Below, piece after piece: positions 1-64,000 of a DNA stretch of 64,000 bases. A program made the position numbers and the translations under genes. The stretch is from Boletus sp. NGJ. Its lineage: Eukaryota > Basidiomycota > Agaricomycetes > Boletales > Boletaceae. The notes beneath the pieces are model-generated. The model was not told the DNA's origin, made no database searches, and saw only the letters and a program-made list of their open reading frames with translations. Within the stretch, counting starts at the first letter, position 1. Each line of letters starts with the position of its first letter. The stretch spans positions 62,001 through 126,000 of the forward strand of contig JAGTXK010000125.1 in the NCBI GenBank assembly GCA_019096195.1, in the 5' to 3' direction.

Positions 1-225
1 GGAACGCGATGAGAGGCTCTACACTGGTGGGAGGGAGCTGAAATTGGCCTCCCGGCGGAACGACGGTCTGATTGGACATGTAATTCTTCCCGCACCTGTT
101 CAGGTCGCGTCAGCCGCGTCATTCCACGTATAGTCAATACTTGTTACGCACCATGTCTGTGCAAAAACAGGGTTAAAGGAAGTCGCTGCAAGCACAGCGG
201 CTGCAAGACGAGCACTGTACTTCAT
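1..225 (-). CDS. Secreted protein, N-terminal part only (runs off the left edge)
   Basis: The ATG at 225 opens a classic secretory signal: Lys-2, then an Ala/Val/Leu-rich core ending near VFA-Q. An intron with a GTGCGT donor at about 151 and an ACAG acceptor near 96 restores the frame. The protein then continues as TWCGKNYM..., followed by VVPPGGQF and a Pro/Ser stretch to the window edge. This Cys-Gly-Lys-Asn start after the signal peptide resembles a group of agaricomycete extracellular proteins I have seen annotated as possible carbohydrate-active enzymes, but I cannot confirm the family from about 55 residues. The gene is incomplete; the rest lies to the left of the window. Confidence 0.5.
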
Positions 226-1656
226 TTTGGGGCCTAGTGAAGACACCACTTGGTGCGAGGGGAGCGTCTTTTATACATTCCACCCCCCCCCCCCCCCCAC
301 CCGTTATTCACGTTACTGATCAGGTAATGAACTAGGGACCCGAGGCGGCGATAGTGACGCTAAGGCTAAGCAGCTACTTGTCCCCGCCTTGGCATCAGTG
401 CACCGGTAATTGACACTGCCTGAAGCAAGCTGGCGCTTCGCCAAACAGGAGCTAAATCTCCAAAAATCTTGTGCCTGCTCGAGCTGCAAGGTCGCTGTCT
501 TACAAGGCGAGACAAGAGACAGCTGCTCAGCTGAAACGAAATACTGTAGGCAGAAGGATGGCCCAGACCCGTGACGAGGAATCCTGGCCAGCTCAGTGTG
601 TGCTTTACGCGGACCAAATTGTGACCTGATTGGCCTCGGAACATAAATACATAACTAATGTAACCTCCTTTGGCAAATCCAGGACCGCGAAATAATAAAA
701 CGTTCATGTCAACATTACGAACAAGCACAGGGGGAAGAAGTCCTCGGATTTCCTCTTTCGTCACCCATCCTCCTAGTCTCCACTTAACTTCAAGGACAAT
801 CCAATATCGAAATAACACGAGGTACGGTAGGCGGGGACGCCCCATCATCATGTGCAGAAAGGCGAAAGGGGGGACATATTCGCAGGAACATAGTCCCCCC
901 GGTATCACTTCATTGCAACCTGATACCCCCATTGTCTCAATAACTTGAACTTGGTAATGCGCATTCGCTCCTCCGGCCAGTAAATAGAGCGGTCGGTGTA
1001 CTCCGATGTATTCGAATCATACTATTCAACTTCCCGGACCCAAAAATACCGCGCTTAGCTTGGTAAGAAATGTTGAGGTTTCATCTACAAGACATGAGGA
1101 CGGGTGACAGTCGTTTGACGACCATTCCTGTGCTATGTATATATCCAACGAAAAATTATTTTGCGCGTTTTTTCGAGGTTCCGACACTGCCGATTGGTGA
1201 GCACCTTGCCGGGGGCTGTGGTGACTCATTGAACGGATCCTCTCGACTTGAAACCATATGTATGCTAGGCACACACTATCCCTGATGGGCCTGGGGGAAA
1301 GAGAAACTCCATATTGTGGAGATTGTAGGCTGTAGCTGCCGCCACGAACTGCATTGGCATCGCCGGACAGATGGTGGCATTTTGCGCTAACTTGGGCTGT
1401 TTAGACCTTTGATCTTGAAGCTTGTTCCGCTTGTCGCTTTCAAACTCTGAACCGCCCTATGGCACAAATCTGAGTCAAAGGATGAGTGGAACTGCAAGTT
1501 GCATCGGTCTGAGAGGAACAGAGTTGTGAAGTTCCGGCCTACCCCTCGAATCTCGACCGTCTTGGCGTAACGTTATCGTGATCAACTCATCGCTATCAGT
1601 CAGTCTCCTGACATGATTTAATCAGTGGTTATTCATCGCCATCAAATACAAGGAAC
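226..1656. other. Intergenic stretch without a supported gene
   Basis: A run of C residues lies at about 284-298, just upstream of the secreted-protein start. One minus-strand open frame (366-932, 188 codons) has no recognisable domain, and a 92-codon plus frame lies inside it, so neither is convincing. The remainder holds scattered short frames only. Confidence 0.4.
284..298. repeat. Poly(C) run
   Basis: About 15 consecutive C residues upstream of the partial secreted-protein gene; may be length-variable. Confidence 0.7.
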
Positions 1657-3129
1657 ATGGCACGAACTGCAGTGGTGGAGGTAGAGCTTCGCGCCGCACT
1701 GATTTCCCTGAAGAAAGAAAAGCCGACCTTTGGAGTCGCGAAGATCCACACCCTGCTACTCGAAGCACATCCGACGTGGGCCGTCAGTGAAAAGCGAGTC
1801 AGGAAGATCCTGCAGAGTGAAGGACTCATTGCAACTGAGAAGGATAATGGAACCGGTCCAACGATCGCATCGTACCCCGTGTCCCGTCTCAACAAGAGCC
1901 TTGATGTGACGAAATGGAGCAGCAAAGTAAAAGTTCACTACTTTAATGCCATCAAAGGCAAAGGTCTCATCGCTACGGAGAAGATATCTGAGGGTGAAGT
2001 ATTGTGGAAAGAAGATCCCTTCATATTAGCCCCCGAATGGTGTGTCCTCTTTCGCCAGCATCAGTGCTCAAGAACGGTACGATTCATACTCGACCACTGG
2101 CCATGCAGGGATATCTATGACTTGCAAAAGTCCTCCAAGGCATGTGCATTCTGCTCTACCCCTCTGGGAAATCACTCGCCACTCCATCTGCCGTGCTCGG
2201 CGTCCGGGCCGTCAACACCATGCCCAGCCATGTTCTGCAATCGCCTCTGTCGCATGCAATCAGAGAAAGTGCATCCATTGCTCTGCCCTGCCCGTAATCC
2301 AGCGTCTGTTGCCCTCCTGAGGCTTGCACGCAACGCTGATTGGATGGCCCTCCACGCGCTCGCACAATGCACCAGCAAGCTGTTACTATCCGCCCAAAGA
2401 GATGACGGTATATTAGATGAAGATCTTCAAGTCATGCAGGGTCTTGCGGAGCTCGGAATGGAAGAGCGTTTCCGAGCACTGCGGTGTGTATCAATGCGCC
2501 GATCTGCACGGCGCATACCAGTTAATTTATTTTCGGAAGGGACAAGGGCCTAGAGCCTGACCGAGAAAATTGGAGAAAGGCTCACGAGCTCTACCTCTGG
2601 ACGTTCAAAGCCCCAAAGGCATCAGATGAGCAGAAAAAGCTCGCGAGGATATTGAAAAAACCGGTCCCTGAGTCGATCCAGAGAGAGTTCTTTGAGTATG
2701 ACGGATTCCTGCGTGGATTAGGTCGCATGAGCCTCAGTTAGTGCGCTCTATGCCCCGCTTCAACCATGTGGCTGAACGTATTCCCTAGATCTCGAGGCGC
2801 ATGGTGGACTCTACAAGCTTCACTCTCATCTCAATCATGCGTGCACACCCAACATCTCCGTGCGCCATTTCGATCGGCATACTGCACTCTCGCGTATCAC
2901 TGTTGTTGCCAAGGTGGCGATCGAGTCGGGAGACGAGCTTCTTATTACCTACGTCGACCCCGAGGGTGATTACAAAGCGCGCCGCGGAAGGTTGTTGGAA
3001 TGGGGGTTTGGCCCTTGCCAATGTGAAAGATGCCTCTCAGAAGAAAGGGAAGCAAAGGTGTCAGGCACAGATGTTATAGAGGCAGATGAGCTCGCAGACG
3101 AGCTGAAGGCTGGGCTGGGTCTCATGTAA
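1657..3129 (+). CDS. SET5: SET5-type SET/MYND protein lysine methyltransferase
   Basis: Predicted to transfer methyl from S-adenosylmethionine to lysine; yeast Set5 acts on histone H4. Exons 1657-2483, 2540-2736 and 2789-3129 give 454 residues in frame. Introns have GTGTGT and GTTAGT donors. The N-terminus is a helix-turn-helix-like segment (about residues 5-60). The SET domain is split: its N-terminal part starts near residue 90 (GKGLIATEKISEGEVLW). A MYND-like Cys/His insert follows (CAFC, CNRLC, H, C). The core motif is then LHSHLNHACTPN, ending in ELLITYV, and the post-SET Cys cluster is CQCERC. These are the family hallmarks in the usual order. Exon 3 carries the SAM-binding NHxCxPN motif, so the joins are well constrained. 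Gene identity is likely; the substrate is inferred. Confidence 0.85.
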
Positions 3130-3998
3130 GGGTCGGGAACGGCATTGATATAGATGACTGAGATCGATCTGGACTCCATGTCCAGTTAAGAACTAGTATG
3201 ACTCGGGTGAGAGATTGGTAACGCCGTCGTTCAGGAGCGCCGGTTTCCCAGGGGCCGTGGCCTATTCGCGATGCAACCTTGGGATATGATGTCGGTAGAA
3301 TCCCGCAGAACAGCATTTCAATCAAATGACTACCTGTACATGGTCTTAGTTGTTGCACAGGGGGAAAGCTCAAGACTTTGTCAGTTCGTCGTCATCAACA
3401 ATGCCACCAAATAGAAACTAGTGTACTGGTAGTTTAAACGTTTAAGCGCGAACCTGGGCGATATATTCTGTCATGCGCTGCACGTCAACGCTTGACATGG
3501 GAACCATCACCACGAGCGTGCCTCGCAGGGTCACATATTGGATGTTGGGATGGACGTGAGCAGAAAAAGGCACAGATGAATGGTTGGTTGGCCTTAGTAT
3601 TGATCGATTGATCAAGCAAAGATTAAACTCGAGTTGATCGCTCTTCACACGTGGGCGCGTCTGATGACTTGTGTCTATCCGATGATGGCAAAAGCCAACC
3701 GGTGACCAGTGGACGGGCAAGTTCGTCTTACCCTCCAAATAGTACTAACGAATGCATGATAGATCCAATATTACAATCTAGAGCCAAAGAACGTGTGTGC
3801 ATCGTACATTACTGCGATCGAGCTCAACATACATCACATATCACATAAGTTACTCTTTGGTCACGCCTGTCGAAACTTACACTAACAAAAAGGGTGCGTT
3901 GCAGTCAAGTGCAAGACGTGGTAGAAGTATGGTCGATGTGCAAGATGAACGAGTGGACCTCATCTCTGAATAAGTTAAATAAAAGAGACGTCCGCTAA
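3130..3998. other. Region between convergent SET5 and CBF1 genes
   Basis: This stretch lies between the 3' ends of two convergent genes and should hold both 3' UTRs. Small open frames on both strands show no recognisable motif. Confidence 0.4.
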
Positions 3999-5286
3999 TC
4001 AGTCCAGCCGCGGCCGCTTTCCTGGTCTATCGTCCGCAGGCTCGACATTACCATCCTCCCCTGGCCTAGCTTCGACCTCTGTTCGTGCTTCATTTTCGCG
4101 TAGTGCATTGCGTGCTGCTGACGCTCCTTCCTGCTGTCCGACGGATCGAGAACGTGACCTGTAATTCGCATGTGCAGGCTGGGAAGATGGCCGCGGTGGG
4201 GCACCAACGGCTGATGTGACAGCACTCTGAGGAACTCCTCGAAGAACCTCTAGCTCGTTTTCAGCCCTCTGTCGTGTTGCACGCTCTTCCTCCCACAACC
4301 TTCGCATTTCTTCCAGCTGTGCCTGCAAGTCTCCCATCGCTTGATCCATCAGTAACTTCTCCAGTGTCCATTTCTCAATATTACGGGCTTCGTTTTCTTT
4401 GAGGTGATGGATATACTGCACGGCCCTAGCGAGGATCGCTCCTTTTGCCTTCTCTCCGGAACTATTCGGGACAATGCGACCGAGTTCGTTGATTCCTTCG
4501 TTTATGTTGCCCCGTCGTCGACGCTCGACTTCTTTCTGGGTAGGGGATGAGCGCCCGGATTCAGGCCATGAGTGGAACAGCGTACATGGTTGTCTTTCCT
4601 CTGGCGAGCCCATTCGTCGGTCCCCATTGCGGCAGTTCGATTGCCTCTTGTTCGACCGGAGGCGGTACCAGAGTTGGATGCACCCTTTGGTTGGTCGCCG
4701 TCATCAGAGTCTCTATTTGCGTCGTCGCCCTCTTGGCCAGGTGGACCCGGGGTGATCGGAGCTGTCTGTACAGCGGCAGCGGCAGCAGCGGAGAGCTGAC
4801 CTAGGTTTGGAGGGCCACGAGGATGGGAAGACGGACCAGGGTCACCGATCCCTGGCAGGCCCTGTCCTGGAGGATGGGCAGGAAAAGTTGTATGGGGAAC
4901 AGGAAGTTGGTGTGTAGCATGCGGGATCTGATGTTGGTTGGTGCTTTGGATAGGAAAGAGCCCTTGGGCAAGTGCTTGCAGTGACTGGGCCGCATCTGGT
5001 CCGAGTTCTACCTGACCATTCTGATGGAATAGATCAGTACCGGTGGAATCACACAACGTGACCAAGGTCATCAATCACGCGGTGTATATGTGAGCAGTGG
5101 ACATTGGATGGAGAGACGACCAATTAATGCAAGAAGATGGCAAACCTTTTGAAACATCTTTAGGATACTGGTGACCTGTGCAGCGTCGATGAGCGCTGGG
5201 TTCTCACTGCCGGGGGGAGGAATGGAGCTGGTGGACGGAGGGGGCTGTTGATTGGGTGAAGCTTGAGGGTTAACTGGATGGGACAT
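3999..5286 (-). CDS. CBF1: CBF1-type basic helix-loop-helix transcription factor
   Basis: Exons 5286-5146, 5020-4586 and 4535-3999 (introns 125 and 50 nt) give 370 residues in frame. The N-terminal two thirds are Pro/Gln/Ala-rich, including a run of Ala. The bHLH begins RKDNHKEVERRRRGNINEGI, whose His-Glu-Arg pattern contacts E-box DNA (CACGTG). It is followed by KAAILARA-like helix 2 and a leucine-rich coiled coil (NIEKWTLEKLL). That stretch matches yeast Cbf1 closely (RKDSHKEVERRRR, NIEKWTLQKLL), which is why I choose CBF1 over USF or INO4. Cbf1 in yeast regulates sulfur-amino-acid genes and centromeres; the basidiomycete role may differ. It is divergent from the G-alpha gene, 447 bp start to start. 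Confidence 0.85.
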
Positions 5287-5504
5287 TGTAGCTAACAAGC
5301 GGAGCGTGTGGATGATAACACTTATGTATTGGCGGAGGGAGAGTCGTGCGCGAGGTGGGTGGATGCTGGTCACGGGGTAAGAGTGCGAGGTCACGAGAAA
5401 GTCACATGTCGCAGTTTTATTCATCCAGTGGACCAAACATATGCAAAGTTTGCGCCACATTCTGAAAATCCGGGCGGGATAACGAACACCCACCGGCCAC
5501 GTTG

Positions 5505-5522
5505 GAAAAAAAAAAAAAAAAA
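5505..5522. repeat. Poly(A) tract in the CBF1 / G-alpha promoter interval
   Basis: A run of about 18 A residues lies between two divergent start codons. Poly(dA:dT) tracts commonly disfavour nucleosomes in fungal promoters; the role here is inferred. Confidence 0.5.
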
Positions 5523-5733
5523 TACAAAAGGACCGAGTTCAAAGATGGAATAGACTTGTCGTGATTTCAATTCAACTCGCAACGACACACTTTCAGGTTT
5601 GCTCAGAAGAACCTGACAAGTCAACTCTGCCCTTTCTTGGGCTCGCCAGCGGTGTTTATAACTAGCTCTTTGTATTTTGTTTGCAAATCATCCCTCTCTA
5701 TTCGTCCTCCTTTGTATGCCTCAACGTTCAATC

Positions 5734-7667
5734 ATGGTACGCCCCGGCTCGGATGACCCTCTCACTCTTGTTCTTGCCCCTCCTCCCGACGAAAGCCCTG
5801 AAGCGAAGGAGGCCCGTGAGCTCGCTGAGACCGAGGCTCGGAGGTTGAGCGATAGTATTGACGAGCAGCTTCGACAAGAGCGGATAGCATTGAAGAAGAA
5901 GAAGAAGCCCGTAAAGGTCCTTCTCTTGGGACAGAGTGAAAGTGGTATGTCCGCGTGTGTCCACCCGCCACATTTCCCACCTGATCACCCTGAAACGCCA
6001 GGCAAGTCAGCCACGTTGAAAAGTCAGTTCTCCATCACCCAGCCAATTATCGATCCGCTGACTCTGCCCCATCCCAGATTTCCAGCTGCTCTATTCTCGC
6101 CGTGAATGGGCGGAGGACAAGGCAGCTTGGCGTGCGGTGATCTTCCTCAATCTCATCCGCAATATTATTGATGTTCTTGACGCCCTGTTGCGTGAGATGT
6201 CTCTGTCAGACGGCGAAAGACGTCCTGCCACTGCAGTGTACATCTCTGACTCCGACTGGGAACCTTCATCCCATACCCCCGTCTATCGCTTCACTGACAA
6301 ACACCGCTTATTGAAGCTGCGCCTCGCACCTCTACGAAGAATTCAGACCGACTTGGAGAGGAGGCTCGGCCCAGGGTCCCAGGAAATCTATTCTTGCGCC
6401 CCCCCTGCGGTGGAACGCGAGGCAGGCCAAGTCCATTCCCGAGAGTTTAGCATCATCTCGAGGAATGGCTGGAAATCTGCGTTGGAAAAGCTTCAACTGG
6501 TGCAGAAAGACGGTAACATTCCTGAGCCCGTTCTGCGGCGAAGGGAAGAGGAAAAGCACGACATCACCGACGTTCTTGTTGGCTGCAGGGAAGATATGAA
6601 GAACCTTTGGGACGACTCCCTCGTTCAGCAGATCCTGAAGAATCGGAAAGCCCACGTCGAGGATTCTCCTGGTTTGTGAGTGTCGAGTGCGTCTACATCT
6701 TCCTTGTTTTCTGATTCAACGCATTCAAGTTTTTTGGGCGATATCGAGCGAATTGCTTCTTCTGGTTACGAGCCGAGTGATGATGATATCGTTCGTGCTC
6801 GCCTTCGGACTGTCGGCGTTCAGGAGCACAAGTTCACCATGGAAGAAGGTTGGTTCATTGCGTCCGCCATTAATTAGAATGTTTGACCACGTTACCTTAG
6901 GCCAAGGAAGGGAATGGATAATGTACGACGTCGGTGGTACACGATCTTCAGTAAGTACTTCGTCATCTGGTCTCAGCGTCCATCGAACATCATGTTTTAG
7001 CGAGCAGTTTGGGCACCATACTTTGATGACGTGGACACGATTATATTTCTGTCACCAATATCCTGTTTTGACGAGAGGCTACGCGAAGATTCGAGAGTCA
7101 ACAGGCTAGAAGATAGCTATCAACTCTGGCGTTCCGTCTGCTCCTCCACGCTACTCGCGAAGACGCAAATAATCCTTTTCCTCAACAAATGTGACCTCCT
7201 CCACAACAAACTCAAGCGAGGGGTTCGTCTAAGAGATTTCGTTTCGAGCTTTGGAGACCGGAAAAACGATACGACCACAGTTATGAAATGTGCGTCCATT
7301 CCGCTCATGATGGACATGCGCCGGACCTGATCGCCCGGCCTTGCCACGGCGTTTTGTGCAACTCGCAGACTTTCACTCACATTTCAAAGACATCTTCAAG
7401 TTAGCCTCGCCAGAACCGCGGCCTTTCTTTGCTCATTTCACATCGGTCATCGTGAGTCTTCCTGTGCCTGTTCCGGGGATTATATTTTCGATCTTTGACT
7501 CGGACCTGACCTCCTGACCTTCCATCTTAGGATACGAACGCGACTGCAACAACGCTGAACGTTGGTGGGTACTTCCGCGGTTTTGATCGCGCTCCGCTCA
7601 TTAATATCGTTCCTCAGTTGAGGAGAGTATCCTCCGAACACATCTAAGGAATGCAGATCTATTATAA
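5734..7667 (+). CDS. Divergent heterotrimeric G-protein alpha subunit
   Basis: GTP-binding signal transducer predicted to act at the plasma membrane. Visible motifs in order: P-loop GQSESGKSA (split by an intron near 5943), helical domain, switch I RARLRTVG, switch II DVGGTRSSRAVW, NKCD guanine-specificity motif, and a C-terminus ending NADLL. Several introns are needed. One is GTGAGT...CAAG near 6678-6729, which removes an apparent stop; the last is at about 7560-7618. An insert of roughly 100 residues sits in the helical domain. The canonical switch II catalytic Gln is Thr here, and the second Thr of switch I (KTTG) is Val. Such variants fit the expanded basidiomycete G-alpha group rather than Gpa1-3. 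The start could also be the ATG at 5716. No N-terminal Met-Gly myristoylation signal is seen. Confidence 0.8.
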
Positions 7668-7931
7668 GGCATTGTATGCGTGTATGTGATACGAGAAATG
7701 TACTCCTGCATTATTGATTCAAGGGGGACTGACCCCACGAGGCAGAGTGTATCGTTGGAATCGGACAGCTCCCTCGTCACATTTAAGATCGGTCACGTTC
7801 AACCGCCGTCGCACAACACGATCCACAACCGTCTGGAAGCCGACAGACAATAAACATGATGCCCATTCCGACGTGAGTGTTATGTCTAGGTAGCAAACGT
7901 GAACATTGTCCAAAAGTATCTACATACATAG

Positions 7932-10326
7932 CTAATTCGATGACGCTCGACTCAGACCTTCCTCCCTCCCAACCCCGTTTCGCAACGTCGGCGTGCCCAG
8001 CCCGCGTCCGGAACGTTGGCTCTGTTCTTCGGGGGACCTTGTCCTGAAAAAGTCTTGGGGAAGCGACCCTGTCGAGCGGTGGGCCGTGAGATTAACCGCC
8101 GGGCTATCAGGTTCGTCCTCTGAATCTCGAGGGGCCCCGTCCATGCTCGGAATCTGTATGTTGGCCAGGGAGGCGTTTCGACGCGCACGACGCGCATGGA
8201 ACGTCCGACTGGCCGTCGCGTTCGAAAATAGGGGTAGCAGGTACCGCTCGTCCAACGTCTGGAACCACTTTCCATCTTCTCCGACCGCCGCATTCCCCTG
8301 CTCCTGACCATGCCCAGCCTCGGCACGGCCCTCAGGGTCAACAGACGTCGTCGCCATCGGAAGGACCTCCGCCGCATCGGAATCAAATGAATCTGAGGAC
8401 GCCATGGAAAACACGTTGGTGGCGATAGGAGAGGACTGCACCGCCTGAACGTGGTGATTGTAACTACGTGGAATGTAATGCGTCCCGATGTGCGCCGCCG
8501 CACGACCGTAACCTTGTTGTGAGGCTGAATAGTACGGCACGGGGTCATCCGCGGATCGGTTCCATCCGCCGGACGGACGACGGTTGGGCCAGGAGACGCG
8601 TCCAGTGGGCCCATCCTCGTCGCTGCTGCTCGCAGCCTCATCTTCGACCCCTGTCCTGATTCCGAGGATCTCGAGCATCCGAGCGGTCGTTCCGCCGAAC
8701 ACGATGACCGTGAGGACCACGACAAGGAGGACTGTAATGCGCAGGGTCTGTGCATTGTCACCCTTGAACCCTGCTGCCAGAGCAACACCGACGGCGCCAC
8801 GCAGGCCGGCCCAGAACAGCATCATTTGATACGAGTGTGGAATTTCTTCGTTGCGCTGTCCGCGAGCATGCCTCGTGAAGAAGTTGATAGCCTCGGATAA
8901 CGGAAAAACGGCAGCATAGCGAGTGAAGACGACGGCGACGGTGGTGACGGCAATGAAGAGAGGCTTCACGTAATTCGTTACACGCTCAGAGGAGGGCGGG
9001 CTCGTGAAAAGCGAGAGGCCGAGATATATGAAGATGAAATTCTCCGAGAGTTGGGCGAGCGTCGAGAAAATGTACTTGGTGGTGTGTTGCGTCCTACGTG
9101 ACATGGTGTGATATGCGTAGTGCTTCAAGGTTATGCCACAGAAGAGGAGAGAGACGATGCCAGACATGGAGAGGCCATTCGAAAAAAAGTAGCAGGTGTA
9201 GGCACAGAGAGCAACAAGGCAGGATTCGATGGAGGGATAGAGGCTGAGGGAGGAGTGTTTCAACACTAGGGACATCGCGAGGCCGAAACTGACGCCCAGT
9301 GCCATCGAGACGCTGAAAGAGAGGAGGAAGATGCCAATTCCATGGAAAATGGACGATAGGAAAATCTCCGTTCCGTGGAATCGCGTCAGCGTTCTGTGGA
9401 ACATTCAGGGGCTAATGTGGAGAATAGCAATTCGCGATACTCACTCATACATGACGATACTGACGGCGTCATTGAGAAGACTTTCGCCGAAAATGATCGT
9501 ATAAAGCTTCGGGTCGACTTTGTACTGTTGAAAAATGGCAAGGATGGTCACAGGATCTGTAGCAGACAGCGTCGAGCCGAAAATCAGACACTCTAGCAAG
9601 GTGACATCCAACGATTCTAGCCCCAAAAACGCATAAATGTACACGAGAATTCTGCACTAAAGCTGGTAAGCGTCGTGGAAAACGACCTCTGGCATTTCGA
9701 GTCCACGCACCCGACTCCCACTGCGGATATGACTGTGCCCAGAAAAGCAAATGTGAGGATAGACCCAAAGTTGCGGAAGAAGTTTTCCTGCATAACCAAC
9801 AGGTCCATACGCATCCCAAAAGTCAGCTATGCGCTCACCTGTTTCAGCTCATAACCCGAATTCAATATGATTGGAGGCAGGAGGAGATTGAAAAAGAGGG
9901 TATGCTTGAATGTCTAAAACACGACTCTCAGCTCTCTAGAACGTGCGACCCTGATATGGGAAAGGCGCCTCTTTGAACGCTTCAAGAAAAGCTCGTTGGG
10001 CGGGAGCCGAACAAAACCCGCAAGTACGCAACCACAGCTGGAAACCAAGGACTTCGACTCACTAGCATTTCTCTTATCATCGTGCCCGGTGCCAGACGAA
10101 CGACGAGTCCGACACACATGCCTGCAAAGATGGCGACCAAAGTTTCGTGAATGGCCCGTATGCGTTTTATTTGTAGGTAGTAGGAGGTCCATAGGGAGAG
10201 GATAAGGAGTAGGCAGACAAGAAAGAGCGACCACGATGAGTAGAACTCTTCTTCCTCCGCGACGGGTGTGCCGGTTGGCACTTCGTCAAGCGCCTGGACA
10301 TCGATTGAGCCGATTGTGAACGACAT
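7932..10326 (-). CDS. NHX1: NHX1-type endosomal/vacuolar Na+(K+)/H+ exchanger
   Basis: Exchanges cytosolic Na+ or K+ for protons across endosomal or vacuolar membranes. From the ATG at 10326 an acidic head is followed by about 12 hydrophobic segments. The conserved [17 protein letters not shown] segment is encoded near 9850-9910 on a separate exon. [12 protein letters not shown] and [14 protein letters not shown] (the ion-binding FGExLLNDA motif) lie at 9470-9640. RGAVGVALA lies near 8790. The C-terminal tail of about 250 residues is Ser/Arg-rich and cytosolic-looking, ending at 7932. At least four short introns interrupt the 5' half, while the 3' exon runs to about 9400. Motifs and order fit the intracellular NHX/NHE6-like clade. 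Confidence 0.85.
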
Positions 10327-10555
10327 GGGTTGCGGGGAACGAGAATAAATCAGTGAATAAGCGTCAGTCTAGAACATAAGTTCAAGTTGGATGTTTTTCC
10401 GCAGCGACGTTCCCCAGACTACGCCAAGTTTGCAAGCTGTCGATTGGGAGGGTAGGTCGGGGCCGCTTATGTAACACTCAGCAGTCCGAATATCAAGAGC
10501 GGTGAAAATGCTACATTAAACCAAAGCTGTACTCTAGTCAACAATCGCCCAACTA

Positions 10556-12069
10556 TCACCGTGCACGCCGTGATGCCTTTGGCAACGAGGCCCAGTTCGG
10601 CTTTCTCTGATTCGCAGCCTGGTTGGCTGTTGCCTCCACCTTCACTTGACGAAACCACTCCAAGATCCATTTGCCCGTGTCTCTCATCGTCACCGGTGGC
10701 ATCGGCGTCACCGGAGGTATCGCGAACGCTTGACGAATTCGTGGCACTCTCAACAAGGAAGATTGGGTGATGGACAGCAACATGCCGGTAAGCATGCTCA
10801 GCCACAATCCCTACGCCGGGTTCAATGCACAATTCTTCGCCAACAGAAAATGATGCGCTCACAGTCGGCATCCAGGACATCATGGGTAACGTTGCAAAGC
10901 TGGCCAGTCGCATGGCATTCATAGTATGAGCCATGTTAGGTTTTGTGGGGTCTAGTTCCTTTTTCATGATCTATGGGTCGAACATCAGACGCCACTTAAC
11001 CCAGTTAGGGAGGAACACTCGCCGAGAATTGGACGTTCATGACGAGAAGCACGAGTGTGGGCATGAGATAGTCACCAGTGAGCGTTAGATCCGGTAAAAA
11101 CCAGACTCCACTCTGCGCCAATTGTATGACCGGCAACTTCACCATATTTCTGATGGCAAAAAACAACCCAAAGTTGCCGACCATTTGGATAACGGGGGCA
11201 AGAAACATGGATCGGAGTGATACACCGGCTTTCTCCATCAGTTTCTGTTTTTTCAACATGATTTCCATCTTTGCTGCTCGATCCTTGACTCCCTGAGCTT
11301 GATCATCGAGTGTCTTGATCTGGTCGGCGTACGGACGGAGTCGGGCGGTGTTACGCATGCTCGTTAGCGCGGTGGGAATGAGGGTTGCTCTCCAGAAGAG
11401 CGTGCCTGCAATGATGGTGTAGAACCATGGCATGCCAGTGCTCACTTGCAACAACTCAAAGGACCAGCTCATGATACCCGACGGCCACCAACTTGTAATT
11501 CCGAGGGCAGCAAAGTCCCCGTACTGCAGTGGTGGGATGAGGTTGGTCGCACCTTCGGACGCTAAAGCCGACATGTTGGAGGGAAGGACTTCAGAGATGG
11601 GCTCTGACGGAGGAACGGGGGTTGGAACGATTGCTTCAGTTCGAGCTACGTGTTCGGATGGTGTATCTGTTGAAACGACTGTTTTATCGGGTGTTGCAGG
11701 AGATGCCGCAGTTTTGGCCTGTGCAACTGGCTCTGGCGTGTGTTGGGGGGAAGGACTCCGTGGGGTTTGCAGCCTCTGATGCTGTTGGCTTCGACCACCA
11801 GTAATTCCGTACATTCGAAGGACCCTGCAGAGAGGAAAGGTTATCTAACGAGCCCTGCAAATGCTGCTTTGAATCAAATTTTCCGTTACTCCCGAGAAGT
11901 AGAATTACATGCCTGGAGCGCAGCCAGCCGATCCCGAGGCTGAAGAGAGGCTCGAGCGAGGGCTCTGCAAGGAGGGTGAGCACGCGTCGGTCAAGATGCA
12001 AGTAACATACCTGGAACCAGAAGCCCGCAGAGCCAATCGGCCACCTGCACAGACCGTCGTACCAAGCAT
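10556..12069 (-). CDS. OXA1: OXA1/YidC-family mitochondrial inner-membrane insertase
   Basis: Inserts mitochondrially encoded and some imported proteins into the inner membrane. The proposed start at 12069 opens an Arg/Ala-rich presequence split over small exons (MLGTTVCAGGRLALRASGSR, then ALARASLQPRDRLAALQ). The joins around 11829-12018 keep phase if the second exon ends GA|GTAACG. The core begins near 11500 (ITSWWPSGIMSWSFELLQVS, FYTIIAGTLFWRATLIP), continues with the basic loop RLRPYADQIK and a Lys-rich helix, then SMFLAPVIQMVGNFGLFFAIRN. A later exon holds MNAMRLASFATLPMMSWMPT, joined by an intron (GTGAGC donor) to TQSSLLRVP. The stop is at 10556. The exact join near 10975-11040 is uncertain. 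It lies tandem with NHX1 on the same strand. Confidence 0.8.
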
Positions 12070-13016
12070 TGGACTGGGAAGACACAAATATTAACGCGTC
12101 AACGAAAATTAGAGCGTGTGAACTGAACCGAACCAAACTCCCATGCGACTGCGTTTGAACTGGCTCACACGCTTTCTTGCCTCCTGGACATGACGCACCA
12201 ATAGAGGTCTGTTGCGCCTGTTTGACACCTGTCCCTGGTCGGTCTTGGTCTTGTCATCGGTCTGGCTTATGTGCTCAAAGTCCGCAGGAAATGACTGCCC
12301 TGTATCATTGATACGTAGAGGGTTAGACGGCAATGATTGTATTGGCTGTCGAGGCGGCCTTGCTATGTCCTAGCTCTCCAGGTCTGATGGCCGCTGTCAA
12401 TGGCATCTAGTCGTGAGCGCCCTTTTATAGAATGTTTGCTAAATGCCTTACCCCGTTTCAGCATTGCAAGCCAGATCGTGAATACGATTTATTCAATTGG
12501 CCAAGCGGAGCACGGCATGAACTTCGTATCCTTGTAGACATGGTTGAAGTCGATTGCTCGGCTGGCAAATATTCCTGGATCTGCGCTGGACGTTCCTTGC
12601 GTTATCACTGACACTGCCCGAATCCCGACGAAAGCTTATTGTCCCCCACCTCAGATCCACACCTCTTGAGATCCCCGCTACCTTTGCCAATTATCTGCTC
12701 TCGGCGATCATGAAAGAACTCTGTCATGTACCTCATTATTTTGGGCGAATGTTGGCCGCAGAGTTCCGCGTCGAGAAGCAACACAAATCTATTGGGGTAT
12801 CTATTGCGCCATGTCCTTGGTCAAATAACCACAAGTTTTGTAATAAAAACCAAGGTAGCATGTGCTACAGCAACTCCTGGTATATACAAGATAAAATAAG
12901 TACTTAGCTCGTTCTGGAAAACCCATATAACATCCATGCTAAGTGCAGAAAAGTACCAGCTTATTTAACGACGAAAGCCCATTGTAATGGGTATACTCCC
13001 ACGGAAATCGAACCCT
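12070..13016. other. Intergenic stretch
   Basis: Upstream of OXA1 and downstream of the DUF7729-like gene. A plus-strand open frame (12554-12907) has no domain I recognise and starts inside a region with equally long frames on the other strand. I see nothing firm here. Confidence 0.35.
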
Positions 13017-14033
13017 TCACACGGAGGCTGCCATAAAGGCAGCAACGCCCAATATCGCACTAACCGCAGCAGAGAGCTCCAAGCCGCCAGCGCGAGATGC
13101 GGCGCCGCTCAGGAGACCGCTGGATAGGCCACCGGCAGCCTGGACAACACCACTGAGGAAGCTTGCGCCACACTTGCTGGTGACGTTGTTGTAAAGGGCG
13201 ATTTGACCGGATAGGACTAAACTGTTGTTGATGCCCGGGGCATACGGCATTACCGACTCAAAGGTAATGTATGAGGTGAGGATGTTCCTGGTGCAGGGGG
13301 CGCAGAGCTCGGAGTTCGGCATGTCACCACTGAGGAACATGAACATGAGGTTGGTATCATGGTATGTAGTGGTATTGGGAACAAGGGCAGTGGTTGTGTT
13401 GGAAAGATCGCGGCGAGCGGATGCACCAATGGCACTGGGTGGGGTGTACAAATATTGGGTCAGCAGGGTCTGCTTCTGGGAAGTTGCTGTATCGACCGCT
13501 GCAACAGTGCCCACGCTTGACGAGTTGGAGAGCTCGGTGGCACAGTAATTTCCATTATCGTCTTTGGAACAGACGGCCTGCCGGAGAGGGACGAGGGAGT
13601 AGAGGAGATCGTAGAGCAGCTTGACAGGTTGGTTTGGTGTAGATGTCAATTCGTCTGGACAAGCGGCATAGAAAGCAACAAGCTGAGTGGTGACAGTACT
13701 CTGGGGACATGCAGTGAATGCGTTGGTCGCGCACAGCGTGTTGAGGGCGCTGAGGATGGCGGAGGATGAAGGGGTCGTGGTATTAGAAGATGGAGTGAAG
13801 GCCTGCAAGGCTGTGGTGGAAGGGTTCGTGCATGATGCAAAGGTGGAATCGTTGTCCAAGTTTGTGAGATACTGGGAGCAGTTGGCGGAGATTCCAGTTG
13901 GAATGAAAGGGTTCGACTGGTGAACACAGGATCAGTGCGGATCCGGATAATCACGAAAAGGAGACAATACCGAGGACTGAGCGAGCACGGTGGAAAGGAG
14001 AGTAGATACGATGGCAAAGGATCGGAACGCCAT
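13017..14033 (-). CDS. DUF7729-like secreted, probably GPI-anchored surface protein
   Basis: Exons 14033-13971 and 13916-13017 (54-nt intron) give 320 residues. A signal peptide (MAFRSFAIVSTLLSTVLAQS) is followed by NPFIPTGISANCSQYLTNL and a Ser/Thr/Asn-rich ectodomain. The ectodomain has many N-glycosylation sequons and paired Cys residues (LCATNAFTACP, ELCAPC). The last 20 residues are a small hydrophobic tail (AVSAILGVAAFMAASV) after a Gly/Ser/Ala region, the usual layout of a GPI-attachment signal. The NP(L/F)IPTGIS start and Cys spacing match proteins I know from basidiomycetes annotated DUF7729. The function is unknown; a cell-wall or plasma-membrane location is inferred. Confidence 0.75.
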
Positions 14034-14349
14034 TGGGGTAGGGGAAATTTTTGCAAGGAACGGACGTCGTGGACGAGGAGAAAGTGAAAACGAGAGGGCG
14101 GAGTGTCTGGTCGTCAGAGTGCGTGGGAATTGAGGATGGCCAAACACGACCACACTGTACCCACGGGGGGTGGGAAGGTCACGTGACCTGGTCCTAGGTA
14201 CAACGAAAAGCCTATCACATCGTCCCTTAACCTCTTCTCCTGACCCGATCACTGATTTATAGTCACCCACCCCGCCATTGGGATATTTCTTGTCCGTGGT
14301 TCGACTTCCGATCCTTGTCTTGCTATTAATTCCCAACGTGCCAATTTTC

Positions 14350-15700
14350 GCTCGCCAGTCTTGTCAAATTGCTCATCTTTGGTATCGGACGCCCACCCGA
14401 TGTCCAAACGGCCCGGGTTATCCCCGCAGTCTGCACAACCCTCAGGCTCCAAGCCAAGATACATTCTTCTCACCCCGAGGGTGATATCCTTGGCGTCCCG
14501 TTCGCGATTCAGACATGTCCATCGCCGCCGCCATCCGTGTGAACGAATTAGAGGCAGTCCTCACCTTTTCTGCCTCAGGCGCATCGAGATCATGCTTCGT
14601 GCTGACCGTTGAATGGCGCTCCAAGCATTCGATCGTCTGCCAACAGCAAACCAGTACACGGAACTCCGGTAATTCAAACCACCTCGACTTTGTGGAGATC
14701 CTTCGATGCGGTATGGGATACCTTGCTTGGTTCTTGCATTGCTGATTGAGCTTCCTTGACCAAGTCCCTCGGGAATGAAGTTCCCCGACTCACCTGTCCT
14801 CGTTGCACTGATTTCCGTCCTTATCGTATCACAGGTTGAATTGATCGACCCCACATGTCACATGAATGCGTCCCAACTACAACACGATGCGCAATCGCCG
14901 TATCAATGGGTGTTCATCGACAATGGTCACCCCGCTTAACAATTTCCGTGTTGACCGAATGTTTTCGCTTCCAACGAGTACCCGACAATCACCAGCAGGC
15001 GGCGTTTCATGTTTCCTTCATACATTCCCCCCTTATCAAGACCCCTTCGCCACATCATTCAGACGCTAGTATATAGATATCTCCACCCTTACGTTAATTT
15101 CACACCCATGAGTGGGGAGATAACTGTTATGCTTTTGGTCAATTTCTCACTTCCCTGAACATTCTCACCTGCTTGTTCGTTCATCGGCATTCTGGTCCAC
15201 CTTTGCAAGTGACAGTCAACCTCGACTACTGGTTTCAATACCAGTGGACGGGACACCTAGAGTCCGTTCCATGTTCGTGAGACTCTCCTCACAATATCGT
15301 ACCGTCCAATCGCGTACATTTCCTCACACGTTACAGGTCAGCCTGGATCTCGTCTCGCCCTCACTCAGGCTGCCGTCACTCCACAGATCACGGTGACACG
15401 CGTGAAGGATGTCCTGCTATCTTCCAGAATGGCCCCGTTCAATGGGACGAGCCTGAGGCACCGGGTATCATTTCTCCTTCCGTACGTCGGATGTGGCGCT
15501 ATGCCTCGACACCCCCGTTGCACCATGTGGTTCCCCCTTTTTTTTTCTTTCCATCCAAGTCGCCACGTACCTCGGCGCAACCCCCCCAAGTCTGGCTGCT
15601 CGGCCCCGGTCAAAGCCACGACCGTTCCCTTGCTACTTTTATGTCTCGCAGACTGTAGCGCATCCGATCGCCGTTTTCCCTCCATATCTTGTTTTCACAT
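14350..15700 (+). CDS. Unresolved multi-exon gene, unknown function (approximate limits)
   Basis: Several plus-strand segments read as protein although no single frame is open. One is RPPDVQTARVIPAVCTTLRL with the adjoining DILGVPFAIQTCPSPP at about 14390-14550. A second is VELIDPTCHMNASQLQHDAQ after a good CACAG acceptor near 14835. A third is NLDYWFQYQWTGHLESVP near 15215-15270. A fourth is REGCPAIFQNGPVQWDEPEA and PSVRRMWRYASTPPLHHV at 15400-15530. Acceptor-like CAG sites and GTNNGT donors lie between them. A hydrophobic leader-like segment (RLPILVLLLIPNVPIF) precedes at about 14300. I could not settle the exon joins or the start codon, and I do not recognise the family. Confidence 0.35.
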
Positions 15701-16222
15701 ATGCGGAACCCGCAGTTCAAAGTTGGTCTTCCCAAGTGCTTTGTCACCCAATTCGCCCTTCCTTTCCTTTCTTTTTTTTTTTTGGAATCTCGCTGATACT
15801 GGCGAACACGCGCGAGCGCATGCACACACACACGCCTCCTGGACGTAACTCAGTCCAGACGAGGGTTCTTTCGTTACATCTCGTAATCGTCCTATAGCAC
15901 CATGGCGCATCATGTGCCATCGTGCGTGGTTTATCGCGAGGCTATGAAAATTAAACGGGGTTTCTAATTCAAGGTCTGGAACAAAGTTAACTCGCAAAGT
16001 TCACAGCTTGGCCGAAACCCGCGCGCCATTGACTTTGCCGCGCTACATGCGAACTACCAGGCAAAATATGCGCATATTCATATAACCCCGTGCCAAGGGC
16101 TTCGATGCAATTTCCGCAGTTAAAGACAGTCGACGGTGCTAACAAGCGGATACGAATGCAAGAGACGACCTGGTGATATCAAAACTCCGTTCATTAACCG
16201 TTCATTAATGATCCCGATAATC

Positions 16223-18243
16223 CTACTGAGCGGTTTTGGATACGCTGAAAATACCCCCGATACCTTCTTGACCGAGGGCGCTGAGCGTGCTCCACCGACC
16301 AGCAAACGTGGATCTGCTGTGTAGATATCCTTCGAACACCCACGTCCCACACCCATCATCACCAGTGCTTTTCTATTTATAACGCGCAATGAGAGACTGT
16401 TGCCCAATTGGAGAAAAGTAAACCGTACCGCCTTCCTCGTCAGACTTATCAATCCATCGGATAACCGAACCCGTCCAATGAAGCTATAGGAGCCCCAGGC
16501 CGCCTCGAATCGACGGGGTGTCTATCGGCAGCGTGAGGATCAGATGGCTTATCAAGACGAGAGAAGCGCACTTCGCCTGTGATAACGACATCCAGGGCAT
16601 GACGAGGGTTTCTACCGCTCTCGGGCGCGCCGCTAAGGCGGAACGGTTCGTAATGGTAGGATTCCGCCGTGTTGACGGCACAGAATTGAATTCTCTGCCA
16701 GAACGCAGGAAATATGACAATCGTGTACACGGACAATAAACGGTACCCACTGTGGATTCCTCCTCGCTAGCGGAAAGATTCCGAAATACGTGTCCATCGA
16801 AGCCATCTTGGGTTTCGACGGGCAAGGGCAGCCATGGGCTGAATGTGAGATACTCCTCCAGCCGAAACTGGATGGGTTGCCGACAGAGGAAATCTTGCCG
16901 AACGTCAGGGCCAGGGGAGCCGGCTAAGGAACATGAAGTCAAAGGCGCAACCTGTCTGAGACGTCAGTCGCACTGCATATAGCATCCTTTCCCAATTCGA
17001 GAACTCGCGGACCATATAACTGCCTTCCCAAACACCGGTCAGCAACCCAGGAATATACGCCAGGAGTTCCCAAGCCTCTGCGGGTGCATACAAATGACGG
17101 GCTATGCGATAGAAGTCTTCGTCATGGCTCGCACTTCTTGATGGCCGTTGCCGTTCTCTCGCGAGATCCGTGTTTGATTCACGACACTGACATTGAAGGA
17201 AGGAATCTGCCACAAGCGGCGTCCTTCTGGTGGTGACCGCAGCGAAGTCAGCCATAGTTGGCCCATGCCGCTCCGTCGCGATTGCGACGGCTCTGGTCGG
17301 TGGAAGATGGGGAGGAATCTGCAGAGGTGTTGCCTCTAAGAGTGCAAAAGTCAGAAAGACCGAGGCAGTTGAAAGATTGGGCGTGGATATGGCGAAGCGG
17401 TTATAGTAGTTCGCGTGTGGCGAAGGGACGTCGACTTGATCACTAGTTTTGCTCGCAGCGATAGGCTGTCCGGCTCCCCGGGCTTGCGATCTGCTGGTCG
17501 ATAGTCTCCGTTCGGCCGCGCCACTTACGTTTGTCGACAGGGACTGCGATATAGTCAGTGTGGGTCCATGTCTCCTAGCGCTAGTCATATGCTCACCTTT
17601 GACACGGGTATCGTGTAAGGACGAAGTAAATTTAGAACTCGATTACGATCCCCCAGTGGCAAAGAGGATATCTGGTCTGATCAGGATCGTTTAGAAGCAG
17701 GGTTCATGAAAGAGAAGCTGAATGTGGATTACTGTGGGACAGTACCAAGCACGCCACTGAGACGGCCAGAGCCAAGACATGCCCATCGGTCTCGCTAGTT
17801 GCTGACGAATGGCACTCGCGGAGTACGCGCAGCACCCAATCCCCGACTCCCGCGGTCTGAAGCTGGAGCTCGTTGATACCGTCGCTCTCCAGGAGCATCA
17901 GGTATATCGTCCACAAATCCCCTGGGATGTGTTGACTGACGACTTGAGAAAGGCGGATCCGACGCAGCACGCGTCGGCGCACTCGAAGCTCCGCAGCTAG
18001 GCATGACGTCGTACTGGTGCAATGACCTTGTCGACGATGATGACCACCGAGGTCGAACTTGTCACGAAAAATACGCGCGTAGAGTTGGGGACAGGACTCG
18101 ATGGAGAGAAGACGATGGATGTGCCGAGAGGAGAGCAAGAGCTGAAGGAGCGCGTCGAGGGGTGAAGTGGGTGAGGGGTCTATCGTGAAGAAGGCTACGT
18201 GTGTTAGCACGTCGAGGGGAATGCGTTCCAGATGCGAAGGCAT
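16223..18243 (-). CDS. F-box family protein, paralog A
   Basis: Predicted substrate-receptor-like protein. It starts MPSHLERIPLDVLTHVAFF, an F-box-like helix, followed by LLLSSRHIHRLLSIESCPQLYARIFRDKFDL, the usual agaricomycete continuation. Further exons: DQISSLPLGDRNRVLNLLRP near 17600-17690; NYYNRFAISTPNLSTASVFL near 17350; YIPGLLTGVWEGSYM near 17030; DVVITGE near 16580. The next exon reads SYSFIGRVRLSDGLISLTRK at about 16440-16510, and the last reads WVFEGYLHSRSTFAGRW to a stop at 16223. Each of these aligns in order with the two plus-strand paralogs at 22681-24659 and 24870-26733, which fixes the exon order. Overall similarity is low, so the duplication is old or the genes evolve fast. 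Confidence 0.7.
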
Positions 18244-19260
18244 GGTATGACGAAGGACGGACCGAGTGAGTTAGCCTTAAATACTTGTGAGCCAGGACTG
18301 TGCGGCGGAGTGCCGTCCATAGCGTAAACCAGATCGCCGCGTCGTTGGATGGGGAACTTGGCCTTTCCTGTTGGGAAAATCATGTTCAAAAGTCGCACTG
18401 CAGTGTGCAATAGCAAATGGACTTACACACTTTCAGATCAGATCTTGTACATATTTAAGGCATGGTTCCCTTCAGCCGTGTGCCTGGTTGTGATTTCATT
18501 TAGCCACCTTCGCTTTCCTGCGGACTCGGACGGTGGCTGGGCCCGCTGTTAGCTTACACAGCTATACGAGGGAGAAGCGACATGACAGAATATTCTGATC
18601 CACTCGCCAGCTCAGCAAGGCCTTCTCGCAAGCTACACGTACGTGAGAAAGACGACCAAGTGATCAACAAGACAACTAGGGCTCACTGGGGCTCGAGTCG
18701 CTTTCGGCCACCACCCCATGCCCAGCATACCCGCCACGGCGCCACCAAGCACGTCCGATGGGAGCGTAGCCATTTCGATCCGCGAGCCTCATCATATGCC
18801 ACAAGGAGGACTTGTGTGTAAAAGCTAGTACATGCGATTCGGAGGCACATACACGGGTGTGCATCGGCTCCCTGTTGTGAGGCGGAGATGAACGTGTTTT
18901 TGCGTGAACCGTCGCATTGTGGTTGCCCTGCGCCGTCCGAATCTGGTCGGATGGAGTCGTGTGCAACGCTGGAAACCGCACCTACCGGAAGCGCGACCTC
19001 TTGGATGGAGATGAACCCAAATCAGAGCCCTTTCCAGAACACCGCTTCAACATCAAGAGCTAACCTTGTTCCACTGATCGGGCTTGACGTCCACGCGCCA
19101 AGTCGTCCAATTCGCGAACAATGTTGCCTTGCTCGGGCTTTACTCAGGTCACCGCACACAGCTTGCGTCGAGTTCGATTACCTCTCCATCATCATAACAC
19201 CATCCTTTGCCGTACAATTACAGTCATCACTACACATACAACCTGCTCTACCACCAAGAT
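18244..19260. other. Promoter/intergenic region between F-box A and eEF1B
   Basis: No conserved protein segment was found on either strand. Short frames at 18582-18821 (+), 18676-18981 (-) and 18888-19352 (+) lack domain features; the last overlaps the eEF1B 3' exons antisense. Confidence 0.35.
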
Positions 19261-20235
19261 CTAGAGCTCTAGAAACATCCGTTAGTCGAAGCAAGACGGC
19301 ATACACGTCTGGCGCACTCTGCATGGCAGCGATGTCCGAGCTCTGGACATAGTCATCGAACTCGGCGAGCTTCTCTTGCAGGTCATCCAGGGATACGAGT
19401 TCATCCTCTAACGACACGATAAACCAAACGAGTCAATGCGAACACAGCTCGTACGAACCTACGACCAGGGTGATTTGTAATTTCTTGATGCCATAGCCGA
19501 CAGCGACCAGCTTGCTCGCACCCCATACGAGACCATCCATCTCGAGTGATCGGACAGACTCCTCCAGAGCTTGCATATCAGTCTCATCATCCCAAGGCTT
19601 CACTTCCAAGGTGACAACAGACTTGTTGCAAGTGACGTTAGCAATCGTATGACATCCATCAAAGTGGCATGGACCTTGGCGGCCGCCTTGGGCTTGTTTG
19701 CTTTCTTTGCGTTGTAAGCAGCAACACGTTCGGCTTTGAGTTTTTCAGCCTCCTCGTCCTCTTCTTCGTCTTCACCAAAGAGGTCGACTTCCTCTTCCTC
19801 TTCCTCTTCGGCGGCAGGTGCAGTCTGAGTGAATGTCTGCCCTGCGCTACTGCTGCCGGGCAACGTGTCGAATTCCGCGCTATATGATGTGATGTGAGAG
19901 TACCACCTCGCTACATGCGGGTAGCTAGAAGGGATTGGCACAGCGACCGCTTTGTAGACGTGCACATCAGCTTGGGAAGGCGTGTATCTGAAAAGAGGGT
20001 TGTGGTCAACGCGCAGTTCAATTTTTTTCTTAAATGAGATCAGATAGCCAAGGAAATTTTGTCTGCATGCTGGTGCAGCGGTGTCTAATCGCTTCTTGGA
20101 AACACGGACCATAGCGTTATGTTCATCAAGTGTGGTCGGAGAACGCGACCGAAACCCTGCAAGGACATGGACTCACCCTTCGACGTAAGACCTTGCGGCG
20201 AGGTGCTGCTCGAGAGCATTGAGGTTGGCAGACAT
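19261..20235 (-). CDS. EFB1: Translation elongation factor eEF1B nucleotide-exchange subunit
   Basis: Exchanges GDP for GTP on eEF1A during elongation. Exons 20235-20177, 19987-19675, 19621-19459, 19407-19318 and 19268-19261 total 633 nt (210 residues), all in phase. The N-terminal GST-like start is [20 protein letters not shown], continuing [14 protein letters not shown]. An acidic hinge with [20 protein letters not shown] precedes a KPKAAAK linker. The exchange domain reads [36 protein letters not shown], and [17 protein letters not shown] at the C-terminus. The last two residues and the stop sit on an 8-nt terminal exon after a 49-nt intron (19269-19317). Without that intron the frame would run past the usual C-terminus. 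Intron 1 is unusually long for this window (189 nt). Confidence 0.9.
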
Positions 20236-22680
20236 ATTGACGTGTAAGGCGACTTGCTGTGAGAATTCGAGTGAGATGGCCGGGATGAAGAGAGATCGAT
20301 CTAACAATCATTTTTTCTGATTTTCGACCCATATGTTTAGGGTAGGCTGGCTGGTTTTCGCCGCTCGTCGTTGATTGGTTGGGAGACACTCGAATCCAGT
20401 TCTCTCACATGCTGGTACTAGCTGGTAGGTCATTGTGTATGGCTTGCTATCCCCACTGCTTGAATTACGCGGCGATCAAGATCGTATGCTTGTGCGTTCG
20501 TGGACTCAAATCACTGCTGCGTGCACAGTTCAGGAATCAGACTATGGGCCAGCTTTCCTTCAAGTTGGCGTCGGCGCGGCACGCGCTGTCGAAGCGATAA
20601 CGTACGAGACCTGCGAGGTGTCGAACGAACTCAGCCATCAATGAAACCCATGGATCGACAATGTATGCGCCTCCTCAACCATGCGTACACAGCGTTCTAC
20701 CCAGACGAGAACGTCGCCTACCAGCACCCGCCCAGAGCGTCTGTGGTCTTGCTTGCTTTCCATGCACGCGATTGACCAGTCAGGGGGTTGCGCCTCTTTG
20801 TGGCTTCCAATCCTCTGGCATATATCACAAGGTGCACGGTGACGTTCGTCGTGCCGCTTTCCGGTGTAAAGTGGTTGCGCCGATTGAATTCAACGGAAAT
20901 TGTCATGGTATTCGTACAGCCTGCTGGCGGACAGGCTGTAGCTTATCTTCACTCGCGGTACCCTGTTTTTTTCGGGCTGTTCAACAGCTTCCCAGTGGTG
21001 CTTGCTACCGAGACCACGCGATGACGGGGCTTCAAGTCACTAGCTCGTACGATATTTTGGTCCACAACGCATTTCCCTCCCCTCTGAGGAGATTGCAAGC
21101 TCATTGATACATGTATGTAATGGCGATGTAGTCTGGATCTGGAGCTAACGATCGACGCAGTTGCTCTTAAGGGGATATGAGCTCTTCTGTGCAATGGAAG
21201 TAGACGGTATATCATACAATCCGATCAGCGTAGATCAATTCAATTGTATGCTCAAATCTCATTCACAGACGAGTTTCTTCCTTCACTAGGAAGACTCGAG
21301 TCTTCGGGGAATATATTATCCTCCCAACATGTACCTGACCGCTCGAGTGCTCCGACCCAACTCTATTTATTACACGGTCTTGGCCGAACATGTAATCGGC
21401 TGCTCTGAACTACTCCGTGGTATCCTACGTATTACTCGCCCGAGGAAGTCACACAGTCGGTGCTAGGGCTTAATTCCAGACGCCCATGAAACGAACAAGC
21501 GCGCACAGTGTCTTCCTCTCCGAGAAGAACTTTTGGCGGAGCGAAGAATATAGTAACGGCTAGCGTAACCAAAAAAAAAAAAACTGACAGGTCGCCTGGC
21601 TTCAATTTCGGTTCAAATCGACGTGTTCTCCAATTCCTCCTCGCTACTGCAATGATTTTTTATGGCCATTACTAATAGTTCGAACTCTTCGGACTCTACT
21701 AGAAGCAGGTATGTCGTCTTTGGGGTTTCAATTCAACCTTCCTTTTTCTGACTGCGTCAATCCGTGAATTCCCTCCTCGTATGTTGGAGCTCTCGGCTGG
21801 CACCACTCATATGTCCGGGCCACTATTACCGACAAGAACTCAGCAAAAGCGTCGGGTACGCACATTCCTCATGGAAACTTAGTTCTCCTGGCAACTGAAT
21901 CCGACATTCCAATGCCCGTCTAAGAATCTAGATGGCTTGTCCACATAGAAACTTTGAACGCTAAGTTTAACCTTCGAGGATCAATTACGGACGGAGGTAC
22001 CACCTCACCTCAGTATTGCAGAAACATGCGGCGGACTCATCTTACAACCTGATTTTAGCACAGGAGCGACCCTTGATTTCCTTTTTTGCTACTCATGCTC
22101 TGATCACAGCTCACTCATGGGCCGGCCTGCCACTCGTAGATTCATCAAAGCGATAACATTACACACCGTCTTTGCAGATGCGGCAGATAATCATGTGCAT
22201 GCGGGAATCTGCAGGCACTCATAGGCCATGGTCTCGCCTTCACGTTGATTGGCGGAAACGGCCAGTCCCAGCGGGATTCGCTTACGATTTCAGGGGTCAC
22301 ATATGCTCGGGCAGACCACGAAATTGATTCAAATCTGAGATTTATGTGCTCATTTGAGTGACAGATCCCTCATGTCCGCGCCATCGGGATCCTCCGAAGG
22401 CTCCGAACAGCATGCCGCGATCGCCTACGTACGTTTTTCTTCGTCAACCAAATTTAACATAAGTATCAGCCGCACCGAGACAGATCAAAGCTCGCCTTGG
22501 CTAACGGCGTCTCTTGACCGGAGTTCGCCATGCTGCGCTTACATCCGTGGGAGATACTATCATGCCGTGATGACGGTCTGACCCTTCCCAAGGCACTCGC
22601 CAAGGCAGCAAGACTCCGTCTCGTCATGAATCGGTACATATTACTTATGGCTCTCTCTCTACCTCCGCTGGCACACGAGC
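20236..22680. other. Long stretch without a supported gene
   Basis: Overlapping frames of 60-148 codons occur on both strands at 20380-21215, for example 20435-20644 and 20661-21107 (+) and 20718-20906 (-). None has a recognisable motif or a coherent exon chain. From 21215 to about 22350 the sequence looks non-coding, with a 12-A run near 21571-21583. A decayed gene at 20.4-21.1 kb is possible but not shown. Confidence 0.3.
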
Positions 22681-24659
22681 ATGCCCGCCAATTTGTCCAG
22701 CATACCGCCCGGATTGATACAAGAGCTTGTCCTACCTGCTATCCAGGAAGCTTCCTGCACCATCCCGACTGTTTTCCGCCCTCTCTACCTCAACTGCCGG
22801 ATGTCATATGCTACATCGTCATCAAACGCGGATTCCCCTTTCTATTCCATGCTCTTCTTGGATAAGTTCGATATATCTTCACCTGGCCGTCATCTGTTGC
22901 AAGGCAGGCTGAATTATCAGAACATGGAGCAAGAGGTCAAGAGGCGCCACATCGCCCTACAGATCATACGGAGGAGAGACACATGGAATCCGAATCTAGC
23001 GGAGGCATTCGCAACAATTTACGTCATGCTCCTCGAGGACGACGGGCGCAATTGGGAGCAAGTTCTTTTGGCAGGTTTACCCACCTTTATACCCATTTTC
23101 ATGCGCGAGCGTTTACTCGAGAGTGCCTCCGATAATCACGGGTGGCCTCTGGAAAATGAGCTGAACACGTTAGCTGTTGCCTTGTTTTGGTTGATCAGCT
23201 CTCGAGGTAGGTGTGATTTGGTTTCGTTGCATGGACAGGCGTCCTCATTAACTCGCATATAGATCGTCTTGATCAGGAAACCAACGAGTTCAGAAAAGAG
23301 ATCATGACATATCTCGCTCCGTTCGCCTTTGCGGGCTTTCGGGTATGTGCATTCGTTGTTTACCTGTGCAGGATCTGACGCAGCAAACCAAGTATCCATG
23401 TTTTACTTCCCCCGAGGATCTATTAAATCCTAGAAACCGTCCAGCCGATCAACCTACCGAAATAATGCTGGATTATTTTGGCGAACCAATCACCCTGTGT
23501 TTACCCCCGATTGCTCCGTTTGCGATATTGAGCTATTTCGTGCGGATGGAATATTTCCGTCTCAAGGTTCCACCCGAACTCCCTTTAAGTCGTCAAGATG
23601 CTGCCGATAAAGGAATCCTTTGGGGACCCACGCGGGACGATATCGATGATTTTAATGCCCGATGTGTGACACGGGTGGCTGGTGGAAGCTACGGTGACCC
23701 CTTTGATGGGCTTCTTAAAAGTCGCAGACATGATCCCGATTGGCGTCGTTCATTATCCAGCTCTGATGCAGCATCGACACAGTACTACATCCCAGGCACA
23801 TTTTCGGGACGCTGGCAGGGATCTTTCATAGTATGTTGGGACTTTCGATCATTTGCTGTTAACTTAGTGTTCCAGGCACCCTACCAGGAGGATTACCGAT
23901 CAATGTTTTACTCTGCTGAAGCACCGTCACCTTTTCCGACCTTTGGTCGGTTCCCTCTTTATGTCCAATTTCGCGAGTTATATTGCTACTCTCCATCGAC
24001 CCCTCTGCCGGTTGCAGAGGATGAAATTTCATTTTTCAATGCATTTTTGCCTCTCGGGTCTCAGTGGCACGAGGACGAGGTAGGCTTCCGACCTTGCACT
24101 TTGTTCAGTGGGTTGAACGATGTGGATCTAACAGTCAGGGATCGAATTTGTCGGTCCAAATAATTCTTTTAGAACGCACTACACACCACTCTGGCGGTCC
24201 AGAGACGTAAGTGATGTCCCGAACATGAGGGCTCTGGATGTCATCATCACTGGAATTGTACGTGGACTTGCACTCGATCTCGTTCGCCCAGTGACCGTTT
24301 TTGTCAGACTGAGGCACCATACGCCACAGCGTGGAACGGATATAAATATATAGGAAGGATCCGACTGTCAGATGGACTCGTTGTACTACTACGTGAGCCG
24401 GTACGTAACTTGCTCTGACACCACACCGTTGTCTGATCGAACTCCACAGTTGGATCCTCAAAGAGTTGACCTCGGACGTGCATTGTTTCGAGGTTACGGT
24501 AGGTTTTTTTTGGTGACATGAGTGGGGTGTAGCTCACGACCCCGACCAGTTATTTCTTCGAGGAACTTTGTCGGCAGATGGAGGCATATCTCAAGTGCGG
24601 AGCAGCCAGCGGAATGGGAATCTATTTTCAGCCTGTGCAAAGAGGTAAAGTCGCCGTAG
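22681..24659 (+). CDS. F-box family protein, paralog B
   Basis: It starts MPANLSSIPPGLIQELVLPA, an F-box-like segment, with YVMLLEDDGRNWEQVL later (compare YLMMLENDGKNELQLL in paralog C). Exon 1 runs to about 23208. The next exons read TNEFRKEIMTYLAPFAFAGF near 23290, YPCFTSPEDLLNPRNRP at 23390, then YIPGTFSGRWQGSFI near 23790 and APYQEDYRSMFYSAEAPSPF near 23880. An intron beginning GTAGGC at about 24080 joins to SGIEFVGPNNSFRTHYTPLW and DVIITGI near 24240. Later exons read YIGRIRLSDGLVVLLREP (about 24340-24400) and NFVGRWRHISSAEQPAEWES, with the stop at 24657-24659. All blocks align with paralogs A and C. No disabling change was found once introns are allowed. Confidence 0.7.
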
Positions 24660-24869
24660 TCTAGATGACATACAGCACCCTGAGGAGTGATCACCTGGTC
24701 CAAGTCCCGCTTAGCTTAGGAGCGCCGTTCCCAAGAAGTCGCGTGTATCAAGGGCCCTGTGGCCGTGTTTCATGTTACCATTACCGATAGATACAGGCAA
24801 ATAATAGGAGAATGGAACAAGCCTGGTTCTAAATCGATAAGTCATATAATTCATTTCCTTGTCACCGGA

Positions 24870-26733
24870 ATGCCCACATCCGCCTCGCTGGAGTCCGTTC
24901 CTCAAGAGGTCCTCGAACACATAGCTCTCCTCGCAGCGACTTGGCAGGGTCCCGTCGGACCACCCTCGGGCTTGCCCCCGTTACTCCTGACGTGCCGCCC
25001 TATCTACCGAGCACTGTCCTGTGAAGCCAACCCCTACATCTATGCTCGTGTATTCAGCTATCAATTCGACACGGGTGCCGTATTCCGCCGTCTTGGCTCG
25101 CGCGTCAATGCACGAGTCCTCGCCAATGAGCTAAAGAAGAGGTGGTCACACTTGAAGCGAATTCGGGCACGGACAAGTTCTCGGATACGACACGCAGAAT
25201 CACATCAGCTGTCTCCGACCCTCATCGACTTACTTTGGTTATCTTACCTCATGATGCTCGAGAACGATGGAAAAAATGAACTGCAACTTCTGGACTACGC
25301 TGAAATGGATGCTTGGCTGATGGAGTATTGGTTCGATGATGAAGGGGCTTCCTCGGCCGCGCACATGATTCTTGAACATGCCTGGCCAATTGAAGACGAG
25401 AAGAATTCTATTGCCATGTGGCTGTTTTGGTTTCTCCTTCGACCTAGTACGTCTTACTTGCGTTGATCACATGCTCCGGACGACGAGCCTTGACAGATCT
25501 TATCAAGCGAAATATGAATATGACTAGATTCTCTCACATGAGGACCATCATGAACTTGACCGCGTTGGCGGCTAACCATGTCCGTCTCCTCATTCAATTT
25601 TTTTTTTTTTTTTTTTTGCGTGATTATTTGCTTATCCAATCGTTTTCCAAGTATCCAATATGCCGCCCTTCCTGGACCGATTTTCTACCCCGATCAGAAG
25701 CGATATCGCCACCAAGTGTTATTACACATTTTTCTGAGGCATATCGATTGAATCCGCCGACCCTCGCTCCTGCGGCGATTCTTACTTTTCACACCCTCAC
25801 ACTGCAAATATTAATCCCCGCGCAGGCAAATCACATGGCGGGGCTTTCACTCCAACCCCCCGCAAGTCTCTCGTTGACCATGAGACGGAGTGAAGATTGG
25901 GACACAGACTGGCATCGGTGCATCAATTTAAGCCAGTCCGATCGTTGTAGAGGATTCTCGGAAGCATACGTTTTGGGTTCCACGGAGGGTGTTTGGGAGG
26001 GCCTCTTTACCGTTAGTACTTGGATATCGCTTTATTTATTCAATCAGTCTGATTTTTCTTCTCAGTATACGGAATTCTCTATATATTCATCGTTACTCTC
26101 CGGAGGCGCACCGCCTGCCATTAACCAAGTAGCCCACCATCGACAGACATGGAAACTGCGTGAATACTATCTTGCTGAACACCGAGAACTCGCTCGAGAG
26201 GAGTCTCGACCTTTGAGATCCGGTGATCCTCTGAAGGCACACTTTCCCACAGGAACTCAGATATTACAGGAACTCTCAGATTCTGTCGAAATTCAGGAGC
26301 CTGGCACAGATGCGGTTCGTTATTGGCGGCCATCCCATCCGATATCTGATAGCCACAAGGTGGTGGATATCATCATCCTGGGAGAGGTACTGTGTTTCTC
26401 TTGACGGATGCGGGTTTACTAACTTTTCTGCAAGGGCCACTCCTCTTGGGGCCAGTTCAATCTGTACGGTCGCGTGCGTCCGCTGGATGGTCTAATTAGT
26501 CTCTCGAAAGAATACGTATGTTGATCACTTTTTTTTTTCTTTGCTCCGGATCGACGTCATCATTGATATCATCTTCTTTGTCATAGGTCGAAGGTGACAG
26601 AGGGAGGTGGCTGTACCGAGGGTATCTGGTGGGCAACGCTGATGGACGTATATCGGGTCGATGGCGAGATACGCTAAGCCCTAGCGACCTTCCAGGATAT
26701 GAAGGGTGTTTCGTGATGAGCAGGAGGAGATGA
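24870..26733 (+). CDS. F-box family protein, paralog C
   Basis: It starts MPTSASLESVPQEVLEHIAL, an F-box-type helix, with LLLTCRPIYRALSCEANPYI following. Exon 1 continues to about 25446 and includes DLLWLSYLMMLENDGKNE. Later exons read YRLNPPTLAPAAILTFHTLT (25745-25800), YVLGSTEGVWEGLFTVS (25960-26010), YTEFSIYSSLLSGGAPPAIN, and SHKVVDIIILGE near 26350. The final exons read FNLYGRVRPLDGLISLSKEY (26460-26515) and WLYRGYLVGNADGRISGRW, with the stop at 26731-26733. It lies 210 bp downstream of paralog B in the same direction, consistent with tandem duplication. A poly(T) run at 25600-25617 lies in an intron. Ubiquitin-ligase function is inferred from the F-box resemblance only. Confidence 0.7.
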
Positions 26734-28389
26734 TGTTTGTAGTGTCAAATAACCATACCGGCGGTATGGAGGTGGGGTTGGCGGGCTTTTTGCATTCGTG
26801 TCGCATTGCCTGGGACATCGACCCGGCTCAAGTTTACATGAAATGTCCGATCTAATTACTGAGCCGTCGACCGATCGCGGTGAAATGAAGCACGCTCGTT
26901 TGCCAAAGCCAGACACTCTATTGAGACGTTCGTCCACGAGGCAAGGCAAATTCAATAAACTCTATTTCTGGGGTAGATACATGAGCTATTGCTACAGTCA
27001 GCACAGAGAAGTGTTACAGTAAGAGAAAGTACATATTATCAACAAGGGGTACGTGGGGGAATATTGAACGGCTACAAGCAGAAAAAAAAAAGGGGGGGGG
27101 GGGTATACGATGCCTAACATCTATGGCAATTAATGGGGAAGTGGGTTACAAGATCTATGGGGGTGAGTCTAATGCGATCATAGGTATTTACAACAGGGAT
27201 AAGGTTATTAGGGATCTGATGGTAGTGTGTTAGCAAACGGCCCTACAGTCAGGAATATAGCTCACGATAGAATGAACAGCAGTGAAAAGAATTCTTGGCT
27301 ATAAACTGCAGAAATGTTTGACAAGGAGAGGGTCATTGAAACAACTCGATATTCGACGAACTGGTCCCGGGTGAGTATACCACAAGTACGTCGGCCCCTA
27401 CTTCCCAGACTAAAATCCGACGGGATAATTTAATACGATACGATGCGTATGACCCAGGTGACTTACCGTATTTTGAGCCTCACGGAGACATACCTCGCAG
27501 GGTGTATTGAATCGGACCTGGGAAGCGGTCTGTTGTTGAATGCACGAAGCTGAACCGGCTTTGTCACAATGGATCACATGAGAAGTTTTCATGTTGTGTT
27601 TCGAACAGAAGCCGGAGAATCGAGCGCACATGTTCTTGATCTTGGATGGGAAGTCTGGGGCTCACCGACATATACCTTTGCTATTTAAGCGGGAGACGAG
27701 GACGCCATTGTTCTGTGTCTTTGTGTATACAACTCTTGGATCCGTGAGTCTGCCCAGTGGCGCCGTCGTTCGTCCAGTATCAAGGGGACACAGTATTAAC
27801 TCACCATTGACTGAACGATGCAAAAAAATCGCTGAAAAGGGATATGACAGTCAAACCTAGGTCGCATGCTATGCATAAAACGTGGAAAGGACGAAACACG
27901 AGTTCACCTGTAAAGCAGTCTGAAACATGTATTGTGACCCTTCGAGGCAAAATTTGTGGCGACGTCAGACGAGGGGAGAATAAGAATGCACCGGTACACT
28001 GCATTTCAGCTCTCGCACAGAGAGCGCTGTGGGGACCCACATAATTACATGCGGAGGGTATCAACACTGGGTTAGTTCCTCTGTTCGTGTGCCCACCTGA
28101 AATGAATAACTGTGCGATGGACGAGCGACTTCGGCGTCCGGTGACATGACGTTTACCGCTGCGTGTAACCTAAACCAATTGCGGTAAGCAGTGGAGCTTG
28201 TTGGCTCAACTTCAATCACCTTGCACAGCTAGTCGAAAAATCACAAAAACACGTTGACCAGTGATCACCATCTTTGTTTTCCTGGAGATGGAGTTTGCAC
28301 CTGTGGGTCCTCGTCATTCTCAACGCCACTATATCTGCTGACAAGCCTTTGCCCAGCCAAACCTAAATATTGCCAAGTTGAAGCGTAAG
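26734..28389. other. Intergenic stretch with homopolymer runs
   Basis: An A/G homopolymer stretch lies at about 27081-27102. Small frames at 27591-27860 and 27844-28044 (+) and 27801-28067 (-) overlap each other and show no motif. No gene is supported. Confidence 0.35.
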
Positions 28390-29901
28390 ATGGATACGAG
28401 CAGTCTGACTCTACAGATTGCTGGAGAGACTGTTTCCGAAAAGGGAAGATTTTACATGTTGTGGAGGGTTGTTATTCTGTTCTCCATCTTGCACATGACC
28501 TTTCTGAGACCATCGTTGGTAGAATGGTGATTTCATCGTCATTCAAGCCGAGCCGTGGTGGCGACCCGGCTTCGTTCCCAACATCACGTTGCCCATGAGC
28601 CACTACCTGGAAGAACATCGGGCACTTTGGCACCTTCAGGAGGTTATACAAACCATGCTTGACACAATCGTATTCGATGGCGAGAACAACTGGGCACATC
28701 TAGTTCGCCTGAAGGACAATAGCTACCGCTTGGTCTACAAGAAAAGGCGGTTGATCCACAACTGCCCAATATGGACCAAGGTAAGCAAAGACGTATCACT
28801 CTAACCCCGCTCATATGTGTGGCGCAGGTGGTGGAGTTGGATGACATCGAGGTAGTTGTGTTACATCAGGAATGGCGTCAAAAATAATTATTGACTGTTT
28901 CCTCACCTAGCTGACGCGATTCGTGTCTGGGTTGTGCTGGGAAGGCAGATACGAAGGTAATTCGTCATCTAGGTTTCTACGATGAATCCTGATCATTCTG
29001 TCTAGAGAAGGACGTTGATATTTTCATTGGTTGGCAAGATGATTGGGGGGTATATGTATCCGCCGAAAGTCGTGGACAGAAGCTCATACAATCTATGAGC
29101 TTGGGACGTTACTTTTTTGATCTCAAAGCTCACGTTTCCAAGAACGGAATCGTTGTTGGCATCATGTTGGAGGCCCATGTCGGACGTATGTACCCATGCT
29201 GCCATACATATTTTATCAAGGGCTTATCAAATACAGGATGCGTTACACCCGCTGATCGTTTTGCCGTTTTGGAGGCAGTTGCTGACATCCAGCGACACGG
29301 CATCTTCTTCTCAGTCCAGATATGTGACATCTATATCACGGAGCAAGGCGTTCGCTTCGCAAGCGCATCCACTGCGAAGTACTACCGAGATCGCGATGCA
29401 CTTGCCGAAGAAGCAAAATTCACATGGAAAATATTGGGAGACATGTTCGACCATATGGACGATGAACCTTTCGGTGTTTGGCTCAGTGGCTCTCGCTCGA
29501 TGGGCTCAAACGCCTTTATCATCCCTCGCCTACCTTCCCCAGGTCGTCCGATAACCATGACACCTGAGGAGGCCATTATCCGCTGGGTCTGGTCGGTTAC
29601 GACGTCCGACGAATTCTGTCGTTTTCAAGGTTGCGCGTTCGTGAAATTGCAAATGCTGTATCGTTCGCCTGAGCACTCCGCAACACGCCGTGACAAGCGG
29701 ATCAAGGGTGACAGTAGAGCTCTTCTCCCACCTGACGATATCTCTGGTAATCTTGGGACCTCTGTGGCAAGAACTCAATCTGTAGATGAACCTCTGATTG
29801 TCAACCGCGGTCCACTCGCACGGTGGCATCCTTACGCACGTCCAACGTCGAAGCGACTGCGACTACCTCAAGCATCCGACATAGCGGCGCCTACAACTTG
29901 A
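28390..29901 (+). CDS. Uncharacterised protein with a degenerate kinase-like C-lobe
   Basis: The start MDTSSLTLQIAGETVSEKGR is followed by a 58-nt intron (GTTGTT...GGTAG), then NGDFIVIQAEPWWRPGF and SHYLEEHRALWHLQEVIQTM. Short exons VVELDDIE and LTRFVSGLCWEGRYE precede the block DIFIGWQDDWGVYVSAESRG. From about 29120 it reads GIVVGIMLEAHVGR, then DRFAVLEAVADIQRHGI, ICDIYITEQGVRFASAS and AEEAKFTWKILGDMF. That order resembles the hinge, the catalytic-loop helix (normally xHGxxHxDxxxxN) and the activation region of fungal protein-kinase-like proteins. The HRD and DFG residues are not present in recognisable form. The C-terminal 100 residues are basic. Kinase ancestry is an inference from pattern, and activity looks unlikely. 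Confidence 0.5.
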
Positions 29902-30988
29902 GGTGTGGTAACTTCCCAACATGTACTAATCTCCTCCATATACCACGAGGTGTTTCGCATTTTCATCTGTTGTTTGCCTTATGTATAACCTGTACATGTT
30001 ACTCGTGTTATTTGCGCATCATTTCTTGGGCTACAGGATATATTTCCCCCTGGTGGATCTAGATAGCATCAGACGAGATTTACCCTAGCAATCGATCTCG
30101 GCGAGGAATACGCTGTTCCGCTCTTAATGGGGATAGACTGGAAAGTTGGATAGAGACCCGTCGGACCGGAAGATGACAGAGGCCCAGGAGATAACTCACC
30201 GTAAGTGGCGTGTAAACGAAATATTGGAAAGGGAATGTCCCTGACCCACGCAAAAATCATCTCGCTGCGGGCAAATTGCAGAAGAAAAGAAAGACTCAGT
30301 CACCTGGATACAAGGATCGGAAAAAAAATAAATGAATGTGCGTATGAAGAGCAAAGAAAAGCTTCACGGTAGTTCCCAAGCGTTGCAATTGGCCCAGGAC
30401 ATTATCCAAACAGTTCCGCGTTCCTAGTGAAAGCTAATGGGTAAACACGCCCACGGGGTAAAATCCCCCCCGACCACGGAACAAGTACGAATGTCAGCGC
30501 TGAACGTCGAACGGGGATAAAAGCCGTCACGGAGGAATGCAGACTACACAGGAACGCGGGAGGCGAATAACCTGTCTAGTGTGGCGTACGGGTGGGGCTA
30601 AAATTTTGGGGTTGCTGTTCGATTGTGTACGGGCCATGGCAGCCGCCACCAAGCAGAATGGAGGTGCAGCGCGCTGAGCGCAGTGACCTGTGTGTCGGTG
30701 GACACTCTAGCGTTGACACGACGCGGCGTCCTTGTACAATCCGCGAGAAGTCACTTGTAGCTCTGGGCTGGGGTGGAGCAATCATACTGACTTGCTTGCG
30801 CGCCACAATGTACGGGGTAGATGGCAATGCGACGGTTCGAGGTGTTGAATGAGATCGGTTCGGAGTTGTTTGGCGACGACCTCTGAATCAAACAACTGGG
30901 AACACGGCAGGTATTGACGCCAAATTACGCTCGACAACTCAGAGCCACCGCTAACCTCACATTCGGCCGTTACATCCTACGGACCATC
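29902..30988. other. Intergenic stretch
   Basis: This lies between the 3' end of the kinase-like gene and the CDC20-family start. Overlapping short frames occur at 30576-30852 on both strands. No motif is recognised. Confidence 0.35.
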
Positions 30989-32656
30989 ATGTCATCATCG
31001 TTGAGTATTAGACGACTTCCTGGTGTCGTCGAGTTAACCCAGTTGCAGTGATCAAGTCCCTCCTAGCACACCTCATCAGGCATGTGCGGTGCCACTCGTG
31101 AAACGCACACCCTCGAGAACAACGCCTTCGAATACCCTCTCTTCCCGAAAGCGGAGACGAGTTTCTGTTCCTTGCTTTGATTTGGAGGCAGAACTTGGTA
31201 TCCTTGCCACAGCAGAGCCAGCTGTGGAAGAGACTGATGTGAGTAGTGTCTTGTCCATTGTACTTTCTTGTCGGACGTTTGTCCTCCTCGCTCCCAGGCA
31301 GATCGATTTGTGGCCATCCGGTCCCCCTCCTCCATTCCCCTTCACACCACTCCTCGCACGAATCGCATCGCCAAGTCCTTTGGGCTTCTAGATGACCGAA
31401 TCTTGACCTACACGGAAGGGCCTGCTTCACCATCCGAGTCAAAGCTTCGATCCCTATTACGCCGGAGCGTTTCTGAGCTCTTCCACGTTCCTCGATCGAC
31501 TTCGTCTGTCTCGGCGAAAGCGAATCTGGCTGCTCGCAAGCAATTCGTGATGGCCTTGGACGGACCGGGTATCTCGCGCAACCCGTTTGCATTTTCCATG
31601 ACGTGGTCCAGAACGAATTGCATCGGAGTGGCGTTCAGGTCTGATGTGTACTTTCAAAACCTCGAAACGCGTGCGATCGTGCATTTATGTCGGGTCTCGG
31701 TCGACGTTGGTTCAGTCCATAGCGTTGATTGGCGCGGTGAACCCCATTCGCATTTCTTGGGCCTAGGCACGACGAGGGGTAACGTTCGCGTTTGGGACGC
31801 GTTATCGCTGACGCAGGTCGCTGATTGGTCGGACGATAAATCGTCTGTAGGGGGTATGCACTGGAACGAGAGTGTGTTGGCTGTCGGTAGAAAGGATGGA
31901 CGAGTGACACTCTTTGACCTACGGAGCCCAAAGGAGATTCGACAGACGAGGGGCCATAAACGACATGTACATGGTGTCAAATGGTCCCCGGATGGCAAAT
32001 ATCTGGCCACGGGGGATCACTCGGGAACCGTTCACGTTTGGGATCAACGGGCGAGTAACTACCTCACGTCTGGTGACAAGAAACTGCTTGCCAAGCACGA
32101 GGGACCAGTGAAGGTGACGTCCAACACCTCGGTCTCGTGCTCTTGTTGAACTGATCTTTGGTAGGCCATCTCGTGGAGCCCATGGCAGAGTGGTCTCGTA
32201 GCAACTGGTGGTACATTCCCGGATGGTGCAATACAAATCTTCGACGTCAATAAGCTCTCGAACGTCTTCCCCCCGCTAGTCGTTCAAACGTCCACGAGCG
32301 TTACTTCGCTCCATTGGTCGCCGCACTGTAAAGAGCTACTGAGTACACACGGCTCGTCCTGGACCAAGTCTCAAACTTTCTTTGAGTATCCCCCTCCAAT
32401 AAAAGAAACACCAATCACATCCTTTACGAACTCCATGACAGTTCATTCGTACCCCTCTTGCGAAAAGATTGTCTCCGTCATTGGTCACAGTGCTGGGATC
32501 GCACATTCATGTATTGGACCAGATGGATGTGCGATCTTTACGGTTAGTCCGGTCGAGGAGACCGTCAAGATGTTCAAGGTTTGGGCTGCACCCGATCCGG
32601 GAAGTCAGGTAAAGGATGATGAACAGGAACTTGTTCGTAAGAACACGATTCGGTAA
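30989..32656 (+). CDS. CDC20/fizzy-family WD40 activator of the anaphase-promoting complex
   Basis: Predicted to recruit substrates to the APC/C ubiquitin ligase. The first exon (ATG at 30989) is tentative. From 31089 the frame KRTPSRTTPSNTLSSRKRRR is solid. An intron (GTGAGT at about 31239 to CCCAG at about 31300) leads to DRFVAIRSPSSIPLHTTPRT, at the position of the C-box (DRF/YIP). The propeller follows: DGPGISRNPFAFSMTWSRTN, VHSVDWRGE, GTTRGNVRVWD, GRVTLFDLRS, GHKRHVHGVKWSPDGKYLAT and, after the intron near 32115-32163, AISWSPWQSGLVATGG. The protein ends in Ile-Arg, the C-terminal IR tail that binds the APC3 subunit. The C-box Ile-Pro is Val-Ala here, so this may be a diverged or meiotic member rather than core CDC20. 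Confidence 0.75.
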
Positions 32657-33068
32657 AAGGATGTTCACTGTAACTCTACGTATCATGCACCTGCATTCCC
32701 GTTTGTATTGCATAGACGACGTTGCTTGCTATTTATCTTTGTAGTCTTATGTTGGCTCTAGCTTGTTTGTGATTCTGAAAAGTGTAGACGCACGTTGCCG
32801 TACATCCAAGCTGTTCGAGTCTCCTGGTGCCAGTCATCCTTGAGCTCAAGGGACGAGTTGCAGGTTGAGTCACGAGATAAAACGGCCAGCTCTTGCAGGT
32901 GGGTGTATGAGTAAGGAGTAAAAGGTTGGATGTGGTGAGTTTGGTGTGGGAAGAATGCAAGGTACTTGCGTTACAATGTCCGACGTTGTCGAATGCAGCG
33001 CCGACTTGGACACAGCTTCTGAGCACCACTCTTGATTGTAACATCATCCCGACAAGGCTCGAAGCTTG

Positions 33069-33465
33069 ATGGCACCAGTCGGGACACCAGGAGGTCGGGA
33101 TTGCCACGTTTGTCGTTGCGTTAGTTCTACTCACGCCTCGAGTTCACAGAACCCCGGGAGGGCAATAGGCCAGAGCCACTCGGCAACCCCAGCCTGGTCA
33201 TTCTCGCAACGGCCTGCACGCTGGGCTTGTTGTTTTTCCTATGGCGTCGTGCAAGCAGTCTGCGTGCCGTCGTCTCGCATCGGCACGTATCTCGGGCTTG
33301 CGACGTGACACGGTCCTGACGTTTTTTTCCCCCCCCCTCAGACTGAAAACATGGACTACGCGAGAAGGTCAGATTCGCCTTTCGGAGGACGACGGTCCAG
33401 CAGCGACTGAATTCTTGGCTGATGATGAAGTACCCGGAACGACAGATCACACACACAGTAGCTAG
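33069..33465 (+). CDS. Small single-pass membrane protein, 93 residues, unknown function
   Basis: Three exons (33069-33093, 33150-33282, 33342-33465) give 93 residues in frame. Intron 1 is GT-AG (56 nt). Intron 2 appears to be GC-AG, starting GCACGT, with a long T/C tract before its CAG. The protein starts MAPVGTPGEPREGNRPEPLG. It has one hydrophobic helix (LVILATACTLGLLFFLW), then a basic juxtamembrane RRASSLRAVVSHRLKTW and an acidic tail with EGQIRLSEDDGPAATEFL. The positive-inside pattern predicts a cytosolic C-terminus. The in-phase joins, the single clean helix and the well-formed tail argue for a real gene. No family is assigned. Confidence 0.5.
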
Positions 33466-33867
33466 CTCGTGTTTCGTATAGAGTCGGACTGTAACATTCT
33501 AGTCGTTTGATGCATCCACGCGGGGGACACCGGCCCGAAGCATCTTCGGGACCGACAAGGATACCAACAACTCTTTCCGGCGTTCGGACCGTTATAACTT
33601 GGCTCTTACCGTGCAGCTGACGGCGGAGCGCATCACAGAGTCGAACGCGAACGACTGTGAAACTAACTAGGGTACTACAGACTCGTACGACGCGTGACTA
33701 GGCAGGTGCGGGTCGTACGACTTTATAATTTCACCACGACGGGGCGAGGCTTACGTCAGATTGGCCAGTGGAATGACCAAGGTGATGATATGATACCGCA
33801 GTTACACGTGGTAAACACATTCCTTATTCGGTTGCATATTACTACATAAACCACTAGGTGTTGTCGT

Positions 33868-35742
33868 TTGCCATTTCTCTGTCATGTTCGCGTCGCTGTC
33901 CTCTCTCCTCTCACCGCCCCCTCCTTCCCCAGACATCCTCTCGCCGCCCCCCGCCATCCCTGTCGTCGATCCTCCCCGGAAGAAGGAGAAGGAGAAGAAA
34001 GAGAAGCATGCAAACGAAGTCCGTCTGCTCGTCCTCTTCCGCTCCCTTGCTTATCGTGCCAGCAGGCATTCATCATCGTCCGCCCTCCCCCATCAAAGTC
34101 TACCCAGCCACTCAGCCTCCAAGTCCAACTAGTACCCCCCCAGTCCCGTAACGACAAACCCGTACAAGCACTCGACTCTTCTCCCGAGGATCTCAACACT
34201 GACCTCAAGCGCATCCACTCAAACAGATCAGAGACGGAATCAAACTACTCCGGTTACACCTCAACCGCCTCTGTCTCTTCTTTCGCGTCCAACTCCACCA
34301 ACAGCTCAGGTCGCCGCATGATCATTCCCCTCTACAACCTCAACGTACATTCCGTAATGCCAACAACCATCCTGGACGCAGGCACAGACGCAAAGGTCGC
34401 CAAGTTTGCAAAGCGCGGCTTGGAGGTCATCGGTCTCGCTTTCCTCGAGCCAACCGAGGTCCGCCCCTCTGCCCCCGCAAATAGCTCCGCCTCCGTCAGT
34501 GCTCGTCCCAGCCTTGACGATTCACCCCGCGACCTCGGCTCCACTCCCGGTCTATCTCCCTCTTGCCATACGATATCCCCAGGTAGCACCAACACCAGCC
34601 AATCCACCGTAAAGGCCTTGGCGGACCATTCCCTCCAACCCACCATCAATCTCATCCTCGCACCTCCACTCGCACCTCCAGACCTGCCCCCTCAACCATC
34701 CACCAGAAAGCTGTTTGCCAGAATGTTCAAGAGAAAGGATGCAGCTTCACCATTGTCCATTGCAGTCCCCCTCCCTACCCCTCAGCCTTCCCTCTTTTGC
34801 AACAGTGCTCGCCGTTCCGAAGATGCCCCTGTCTCACAACTCGACATCCCTCGCCAGTGCGATCCCTGGCCGTCCACGCTGCTCACAAGTACCACTACTG
34901 TCTCTCAAGCAGCCGTCCTTGGCATTCATTCCACCCTCTATCCACCCCTCAGTAATCCCAAGTGTCGCCCCATCAAGTACATTTGGGTTGTCCGAAAGTG
35001 GCTCAAGGGGACTGATACTGGTATTCTAAACGGCATGATGGGCAAGCTTAGCATCGGTGCACGCGACGCAAAGGCAGCCAACACGCCCCATATCGAGGTT
35101 CGTTTCGAGTGGTCAAGAGGGCAGAAGAAGGGGAGCAGTCGCAAATCACGGGCAGACAAGAGCTTGAACGCTCGCGAGAGTCAAAGTCCCGCTCGTCCGA
35201 GGACGACGAGTAACCCCCTCCCCCGGTTTGCATCTCAAATGCTCGGTCCAGACCCGCACGATCCCCGGAGTTCCATCATCTCACACAATAGCTCTGGCTC
35301 AGACACGGCGACCAGCAGTAGTGCGCATCAACATGCCGAGGAGTGCGGCGAAGAGAGTGATCCCGAGGACTCGGAGACACCCTGGACGTGTACAGTGGCC
35401 GTGCAACGCCTCGCACAATCACCACCGCGCCATCAGAACGGCGCGCGAGAGCCCGTGATTCGTCTCAAAGTTGCCACCCTCGCACCTACCCCACATCACC
35501 CCAAGGTCGTCGGTTTGCTCAAGATGCCGTTCCCGCTGCCCGACATCGAACTCGAGCACCCCGTCGTTCGACGTCGTGTCGTGACTACACAAGGCATCAG
35601 CAAGACGACGACGCCCAACGCGGGCGACTTTGTGCTGACCGCGGAGGAGATCAAAGATACCGTCTCGTGCACGTCCCTCTGGCTCGTTGTCCGGGAAGCC
35701 TTTGGCGGCGTTGGCAGAGAACAGAAAAAGGGTAAATCCTGA
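33868..35742 (+). CDS. Long low-complexity protein of unknown function
   Basis: One open frame encodes up to 624 residues. The first 100 codons are Pro/Arg-rich and open in all three frames, so the true start is unclear; another plausible start is MFASLSSLLSPPPP at 33884 with an intron. Downstream parts look conserved: MIIPLYNLNVHSVMPTTILD and GTDAKVAKFAKRGLEVIGLA (34320-34445), KYIWVVRKWLKG near 34975, IEVRFEWSRGQKKG near 35095, and WTCTVAVQRLAQ near 35385. The C-terminus reads LKVATLAPTPHHPKVVGLLK and SLWLVVREAFGGVG. Long Ser/Pro-rich linkers separate these blocks. No catalytic motif or membrane segment is visible. It may be a lineage-specific regulatory or scaffold protein. Confidence 0.6.
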   Translation: MPFLCHVRVAVLSPLTAPSFPRHPLAAPRHPCRRSSPEEGEGEEREACKRSPSARPLPLPCLSCQQAFIIVRPPPSKSTQPLSLQVQLVPPQSRNDKPVQALDSSPEDLNTDLKRIHSNRSETESNYSGYTSTASVSSFASNSTNSSGRRMIIPLYNLNVHSVMPTTILDAGTDAKVAKFAKRGLEVIGLAFLEPTEVRPSAPANSSASVSARPSLDDSPRDLGSTPGLSPSCHTISPGSTNTSQSTVKALADHSLQPTINLILAPPLAPPDLPPQPSTRKLFARMFKRKDAASPLSIAVPLPTPQPSLFCNSARRSEDAPVSQLDIPRQCDPWPSTLLTSTTTVSQAAVLGIHSTLYPPLSNPKCRPIKYIWVVRKWLKGTDTGILNGMMGKLSIGARDAKAANTPHIEVRFEWSRGQKKGSSRKSRADKSLNARESQSPARPRTTSNPLPRFASQMLGPDPHDPRSSIISHNSSGSDTATSSSAHQHAEECGEESDPEDSETPWTCTVAVQRLAQSPPRHQNGAREPVIRLKVATLAPTPHHPKVVGLLKMPFPLPDIELEHPVVRRRVVTTQGISKTTTPNAGDFVLTAEEIKDTVSCTSLWLVVREAFGGVGREQKKGKS

Positions 35743-36861
35743 TCATCATCTCCGTTCTAAACCTTGAGAGAATGGGGCACTCATTCCACGCCATTTATCC
35801 TTTTTTGTGAGGTCATTACACCTTACGCGTGCAGGTTTCGTTTTGCCCCATTCATCCTATTTATTGAGCGCCCCCATTGAATGCTCCGCTTCGACTTCTT
35901 CTTCTTTCTCCAACACACGCTCTCTCTCTCTCTCATTTTGTGGAATCACAGCCGCTCTTGACTCGCTACTCATCTGTATTCGTAGCGCTTACCCATCCAC
36001 TTTTTACCGCCTTTTTTTTTCATCCACACACGCTTGATAAATTTGCTTGGATCTACGCACGGCATGTATCGAGACAAAACGAATGCATCAACACACTAGA
36101 TGATTGCATCATGCCGTACCCAAAAACGGTTTTACGTGGCTCGAGGCGCGCGCGCGCGCATGCTTCCATTTCCCGCGACAACAAGAGACATACGGGGGTA
36201 GTGGCAGATGAGTGCCCCAGGGAGATGCGATATCGGCTCGAGAGCCTCGAGTCTGTCCTTGATGGGGACACCGTCGGCGTCGCTGCCGCCGCGCGCAAGG
36301 GGTTACCCGACGAACAGATGCCGTTGAACCAAGTCCTAGAACGCCGGCGGTGCGCTTGTAAGTCGACCCTGAGTGATCTATCCCCATCACGCACACGTCG
36401 GCGTGGCATCGAATCACTAAACCATGGCCGCACGAAAAAAAATCGGGGGGTTTAACACGCACCGCGAACGCGTGAATCGGATCTATAACTTGTCGTCGTC
36501 GTCGTCGTACGTCGCACACACACACACACGGTTAGGTGGAGGACCGTCGAAACGTGGGAGGACGCACGACCGATCGATCCCGGAGGAATACAGAAGGGCC
36601 GGGCGTAAGAGTAGCTGAGTCAGCCAACATGCCCGCCTCAATCGATCCTCTCCCGGCGTTGGGTGGCGGCAAGGCTGAGCCCAAGGAACGAGCGATGCAA
36701 TCCAGGGCCGCCGTTGCCCGGGTAACGAATAGGAAATTCAGAGACACAGCTTGGAGGGCCCATTGCATAGGCTTGTCGGTACTGCGGCCGTCGGTCTGGC
36801 GACATGCATGTCCAACAGGGTCCGTGACGACGCTCGTATCGGCGTTATGCGCCGAGTCTGA
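35743..36861. other. 3' region with simple repeats
   Basis: It carries a CT microsatellite (about 35919-35936), a GC/CG run (36147-36163), and a GTC plus CA stretch (36491-36529). Open frames of 60-190 codons overlap on both strands and are probably compositional. A plus-strand segment at 36200-36360 could be coding but is unsupported. Confidence 0.35.
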
Positions 36862-38000
36862 TCAACCGCGGACAAGGAGAAAACGTACGAGGCCAAGCTT
36901 ATTCTTGGTGACTTTTTTGCGGGGGGCGGTGTGATCGCGCGAAAAACGTGGGGTTGGAACGACACCGCCCCGAGGTCGACTGGAACTTCGAAGGCGTGTG
37001 ATGAGCGCGGTGTCCGAGAAGGGCATAGTTTGGGTTGGGGGAATGAATGATGCGACGGATAACCAAATTGCAGTCCTGAGACCGGTGGTATGGATAGGCG
37101 CTATGAACGCCAGAACTGGAGTGCGTTCGGCATCAAACATGTGGAACGAGGCGTCGCGACGCACTTGAGAGGTGTGCGGGGATGAATGTAGATCCAGATG
37201 TGACGATCGCATTGTAGTGTTCGGCGGAGAGAGGCGTAAGCGGGAGGCTGAATGGCGCATCACATCTCCAAGGTGGAGACGGGTCACTCGAGAGATCTGT
37301 TTGTGATGAGGATCAGTGCAAGATTTGCGCCGTCGATGAGACAGAACTCATACCTCGGTGCATGTCATCTATCTTTAAATGGCTGTGAGGAATGCAAGGT
37401 GGACGTTGGACGGGGCAACAAGACGTTCGATACGTATCTTCCTGTCTGACAGGAGTAAGCAATTGAATGTCTCATCTTCATATATCTGGTGTCGCGCGGG
37501 TGTGAGAGGACAATGGATTCAACGTACTGGGACGAACCCGTCTTGTGAACGCATCGACCGGAAATCTACGAGCCGTTGGCATGTGAAGGAAGCAGGATGA
37601 CGAACATATTTAGGACGGGGAGACCTGACACAAACTCCTACATAATTGACGTGATGGTAGATTACAAGTCGACTGTGTGAGTTCGGGATGGCGAGTTATA
37701 TGTACATAGATGTTCCCGTGAGAAGACAGGGAAGGATGGATGCCGTTCTTACCCATGGCTGGATGTTGTGATTGACACTCACCTTGCCGGACCTGGGCAA
37801 GCTCGGTCAGTTTGCGAGCACGTTTGGGCTGCGTGGAGGATGAAACAATGAGTGTGGCCAGGCAAGACAAAAGGTCCGGATCAGGGATACCGTACGTGTC
37901 GAGAAGAGGGTATGTAATTAGTGCTGGTACGTTCCGTTTATCCCGCGAGCGAACAAGGAGAGATGGAGACTCGGTAAGTGCATCGGTTCTTGCTCAAAGT
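36862..38000 (-). CDS. Cryptic multi-exon gene, unknown function (approximate limits)
   Basis: Minus-strand segments read as protein and join in phase. One reads LITYPLLDTYGIPDPDLLSC with LATLIVSSSTQPKRARKLTE at about 37795-37932. A GTGAGT intron ending ATTATGTAG leads to GVCVRSPRPKYVRHPASFT and QRLVDFRSMRSQDGFVP (about 37530-37640). A GTACGT intron then leads to IYEDETFNCLLLSDRKIRIE and RLVAPSNVHLAF (37380-37490). A further block, SDPSPPWRCDAPFSLPLTPL, lies near 37200-37290. The C-terminal frame may end at 36862. The start codon, exact exons and family are not known. The plus strand has nothing comparable here. Confidence 0.35.
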
Positions 38001-38437
38001 TTGATTATCCGTGGTGAGTGTTACAGACACCGTGATGCTCGTGATGAAAGGGCATCATTATCTAGGCCAAGTCGGTTGTTTAGGTGGGACGCTTCGCTCG
38101 CTCGCCCGCAATGAAATTGTTTTCTGATGCGGCGCAGTCTCTCTTTCCTAAATGCAGCATTTGACTTTTCTTTACTAGTTTGTATGTCCATTTCTATATT
38201 AACGCTGCCGAGGTACTCTACAGGCTGCGTTTTGTCAGGCTGTACAGGCTTGGGAATACGTATTTCGCCTTTACGACGTTTCGTCCGCTAGCGATGAACT
38301 ACCCCTCTCCCTACAGCATAAATTGCGCCCGTCCGAATCGTGCATTAATCTCTCATCTACCCCCTACCTTGGCTGGCTGACACCGTGCTGTCGCTCCACC
38401 CTTGCCAAGCGCAGTATCCCTTACTACTATACACCTA

Positions 38438-38834
38438 ATGTCTCAGGTATGTCCATCTCCCCCCATTGAGCACCTCGTGCATGACGGACGCCCTCCTAGC
38501 CGTTAAATCACCGATACACCACCCACCCTGGAGCCGAAGAGATACCGAGAGTACCCCGAAGGACGCCGATGGCGTGTCAGTTCTGTCGAGGTATGCCGTG
38601 CATCATACCCTGCGCTCGTCAAAGTCCAACTCAATGGCCTCTTCGTCGCTGTCTGTCAGGCCGGAAGCTCAAGTGCGATGGCAGCCGACCGAGCTGCAGT
38701 AATTGCAATCGTCGTGGCTATCCGTGCGTCTACGTACCAGTGTACGTCACCCCGCTCTGCTCCTTGGGAAAATCCGCTCCCCCATCTCACCTTGGCTCGT
38801 GCGCCTTGCCAGATCCGCTGAGCAGCAGAAATAG
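38438..38834 (+). CDS. Very small Zn2Cys6 protein, 67 residues
   Basis: Four exons (38438-38446, 38500-38590, 38660-38741, 38813-38834) total 204 nt and stay in phase. Each intron has a GTATG or GTACG donor and a YAG acceptor. The product starts MSQPLNHRYTTHPGAEEIPR and then has a complete fungal binuclear zinc cluster: CQFCRGRKLKCDGSRPSC, then SNCNRRGYPC. The spacing is C-x2-C-x6-C-x6-C-x2-C-x6-C. The protein ends VYVPVSAEQQK, only 11 residues after the last Cys. It therefore has no dimerisation or middle-homology region. Reading through the last donor would instead add about 55 unstructured residues, ending near 38919. DNA binding is predicted from the motif; a stand-alone zinc-cluster protein could act as a competitor or partner. 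Confidence 0.6.
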
Positions 38835-40500
38835 ACGAGTCCACATTTTTCCAAGTCGTTCTTGCAGCATCTCTTCGCTTCCGGCTGCGCCCAGACTAAT
38901 GGATCAGTTCACACGATGAAACCGCTCCAATAGACTAGGACCCATTCAGGGACATGGAGGACGCGAGGCTGTGGGTGGACGTTTCTTAGATGAACATACC
39001 TACATCGCATAATCCATTGCATGATAATACTCGCTAGGGCTAGACCGTCGAGGGTTGCAGCGCTCGGATTATTTAATGATTGCCGTGGGGGACTTTGCAC
39101 TGGTAATATCTGATGACAAACCCGATCAACATCTAATCGGAAGTTGAACTTTTTTTTATCAGTGCCTCGTCCCCCCGAAGATAGAGGCTGTGCAGAGGCG
39201 GTCTCTGTCTCTCCGTTCAAGGCCATGCACACGTTCATATCATGACCAACGGAAACAAACAAAAAATCAAACAAATGGAAGTTCAAACGTTCATGTTCGC
39301 CTCCGTCGCCTATCCCATCACCGCGGATGGTGTGCACACGGTCCCCGTACGAGCATTCCGCGACACTCATTTCGGGGTTTCGGCCTGTGAGAGTGGTGAG
39401 AGGTGCTGACAAGTAATTAAGCATTTTAGTCACGGTGAAGTCCGTCCACAGCTTTTTTTTTTTTTTGGGGGGGGGACGATGGGATCGTACACGTGTTGCT
39501 GTGCGGGCCTAGAGAGATACAATTTAGGGGGTGAAACGTTGAGCAAGACAGACCTTGTAGAAGCAACGAGATTAATGGGGATGAAGAGAGATCGAAGGAG
39601 GTTTCGAAGATTGAACGGCGTCGCACAGTCCCGCTTGAGAACGGGGCCGCGATAAGGTCGGATCAATCTGACAAGTGAAAATAGCGCTGATCATCTCTCT
39701 CTCTCTCTCTCATCTCCTTCTGTACATGGAACGAGCGCGCTTTCATCAGAGAGAGCAAACGGATATGGCATGTACCACTGCATTCGCCCTTTGAATTCTG
39801 CACAAGACCACATGGCTCAAGTTGATCAGATCAGCTAATCTGAGCACGAGCGAACCTTGTGCAACGGTCCACGAGGTTTGATGGGAATCGACCCGCTGCT
39901 TATCCTGTGCGGACCGCACGAACGCGCCTCATGCGTGACTAGTCAGGCAGTTCCCCGTCGTGGGATCTCGTCAAAGTCAGCATCACTTCCCAGCTTGGCA
40001 CGACATTGCCAATTAACCTTTCAAGTCAGCGCGGAGCTGTCCTGTCCGACCCTGAAACCGCGCTCAATGACTGGGTAAACAGTTGTTTCTCGGCCGTGGA
40101 TCCACAATGATGCGTAGTTTGTCTTTCTAGAATTCATCACGATTCGCGAATCGTGGAATTGGACGTCGAGTCTTTCCCAAAAAGTTCGCTCGAGTAAATC
40201 CTCTTCTCGATGTCACCTCCGTGTCGTCGTCCACTCCTGTTCTATAGGGTCGTGACCATCGTCATCCCCGTTATCCAAGTCAGTTTGTGATGACCTTCTT
40301 CCCCAGACGCCACTGACTTGGATAGATGCAGACGCGTCATGATCCGAGCGTGTCAAAGATCCCCTTCGGTGGTGGTTGAATAACACCCCTCTCACATGGC
40401 ATTGGACTATCTTCGTGTTCCATCTCACGTTTCGAGTACCGTGCTTTGTTGACTGAGGGTTGCTGCGGTCGAGCGCGTGTGTCCGCAAGGTTGTCAGCTG
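38835..40500. other. Intergenic stretch
   Basis: It contains a T/G homopolymer junction (about 39451-39476), a CT microsatellite (39695-39711) and overlapping short frames on both strands. No recognisable protein is present. Confidence 0.35.
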
Positions 40501-40990
40501 CTTCAAATTACACGGAACAAATTGTCTGGTCTTTCAATTCATTCTTTCCTGCGCCCTGGATGACTTCGTTACGGTCCTTGGTGGTACGCGAAGTGCGCGT
40601 CTCTGTAATTATTTTGTCTTGTAACCTCCACTTTGACTGTTGCGGCGAACAATCTCCACATCATACATCAATGAACCTGCGGTATCCTTCGGCACCGCGG
40701 GTGAAGATCTGACACCGTGGGTTGGACGGATCGGTGTAGATCCGTACCTTTCACGGGTGTGGTGTTTGCGGATACGGTGTCCACTGGCACTGTCAGACCC
40801 GCGGCCGGTGTAACCCGTGATATATGAACAATATCCCGGACTTTACCACCGCCGAAATGATACCTTCTCCGCAAGACAAGTCTAACACAATGAATATACG
40901 TGATAGGCGTGCTGCCCGTATAAAATCGACCGTTCGTCGCATACCAGTACAACCGCACTGGCACCAAGTGGTTAGATAGATGAATCACCC
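40500..40990 (-). CDS. Possible small spliced gene, unknown
   Basis: A minus-strand frame reads VPVRLYWYATNGRFYTGSTP and KVRDIVHISRVTPAAGLTVP to about 40750. A GTACGG donor there can be joined to an ATTACAG acceptor near 40608, giving KETRTSRTTKDRNEVIQGAG and a stop near 40506. No ATG is visible in frame at the 5' end, so the start would be on another exon. Weak support; it could be chance. Confidence 0.2.
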
Positions 40991-42043
40991 AAGCTCATAT
41001 GGAGTACGCTAGGTAATCGCGGTATAAATGCTTGCCGTGACGGTCTCTTCTTCTTCGCTTACGTTTTTTTTTTTAGATTGCTTGCCCTTTTCACTGGAAC
41101 TTGAGCTTGAACCATGCCATTTTGGCTACGCGGTGAGATCATACCAAAATCATCCTTTTCCGCACAAGGATGGCGCCATTTTAAAATTCATAGTCACAGA
41201 GCCCGTTCGTCGGTTAGCTAAGTCTCAACGTCATAGGACGCTTGAAGGAGACTAAAGTGTTTAAATTTTCCCCACACAAATAACCGATTCATGTCGTCCT
41301 TAATGAGGTTAGTGGTGCGCGTTCGCCCGATATCACATGTTGCGTTGACGAGATGGCAGTATCTTCCTAGACAAGGTATAACGGTGAGGAAAGGGATATA
41401 TTGCAGTTGTATCGGTTTATCCACTTTTTTCTTTTCTTTTCGGTCCAAGCCCCCATGAAAATGGACTTTTGTATAATCCTCTGGTTGGGAGCGTGTTCTT
41501 GGGTGCGCAAATCGTCTTCCATCATTACGCCTACAGCCCGGAGAGAAATCAGACGGCTTGCAATGTGATGCACGCGAGTTCGGGACGAGACATGCTCATT
41601 CTCTGTCCCGAAAGCCCCGGGGTCATCATCACGGCTGGCGATCTCGCACCTGCACGGAACAGACGAGGTGACGCCCGACGTGTTCTTGGGTGACGGTGTT
41701 CTGCGGAAGAGGTCGTGCTTTCAAACTGGTGGACAGTAGACGTCCTGCGCAGGCAGACAAGAATTAGTCTGACGTGCAGGGGTAAAGGTGGCGACTCCGA
41801 TGACGACTTGTGAATGACCACGGGCACCGTCGAGACGCATTGTAGAGATCAATCCTTGAAACCCTGCTGGCACCGAGGATATCATATGAGCTTTAATAAT
41901 CCGTCGGAACGAAAAGTCTGGCCATTTCGGAAGCTGTAGCGACAACATTCACACGGTAGTGGATATGTAGCCCAGCTTTCGTTGTAGCAACACATTCACA
42001 TTCACCTCGTCGTCGTCGTCGTCGTCGCCGTCGCAGTGTGGCC
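40991..42043. other. Intergenic stretch upstream of ERG24
   Basis: Frames at 41028-41255 (+), 41549-41827 (-) and others are short and overlapping. A (GTC)n-type trinucleotide repeat at 42007-42033 sits just before the ERG24 start codon, probably in its 5' UTR. Confidence 0.4.
42007..42033. repeat. CGT trinucleotide repeat immediately 5' of ERG24
   Basis: About nine near-perfect CGT/CGC units end 11 bp before the proposed ATG at 42044. It creates no alternative in-frame start. Confidence 0.7.
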
Positions 42044-43705
42044 ATGTCCTCGACAAAATCTGAAAATGATCTACTCAACCCACGCACAACCACCTACGAA
42101 TTCATGGGCCCGTTCGGTGCCTTGCTCGTCACCCTAGGTGTACCCATCATGAGCTACCTCCTCTACTTTGGTTGCTCCGAGTCTGCTGGTGCTTGCCCAC
42201 CTTCCTACGTCCTCTCCCCTTCTCTCTTGGCTGCGCACGTACAGGAATCTGTTACCAGCGAGCAGTGGTGGGCCGGTCTCTGGGACACAGAAGCCGCGTT
42301 GATTTACTTGGCTTGGTATGCTTTCTGTGTCGTCGCGTGGGTTATCTTGCCGGGCGATTGGATCGAAGGTGTCACAATGAGAAATGGGCAGAAAAAAAAG
42401 TACAAGATCAATGGTACCCATCGCCGTTTCTACCGCATGGAAATATCATTGACTGATTGGCCCCGTGTCATACAGCGTTTTCAACTTTCCTCCTCGCTTT
42501 GGGTATCACCTCTGGCTACATCATCCGTTATGGTCCAGAGTCGTTCACCTTTCTCTATGATAAATGGCTCGGTTTCCTTACCGCCTCCCTCATCATGTCC
42601 GTCGTGCAGGGGGTGGCGGTGTATGCTGGCTCTTTCAGAAAAGGCGCGCTGCTGGCGCTCGGCGGCAACTCTGGTAACCTAATCTATGATGTCCGTTTTG
42701 ATTTCCGGGTTTCTCTTCCACTTGACACCTTTGACGCATTTTTTTCAGTTCTTCATCGGCCGCGAACTGAACCCCTCTATCGGCTCATTCGATATCAAGT
42801 CGTTCAATGAGCTCCGCCCTGGGCTCATCCTCTGGGTTCTCATTGACATAAGCATGGTCTGTGTGCAAGCCGTGAGGCGTGGTGGTTGGGAAAACGTCAC
42901 GTGGAGTATGTGGCTCGTCCTTGCCTTTCAAGGTTTCTATGTCACAGATGGGTTGTACAATGAGGTATGTATCACCTTTTCTTCCCTGTATCTGGTGTAC
43001 TGACGAATGTACAGCCTGCCATTTTCACGACCATGGACATCACGACCGATGGATTTGGATTCATGCTCGCTGTCGGCGATCTCACCTGGGTACCCTTTGT
43101 ATACTCCCTACAGGCACGTTACCTTGTCTTCAGACCTGTAGAACTCGATCTCGCAAGCACCATCGGCATTGTGGCTGTCAATGCTCTTGGTTATTGGATC
43201 TTCCGAAGCGCCAATGGGGAGAAGAATGACTTCAGAAATGGCAAGAACCCAAAGAGTGAGTGGTCACATTTTGTGACAGCCCCCGTGAGTGATGATCGGC
43301 GAAACAGACCTCAAATACTTTACGACGGAGAAGGGATCCAAATTGCTCACGTCGGGTTGGTGGGGACGATCGCGCCACCCAAACTACTTGTACGTTTCTG
43401 ATTTCTCCTTTCTGGTCGAGGTGTTGCTCATTCCGTCTTTGTTCCCTAGTGGTGACCTCATCATGGCGCTCGCATGGTCTCTCCCGACGGGATTCGAGAC
43501 TCCCATCACCTACTTTTACGTCACCTACTTCATCGTATTGCTCATTCATAGGCAGAGGAGGGATGACGAGAACTGTGAAACGAAGTGCGTATTGCATGTC
43601 CAAATCCGTCTGTCTCGTCGACTGATAGCTATTCTCAGGTATGGTAAAGACTGGGGAAAGTACAGGCAGCTCGTCCCCTACCGTATTATTCCATACGTGT
43701 ATTAA
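42044..43705 (+). CDS. ERG24: Delta(14)-sterol reductase of ergosterol synthesis
   Basis: NADPH-dependent reduction of the C-14 double bond after C-14 demethylation; multi-pass ER membrane protein. It starts [20 protein letters not shown] at 42044 and has four or more introns. One splits the codon after KYKIN near 42414, another lies near 42673-42749. Hallmarks: [86 protein letters not shown], then [20 protein letters not shown] and the C-terminus [20 protein letters not shown]. The WVPF...LQARYL segment and the short tail fit ERG24 better than ERG4. Nothing broken was seen. Confidence 0.9.
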
Positions 43706-44245
43706 GTTCTCGCGTGAATCGTGGACGATAGCCAAATGAAAGAACGAGATGTAACTCTCACACGTTGCTCTACAAACTTTTAGTGGAATGGCTACTTCCT
43801 CGAGGCGAGAAGTTGCGACTGTCACTGTTCGTGATTTGAAGCGAGTATCGATGGTTCGACATGGGGAAGACAGGTGCAGGCCAAGACGGAAATGATGGTT
43901 GTGTCTTTGCTTGATGCGATTGATGATGTAGGTTAGAGCAACGTTCGTTCGTGAGTACATACGAGTGGCACGACTGCATTACCCATTCATAAAAGCAGAA
44001 CATCCTCCTATTCTCCAATGCGACAAATCGGATGCTCACACATATCAGACCGCATCAGCAATATTTGTCCGTTCGGTGGATGAAATCGCTGCTGACTGGC
44101 TCCGCATTGATGAAATACCCCTTTTCTGATCAAAGGAGCGCCGGATGGCTTATTATAAAATAGGTCTGCTGGTACCATCACTATCGCTGGTAGCCATCGT
44201 CGCACTCGCAAGTGCTTATCCCCCACTCGCCAAAAAAAAAAAAAC

Positions 44246-45340
44246 ATGTCCGACGTCAAGATCTGGCTTGGTGCGTCGTATCAACTGCCGTCGATGTCGT
44301 TAGATATACTCATCGTACTGAAACGCTGCAGTCACCGGCGCCTCGTCCGGTTTCGGTCGCGCCATGACCGAGCATCTGCTCGCGATCGGAAACAAAGTCG
44401 TCGCCACGCTCCGCAAACCCGAGGTGCTTTCCGACCTGACAGCACGCTATCCCCCCACCCAGCTCCTCGTCGTCAAAGTGGACGTGACGAATAACGCCGA
44501 CATCACTGCAGCATTTGCGAAAGCGGAAGAGGTCTTTGGCAGAATCGACGTCGTGTTCAACAACGCGGGCGTCAGCGTCTCGGGCGAAGTCGAGTCCGTG
44601 GACGATGCGGATGCTCGGGGCATGTTCGATGTCAACTTTTGGGGTGCGGCTTGCGTGACCAAAGAAGCCGTGCGATTCTTCCGAGAAGTGAATAAACCTG
44701 TTGGGGGTAGGCTGTTCCAGGTTTCCTCCAGACTTGGCCTCGTGGGCCAGGCGGTATGTGGGTTCTATAGCGCTTCGTGAGTATGTTATAGTCCTAGCAA
44801 GGTATAACCCTGACGTTCTCGCAACAGAAAGTTTGGTAAGCCCCCGGGGGTCGATCGTCCTCGCGTGCAACGTTCATCCAGCTGTCTCTAGCTTTAGAAG
44901 GTCTCACGGAATGTCTTGCAAGCGAACTGGACCCAGCATGGAACATCAAGGTCATCCCCGCTTTCTCATTCATTCACCTCGGCCACGTTCTAATCCTGGT
45001 TCGATTGTTTGATCCCAAGGTCACGATCCTCGAACCCGGACCATACCGCACCGGGATCTTGCAGGGAAACTATCCCATTGCGCCTCAGCACCCTGCGTAC
45101 GCAAACCCGGCTCTCCGAACGTCGCAGATTCGCAAGTTCCTTTCCTCGACAGAGTTGTTCGATGGCGACGTCACGAAAGCGGCGGTCGTGATCGAGAAGT
45201 TCTCCCGACTCGAGGACGCGCCAATCCGGTTCCCGTTACATAGGAAGGTCGTGACGGCTATGAGGGACAAATCCAAGGAGCTGTTAGAGGTGGCAGAAAA
45301 GTATGAGAGTTGGACTGACGATCTCTACCATGACAAGTGA
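44246..45340 (+). CDS. Short-chain dehydrogenase/reductase (SDR), tandem copy 1
   Basis: NAD(P)-dependent oxidoreductase; substrate unknown. Exons 44246-44270, 44332-44776, 44828-44835, 44892-44950 and 45020-45340 give 285 residues in phase. Rossmann motif VTGASSGFG spans the first intron. DVTN and NNAG (structural motif) follow. The catalytic Ser is in FQVSSRLG and the Tyr-Lys pair in YSASK. The catalytic Lys is on the 8-nt third exon. PGPYRTG follows, as in classical SDRs. The 5' upstream region and the 3' flank are shared with copy 2 (46567-47668), but coding exons 2-5 and their introns are base-identical between copies. It lies downstream of ERG24 on the same strand; a sterol-related role is possible but only by position. 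Confidence 0.85.
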
Positions 45341-45659
45341 TGGACCAAGGCTCGACATTCAAGCTCGGGTCTTTTGAGCCATATCTGTTGAGGCCCGTCC
45401 CTGGAGGTATGATACTTGTACAGTAATTTTTGACGAACCTCCCACTTCCTTGTTCACCCAATGGCTCTGATATGCGTGTTGTTTACCTCGGGGTCTTGTC
45501 GGTACGTACGCTTGGGTCGTTACGAAAACCTCGTCTGGCAACTTGCCATCACGGCTCCGAGTACTGCTGTCAATAGAAACCACCGTCGTCCGACATCAAG
45601 ACCTTCCGTTGGTTCTTCCCGTCTTGTTGTCCACATATCGGGGACGGCCCTGGGGGAGC

Positions 45660-45990
45660 GCTGTAGGGCATGCACAGTAGACAATACGTACGAAGCGCCT
45701 GGCTGTATTATGAGAAGACTATTACTACAACTTCGATGTCTGCGCCGCTAGTCGCATCCACTGCTTTTGGCGACGAGGAGCTAGGCCGTACGATGATCCC
45801 CTGTAAGATTGGAGAGGACCTCGAGTGGAAACGACGCTCCTTCCGGGCATATGCAGAATCGCCCGAGGAAAGAGGAAGGCGTCCTACTCTCCGTCTGGAG
45901 AGGTATCCTTGTAAGCCATGCTGCAAGACACTGACACGTTTCACTTCAGCTGCTCTGCGGATAAAGTTGAGTGAGTTTTCCACCACATGA
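45660..45990 (-). pseudogene. Antisense SDR relic a
   Basis: Reverse complement of about 45770-45850 resembles the SDR segment LRKPEVLSDL...PTQLLVV (for example FPLEVLSNLTGD, then an in-frame stop, then LLVA). The same order, antisense, recurs after SDR copy 2 at 47990-48560, where more of the gene is left. This copy lacks the NNAG to SASK part, apparently by an internal deletion. It is a host-gene remnant with stops and no intact frame. Confidence 0.5.
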
Positions 45991-46566
45991 ACGGGATACA
46001 ACACACCAAACCAGATCACCTTGACGCCGGACATGATTACTTCTTGTTGTGCGGTAACCGGTTGATACAAGCTGCGACAATCTACGAAACCACTAGAGGG
46101 TGTCGCGCAACCTCTTGAATTTTTTTTAGATCTTTTCGAAGCAGCAAAATACTGTAGTCGCTAAGCGGAACATGACAATGGAGAACAGAGCTTATAATAT
46201 TTCCGCAATCGAGTTTGCCGATGATACATGTACATGGTCCGTTGGGGAAAGGGATATTCGATCGTAAATACATACGAGTAGTGGCACGACGATACTGTAT
46301 GATCCCTTTGTACTCTTGTTCTCCGAAGTGAAACTGGTAGTGCGCCGGATACAGTACCCAATAACAGACCGCGTCAGCAATATTTGTCCGTTCGGTGGAT
46401 GCTTTCGCTGACTGACTGGCTCCGCAGTGATGAGACACCCCTTCTCTGATCGAAGGAGCGCCGGATGGCTTATTATAAAATAGGTCTGCTGGTACCATCA
46501 CTATCGCTGGTAGCCATCGTCGCACTCGCAAGTGCTTATCCCCCACTCGCCAAAAAGAAAACAATC

Positions 46567-47668
46567 ATGTCCGACGTCAAGATCTGGCTTGGTGCGTCGT
46601 ATCAACTGCCGTCGATGTTGACGTCGCTAGATATACTCATCGTACTGAAACCGCTGCAGTCACCGGCGCCTCGTCCGGTTTCGGTCGCGCCATGACCGAG
46701 CATCTGCTCGCGATCGGAAACAAAGTCGTCGCCACGCTCCGCAAACCCGAGGTGCTTTCCGACCTGACAGCACGCTATCCCCCCACCCAGCTCCTCGTCG
46801 TCAAAGTGGACGTGACGAATAACGCCGACATCACTGCAGCATTTGCGAAAGCGGAAGAGGTCTTTGGCAGAATCGACGTCGTGTTCAACAACGCGGGCGT
46901 CAGCGTCTCGGGCGAAGTCGAGTCCGTGGACGATGCGGATGCTCGGGGCATGTTCGATGTCAACTTTTGGGGTGCGGCTTGCGTGACCAAAGAAGCCGTG
47001 CGATTCTTCCGAGAAGTGAATAAACCTGTTGGGGGTAGGCTGTTCCAGGTTTCCTCCAGACTTGGCCTCGTGGGCCAGGCGGTATGTGGGTTCTATAGCG
47101 CTTCGTGAGTATGTTATAGTCCTAGCAAGGTATAACCCTGACGTTCTCGCAACAGAAAGTTTGGTAAGCCCCCGGGGGTCGATCGTCCTCGCGTGCAACG
47201 TTCATCCAGCTGTCTCTAGCTTTAGAAGGTCTCACGGAATGTCTTGCAAGCGAACTGGACCCAGCATGGAACATCAAGGTCATCCCCGCTTTCTCATTCA
47301 TTCACCTCGGCCACGTTCTAATCCTGGTTCGATTGTTTGATCCCAAGGTCACGATCCTCGAACCCGGACCATACCGCACCGGGATCTTGCAGGGAAACTA
47401 TCCCATTGCGCCTCAGCACCCTGCGTACGCAAACCCGGCTCTCCGAACGTCGCAGATTCGCAAGTTCCTTTCCTCGACAGAGTTGTTCGATGGCGACGTC
47501 ACGAAAGCGGCGGTCGTGATCGAGAAGTTCTCCCGACTCGAGGACGCGCCAATCCGGTTCCCGTTACATAGGAAGGTCGTGACGGCTATGAGGGACAAAT
47601 CCAAGGAGCTGTTAGAGGTGGCAGAAAAGTATGAGAGTTGGACTGACGATCTCTACCATGACAAGTGA
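46567..47668 (+). CDS. Short-chain dehydrogenase/reductase (SDR), tandem copy 2
   Basis: Same 285-residue product and exon plan as copy 1, offset by 2328 bp from the end of intron 1 onward. Intron 1 differs from copy 1 by a 6-nt insertion, a 1-nt insertion and one substitution. From the last bases of intron 1 (46652) to 47764, about 96 bp past the stop, I find no base difference from 44324-45436. Upstream (about 46420-46560 against 44090-44240) and downstream of this tract the copies differ at many positions. All SDR motifs are intact, including the 8-nt exon with the catalytic Lys. Paralog substrate and expression are unknown. Confidence 0.85.
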
Positions 47669-47989
47669 TGGACCAAGGCTCGACATTCAAGCTCGGGTCT
47701 TTTGAGCCATATCTGTTGAGGCCCGTCCCTGGAGGTATGATACTTGTACAGTAATTTTTGACGAAGCTCCCACTTCCTTGTTCACCCAATGGCTCTGATA
47801 TGCGTGTTGTTTACCTCGGGGTCTTGTCGGTACGTACGCTTGGATCGTTACGAAAGCTCGACTGGCAACTTGCTATCACGGCTCCAAGTACTGCTGTCAA
47901 TAGAAACCACCATCTGACATCAAGACCTTCATTTGGTTCTTCCCGTCTTGTTGTCCACATATCGAGGACGACCCTGAGGAGCGCTGTAG

Positions 47990-48560
47990 GGCAAGCATAG
48001 TAGACAATACGTGCGAAGCGCCGTAGAACCCACAGTTCCACAAGGCCCAGCCTGGACGAGACTTGCAACCAGTCTACCTCCCTTTGACCTGTTGACCATA
48101 CAAGCCCCCCAAATGTTGTCATCCAACATTTCCTAGGCCACTGCATCGTCTACGGACGTGACATCGCGCGTGTAGGTGATGCCAGCGTTGTTGAACACGA
48201 CATCGATTCTGTCAAACGCCACCTGGACCGTATTCTGGGAAAACTATAACGATGTTTGTGCTGTGAGTCATGTCCACTTTGAAGACGAGGAGCTCGGTCG
48301 TAGGATAATATTAGAGAGGACCTCGGGTCAGCGCAAGGTGGCAACGATGCTGCTTCCAGGCTTATGCAGAAACACCCGAGGAAAGAGGAGGGTGTGGCAT
48401 CCTACTCTCCATTTGGAGGGGTATTCTGTAAGTCATGCTGTAATATACGTTTCACTTCAACTGCTCTGCGGATAAAGTTTGAGGACATACTCGGTTTTAT
48501 ATCGCGATCGAGACCAGACGAGGCGCCGGTCACTATAGTTCATGTGCAGTGAGTTTTCCA
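47990..48560 (-). pseudogene. Antisense SDR relic b
   Basis: On the minus strand the series FDRIDVVFNNAGITYTRDVT, SVDDAV, an in-frame stop, EMLDDNIWGAC and GGRLVASLVQAG follows the SDR order (FGRIDVVFNNAG..., DVNFWGAC, GGRLFQVSSRLG). The catalytic Ser and Tyr-Lys region is degraded. Toward higher coordinates it continues into the PTQLLVV-like part near 48280. It is the counterpart of relic a and clearly non-functional. It has the opposite orientation to the intact SDRs and differs strongly from them, so it descends from another paralog. Confidence 0.6.
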
Positions 48561-48880
48561 CCACATGAACGGCTGAGATACAACGCACCAAGCCAGGCCT
48601 TGGCGCCAGCTTACTCCTTGTTGTGCGGTTGATACAAATCGCGACTGTAATAACAATCCACGAACCCACTAGAGGGTGTTGCGCAACCTCTTTATAAAAA
48701 GATCTCATCAAAGCAGCAAAATAGCATGTTCACACCGTCTTCGCTAAGCGGGAACAGGACAATGTAACCACCCAGAGAATAGAGCTATACCTCCGCAACA
48801 ATCGAGATTGCCGGTGACACATGGTCCGTTGATATTCGGAAATGGTGTGGCTACATTCATAATGAGTACATTCTCGAGAT

Positions 48881-50197
48881 TCATGACGATTCAGTTTCAA
48901 TCGACTTGAGTACCCTCACCAATCTTTCCTTTCTTAGTGGTATCCAAAGGGTATCTCCGCTACCCCCGCCAGCAGTACCAACAAGGACCAAGCCATGGTC
49001 CTTAAACTCGCCGAGTAAAGCCCTCAATGCCGTGTCGCTCGTTGCGACGAAATGCTCTCTTGCGAGGGAGAATAGCGCATCATAGTTGAGTCCGAACTGC
49101 GCCATGTCAGTAGGAGCCGGGGCGTCGGAGCCCGTGACTGCAACTGAGGCAGCTTCGGCGTTTGCAAGTTGTCTCGTGCCGAGAAGGATAAAGAGCTTCT
49201 TAGCCTTGGAAGTGACGGCAGCGAGGACGTGGGCGACCGCGGTCTCCGTGAGGGGCGCACCAGCGCCGGCAGTAGCTGTAGTTGCAAGGGCCGAGCGAGC
49301 ACCAGTCGAGGCGTATGATGCACCAGCGATGGAGGAACGGTCTGCAAACGAGAGCTCTGTGTCGTAGGGCGTGAGGGTGGTCAGGTCATGCCAGAGGAAA
49401 GTATATCCACGCTTCGGGGAGGTGGTGTGCCCGTTCACGGAGGAGAGGGGCGTAGCGGTATCACTGAGCTGAACCTTGCGTGCGAGGAGCTCAGAGGCAG
49501 ACCAGAGGAGGGGAGAGCCGAGTCTGTCCACGGATGCAACAAGGTGAATGTTGGGAGAGATGGCGAGGAGGGAGAGCGCGTTTTTCACTTTTTGAGCACG
49601 CATGGGTGGAGCATCGATGTTGTGTACAACGAGGTATAGGCGACGCGTGCGCGGCGCGTCGGTGGCGGAGAAAAAGGAGCAAATGCGGCGTATCTGCGCG
49701 TCCATGTTGGTAGTGGCAGCGTTGGCGAGGCTGGGGACGCGCTCTATGGAGGCAAGCACGTCTTTGAGGGAGGTGTTGGGGTGGTAGCCGTTCACGACGA
49801 CGACGTGGCCGCGGTGAGCGAGCTCTTTGGACGCGAAGTCGTTGAGGACCGCGCGCTTTGAGCCGAAGCCGTAGAAAACGAGGTTAAAACCCTGGTCGAG
49901 CTCGTGGGCGTAGCGGCGGAACGCAGTACGGGCGTCGTGGTTACCAGACCAACGCGTGCTGGGCCGTGCATCGGCAGTTCGGGCATCGTAGGCGGCGATG
50001 GTGTCGTTGTACTCATGCTGGGTGAGTGGAAGGACGCGTGCAGAGAAGACATTGGCAGAGGTGCGGGCGCGGGATGCGGCGTGGACAAAGTAGGCGTTAA
50101 AGGCGGTGCGGATGTGCTGTACGTCAGCGTTGGCGTCGTTGAGGACGTCGAGCAAATGGGTCTGGTCGTTGTCAGAGACGTCGGTGTCAGTGTCCAT
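48881..50197 (-). CDS. ORC2: Origin recognition complex subunit 2
   Basis: Part of the six-subunit complex that marks replication origins and loads MCM. It is a single exon of 438 residues. After an acidic start it has FRRYAHELDQGFNLVFYGFG followed by SKRAVLNDFA, the ORC2 signature (LLFYGFGSK). Then come GHVVVVNGYHPN, LYLVVHNIDAPPMR, NIHLVASVDRLGSPLLW and YTFLWHDLTTLTPYDTEL. The C-terminal winged-helix region ends LWIPLRKERLVRVLKSIE. It is short for ORC2, since the disordered N-terminal half found in many fungi is nearly absent. It is divergent from the eEF1B-gamma gene with 110 bp between start codons. Confidence 0.9.
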   Translation of the reverse strand: MDTDTDVSDNDQTHLLDVLNDANADVQHIRTAFNAYFVHAASRARTSANVFSARVLPLTQHEYNDTIAAYDARTADARPSTRWSGNHDARTAFRRYAHELDQGFNLVFYGFGSKRAVLNDFASKELAHRGHVVVVNGYHPNTSLKDVLASIERVPSLANAATTNMDAQIRRICSFFSATDAPRTRRLYLVVHNIDAPPMRAQKVKNALSLLAISPNIHLVASVDRLGSPLLWSASELLARKVQLSDTATPLSSVNGHTTSPKRGYTFLWHDLTTLTPYDTELSFADRSSIAGASYASTGARSALATTATAGAGAPLTETAVAHVLAAVTSKAKKLFILLGTRQLANAEAASVAVTGSDAPAPTDMAQFGLNYDALFSLAREHFVATSDTALRALLGEFKDHGLVLVGTAGGGSGDTLWIPLRKERLVRVLKSIETESS

Positions 50198-50307
50198 GAG
50201 ATAATTAATTAATTAGTTAAATAATATCACCACAATCGATAAGACGCGCTGATCAAAAAAAAAAGAGATAGACGTCTCTCTCCCTCTCCATCTCATCGAC
50301 CGCGAAA
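50198..50307. promoter_or_regulatory. 110-bp shared promoter between ORC2 and eEF1B-gamma
   Basis: The two opposing ATG codons are separated by 110 bp. The interval contains AATTAATTAATTAGTT next to the ORC2 start, an A run at 50255-50264 and a CT-rich stretch (TCTCTCTCCCTCTCC) before the eEF1B-gamma start, typical of highly expressed fungal genes. Confidence 0.6.
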
Positions 50308-51953
50308 ATGGCGCCAGTTGGAAAACTCTACTCAGCCGAGCAAAATCGCCAAACCAGAGTCGTGCGTACCATCGCGCGTAAATGCTCAAATGCCGTCCTA
50401 ACATGGCACAGATCAAGAGCGTTGCTGCTCTTAGTGGCGTCGAAATCGAAATCGTCGCTGATTACAAGCATTTCGAGGACAACAAGAAGCCTGACTTTCT
50501 TGCAAAGTTCCCCCACGGAAAGATCCCCGCTCTCGAGGGTCCGAATGGTTTCAACCTCACCGAGGGTGCTGCGATTGCCCGTTACCGTGCGTCTCTTCTT
50601 CCCCTTAACCACAGATCGCTCGATGTGATCGGAAAAGACGAAAATCATTTACTCAGTTATCCCTGTCTTAATTCGCAATGTCGATTCACGATGCATACTC
50701 TGACCCCTACCCATCCCTTCTATCATCTACTCTGATCGCAGGCTAATGCCATCCTCGCAGTTGCAAACCTCTCGCCAAACGCTAACCTCCTAGGCACGTC
50801 CCTAGAGGAGAAAGCGCTTGTTGATCAGTGGATTCATTTCGCGGAATCTGAGATCGACATCTCAACACAGCTTGTCAACCAGATGCTTAGAGGCATCTTC
50901 GTGTACAACAAGGCTGTACGTCCTTCCTTGTCCCATATCGCAAATCTCACCTCTTTACAGATTCACAACACCCTTATCGACAGACAAGCCCGGGCTCTCA
51001 ATACCCTCGAGGCACACCTATTGACACGCACTTTCGTCGTGGGCGAGCGTATCACCCTCGCTGACCTCACCATTGCTTCTGCCGTCTTCCGTTCCGTCAG
51101 CCTCACCGTTGATGCCGCGGCCCGTTTGAAACTGGTTAACACCATCCGCCACCTCGAGACGATCGTCAACCAGCCCAAGTTGAAGGTCATCTTCGGTGAG
51201 GTCGAATATGTCGAAAAAGCTGTCCAGTATGTCCCTCCCAAGAAGGAGACAAAACCTGCACCCGCCCCTGCTGCACCAAAGGAAAAGAAGGAGAAAGAAA
51301 AAGCAAAGAAGGAGGACGAGGATGAGGAAGACGACGGCAACCTCGTGCCCGAGGAACCAAAGGCCAAGAACCCACTCGACTCCCTGCCAAAATCATCCTT
51401 CAACCTCGAGGATTGGAAGCGTGCGTACTCCAACAAAGACACTCGTGGACCCGACGGTGCTCTCGAGTGGTTTTATGCCAAGTTTGTCCATGTGTTCGTC
51501 TCTCGCCCCATATCTCGCTGACTGTCGCGTGAACAGCTTCGACAAGGAAGGCTTCTCAGTCTGGCGAGTTGACTTCAAGTACAACGAGGAGCTCACCCTT
51601 GTATTTATGTCCTCCAACCAAGTCGGAGGCTTCTTCAACCGTCTTGAAGCTTCACGTAAATACCTTTTCGGCTCTGTCGGTGTCCTTGGAGAGTCCAACG
51701 TATCCGTCATAACGGGTGTATTGATACTCCGGGGTCAAGAAGTTAAAGCGGTTGTTGATTGTGCACCTGATTGGGAGAGCTACGACTACAAGAAGTTGGA
51801 TCTGGACAGCGAGGACGACAAGAAGTTCTTCGAGAGTGCGCTTGCTTGGGATTTGGAGATCGATGGTAAGGCCTGGAAGGATGGCAAGAATGTGAGTCGT
51901 ACGCTTTCTCGCGTTCAGCGCTCAGATATTGACGTTCTTTTTAGTTCAAGTAA
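50308..51953 (+). CDS. TEF3: Translation elongation factor eEF1B gamma subunit
   Basis: Structural subunit of the eEF1B exchange complex. The symbol is uncertain because yeast TEF3 is eEF1B-gamma only by alias. It starts MAPVGKLYSAEQNRQTRV. An intron (GTGCGT donor) leads to KSVAALSGVEIEIVADY, then FPHGKIPALEG, the GST-fold N-domain. Exons continue with SEIDISTQLVNQML and TFVVGERITLADLTIASAVF. A Lys/Glu/Pro-rich linker (about 51240-51350) precedes the EF1G domain: NPLDSLPKSSFNLEDWKRAY, FDKEGFSVWRVDFKYNEELT, SNQVGGFFNRLEASRKYLFG, VLILRGQEVKAVVDCAPDWE. The final exon encodes only Phe-Lys and the stop (51948-51953), after an intron beginning GTGAGT. Five or six introns in all. Confidence 0.88.
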
Positions 51954-52397
51954 ATGACAATATAATTAGAGTAGATAGGTGTAGGCTTTTTGTGCTGTCG
52001 TCATGCCCAAGTCGCGTTTCCTCCACACAGCCAGATCGCCAACACAAATGTTACTTGTACTACTGTGATTGCATGATATTGGCCTGCCTGATGTTCAACG
52101 TTCAATCCTCAGGTGTAGGGTCTCGTTAGATTTTAAACTGCAGTTATCGGTAACCGGCAACTTGTGGCTACTTACAGTAAATAACAGCGGTTCAGATCCT
52201 CGTTGGCGCACCTTGGATGTAACTCACGATATGGTGTACGTGTCACAAACGTTTGTTTCAATGTTTGCGCGTCCGCGTCCTCCATATCATAAAACAAGGC
52301 CCTCCATCGCGCGTTTTAGTTCGAAACTCTTGACCAAAATACATTACAGCGGTACAATTAATTATACATATACTTAACGTCCATCTAGGTGTTATGT

Positions 52398-53343
52398 TCA
52401 GGTCTTCGTCAAGAACTTCCCAACGATGTCGAAGTAACGATCAGGTTCCTCGAAAAAGGCTAGGTGACTGTTTTTTGCGAATGTCACCCAGCGCACTTTC
52501 GGGATCTTGTCGAAGAACGACGCGACACACACATCTTGCGCCTCGTCATCTACGCCGTTCGTCAAAAGCGTCGGGCAATCAATAGTGTGAATCTCGTCCA
52601 AGCAAGACCATTCCTTCAATGTCCCGACGATGGTGAACTCTGACGGACCCAGCCTATACCATAACGTCAGTGTGCTGCGGAACGAGTAGACGCGTGAAAG
52701 TACTCACATCGTCGTATGAACAGTGGGATCAGCTTGCATAGCAGCAAAGGAGGCACCCAGCTCTTCAGGCCACGGAGTGAGCTGACAAACGTACTTCGCG
52801 TAAAAGACGTTCATCCCCTGCTGATATTCCGGCTAATCTGTCGTTCCCTCCCTTTCATGTTTCTCCAATCTCTCTCTCAGCTCCGCATGCAGCTTCGCCA
52901 GAAGTTGACGAGTGCTCTCTACCCACAGAGGCATGGATGGCGCGGCGCTCGCAAGGACTAAGCGTTGCAGTCCAGGTGGGTGCCTGTGCCAGCATTCCAC
53001 CCCACGAATGACCGGCCAAATCAAAGTTGGCGCTAATACCGAGATATTGGAGAACATTGTCGAGTTCGTCCATGAAGAGGTCGAGTGCCCAGAACTCTTT
53101 CGGGACGTTTTTGGGATGAGAGGACTCGCCGATACCGATCCGGTCGCAGAAGATGACTAGGATGTTGAAGCGAGTGTTGAGTTCTTTGAAAGGGAGGACA
53201 TAATGATGCGAGAGACCGGGACCGCCGTGCAGCACTATTAATGGTCGAACGCTAGAGTGGAGGTCACCGAAGAACTTGTACCACGTCTGGTACGTTTCGT
53301 TGCCGACACGAAAATCTATTTTCCCAGTGGTTTCAAGCGCCAT
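52398..53343 (-). pseudogene. Proline iminopeptidase-like (S33 alpha/beta hydrolase) gene, apparently broken
   Basis: From ATG 53343 it reads MALETTGKIDFRVGNETYQT, LIVLHGGPGLSHHY (oxyanion HGGPG), FCDRIGIGESSHP, and the nucleophile GHSWGGMLA. The frame then slips: RHPPGLQRLVLASAAPSMPL continues in another frame with too little sequence between for an intron, and about five residues expected there (AEYA-like) seem missing. A TAG interrupts TTD-stop-PEYQQGMNVFYAKYV where the family has Ser. After the genuine GTGAGT...TATAG intron near 52660-52710, the 3' part (LGPSEFTIVGTLKEW, the catalytic Asp region VDDEAQDVC and His in AKNSHLAFFEEPDRYF) is open. A frameshift plus a nonsense codon suggest a recent pseudogene, or sequence error at two places. 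Confidence 0.65.
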
Positions 53344-54333
53344 TGTTGTGAGCGATCGATGGCGAAGGATACGAGCGAGATGAACTAAGATGGATATAGA
53401 GTGAAGTGTACGAGCGTAAAAGAGTACTGTCTCACCTGAGTCTAAGCGTAGTTCGAAACTTCGAGGGAACGAACTGAGGTGCGCTATCATGAGGAATGTA
53501 CTTAAACAGTCCTCGGGCCAGGTAAGAACAAATATCAGTTGATCAAGGATATGTCAAGATGAAACATGCCAGATTGAACGTGTGCGGCGCCGAGACTTGG
53601 GTGGTCATTTCCAGATCGGGCAAGCCACGCAGATCACTAAGACTCGTAACCGATTAGTCAGCACCCTCGCTCAGGTTTCAGATCTCAGACGTGGTCTTGC
53701 TTCCAGAGTACTCACTGCGTGTTACCCCCTGAACAGGCTTGTGTCGAGGGTCTACAAGTGCCTCTTGACATCCATTCGAGTCAGTGTTGCAGCCAGACGT
53801 CCTGCTTGGAGAAGGTGTTCTCGCCAGTGGCGCTGGGGCACTAGGTAATGGGTAGGGAGGTACTTTGTTCACCCTACTTCACTCCACCCATCAGACTCAC
53901 AGCGCCGTTGTGGTCCTACCTTCATCTTGCATTGCCGCAGCTCCAGAGTTTGGGCTATTTTCTGCGTCAGGCTCTCAATGCCTGCAAAAGGGTATTCACC
54001 TTTACCGAATTGTCTACATCCCCGCTTCACAACTCGCTTATATCTTACGAAGGGGTATTGGCCAGCGCAGCCAATCAGTCAAAGCTACCTTCTTCAACTA
54101 CATTATATCCACCAGCAGGATCCCCAGCTAGCCGAGTGTGGCTGTGCTTTCGCTACTTGATTCACCGCAACATTGTCTTTGGCTCGACATTTTCTCGCGG
54201 GCAACACAAAATTTCGCGCAAATATTCCCATCATGGCTATCTATAACTATCTGTTTCCAGGACCGCCGTTTTGTGGATTGTTGAGCTGTTCCCCATTTTC
54301 TCATCGCTAGGAGCATTTGCACTGCACAGTAGG
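53344..54333. other. Intergenic; carries the 5' part of a duplicated block
   Basis: Segments near 53650-53760 (around CGATTAGTCAGCACC and AGGCTTGTGTCGAGGGTCT) recur at 58070-58220 before the second ICMT gene. The stretch 54190-54333 resembles 58485-58629. No independent gene was recognised. Confidence 0.5.
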
Positions 54334-55183
54334 ATGGCGGCAGCGAGACTGTTCCTTCTCCTTGTCACGGCGATCGCTCAACAGTATGCGGTTACATCGC
54401 CAAATGCTCGACCCCCTTCCGAGGAACTACGCGAACAACGCGGCGCAGAACATAAGATGCCTTTAACCATTGCAATCATGAAAGTGCGTATCCGAGTCAC
54501 CATCTGAACTTTTGCATGCTGACTAGATCCCACCCATTTCCTGAACGTAGATTTGTATATGGTCCCGGACATTCCTCGAAGGCTTAGTCCTCTTCGCACT
54601 GAGCGGTCACTGTCCGCCCACTCTCGCCCACTCACTCCTCCACTTCATGCTACCCACCTCTCTCTCATCAGACCCCTCCGCCACCACGCTCACCACACTC
54701 ACTGCCCTCACCCCCACCTTCCTCACCGGCGTCCTCGTCAGTCTCGCTGGTAGTCTCCTCCGCGGACACTGTTACCATATCCTCGGCAAACGCTTTACCT
54801 ATGAACTCAGTATCCGCCCCTCCCACACGCTCGTTACGGAAGGCGTGTACGGGGTCGTACGGCACCCGAGTTATACGGCTGCTCTGATGGTCGCGGTGGG
54901 GTGGTTGCTCTGTGTGTCCGATCGACACGGATCAGTCATTGCCGTGTGTGTGGGATGGCTTCAGGCGTTCGGTGGGAACGGAAGTCAAAGTGGGTACGGG
55001 GATTGGGACGCAATGCTGACTGGCGTGTTGGCGTGCGTGTGGGCGACCGTGTTGTGCCTCCTGTGCTTGGTGGCATACAAGCGGATCACCAAAGAGGACT
55101 CAATGCTCGAAAAGAACTTTGGGGAGGAGTGGCGGGCATGGGCGACGAGGGTACCTTATCGCATGGTCCCTGGTGTATATTGA
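54334..55183 (+). CDS. Isoprenylcysteine carboxyl methyltransferase-like protein, copy 1
   Basis: Predicted ER-membrane enzyme that methylates the C-terminal farnesylated or geranylgeranylated Cys of CaaX proteins (Ste14 family). Exons 54334-54483 and 54551-55183 give 260 residues. An N-terminal signal-like helix (MAAARLFLLLVTAIAQQYAV) is followed by a second hydrophobic region and the catalytic core. The core reads GTL-like TGVLVSLAGSLLRGHCYHIL, GKRFTYELSI, HTLVTEGVYGVVRHPSYTAA (the RHPSY motif for SAM binding), and the C-terminus EEWRAWATRVPYRMVPGVY. These match the ICMT/PEMT pattern. It is a paralog of the gene at 58630-59470. It may be a lineage-specific relative rather than the true STE14, because the RHPxY context is right but the N-terminal half is short. 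Confidence 0.75.
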
Positions 55184-55832
55184 ACGGTCTTCAGTCTGAT
55201 GTGGTGTTAGAAGGACAACACGCCAATACATCAATTTTTCAAGACAACAACTCATCCGTGAGTCGTTGAGTGTTGGTCAATATAATTCCTATCCATCAAA
55301 GATTGCTGTAAGACACTCCAGAACATGTTTATGGGCTTTGTACCTTGTTGAACTGAACAGAATTCTGACTTGAACCTGAGTAGCAGCTCAATATTAACGT
55401 TCAGCACCTGGGCGAGCCTAAACCCATTCTAGTAGGGTCTGTTGCACTGTCACGCCAGGGTCACTGTACAAACCTTCAAGCAACTTGGCTTTTTTTAAAG
55501 AACTTTATTCACCAACGTCAATCTCGCTGACACGTCACTTGTATATAGGCCATGCCGCCTTTCGGAGATGTCTTTCCATTCGCCCCATTCCCTCCGGCGA
55601 TGTGACCTCGCAGACACTGGAGGTTGAAAGCACATTTGACAATGTTCGCGCTGTTCTTCATGCGGGCAATGAGTGCCGATGTGTGACCCGAAGGCTCAGG
55701 TACTTGACAGGCTAACACGCATCACACTTTGATAAATTCAAGTACGTATTCGCCGGTGAGGGTATAAGAAAGGCTCTAGGTGGTCGCTAATTCCATTCCT
55801 TCCTTCACTTGGATAATAGTATCGTCGAGTCT

Positions 55833-57191
55833 ATGCTGCATATCATGTTATTCTCCCTGGCCTTCATCGGCGCTGCTTTGGCTAGTCCCACCAGGCTGCT
55901 CGAGTCTCGGCAAATACAATACGTCTATCCGGTAACGGATGGTCCCACTTTGGAATCATGTGTATCCCTTCGGAACAGTTGCAACGCAACCACTGTCGAC
56001 CTTGGCAACTTCTATAGCTATGTTCCGTGCATAATGCTCACAACATGCTTGCAGACTGTCGAGAACCCCGCGCAGGTCTTGCGAGCAAGCGGCGCTCCTG
56101 CCAACCAACCCCGTCTTACCGAAGAGGTGGGCGTCGTCTCCCAGACTAGCCTATAATCACCGAATGTTCTGTGAATCTCCAGACCTTCTACTCCATGTCT
56201 GGCGGGAACCCGTACATGACTCAACAAAATTATATCGATGCCTACTACGGCGCAATTTCGCAGACACCCAATGGTACATACCCTGACAGGTAGACTTCTT
56301 GAAAATCATTTTTTGCTAGCGCATGTACTGAATAGGTTCAAGCGTTACTTATATCATGGGACAATGGCAGACCATCGCTGCATGGGCTGGATTCTGTGAC
56401 ACGTTGAATATCCCCTACAGTAACGTTGCGGTAAGGATTGTGGGTGCTAATCTGACGGGGCGCGTACCTAACAAGTTCACCAGGACTGGCTGGAATATTC
56501 CTCTGTTCCTGGTGTCTGCCCTGCTGTATCCTCATGTCTATCAGCCCTCGTAGAAACCCTTAAGCCTTGTGTCCCGCAGCCCATCACCGACAACGGCTCG
56601 TGCGCTGAAATGGTGACGCAATGTCAACTTTGGGTAACCAACGGCCTCTTCCAGAACGAGTACTGTGTCCTCGCAAGCTTTTGCTATGCGTGGAGCAACA
56701 CGGATGTTCTTCTCCTGGATGAGTACCCGACATATCTCCCGATTCCCACTACCTCCCAGGAAACCAGGCTCTCTGAGGCTGTATTCTATAACATGACTGG
56801 CGGCGCACCAACAATGTCCCAGCAGAATGCTATCGATGCTTACTACGGAGCGTTGGTATGTTCCCGAGTTTGTTTGTTGGCTATCCTTCTTTTAATCGAA
56901 AAACCTTTTCTCAGACTGGCACATGGAGGTCCTCGGGTGGACCCTTTGGAGCGTACACGCCTGAGAAGACCACCAACAATGGCCCATATCCTACCTCGTG
57001 CGCGATAGTGTGCTTTCCGAGAATGTGCAGTTGAACTGACTCGATACCTGATCAGACCCCAATACGTGATCGATTTCTGGGCAATTATCAGTGCATGGAC
57101 TGGGTTCTGCGGCACGCTTGAAATTCCATACTCGAACCTTGCCGACTATCTCTCGTATGCTGCGGGAAGCAATTATCACCCGACTTGTTGA
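55833..57191 (+). CDS. Secreted protein with two related repeats, unknown function
   Basis: A signal peptide (MLHIMLFSLAFIGAALASPT) is followed by a Cys-containing segment (CVSLRNSCNATTVDLGNFYS) and repeat 1: FYSMSGGNPYMTQQNYIDAY, then WAGFCDTLNIPYSNVA. A middle Cys-rich exon (CAEMVTQCQLWVTNGLFQNE) leads to repeat 2: FYNMTGGAPTMSQQNAIDAY, then WTGFCGTLEIPYSNLADYL. The stop is at 57191. Five or more short introns interrupt it (for example at 56273-56337 and 56856-56915). It resembles uncharacterised extracellular proteins of agaricomycetes. It sits between the two ICMT copies and is not itself duplicated as a gene. Confidence 0.65.
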
Positions 57192-57356
57192 TCGCCACAA
57201 GTACGCTCCGTGGAGTGCGATTAATCGAGTGACCCGCAATCCGTCACATGGGTGTGATCATTAATATTCGTTGTTTGGATTTGGACTCGCGCGTTGATTT
57301 TCTTCCAGAGAACTTTCATTGGTACTTGTAGTTGCTTCGTAGTGCTTGGTGCAGAA

Positions 57357-57810
57357 TGACCACCGATTCACAACTCGAACGCGGAGATCGCGTAACACGA
57401 ATACCCTGCACATGTCCAGGCCAGGGAGTAATTCGCATCGGGCATGGTTTCCGACGACGGCAGATCCACAAACCTGCAACGGTGAGTTGAATCCAGCGTA
57501 ACCGCAAGAGTGCGTGAGTGTCAGGTATTCCCATACCTAACTCTGAGTACCACAACGCCTCCTCGGATTTGACAGATCGAGACTTATGCGCCACTTCGCA
57601 ACACCCGACCCACCATAGACTGTGTGATCGGTGTTGGTTCCCGGAGCCTCCGACATACTATAAACTTGTTCCCGCTTGCACTCTCCCTCCCGAAGACATC
57701 CGAACTTTGTACGGAAACCGATAAATGGAGAAAAAAAGTTGGCCGTATCGCATCAATCGTGAGACGGATCGCGAACACATTCTCACTGTGGGAATCAATC
57801 TGACATGGCT
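57357..57810 (+). CDS. Possible small spliced gene, unknown
   Basis: ATG 57357 opens MTTDSQLERGDRVTRIPCTC and continues to KPAT. A GTGAGT donor at 57481 and a GACAG acceptor near 57577 join in phase to IETYAPLRNTRPTIDCVIGV, then KTSELCTETDKWRKKVGRIA, with the stop near 57810 (about 118 residues). A competing frame in exon 2 reads CDRCWFPEPPTYYKLVPACT, which also looks protein-like. No family is recognised; weak. Confidence 0.2.
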
Positions 57811-58629
57811 CACGTTTGTTGTACGTGACTCTCGATACTGTACGTTAGCCATGCGACAAGCAAGGTTACCTTTCTTTCCCAAACGCATATTTTCTAGTTG
57901 CCGTGGATACTGATTGAAGATGTTTTTACATACATAAAGTCATTTGTAACATGAGCCACGGGAAACGGTCGGTTATTCTAGAGAACCGTCACGGCCAAGT
58001 TGTTGTTTGACGTGGTTGCTGGGTAGACGAGACGGAATATCATCTCGGTCCATCGGTTGTTGCAGACGTCGTAGCGGATTAGTCAGCACGACTAAGGAGC
58101 TAGTAAGCCCGACTCGTCTGCTCTGTCAGGCCCGAGTGACCGCAATTCAGATAGGTCTCGGACGTGGCCCTATGTCCATGTGTTGGCCCCTGACCAGGCT
58201 TGTGTCGAGGGTCTCACTTTGACATGGCTCCCCCACTCGAATCATTGTTGCACAGGCCGTCTTGCCTGAACAGGTCTCGCCACTACTACTAGTAGGTAGG
58301 GAGGTGTGTTCATTGACTCTGCACTTTGTTAACTCTCCACCACTCCGCCCATTTACTGGCCTTCAGAGAGAAGCATGACGAGGCTTACAGTGCCGTCGGT
58401 ATTCCGATCATATTATACACTAGCAGCAGGGACATTGATTGGCCATGCACGCAACTGACCACCAGATTGCCTCTGACGCGATATTTTCTCGCGGCGACCC
58501 AGATTTCGCGTATGTGTTCCCATCATGTCTATCAATAACTATTTGTCTCCAGGATCGCATTTTAGACTGGATTGTCGAGTTTTTTTTCCCATCTTTTCAT
58601 CTCTGAGGGCATTTGCACCACACACTAGG
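57811..58629. other. 5' flank of ICMT copy 2, duplicated relative to copy 1
   Basis: It includes the block near 58070-58220 with AGGCTTGTGTCGAGGGTCT, shared with 53640-53760, and the stretch just before the ATG shared with 54190-54333. No gene was recognised. Confidence 0.5.
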
Positions 58630-59470
58630 ATGGCGACAGCCAGATTGTTCCTTCTCCTTGTCACGGCGATCGCTCAACAGTATGCGGTTACATCGCCAAA
58701 TGGCCAGCCCCCTTCCGGGGAGTTACGCGAACAACCCGGCGCAGAAAATAAGATACGCACAATTGTCACAATCATGAGAGTGCGTGTCCGAGTCGCCATC
58801 TGAACTTTTGCATGCTGACTAGATCCCACCCATCTCCTGGATATAGATTTGTATATGGTCCCGGGCATTCCTCGAAGGTTTGGTTCTCTTCGCATTGAGC
58901 GGTCACTGTCCACCCACCATCGCCCGCCCTCTCCTCCACTTCATGCTACCCACTTCCCTCTCATCAGACCCCACCACCACATTCACTACACTCACTGCCC
59001 TCACCCCCACCTTCCTCACCGGCGTCCTCGTCAGTCTCGCTGGTAGTCTCCTCCGCGGACACTGTTACCATATCCTCGGCAAACGCTTTACCTATGAGCT
59101 CAGTATCCGCTCCTCCCACACGCTCGTTACGAACGGCGTGTACGGGCTCATACGGCACCCGAGTTATACGGCTCTCCTGGTGGTCGCGGTGGGGTGGCTG
59201 TTCTGTGTGTCCGATCGACAGGGATCAATCGTTGCCGTGTGTGTTGGATGGGCTCAGGCGTTCGGTGGTAATGCGGGTCAAAGTGGTAATGGAAACGCAA
59301 ATCTGACTGGCGTGTTGGCGTGCGTGTGGGTGACGGTGTTGGGCCTGGCGTGCCTGATGGTACACATCCGGATGACCCAGGAGGACTTGATGCTCTCAAA
59401 TAACTTCGGGGAGGAGTGGCGGGCGTGGGCGACGAGGGTACCTTACCGCTTGGTCCCTGGTGTATATTGA
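58630..59470 (+). CDS. Isoprenylcysteine carboxyl methyltransferase-like protein, copy 2
   Basis: Exons 58630-58779 and 58847-59470 give 257 residues, with the intron in the same place as copy 1. It has the same leader (MATARLFLLLVTAIAQQYAV), the same core TGVLVSLAGSLLRGHCYHIL, GKRFTYELSI, HTLVTNGVYGLIRHPSYTAL, and the C-terminus EEWRAWATRVPYRLVPGVY. Differences from copy 1 cluster in the loop after FGGN and in the N-terminal linker, while motifs are conserved. That suggests both copies are under constraint. The duplicated block reaches about 700 bp upstream of each gene. Confidence 0.75.
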
Positions 59471-60004
59471 ACGGTTTCCGCGTCAAAGCGGCAGTGTTCA
59501 AAGGACGACACATCAACATTTGCACCATCTTTCAAGACAAGAAACCCTCTGGCCGTGTTGCGGTGTGCTGACTGTCAGCTGGCGGTAGACCGTATGTACA
59601 TGGTAGGATCTGTGGATTTGGCCGACCAGCTATGGATTTTATACTGCATGGATTTCAATCATGACGGTGAAAAGGAGAGACTCTAACGGTCAGCTATTCC
59701 GGAAAAATCGTCTCGTATTTTAAAATTTCAACTGCCAGTGAATCGATAGCGGCGAACAGGAGTAACTCGGAGACGAAGAAACCACCGTCTCTGACTTGTC
59801 TCTGGCCCAAAAAAACGGGGGTCTGGCGTGGTCTCCCGGAATCTCCAGAAAACGATCTCTGGAGACTTTCCCAGTGCCTTCATCGCAAATTGGCTTGAAG
59901 TTGGTCGCTCTGCCAGAGGACGCGCAGCGATGGCAACTTTTGATCCTATGTTATACGATGGAGGGCTGTTTGACAGGTCACGGAATAAAGACGATGTATG
60001 ATAA

Positions 60005-61334
60005 TTATTCCACCATGACCCGTGATAAAGCAACAACGTGGAGCTTTACAACGAAGAGATTGTCGTAGGCATCAGATATGCCCATACCAGAGCCACCCTC
60101 CCTTGAGCATTCATCATCTTCTCTAAGCTTATCTAACACATCAGCACCACCACTCATGTGGAGAACCCGCGTGATGGCGAGCATAGTATTGCAGAAACAA
60201 GGGTCGGGGAGACCAATAAGACGATCCCCGTTGAGAACATTTGTACCGAAATATAGCTCCTTATTCATTCGACATTTCATCGAGCGACTGAGGTGTTTTT
60301 CGCGGACGGGACGAGAAGTACCGAACCTATTATATGTGAGTGGCCGTCAAATACGAACCAGAAATAAGGCTCACACCGTCAGACCCGGGCACAGCCTCAA
60401 TGCCCTGATATTTTCTGCTGTGATGGCGCGACCCGTGAACATCTCGAGGGCTGCATGGGGATGGATCTGAGGGAAATGTCACAACCGCCTTTCGAAAAAG
60501 AAGAAAATACTCCGCATACTTTATAATGGAGTGAAAAAGGCATGATATGGGCCAGCTCTGACATCACACCAGACTGCGTAACAATACCCAATTTCTTATG
60601 CTCACTCTGTTTGAATTCCTCATTAGTAAGAGGGCACGTTGGGAGGTCACGCAATTCAACCTGTATAATAACAGAAACGAGGGCGGTTCCATAAAATAGT
60701 ACAGCACGCACGAGGAGTTTCAACGATGACTTCCACTTCTCTCCTCTTGCTTCTCGGAGAAGGTCATGGATAGCGCTGACTCGATCGGTATCTGGGGCTG
60801 GATGAAAAGAAATATCACTGGCAGGTGTACTCCTCCCTGAGGGGTTCCACACTTTTCCGTGGCTATTAGCTCGTGCTACTGAATAGACGAGAGGGACAAA
60901 CAGGCTAGCGCCATATTGTTAAAATAGTGAGTTGCCAAATCCGTCAAAGATGGCAAGACACTTGTTGCATCTTCAGCTAGAGGTGGGAGACAATCGGAAA
61001 GGCGGCATGCCCAGTCAGCTACATCCGGCAATTCGGAAGCAGGTAATTCATCAACTGTTGACAAATTGAGTCTAGAAATCCGTTGAGATCAACAACACGC
61101 CCTACTAATCTGATTCGCTGGGTGAGGGAGTGTGCGGAGCTGCGCCAGATACTCTCGTTCGAGTTCGCATGAGTTTGGCGAGTATAAAAGAAGATAATAA
61201 AGAAAATTTGCAGTGTTAACCTTCTTTTTGGAGGTCTTCATAAGATAACGCGAAGAGTCTCCGAGAAGCGGAGGGGAATGATGGACATTGACAGGTTGGA
61301 GGAAGGCACGTAGATACTCGGCCTGGTTAGCCAT
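60005..61334 (-). CDS. HNH nuclease-like fungal protein
   Basis: The start MANQAEYLRAFLQPVNVHHS (61334) is followed by short exons. VDELPASELPDVADWACRLS lies near 61000-61045. A long exon (60397-60845) then reads SGRSTPASDISFHPAPDTD, SLKLLVRAVLFYGTALVSVI and CPLTNEEFKQSEHKKLGIVT, with ELAHIMPFSL. Cys-Pro-Leu-Thr followed by Ala-His-Ile-x-Pro-Phe-Ser is the pattern of fungal HNH_2-type proteins (CxxT...EAAHIIPFS). An ALEMFTGRAITAENIRAL block follows near 60410-60460. The 3' exon has FGTNVLNGDRLIGLPDPC and LAITRVLHMSGGADVLDKL, the usual tail. The metal-binding His of the HNH fold is present, but the downstream Asn/His were not located. Exon joins are partly guessed. Confidence 0.5.
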
Positions 61335-61832
61335 CGTGCATCATGGTTGCAGGTCAACTTTGAAATGGATGCGCCACAGCTGGGTTGTCCCTAAACCAAT
61401 TCGCCTGCCCCCAGTGGCGGCAGAAGTAGTACTCGTACTATCTTCATCCTGATCGTTGATGACACCGACGACCGTCTACACGACTTGGGACTAGTATGAA
61501 GCGGAAGTCTCAAAAGTAAGCTTACCTGATGTTGGATGTCCTCTGTAAACTTGGGTTCGCTGACTCGGCGATGATGTCAACCACAAAGACCCTGCGTCCA
61601 GTTCCCCTGTCAAAAAAAAATCATGTCGCAGGGATCCTTTCCTAGTGGTGTCCCTTGAAGCTTGACGGTTCATTCTTGTCGTTTACCATGGTGAAAATAT
61701 CAACCAATTATAGCGCGGGAGATGATAGCGTTTCGGGTTCTGCAATGATGCTCATCCTCGTTCATGGTAGTACTACATACATAGAAAGTACCCGCGATCC
61801 CAGGGACGACGATATTACAGTACAAGCTCAAC

Positions 61833-62812
61833 CTAGAACCGTCGAACGGGTTTTCTTCGCACATCCGGGACATGCCTCTGTTCCCATACCATATGCTCAG
61901 GAGTGGCCGTACTCCCGAACTTGACCTGCGCATTCAGGTGTTCAGTGTACGGTCTTTCCGTTTCGGGAATCTGCTGAATGTGAACGAGGTTTGCAACAGT
62001 CCTCATAAGCGCAAGATACTTGGCTAAAAAGGGATACAGCGTGGTTTCGACGCCCGAAACGTAAATGCGCAGGCAACGGTCATCGACATCCGGCTCGGGA
62101 AATGTCACAGAGAACGAGGATGGCTGACCAAGGTCGGCCAAGATGGCGATGTAAGGAAGTGGCTCGGCATCGGAGGCAAATGTGCTTTTGTCTTCGCCGC
62201 TCAGATTTTTATGTCGTCGGGTGATAGAATGCAAGATGTCTTTCGAATTTGTGGATTCTCGAGCCTTGTCGCGACATTCGCGATTTCCCCAATGTGTTTC
62301 GGGGCCATCTTTGAAATAGATTGGTATCACCTTGTCAATGAGCGGTTGTTCAAGTTGGTGGCAGCACTGGTCCTCTGCCAATGGCGTAGCGTCCACTCGT
62401 CCAAGCTACATGGTGAATCATCAGACTCGAGGTCATGTTATGAATGTGGAATTTGGAAGGAGGCTGACCTTGATTCGTTCCCTGCTTTTGATCCAGCGAT
62501 GTTCGCCTCCGAGTCCATGCATACCCAATGTGAGAAATTTATATATGCATTTTCGAACGATTTTCGTGCAAGCGATGCTTGCATGTCCTGGTCGTCCCAT
62601 ATCTGCGGTCCAAAGATGAATTCGAGCCAATCTACGACCTGGATCATTTCACAGTCAGCGAGATGTTCTCCCCATGTTGATGGCATCTCCACGTTCTTTG
62701 ACTCTGTGTGCGAATGAACAAGTCCTTGGCCAGTAGCCACAGTAACCGGCTGGCCAGTTCGGCGCGTCAATTGACCCATGTCGATCATGCTGGAGTTGAC
62801 AGCCACCAGCAA
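61833..62812 (-). CDS. Uncharacterised fungal protein (core exons; ends uncertain)
   Basis: The 5' exon (62812-62438) reads VEMPSTWGEHLADCEMIQVV and DWLEFIFGPQIWDDQDMQAS, then INFSHWVCMDSE. The 3' exon (about 62380-61833) reads CCHQLEQPLIDKVIPIYFKD, EPLPYIAILADLGQPSSFSV, DRCLRIYVSGVETTLYPFLA and AQVKFGSTATPEHMVWEQ. The order resembles a multi-copy agaricomycete family of unknown function that I recall but cannot name. More 5' sequence (to about 63100) and 3' sequence (to about 61700) may belong. No catalytic motif is visible. Confidence 0.4.
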
Positions 62813-63348
62813 ACTCCAACTTTTCAGGCTTCATGTGCAGATCGATTGCAGCCACGCATGACAGCAGCGGTTCGCGTTCGGATGGATAATGTGTGAACCT
62901 CCAATTCCGGTCCAAAGTCGTCGCAAGACAGATCCACAGGTGACTCCTAGTGACTCGCGACGCCGTTCTCCAGATGCTCCATGTCCAAACGCGACGTTCA
63001 GTCCGAATCGCCGTCCTAATACTGCACACACGTGGCTCGTTTTTTGCGCATTAAAGTTGTCTCCACCGCACAACTTTGACGGTGACGCTGTATCTAGCAC
63101 CCTCTCTGGAAATGTGAGTGCACCCTTGAGAGAACGCCATCTGCGGATAAGTTGAAATATGTGCCAGCTCAGCGCCCTTCAACATTTCGCGCGCGCAGTG
63201 AGTATTTCTGTCATATCCATCTACCATCGCAACTTTGGATTTTTGTAGGACAGCAGGATCATTTTTTCCATTTCCATTTGCACTCTGCACGATACACACT
63301 GGTGGACATGTAGGCATTTGTACACGGGAGAGACGACCACGGGGCACA

Positions 63349-64000
63349 CTACAAGCCACTAATACTACCCACCACGCTCTCGACTGCATCTTTGAGATGA
63401 TGTGCTTCCCGGACGACACTATCATTTTCGTCCTCGGCACACTCGGTAATGAACGTTGCCGTTTCGCCGACGAATCCTATAAAAAAAAAGAGGGAGGGGG
63501 AAAGAGGAAATTGGTTAAAAAAAAAAAGGTTGAGTTTCCTGGTCGGATGAACGAGTGTCTGACGTACCCATCAATTTACCTCCCTCGGCTTTCCACATCG
63601 CCGTCGTGCATTCCAACGCCAAAATACGGACGCGAACGTCCTCGGAACGCGTGTGCATGAGGAGATCAAGGTTGAGGCGTTTGAGGAGATCAGAGGACGT
63701 GCTGGGGAGAAGTGTGACCATGGCAAGAAGACAAGCAACCAAGACTTGGCGGGGCGCAGTGTCTGGTTGTGTCTCCGGAGACGCGATGATCACCGCGGAC
63801 GGAGGGGGCGAGTGCACAGCGGCAGGTACTTGGGACAGCACGTGGGGAAGAAGCGCAGCTAATTTGTCTTCACGCCAAAAGACTGTAAAAGAGACGTCAG
63901 TTTGGACGAGGTTGGGGACGATCCGTCGTCAAACGTACCTCCGTCGTCAGCTTCAAAAGACTTTGTCAGCACTGTGATGACGCCCGACCACAACGCAAAG
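63349..64000 (-). CDS. UTP10: UTP10/HEATR1 U3 snoRNP subunit, C-terminal part (runs off the right edge)
   Basis: Component of the small-subunit processome for 18S rRNA maturation, in the nucleolus. Minus-strand exons from the right edge read WSGVITVLTKSFEADDG, then (intron GTACGT...TTTACAG) VFWREDKLAALLPHVLSQVP. The next block is LLAMVTLLPSTSSDLLKRLN with LDLLMHTRSEDVRVRILALE. A 91-nt intron (63477-63567) leads to GFVGETATFITECAEDENDS and VVREAHHLKDAVESVVG, with the stop at 63349. These are the last HEAT-like repeats of agaricomycete UTP10 proteins as I recall them, ending a few residues after the Ala-Val-Glu-Ser helix. The N-terminal bulk lies beyond the window. Confidence 0.65.

Follow-up and report, generated by a model that had tools for sequence, protein, structure and literature searches.

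Two short-chain dehydrogenase (SDR) genes of Boletus sp. NGJ, arranged as direct tandem copies spaced about 2.3 kb apart, share an identical tract of 1114 bp inside a tandem duplication whose other parts have diverged. Interlocus gene conversion is, with high confidence, the best explanation for this exact core in an older, diverged duplication. The sequence-only reading that prompted the analysis had described an old tandem duplication, since diverged, around a core made uniform more recently, and the measurements bear it out: the core has 0 changes at about 480 silent sites, while the sequence immediately beside it (the shoulders) differs by 5% and the outer right flank by about 14% with many gaps. 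All positions below refer to the window, the whole stretch of 64,000 nucleotides that was analysed, corresponding to positions 62001-126000 of contig C10 (314.7 kb) in an assembly of 32.8 Mb and 141 contigs.

The identical tract and the genes that carry it

In an exact comparison, 44324-45437 in copy A and 46652-47765 in copy B, both on the plus strand, have 0 differences over 1114 bp. The identity had been proposed for 44324-45436 and 46652-47764, where 0 differences were indeed counted in 1113 bases; it runs one base farther, to 45437 and 47765. Set against the gene models, the tract begins 8 bases before intron 1 ends, takes in exons 2-5 with introns 2-4, and runs on for 97 bp beyond the stop codon. 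Among the best-scoring candidates of a genome search, the tract sequence occurs at full length in only two places in the assembly, accompanied by weak matches to a decayed relic described below and to a paralogue on contig C38; no donor elsewhere in the genome and no third full-length copy was found among these candidates. The run of identity is longer than chance allows given the divergence of the pair, as is characteristic of an interlocus gene conversion tract. When the 36 difference events of the alignable block 44042-45699 were placed at random over that block 200,000 times, a run of 1114 was reached 0 times, and the largest run obtained was 628.

Gene models were predicted from splice sites and SDR motifs, from the sequence alone and without transcripts. 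Copy A (44246-45340, plus strand) has exons at 44246-44270, 44332-44776, 44828-44835, 44892-44950 and 45020-45340, and copy B (46567-47668, plus strand) has exons at 46567-46591, 46660-47104, 47156-47163, 47220-47278 and 47348-47668. The two sets of five exons specify an identical predicted protein of 285 amino acids, matched almost end to end by domain model PF00106 (E 4e-41; 141 bits, against a curated cut-off of 26.6), and its closest sequence among solved structures is 3m1a, a putative dehydrogenase (E 1e-38). Classical SDRs carry the cofactor motif TGxxxGxG and the catalytic motif YxxxK; the translation contains TGASSGFG as the cofactor motif, NNAG, the Ser, and YSASK in the YxxxK position. 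Both copies therefore probably encode a classical short-chain dehydrogenase. On one side of the pair is a gene of the ERG4/ERG24 family, with the end of its last matching open frame at 43705; on the other is ORC2, encoded on the opposite strand and with a 3' end at 48881. A gene for elongation factor 1 gamma is also among the neighbours. Taken with the short introns and the size of the genome, these neighbours suit a fungus, perhaps a basidiomycete. Within the window, no RNA family attained the gathering score set for it.

The third exon of each model, predicted at 44828-44835 and 47156-47163, is just 8 nt in length and includes the codon for the catalytic Lys in YxxxK. Five of six paralogues (C129a, C129b, C38, C103a and C103b) offer a readable exon of equal size in the equivalent place, bordered by GT/AG introns; in the plus-strand gene on contig C6, the intron that follows the 8-nt exon position is absent. 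This comparison drew on stretches L043, L044, L010, L042 and L041, with anchors picked by eye and without transcripts. PMC1184071 reports microexons from P450 genes of Phanerochaete.

Stepwise divergence of the duplicated unit

Flanks as identical as the tract itself had been named as the outcome that would speak against conversion. What the alignments gave is a fall in steps, from 100% in the core to about 95% in the shoulders (5% substitutions) and then to about 86%, with many gaps, outside them on the right. The left shoulder, 44042-44323 in copy A aligned to 46361-46651 in copy B, covers the upstream region, exon 1 and most of intron 1, and contains 12 substitutions and 5 indel events. The right shoulder, 45438-45699 aligned to 47766-48022, contains 15 substitutions and 4 indel events. 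Across the whole block, 44042-45699 against 46361-48022, there are thus 27 substitutions and 9 indel events, and all 36 fall within the 544 bp of shoulders, with 0 in the core. Farther to the right, 45734-46230 is homologous to 48250-48823 (plus strand in each case), strongly diverged at 69-72% identity with gaps included; two BLASTN stretches there (E 4e-37 and 2e-34) comprise 65 mismatches in 452 ungapped columns, or about 86% ungapped identity, together with 98 gap columns. The shoulders are less diverged than this outer right flank (Fisher p 5e-7).

Leftward of 44042, the sole recognisable patch is one of 31 bp, 43944-43974 against 46257-46290 (z 9.5), and a tested stretch beyond this patch showed no homology relative to Markov-generated controls (z -0.9). 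Homology of the flanks was judged by BLASTN and by such controls; identities from cheap-gap global alignments were not taken as evidence of it, because stretches lacking BLASTN support also reach 72-80% ungapped identity by that method. The flanks are homologous yet more diverged than the core on both sides, as a conversion tract would leave them, with the outer left represented by the 31-bp patch only. Because the outer flank is strongly diverged, the tandem duplication is judged to be old.

Diverged flanks and sharp edges had both been claimed for the tract, and each claim needs some adjustment. The flanks do differ on both sides, with 36 shoulder events against none in the core, but they do so in two steps rather than one. 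The tract is bounded on both sides as well, but its right edge is softer than described, for a single substitution at 45438 is followed by 77 further identical bases. Just beyond the left edge, intron 1 is 61 bp long in copy A (44271-44331) and 68 bp in copy B (46592-46659), a difference of 7 inserted bases plus one substitution. The two insertions and one substitution noted there beforehand are recovered by eye, as a 6-bp insertion, a 1-bp insertion and one substitution, where script alignments instead split the 6-bp insertion and the substitution into two 3-bp insertions.

The intron 1 insertion in copy B also creates the word TGACGTC at 46619-46625, with the left edge of the tract about 27 bp away. 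We take this word to resemble the fission yeast hotspot motif for recombination of CRE/M26 type, although a word so short should turn up frequently by chance.

An inverted relic of an SDR gene lies downstream of both live copies. That of unit B, on the minus strand at 48104-48605, is decayed, with internal stop codons, and consists of two pieces, 48104-48307 and 48481-48605, each at 73% identity, the first to exon 2 and the second to the region of exon 1 and exon 2. The relic is far shorter in unit A, where a remnant on the minus strand at 45995-46049 matches the start of the SDR gene at 78% over 55 bp. Since unit A retains this small piece, the relic probably predates duplication of the unit, part of it having later been lost from unit A. 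The relic is closer to the SDR gene of contig C10 than to the other paralogues compared; at about 73% identity to the live genes, it has escaped homogenisation with them.

Other pairs in the genome and alternative explanations

A protein search returned 22 matches, and seven further stretches around matches were taken for comparison; three of these, L045-L047, had weak partial matches only and were left aside. The SDR pair on contig C6 is divergent and inverted (stretch L041, 3218-4251 and 5861-6909), and 90.8% identical. It contains a 216-bp identical run inside a 276-bp stretch with one difference, a run reached in 0 of 100,000 permutations. The 276-bp stretch starts in intron 1 and spans slightly over the first half of exon 2. 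In its coding part, one of 63.3 synonymous sites differs, whereas outside the tract, over 170 codons from the remainder of exon 2 and from the last exon (the short middle exon being left out), dS is 0.29 and dN 0.058; the synonymous contrast between inside and outside is significant (Fisher p 3e-5). The C6 pair therefore has a smaller, conversion-like tract of its own.

Two other comparisons behave differently. The C38 gene and the two C129 genes, on different contigs, are 90% identical over 1.5 kb, an overall divergence about that of the C6 pair, and they show no over-long run: the longest, 51 and 64 bp, were reached in 40,726 and 17,884 of 50,000 permutations. The C129 pair itself consists of inverted 3-kb repeats, each with an SDR gene (L043, 3734-6723; L044, 2834-5826), with about 22 kb between them. 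These repeats are 98.7% identical over 2994 bp, their 36 difference events are evenly spread, and no over-long run was found, the longest being reached in 10,380 of 100,000 permutations. The C129 pair is a recent segmental duplication with uniform identity. No DNA-level match was found between the genes of the C103 tandem pair.

Outside the SDR family, the window also contains a tandem pair of ICMT-family methyltransferase genes (54172-55192 and 58466-59478, 86% identical). This pair has a 110-bp identical run, reached in 3 of 100,000 permutations, which may represent a small conversion tract or sequence constraint. Besides copies A and B, the permutation tests thus found an over-long run in two of five comparisons (C6 and ICMT) and none in three (C129, and C38 against each C129 gene).

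These comparisons bear on the alternatives to conversion. The one that survives best, though we regard it as improbable, is an assembly artefact in which the assembler gave both places a single consensus and so hid slight differences between the two cores. An exact repeat of 1.1 kb is what a graph assembler would presumably place twice. The same assembly, however, keeps 36 evenly spread difference events in the 3-kb inverted C129 pair at 98.7% identity; it retains differences of about 1%, which argues against flattening to a consensus. At the SDR locus itself, shoulder differences 77 and 104 identical bases apart were retained, and the locus is interior to its 314.7-kb contig, in a window without any N.

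Somewhat less probable still is unequal crossing-over in the tandem array, by which a transient third copy would have arisen and then been lost, leaving a shared core. The copies stand about 2.3 kb apart as direct tandem repeats, and such exchange occurs in arrays of this kind. A single crossover, however, leaves identity running outward on one side, and the core here is bounded on both, so that two well-placed exchanges would be needed; conversion is favoured over one unequal crossover for this reason. In addition, no third full-length copy was seen among the best-scoring candidates from the assembly, and the C6 tract sits in an inverted pair, where this route works differently.

Silent positions decide the next alternative. 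Homogenisation of copies A and B extends to silent sites and introns, as it would under conversion. The approximately 480 silent sites of the core (about 200 at synonymous positions, 184 in introns and 97 beyond the stop codon) show 0 changes, where 69 would be expected at the outer rate (P of none about 4e-33) and 24 at the shoulder rate (P about 2e-11), the latter pair of figures being somewhat generous because the shoulder rate comes from stretches picked for differing. That purifying selection alone held the genes identical while the flanks drifted is accordingly rejected as extremely unlikely: the enzyme family is conserved and the motifs of the protein are intact, but introns 2-4, the synonymous sites and the 97 bp after the stop are equally identical, and pairs from this family that are about 90% identical carry differences throughout (C38 and C129) or outside the tract (C6, dS 0.29). 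A single recent duplication is likewise rejected, for divergence in both shoulders and in the outer right flank far exceeds that of the core, as had been argued from the sequence beforehand, and the recent duplication on C129 looks uniform.

Proposed history and comparison with known systems

Under interlocus gene conversion, a unit of about 2.3-2.5 kb, comprising the SDR gene and the inverted, decaying SDR relic, would have undergone an ancient tandem duplication, after which its parts would have drifted. Later homologous recombination between the direct repeats would have repaired a break in one gene off the other, and the repair would have replaced at least 1.1 kb of the broken gene with sequence from its partner, with the outer flanks untouched. 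An earlier, wider exchange of about 1.66 kb would probably have produced the intermediate shoulders. Those shoulders suggest at least one such exchange, a suggestion weakened in that the shoulders, which consist of upstream and 3' sequence, may be partly constrained. Since introns 2-4 are retained and identical, the copied template would have been genomic DNA, and cDNA is excluded. Taken together, we infer a non-reciprocal mechanism, two or more rounds, and an event in the organism rather than in the assembly.

Tract length invites a further qualification. According to PMC3924818, interlocus conversion tracts in yeast average 200-500 bp, and overlapping conversions in one direction resemble a single long tract. 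On these two grounds, the 1.1-kb tract may be a composite of several overlapping events.

A broader scenario, which we put forward tentatively and think unlikely as a whole, is that concerted evolution recurs in the SDR family: live pairs in close linkage, direct (C10) as well as inverted (C6), would be converted repeatedly over the cofactor-binding exon and beyond, the decayed relic and the unlinked paralogues would escape, and converted alleles would be retained because selection favours dosage or a constant enzyme. The process of conversion is already known, and copies A and B are a fresh, clear instance of it that leaves knowledge of the process unchanged. Among the records listed by literature searches on gene conversion, titles and the openings of abstracts yielded no report on conversion between fungal SDR genes. 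The value of the locus is as a clean, bounded case of old tandem paralogues recently converted in a filamentous fungus, set beside three kinds of control within one genome: a pair whose tract is smaller, an unlinked pair of equal divergence that has no tract, and a uniform recent duplication. Dating such duplicates by their genes alone would make them look far too young.

As enzymes, the predicted products resemble classical SDRs (PF00106) in their TGASSGFG, NNAG, Ser and YxxxK elements and in the near-complete domain match, but differ from typical members in that the catalytic Lys sits in a predicted 8-nt exon. As a pair of loci, copies A and B share with a recent segmental duplication, exemplified by the C129 pair, high identity between two SDR loci; the C129 duplication, however, is uniform over 3 kb with abrupt ends, whereas in copies A and B identity drops stepwise inside a homologous unit. 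The closest likeness is to interlocus (ectopic) conversion between tandem paralogues, of the sort that GENECONV-type tests detect, with an unusually long identical run in a more diverged alignment that includes silent sites and is bounded on both sides. The tract is longer than the 200-500 bp averages that PMC3924818 gives for yeast, and it departs from standard interlocus conversion in two further respects: identity is layered, with intermediate shoulders, and the inverted relic within the unit has escaped.
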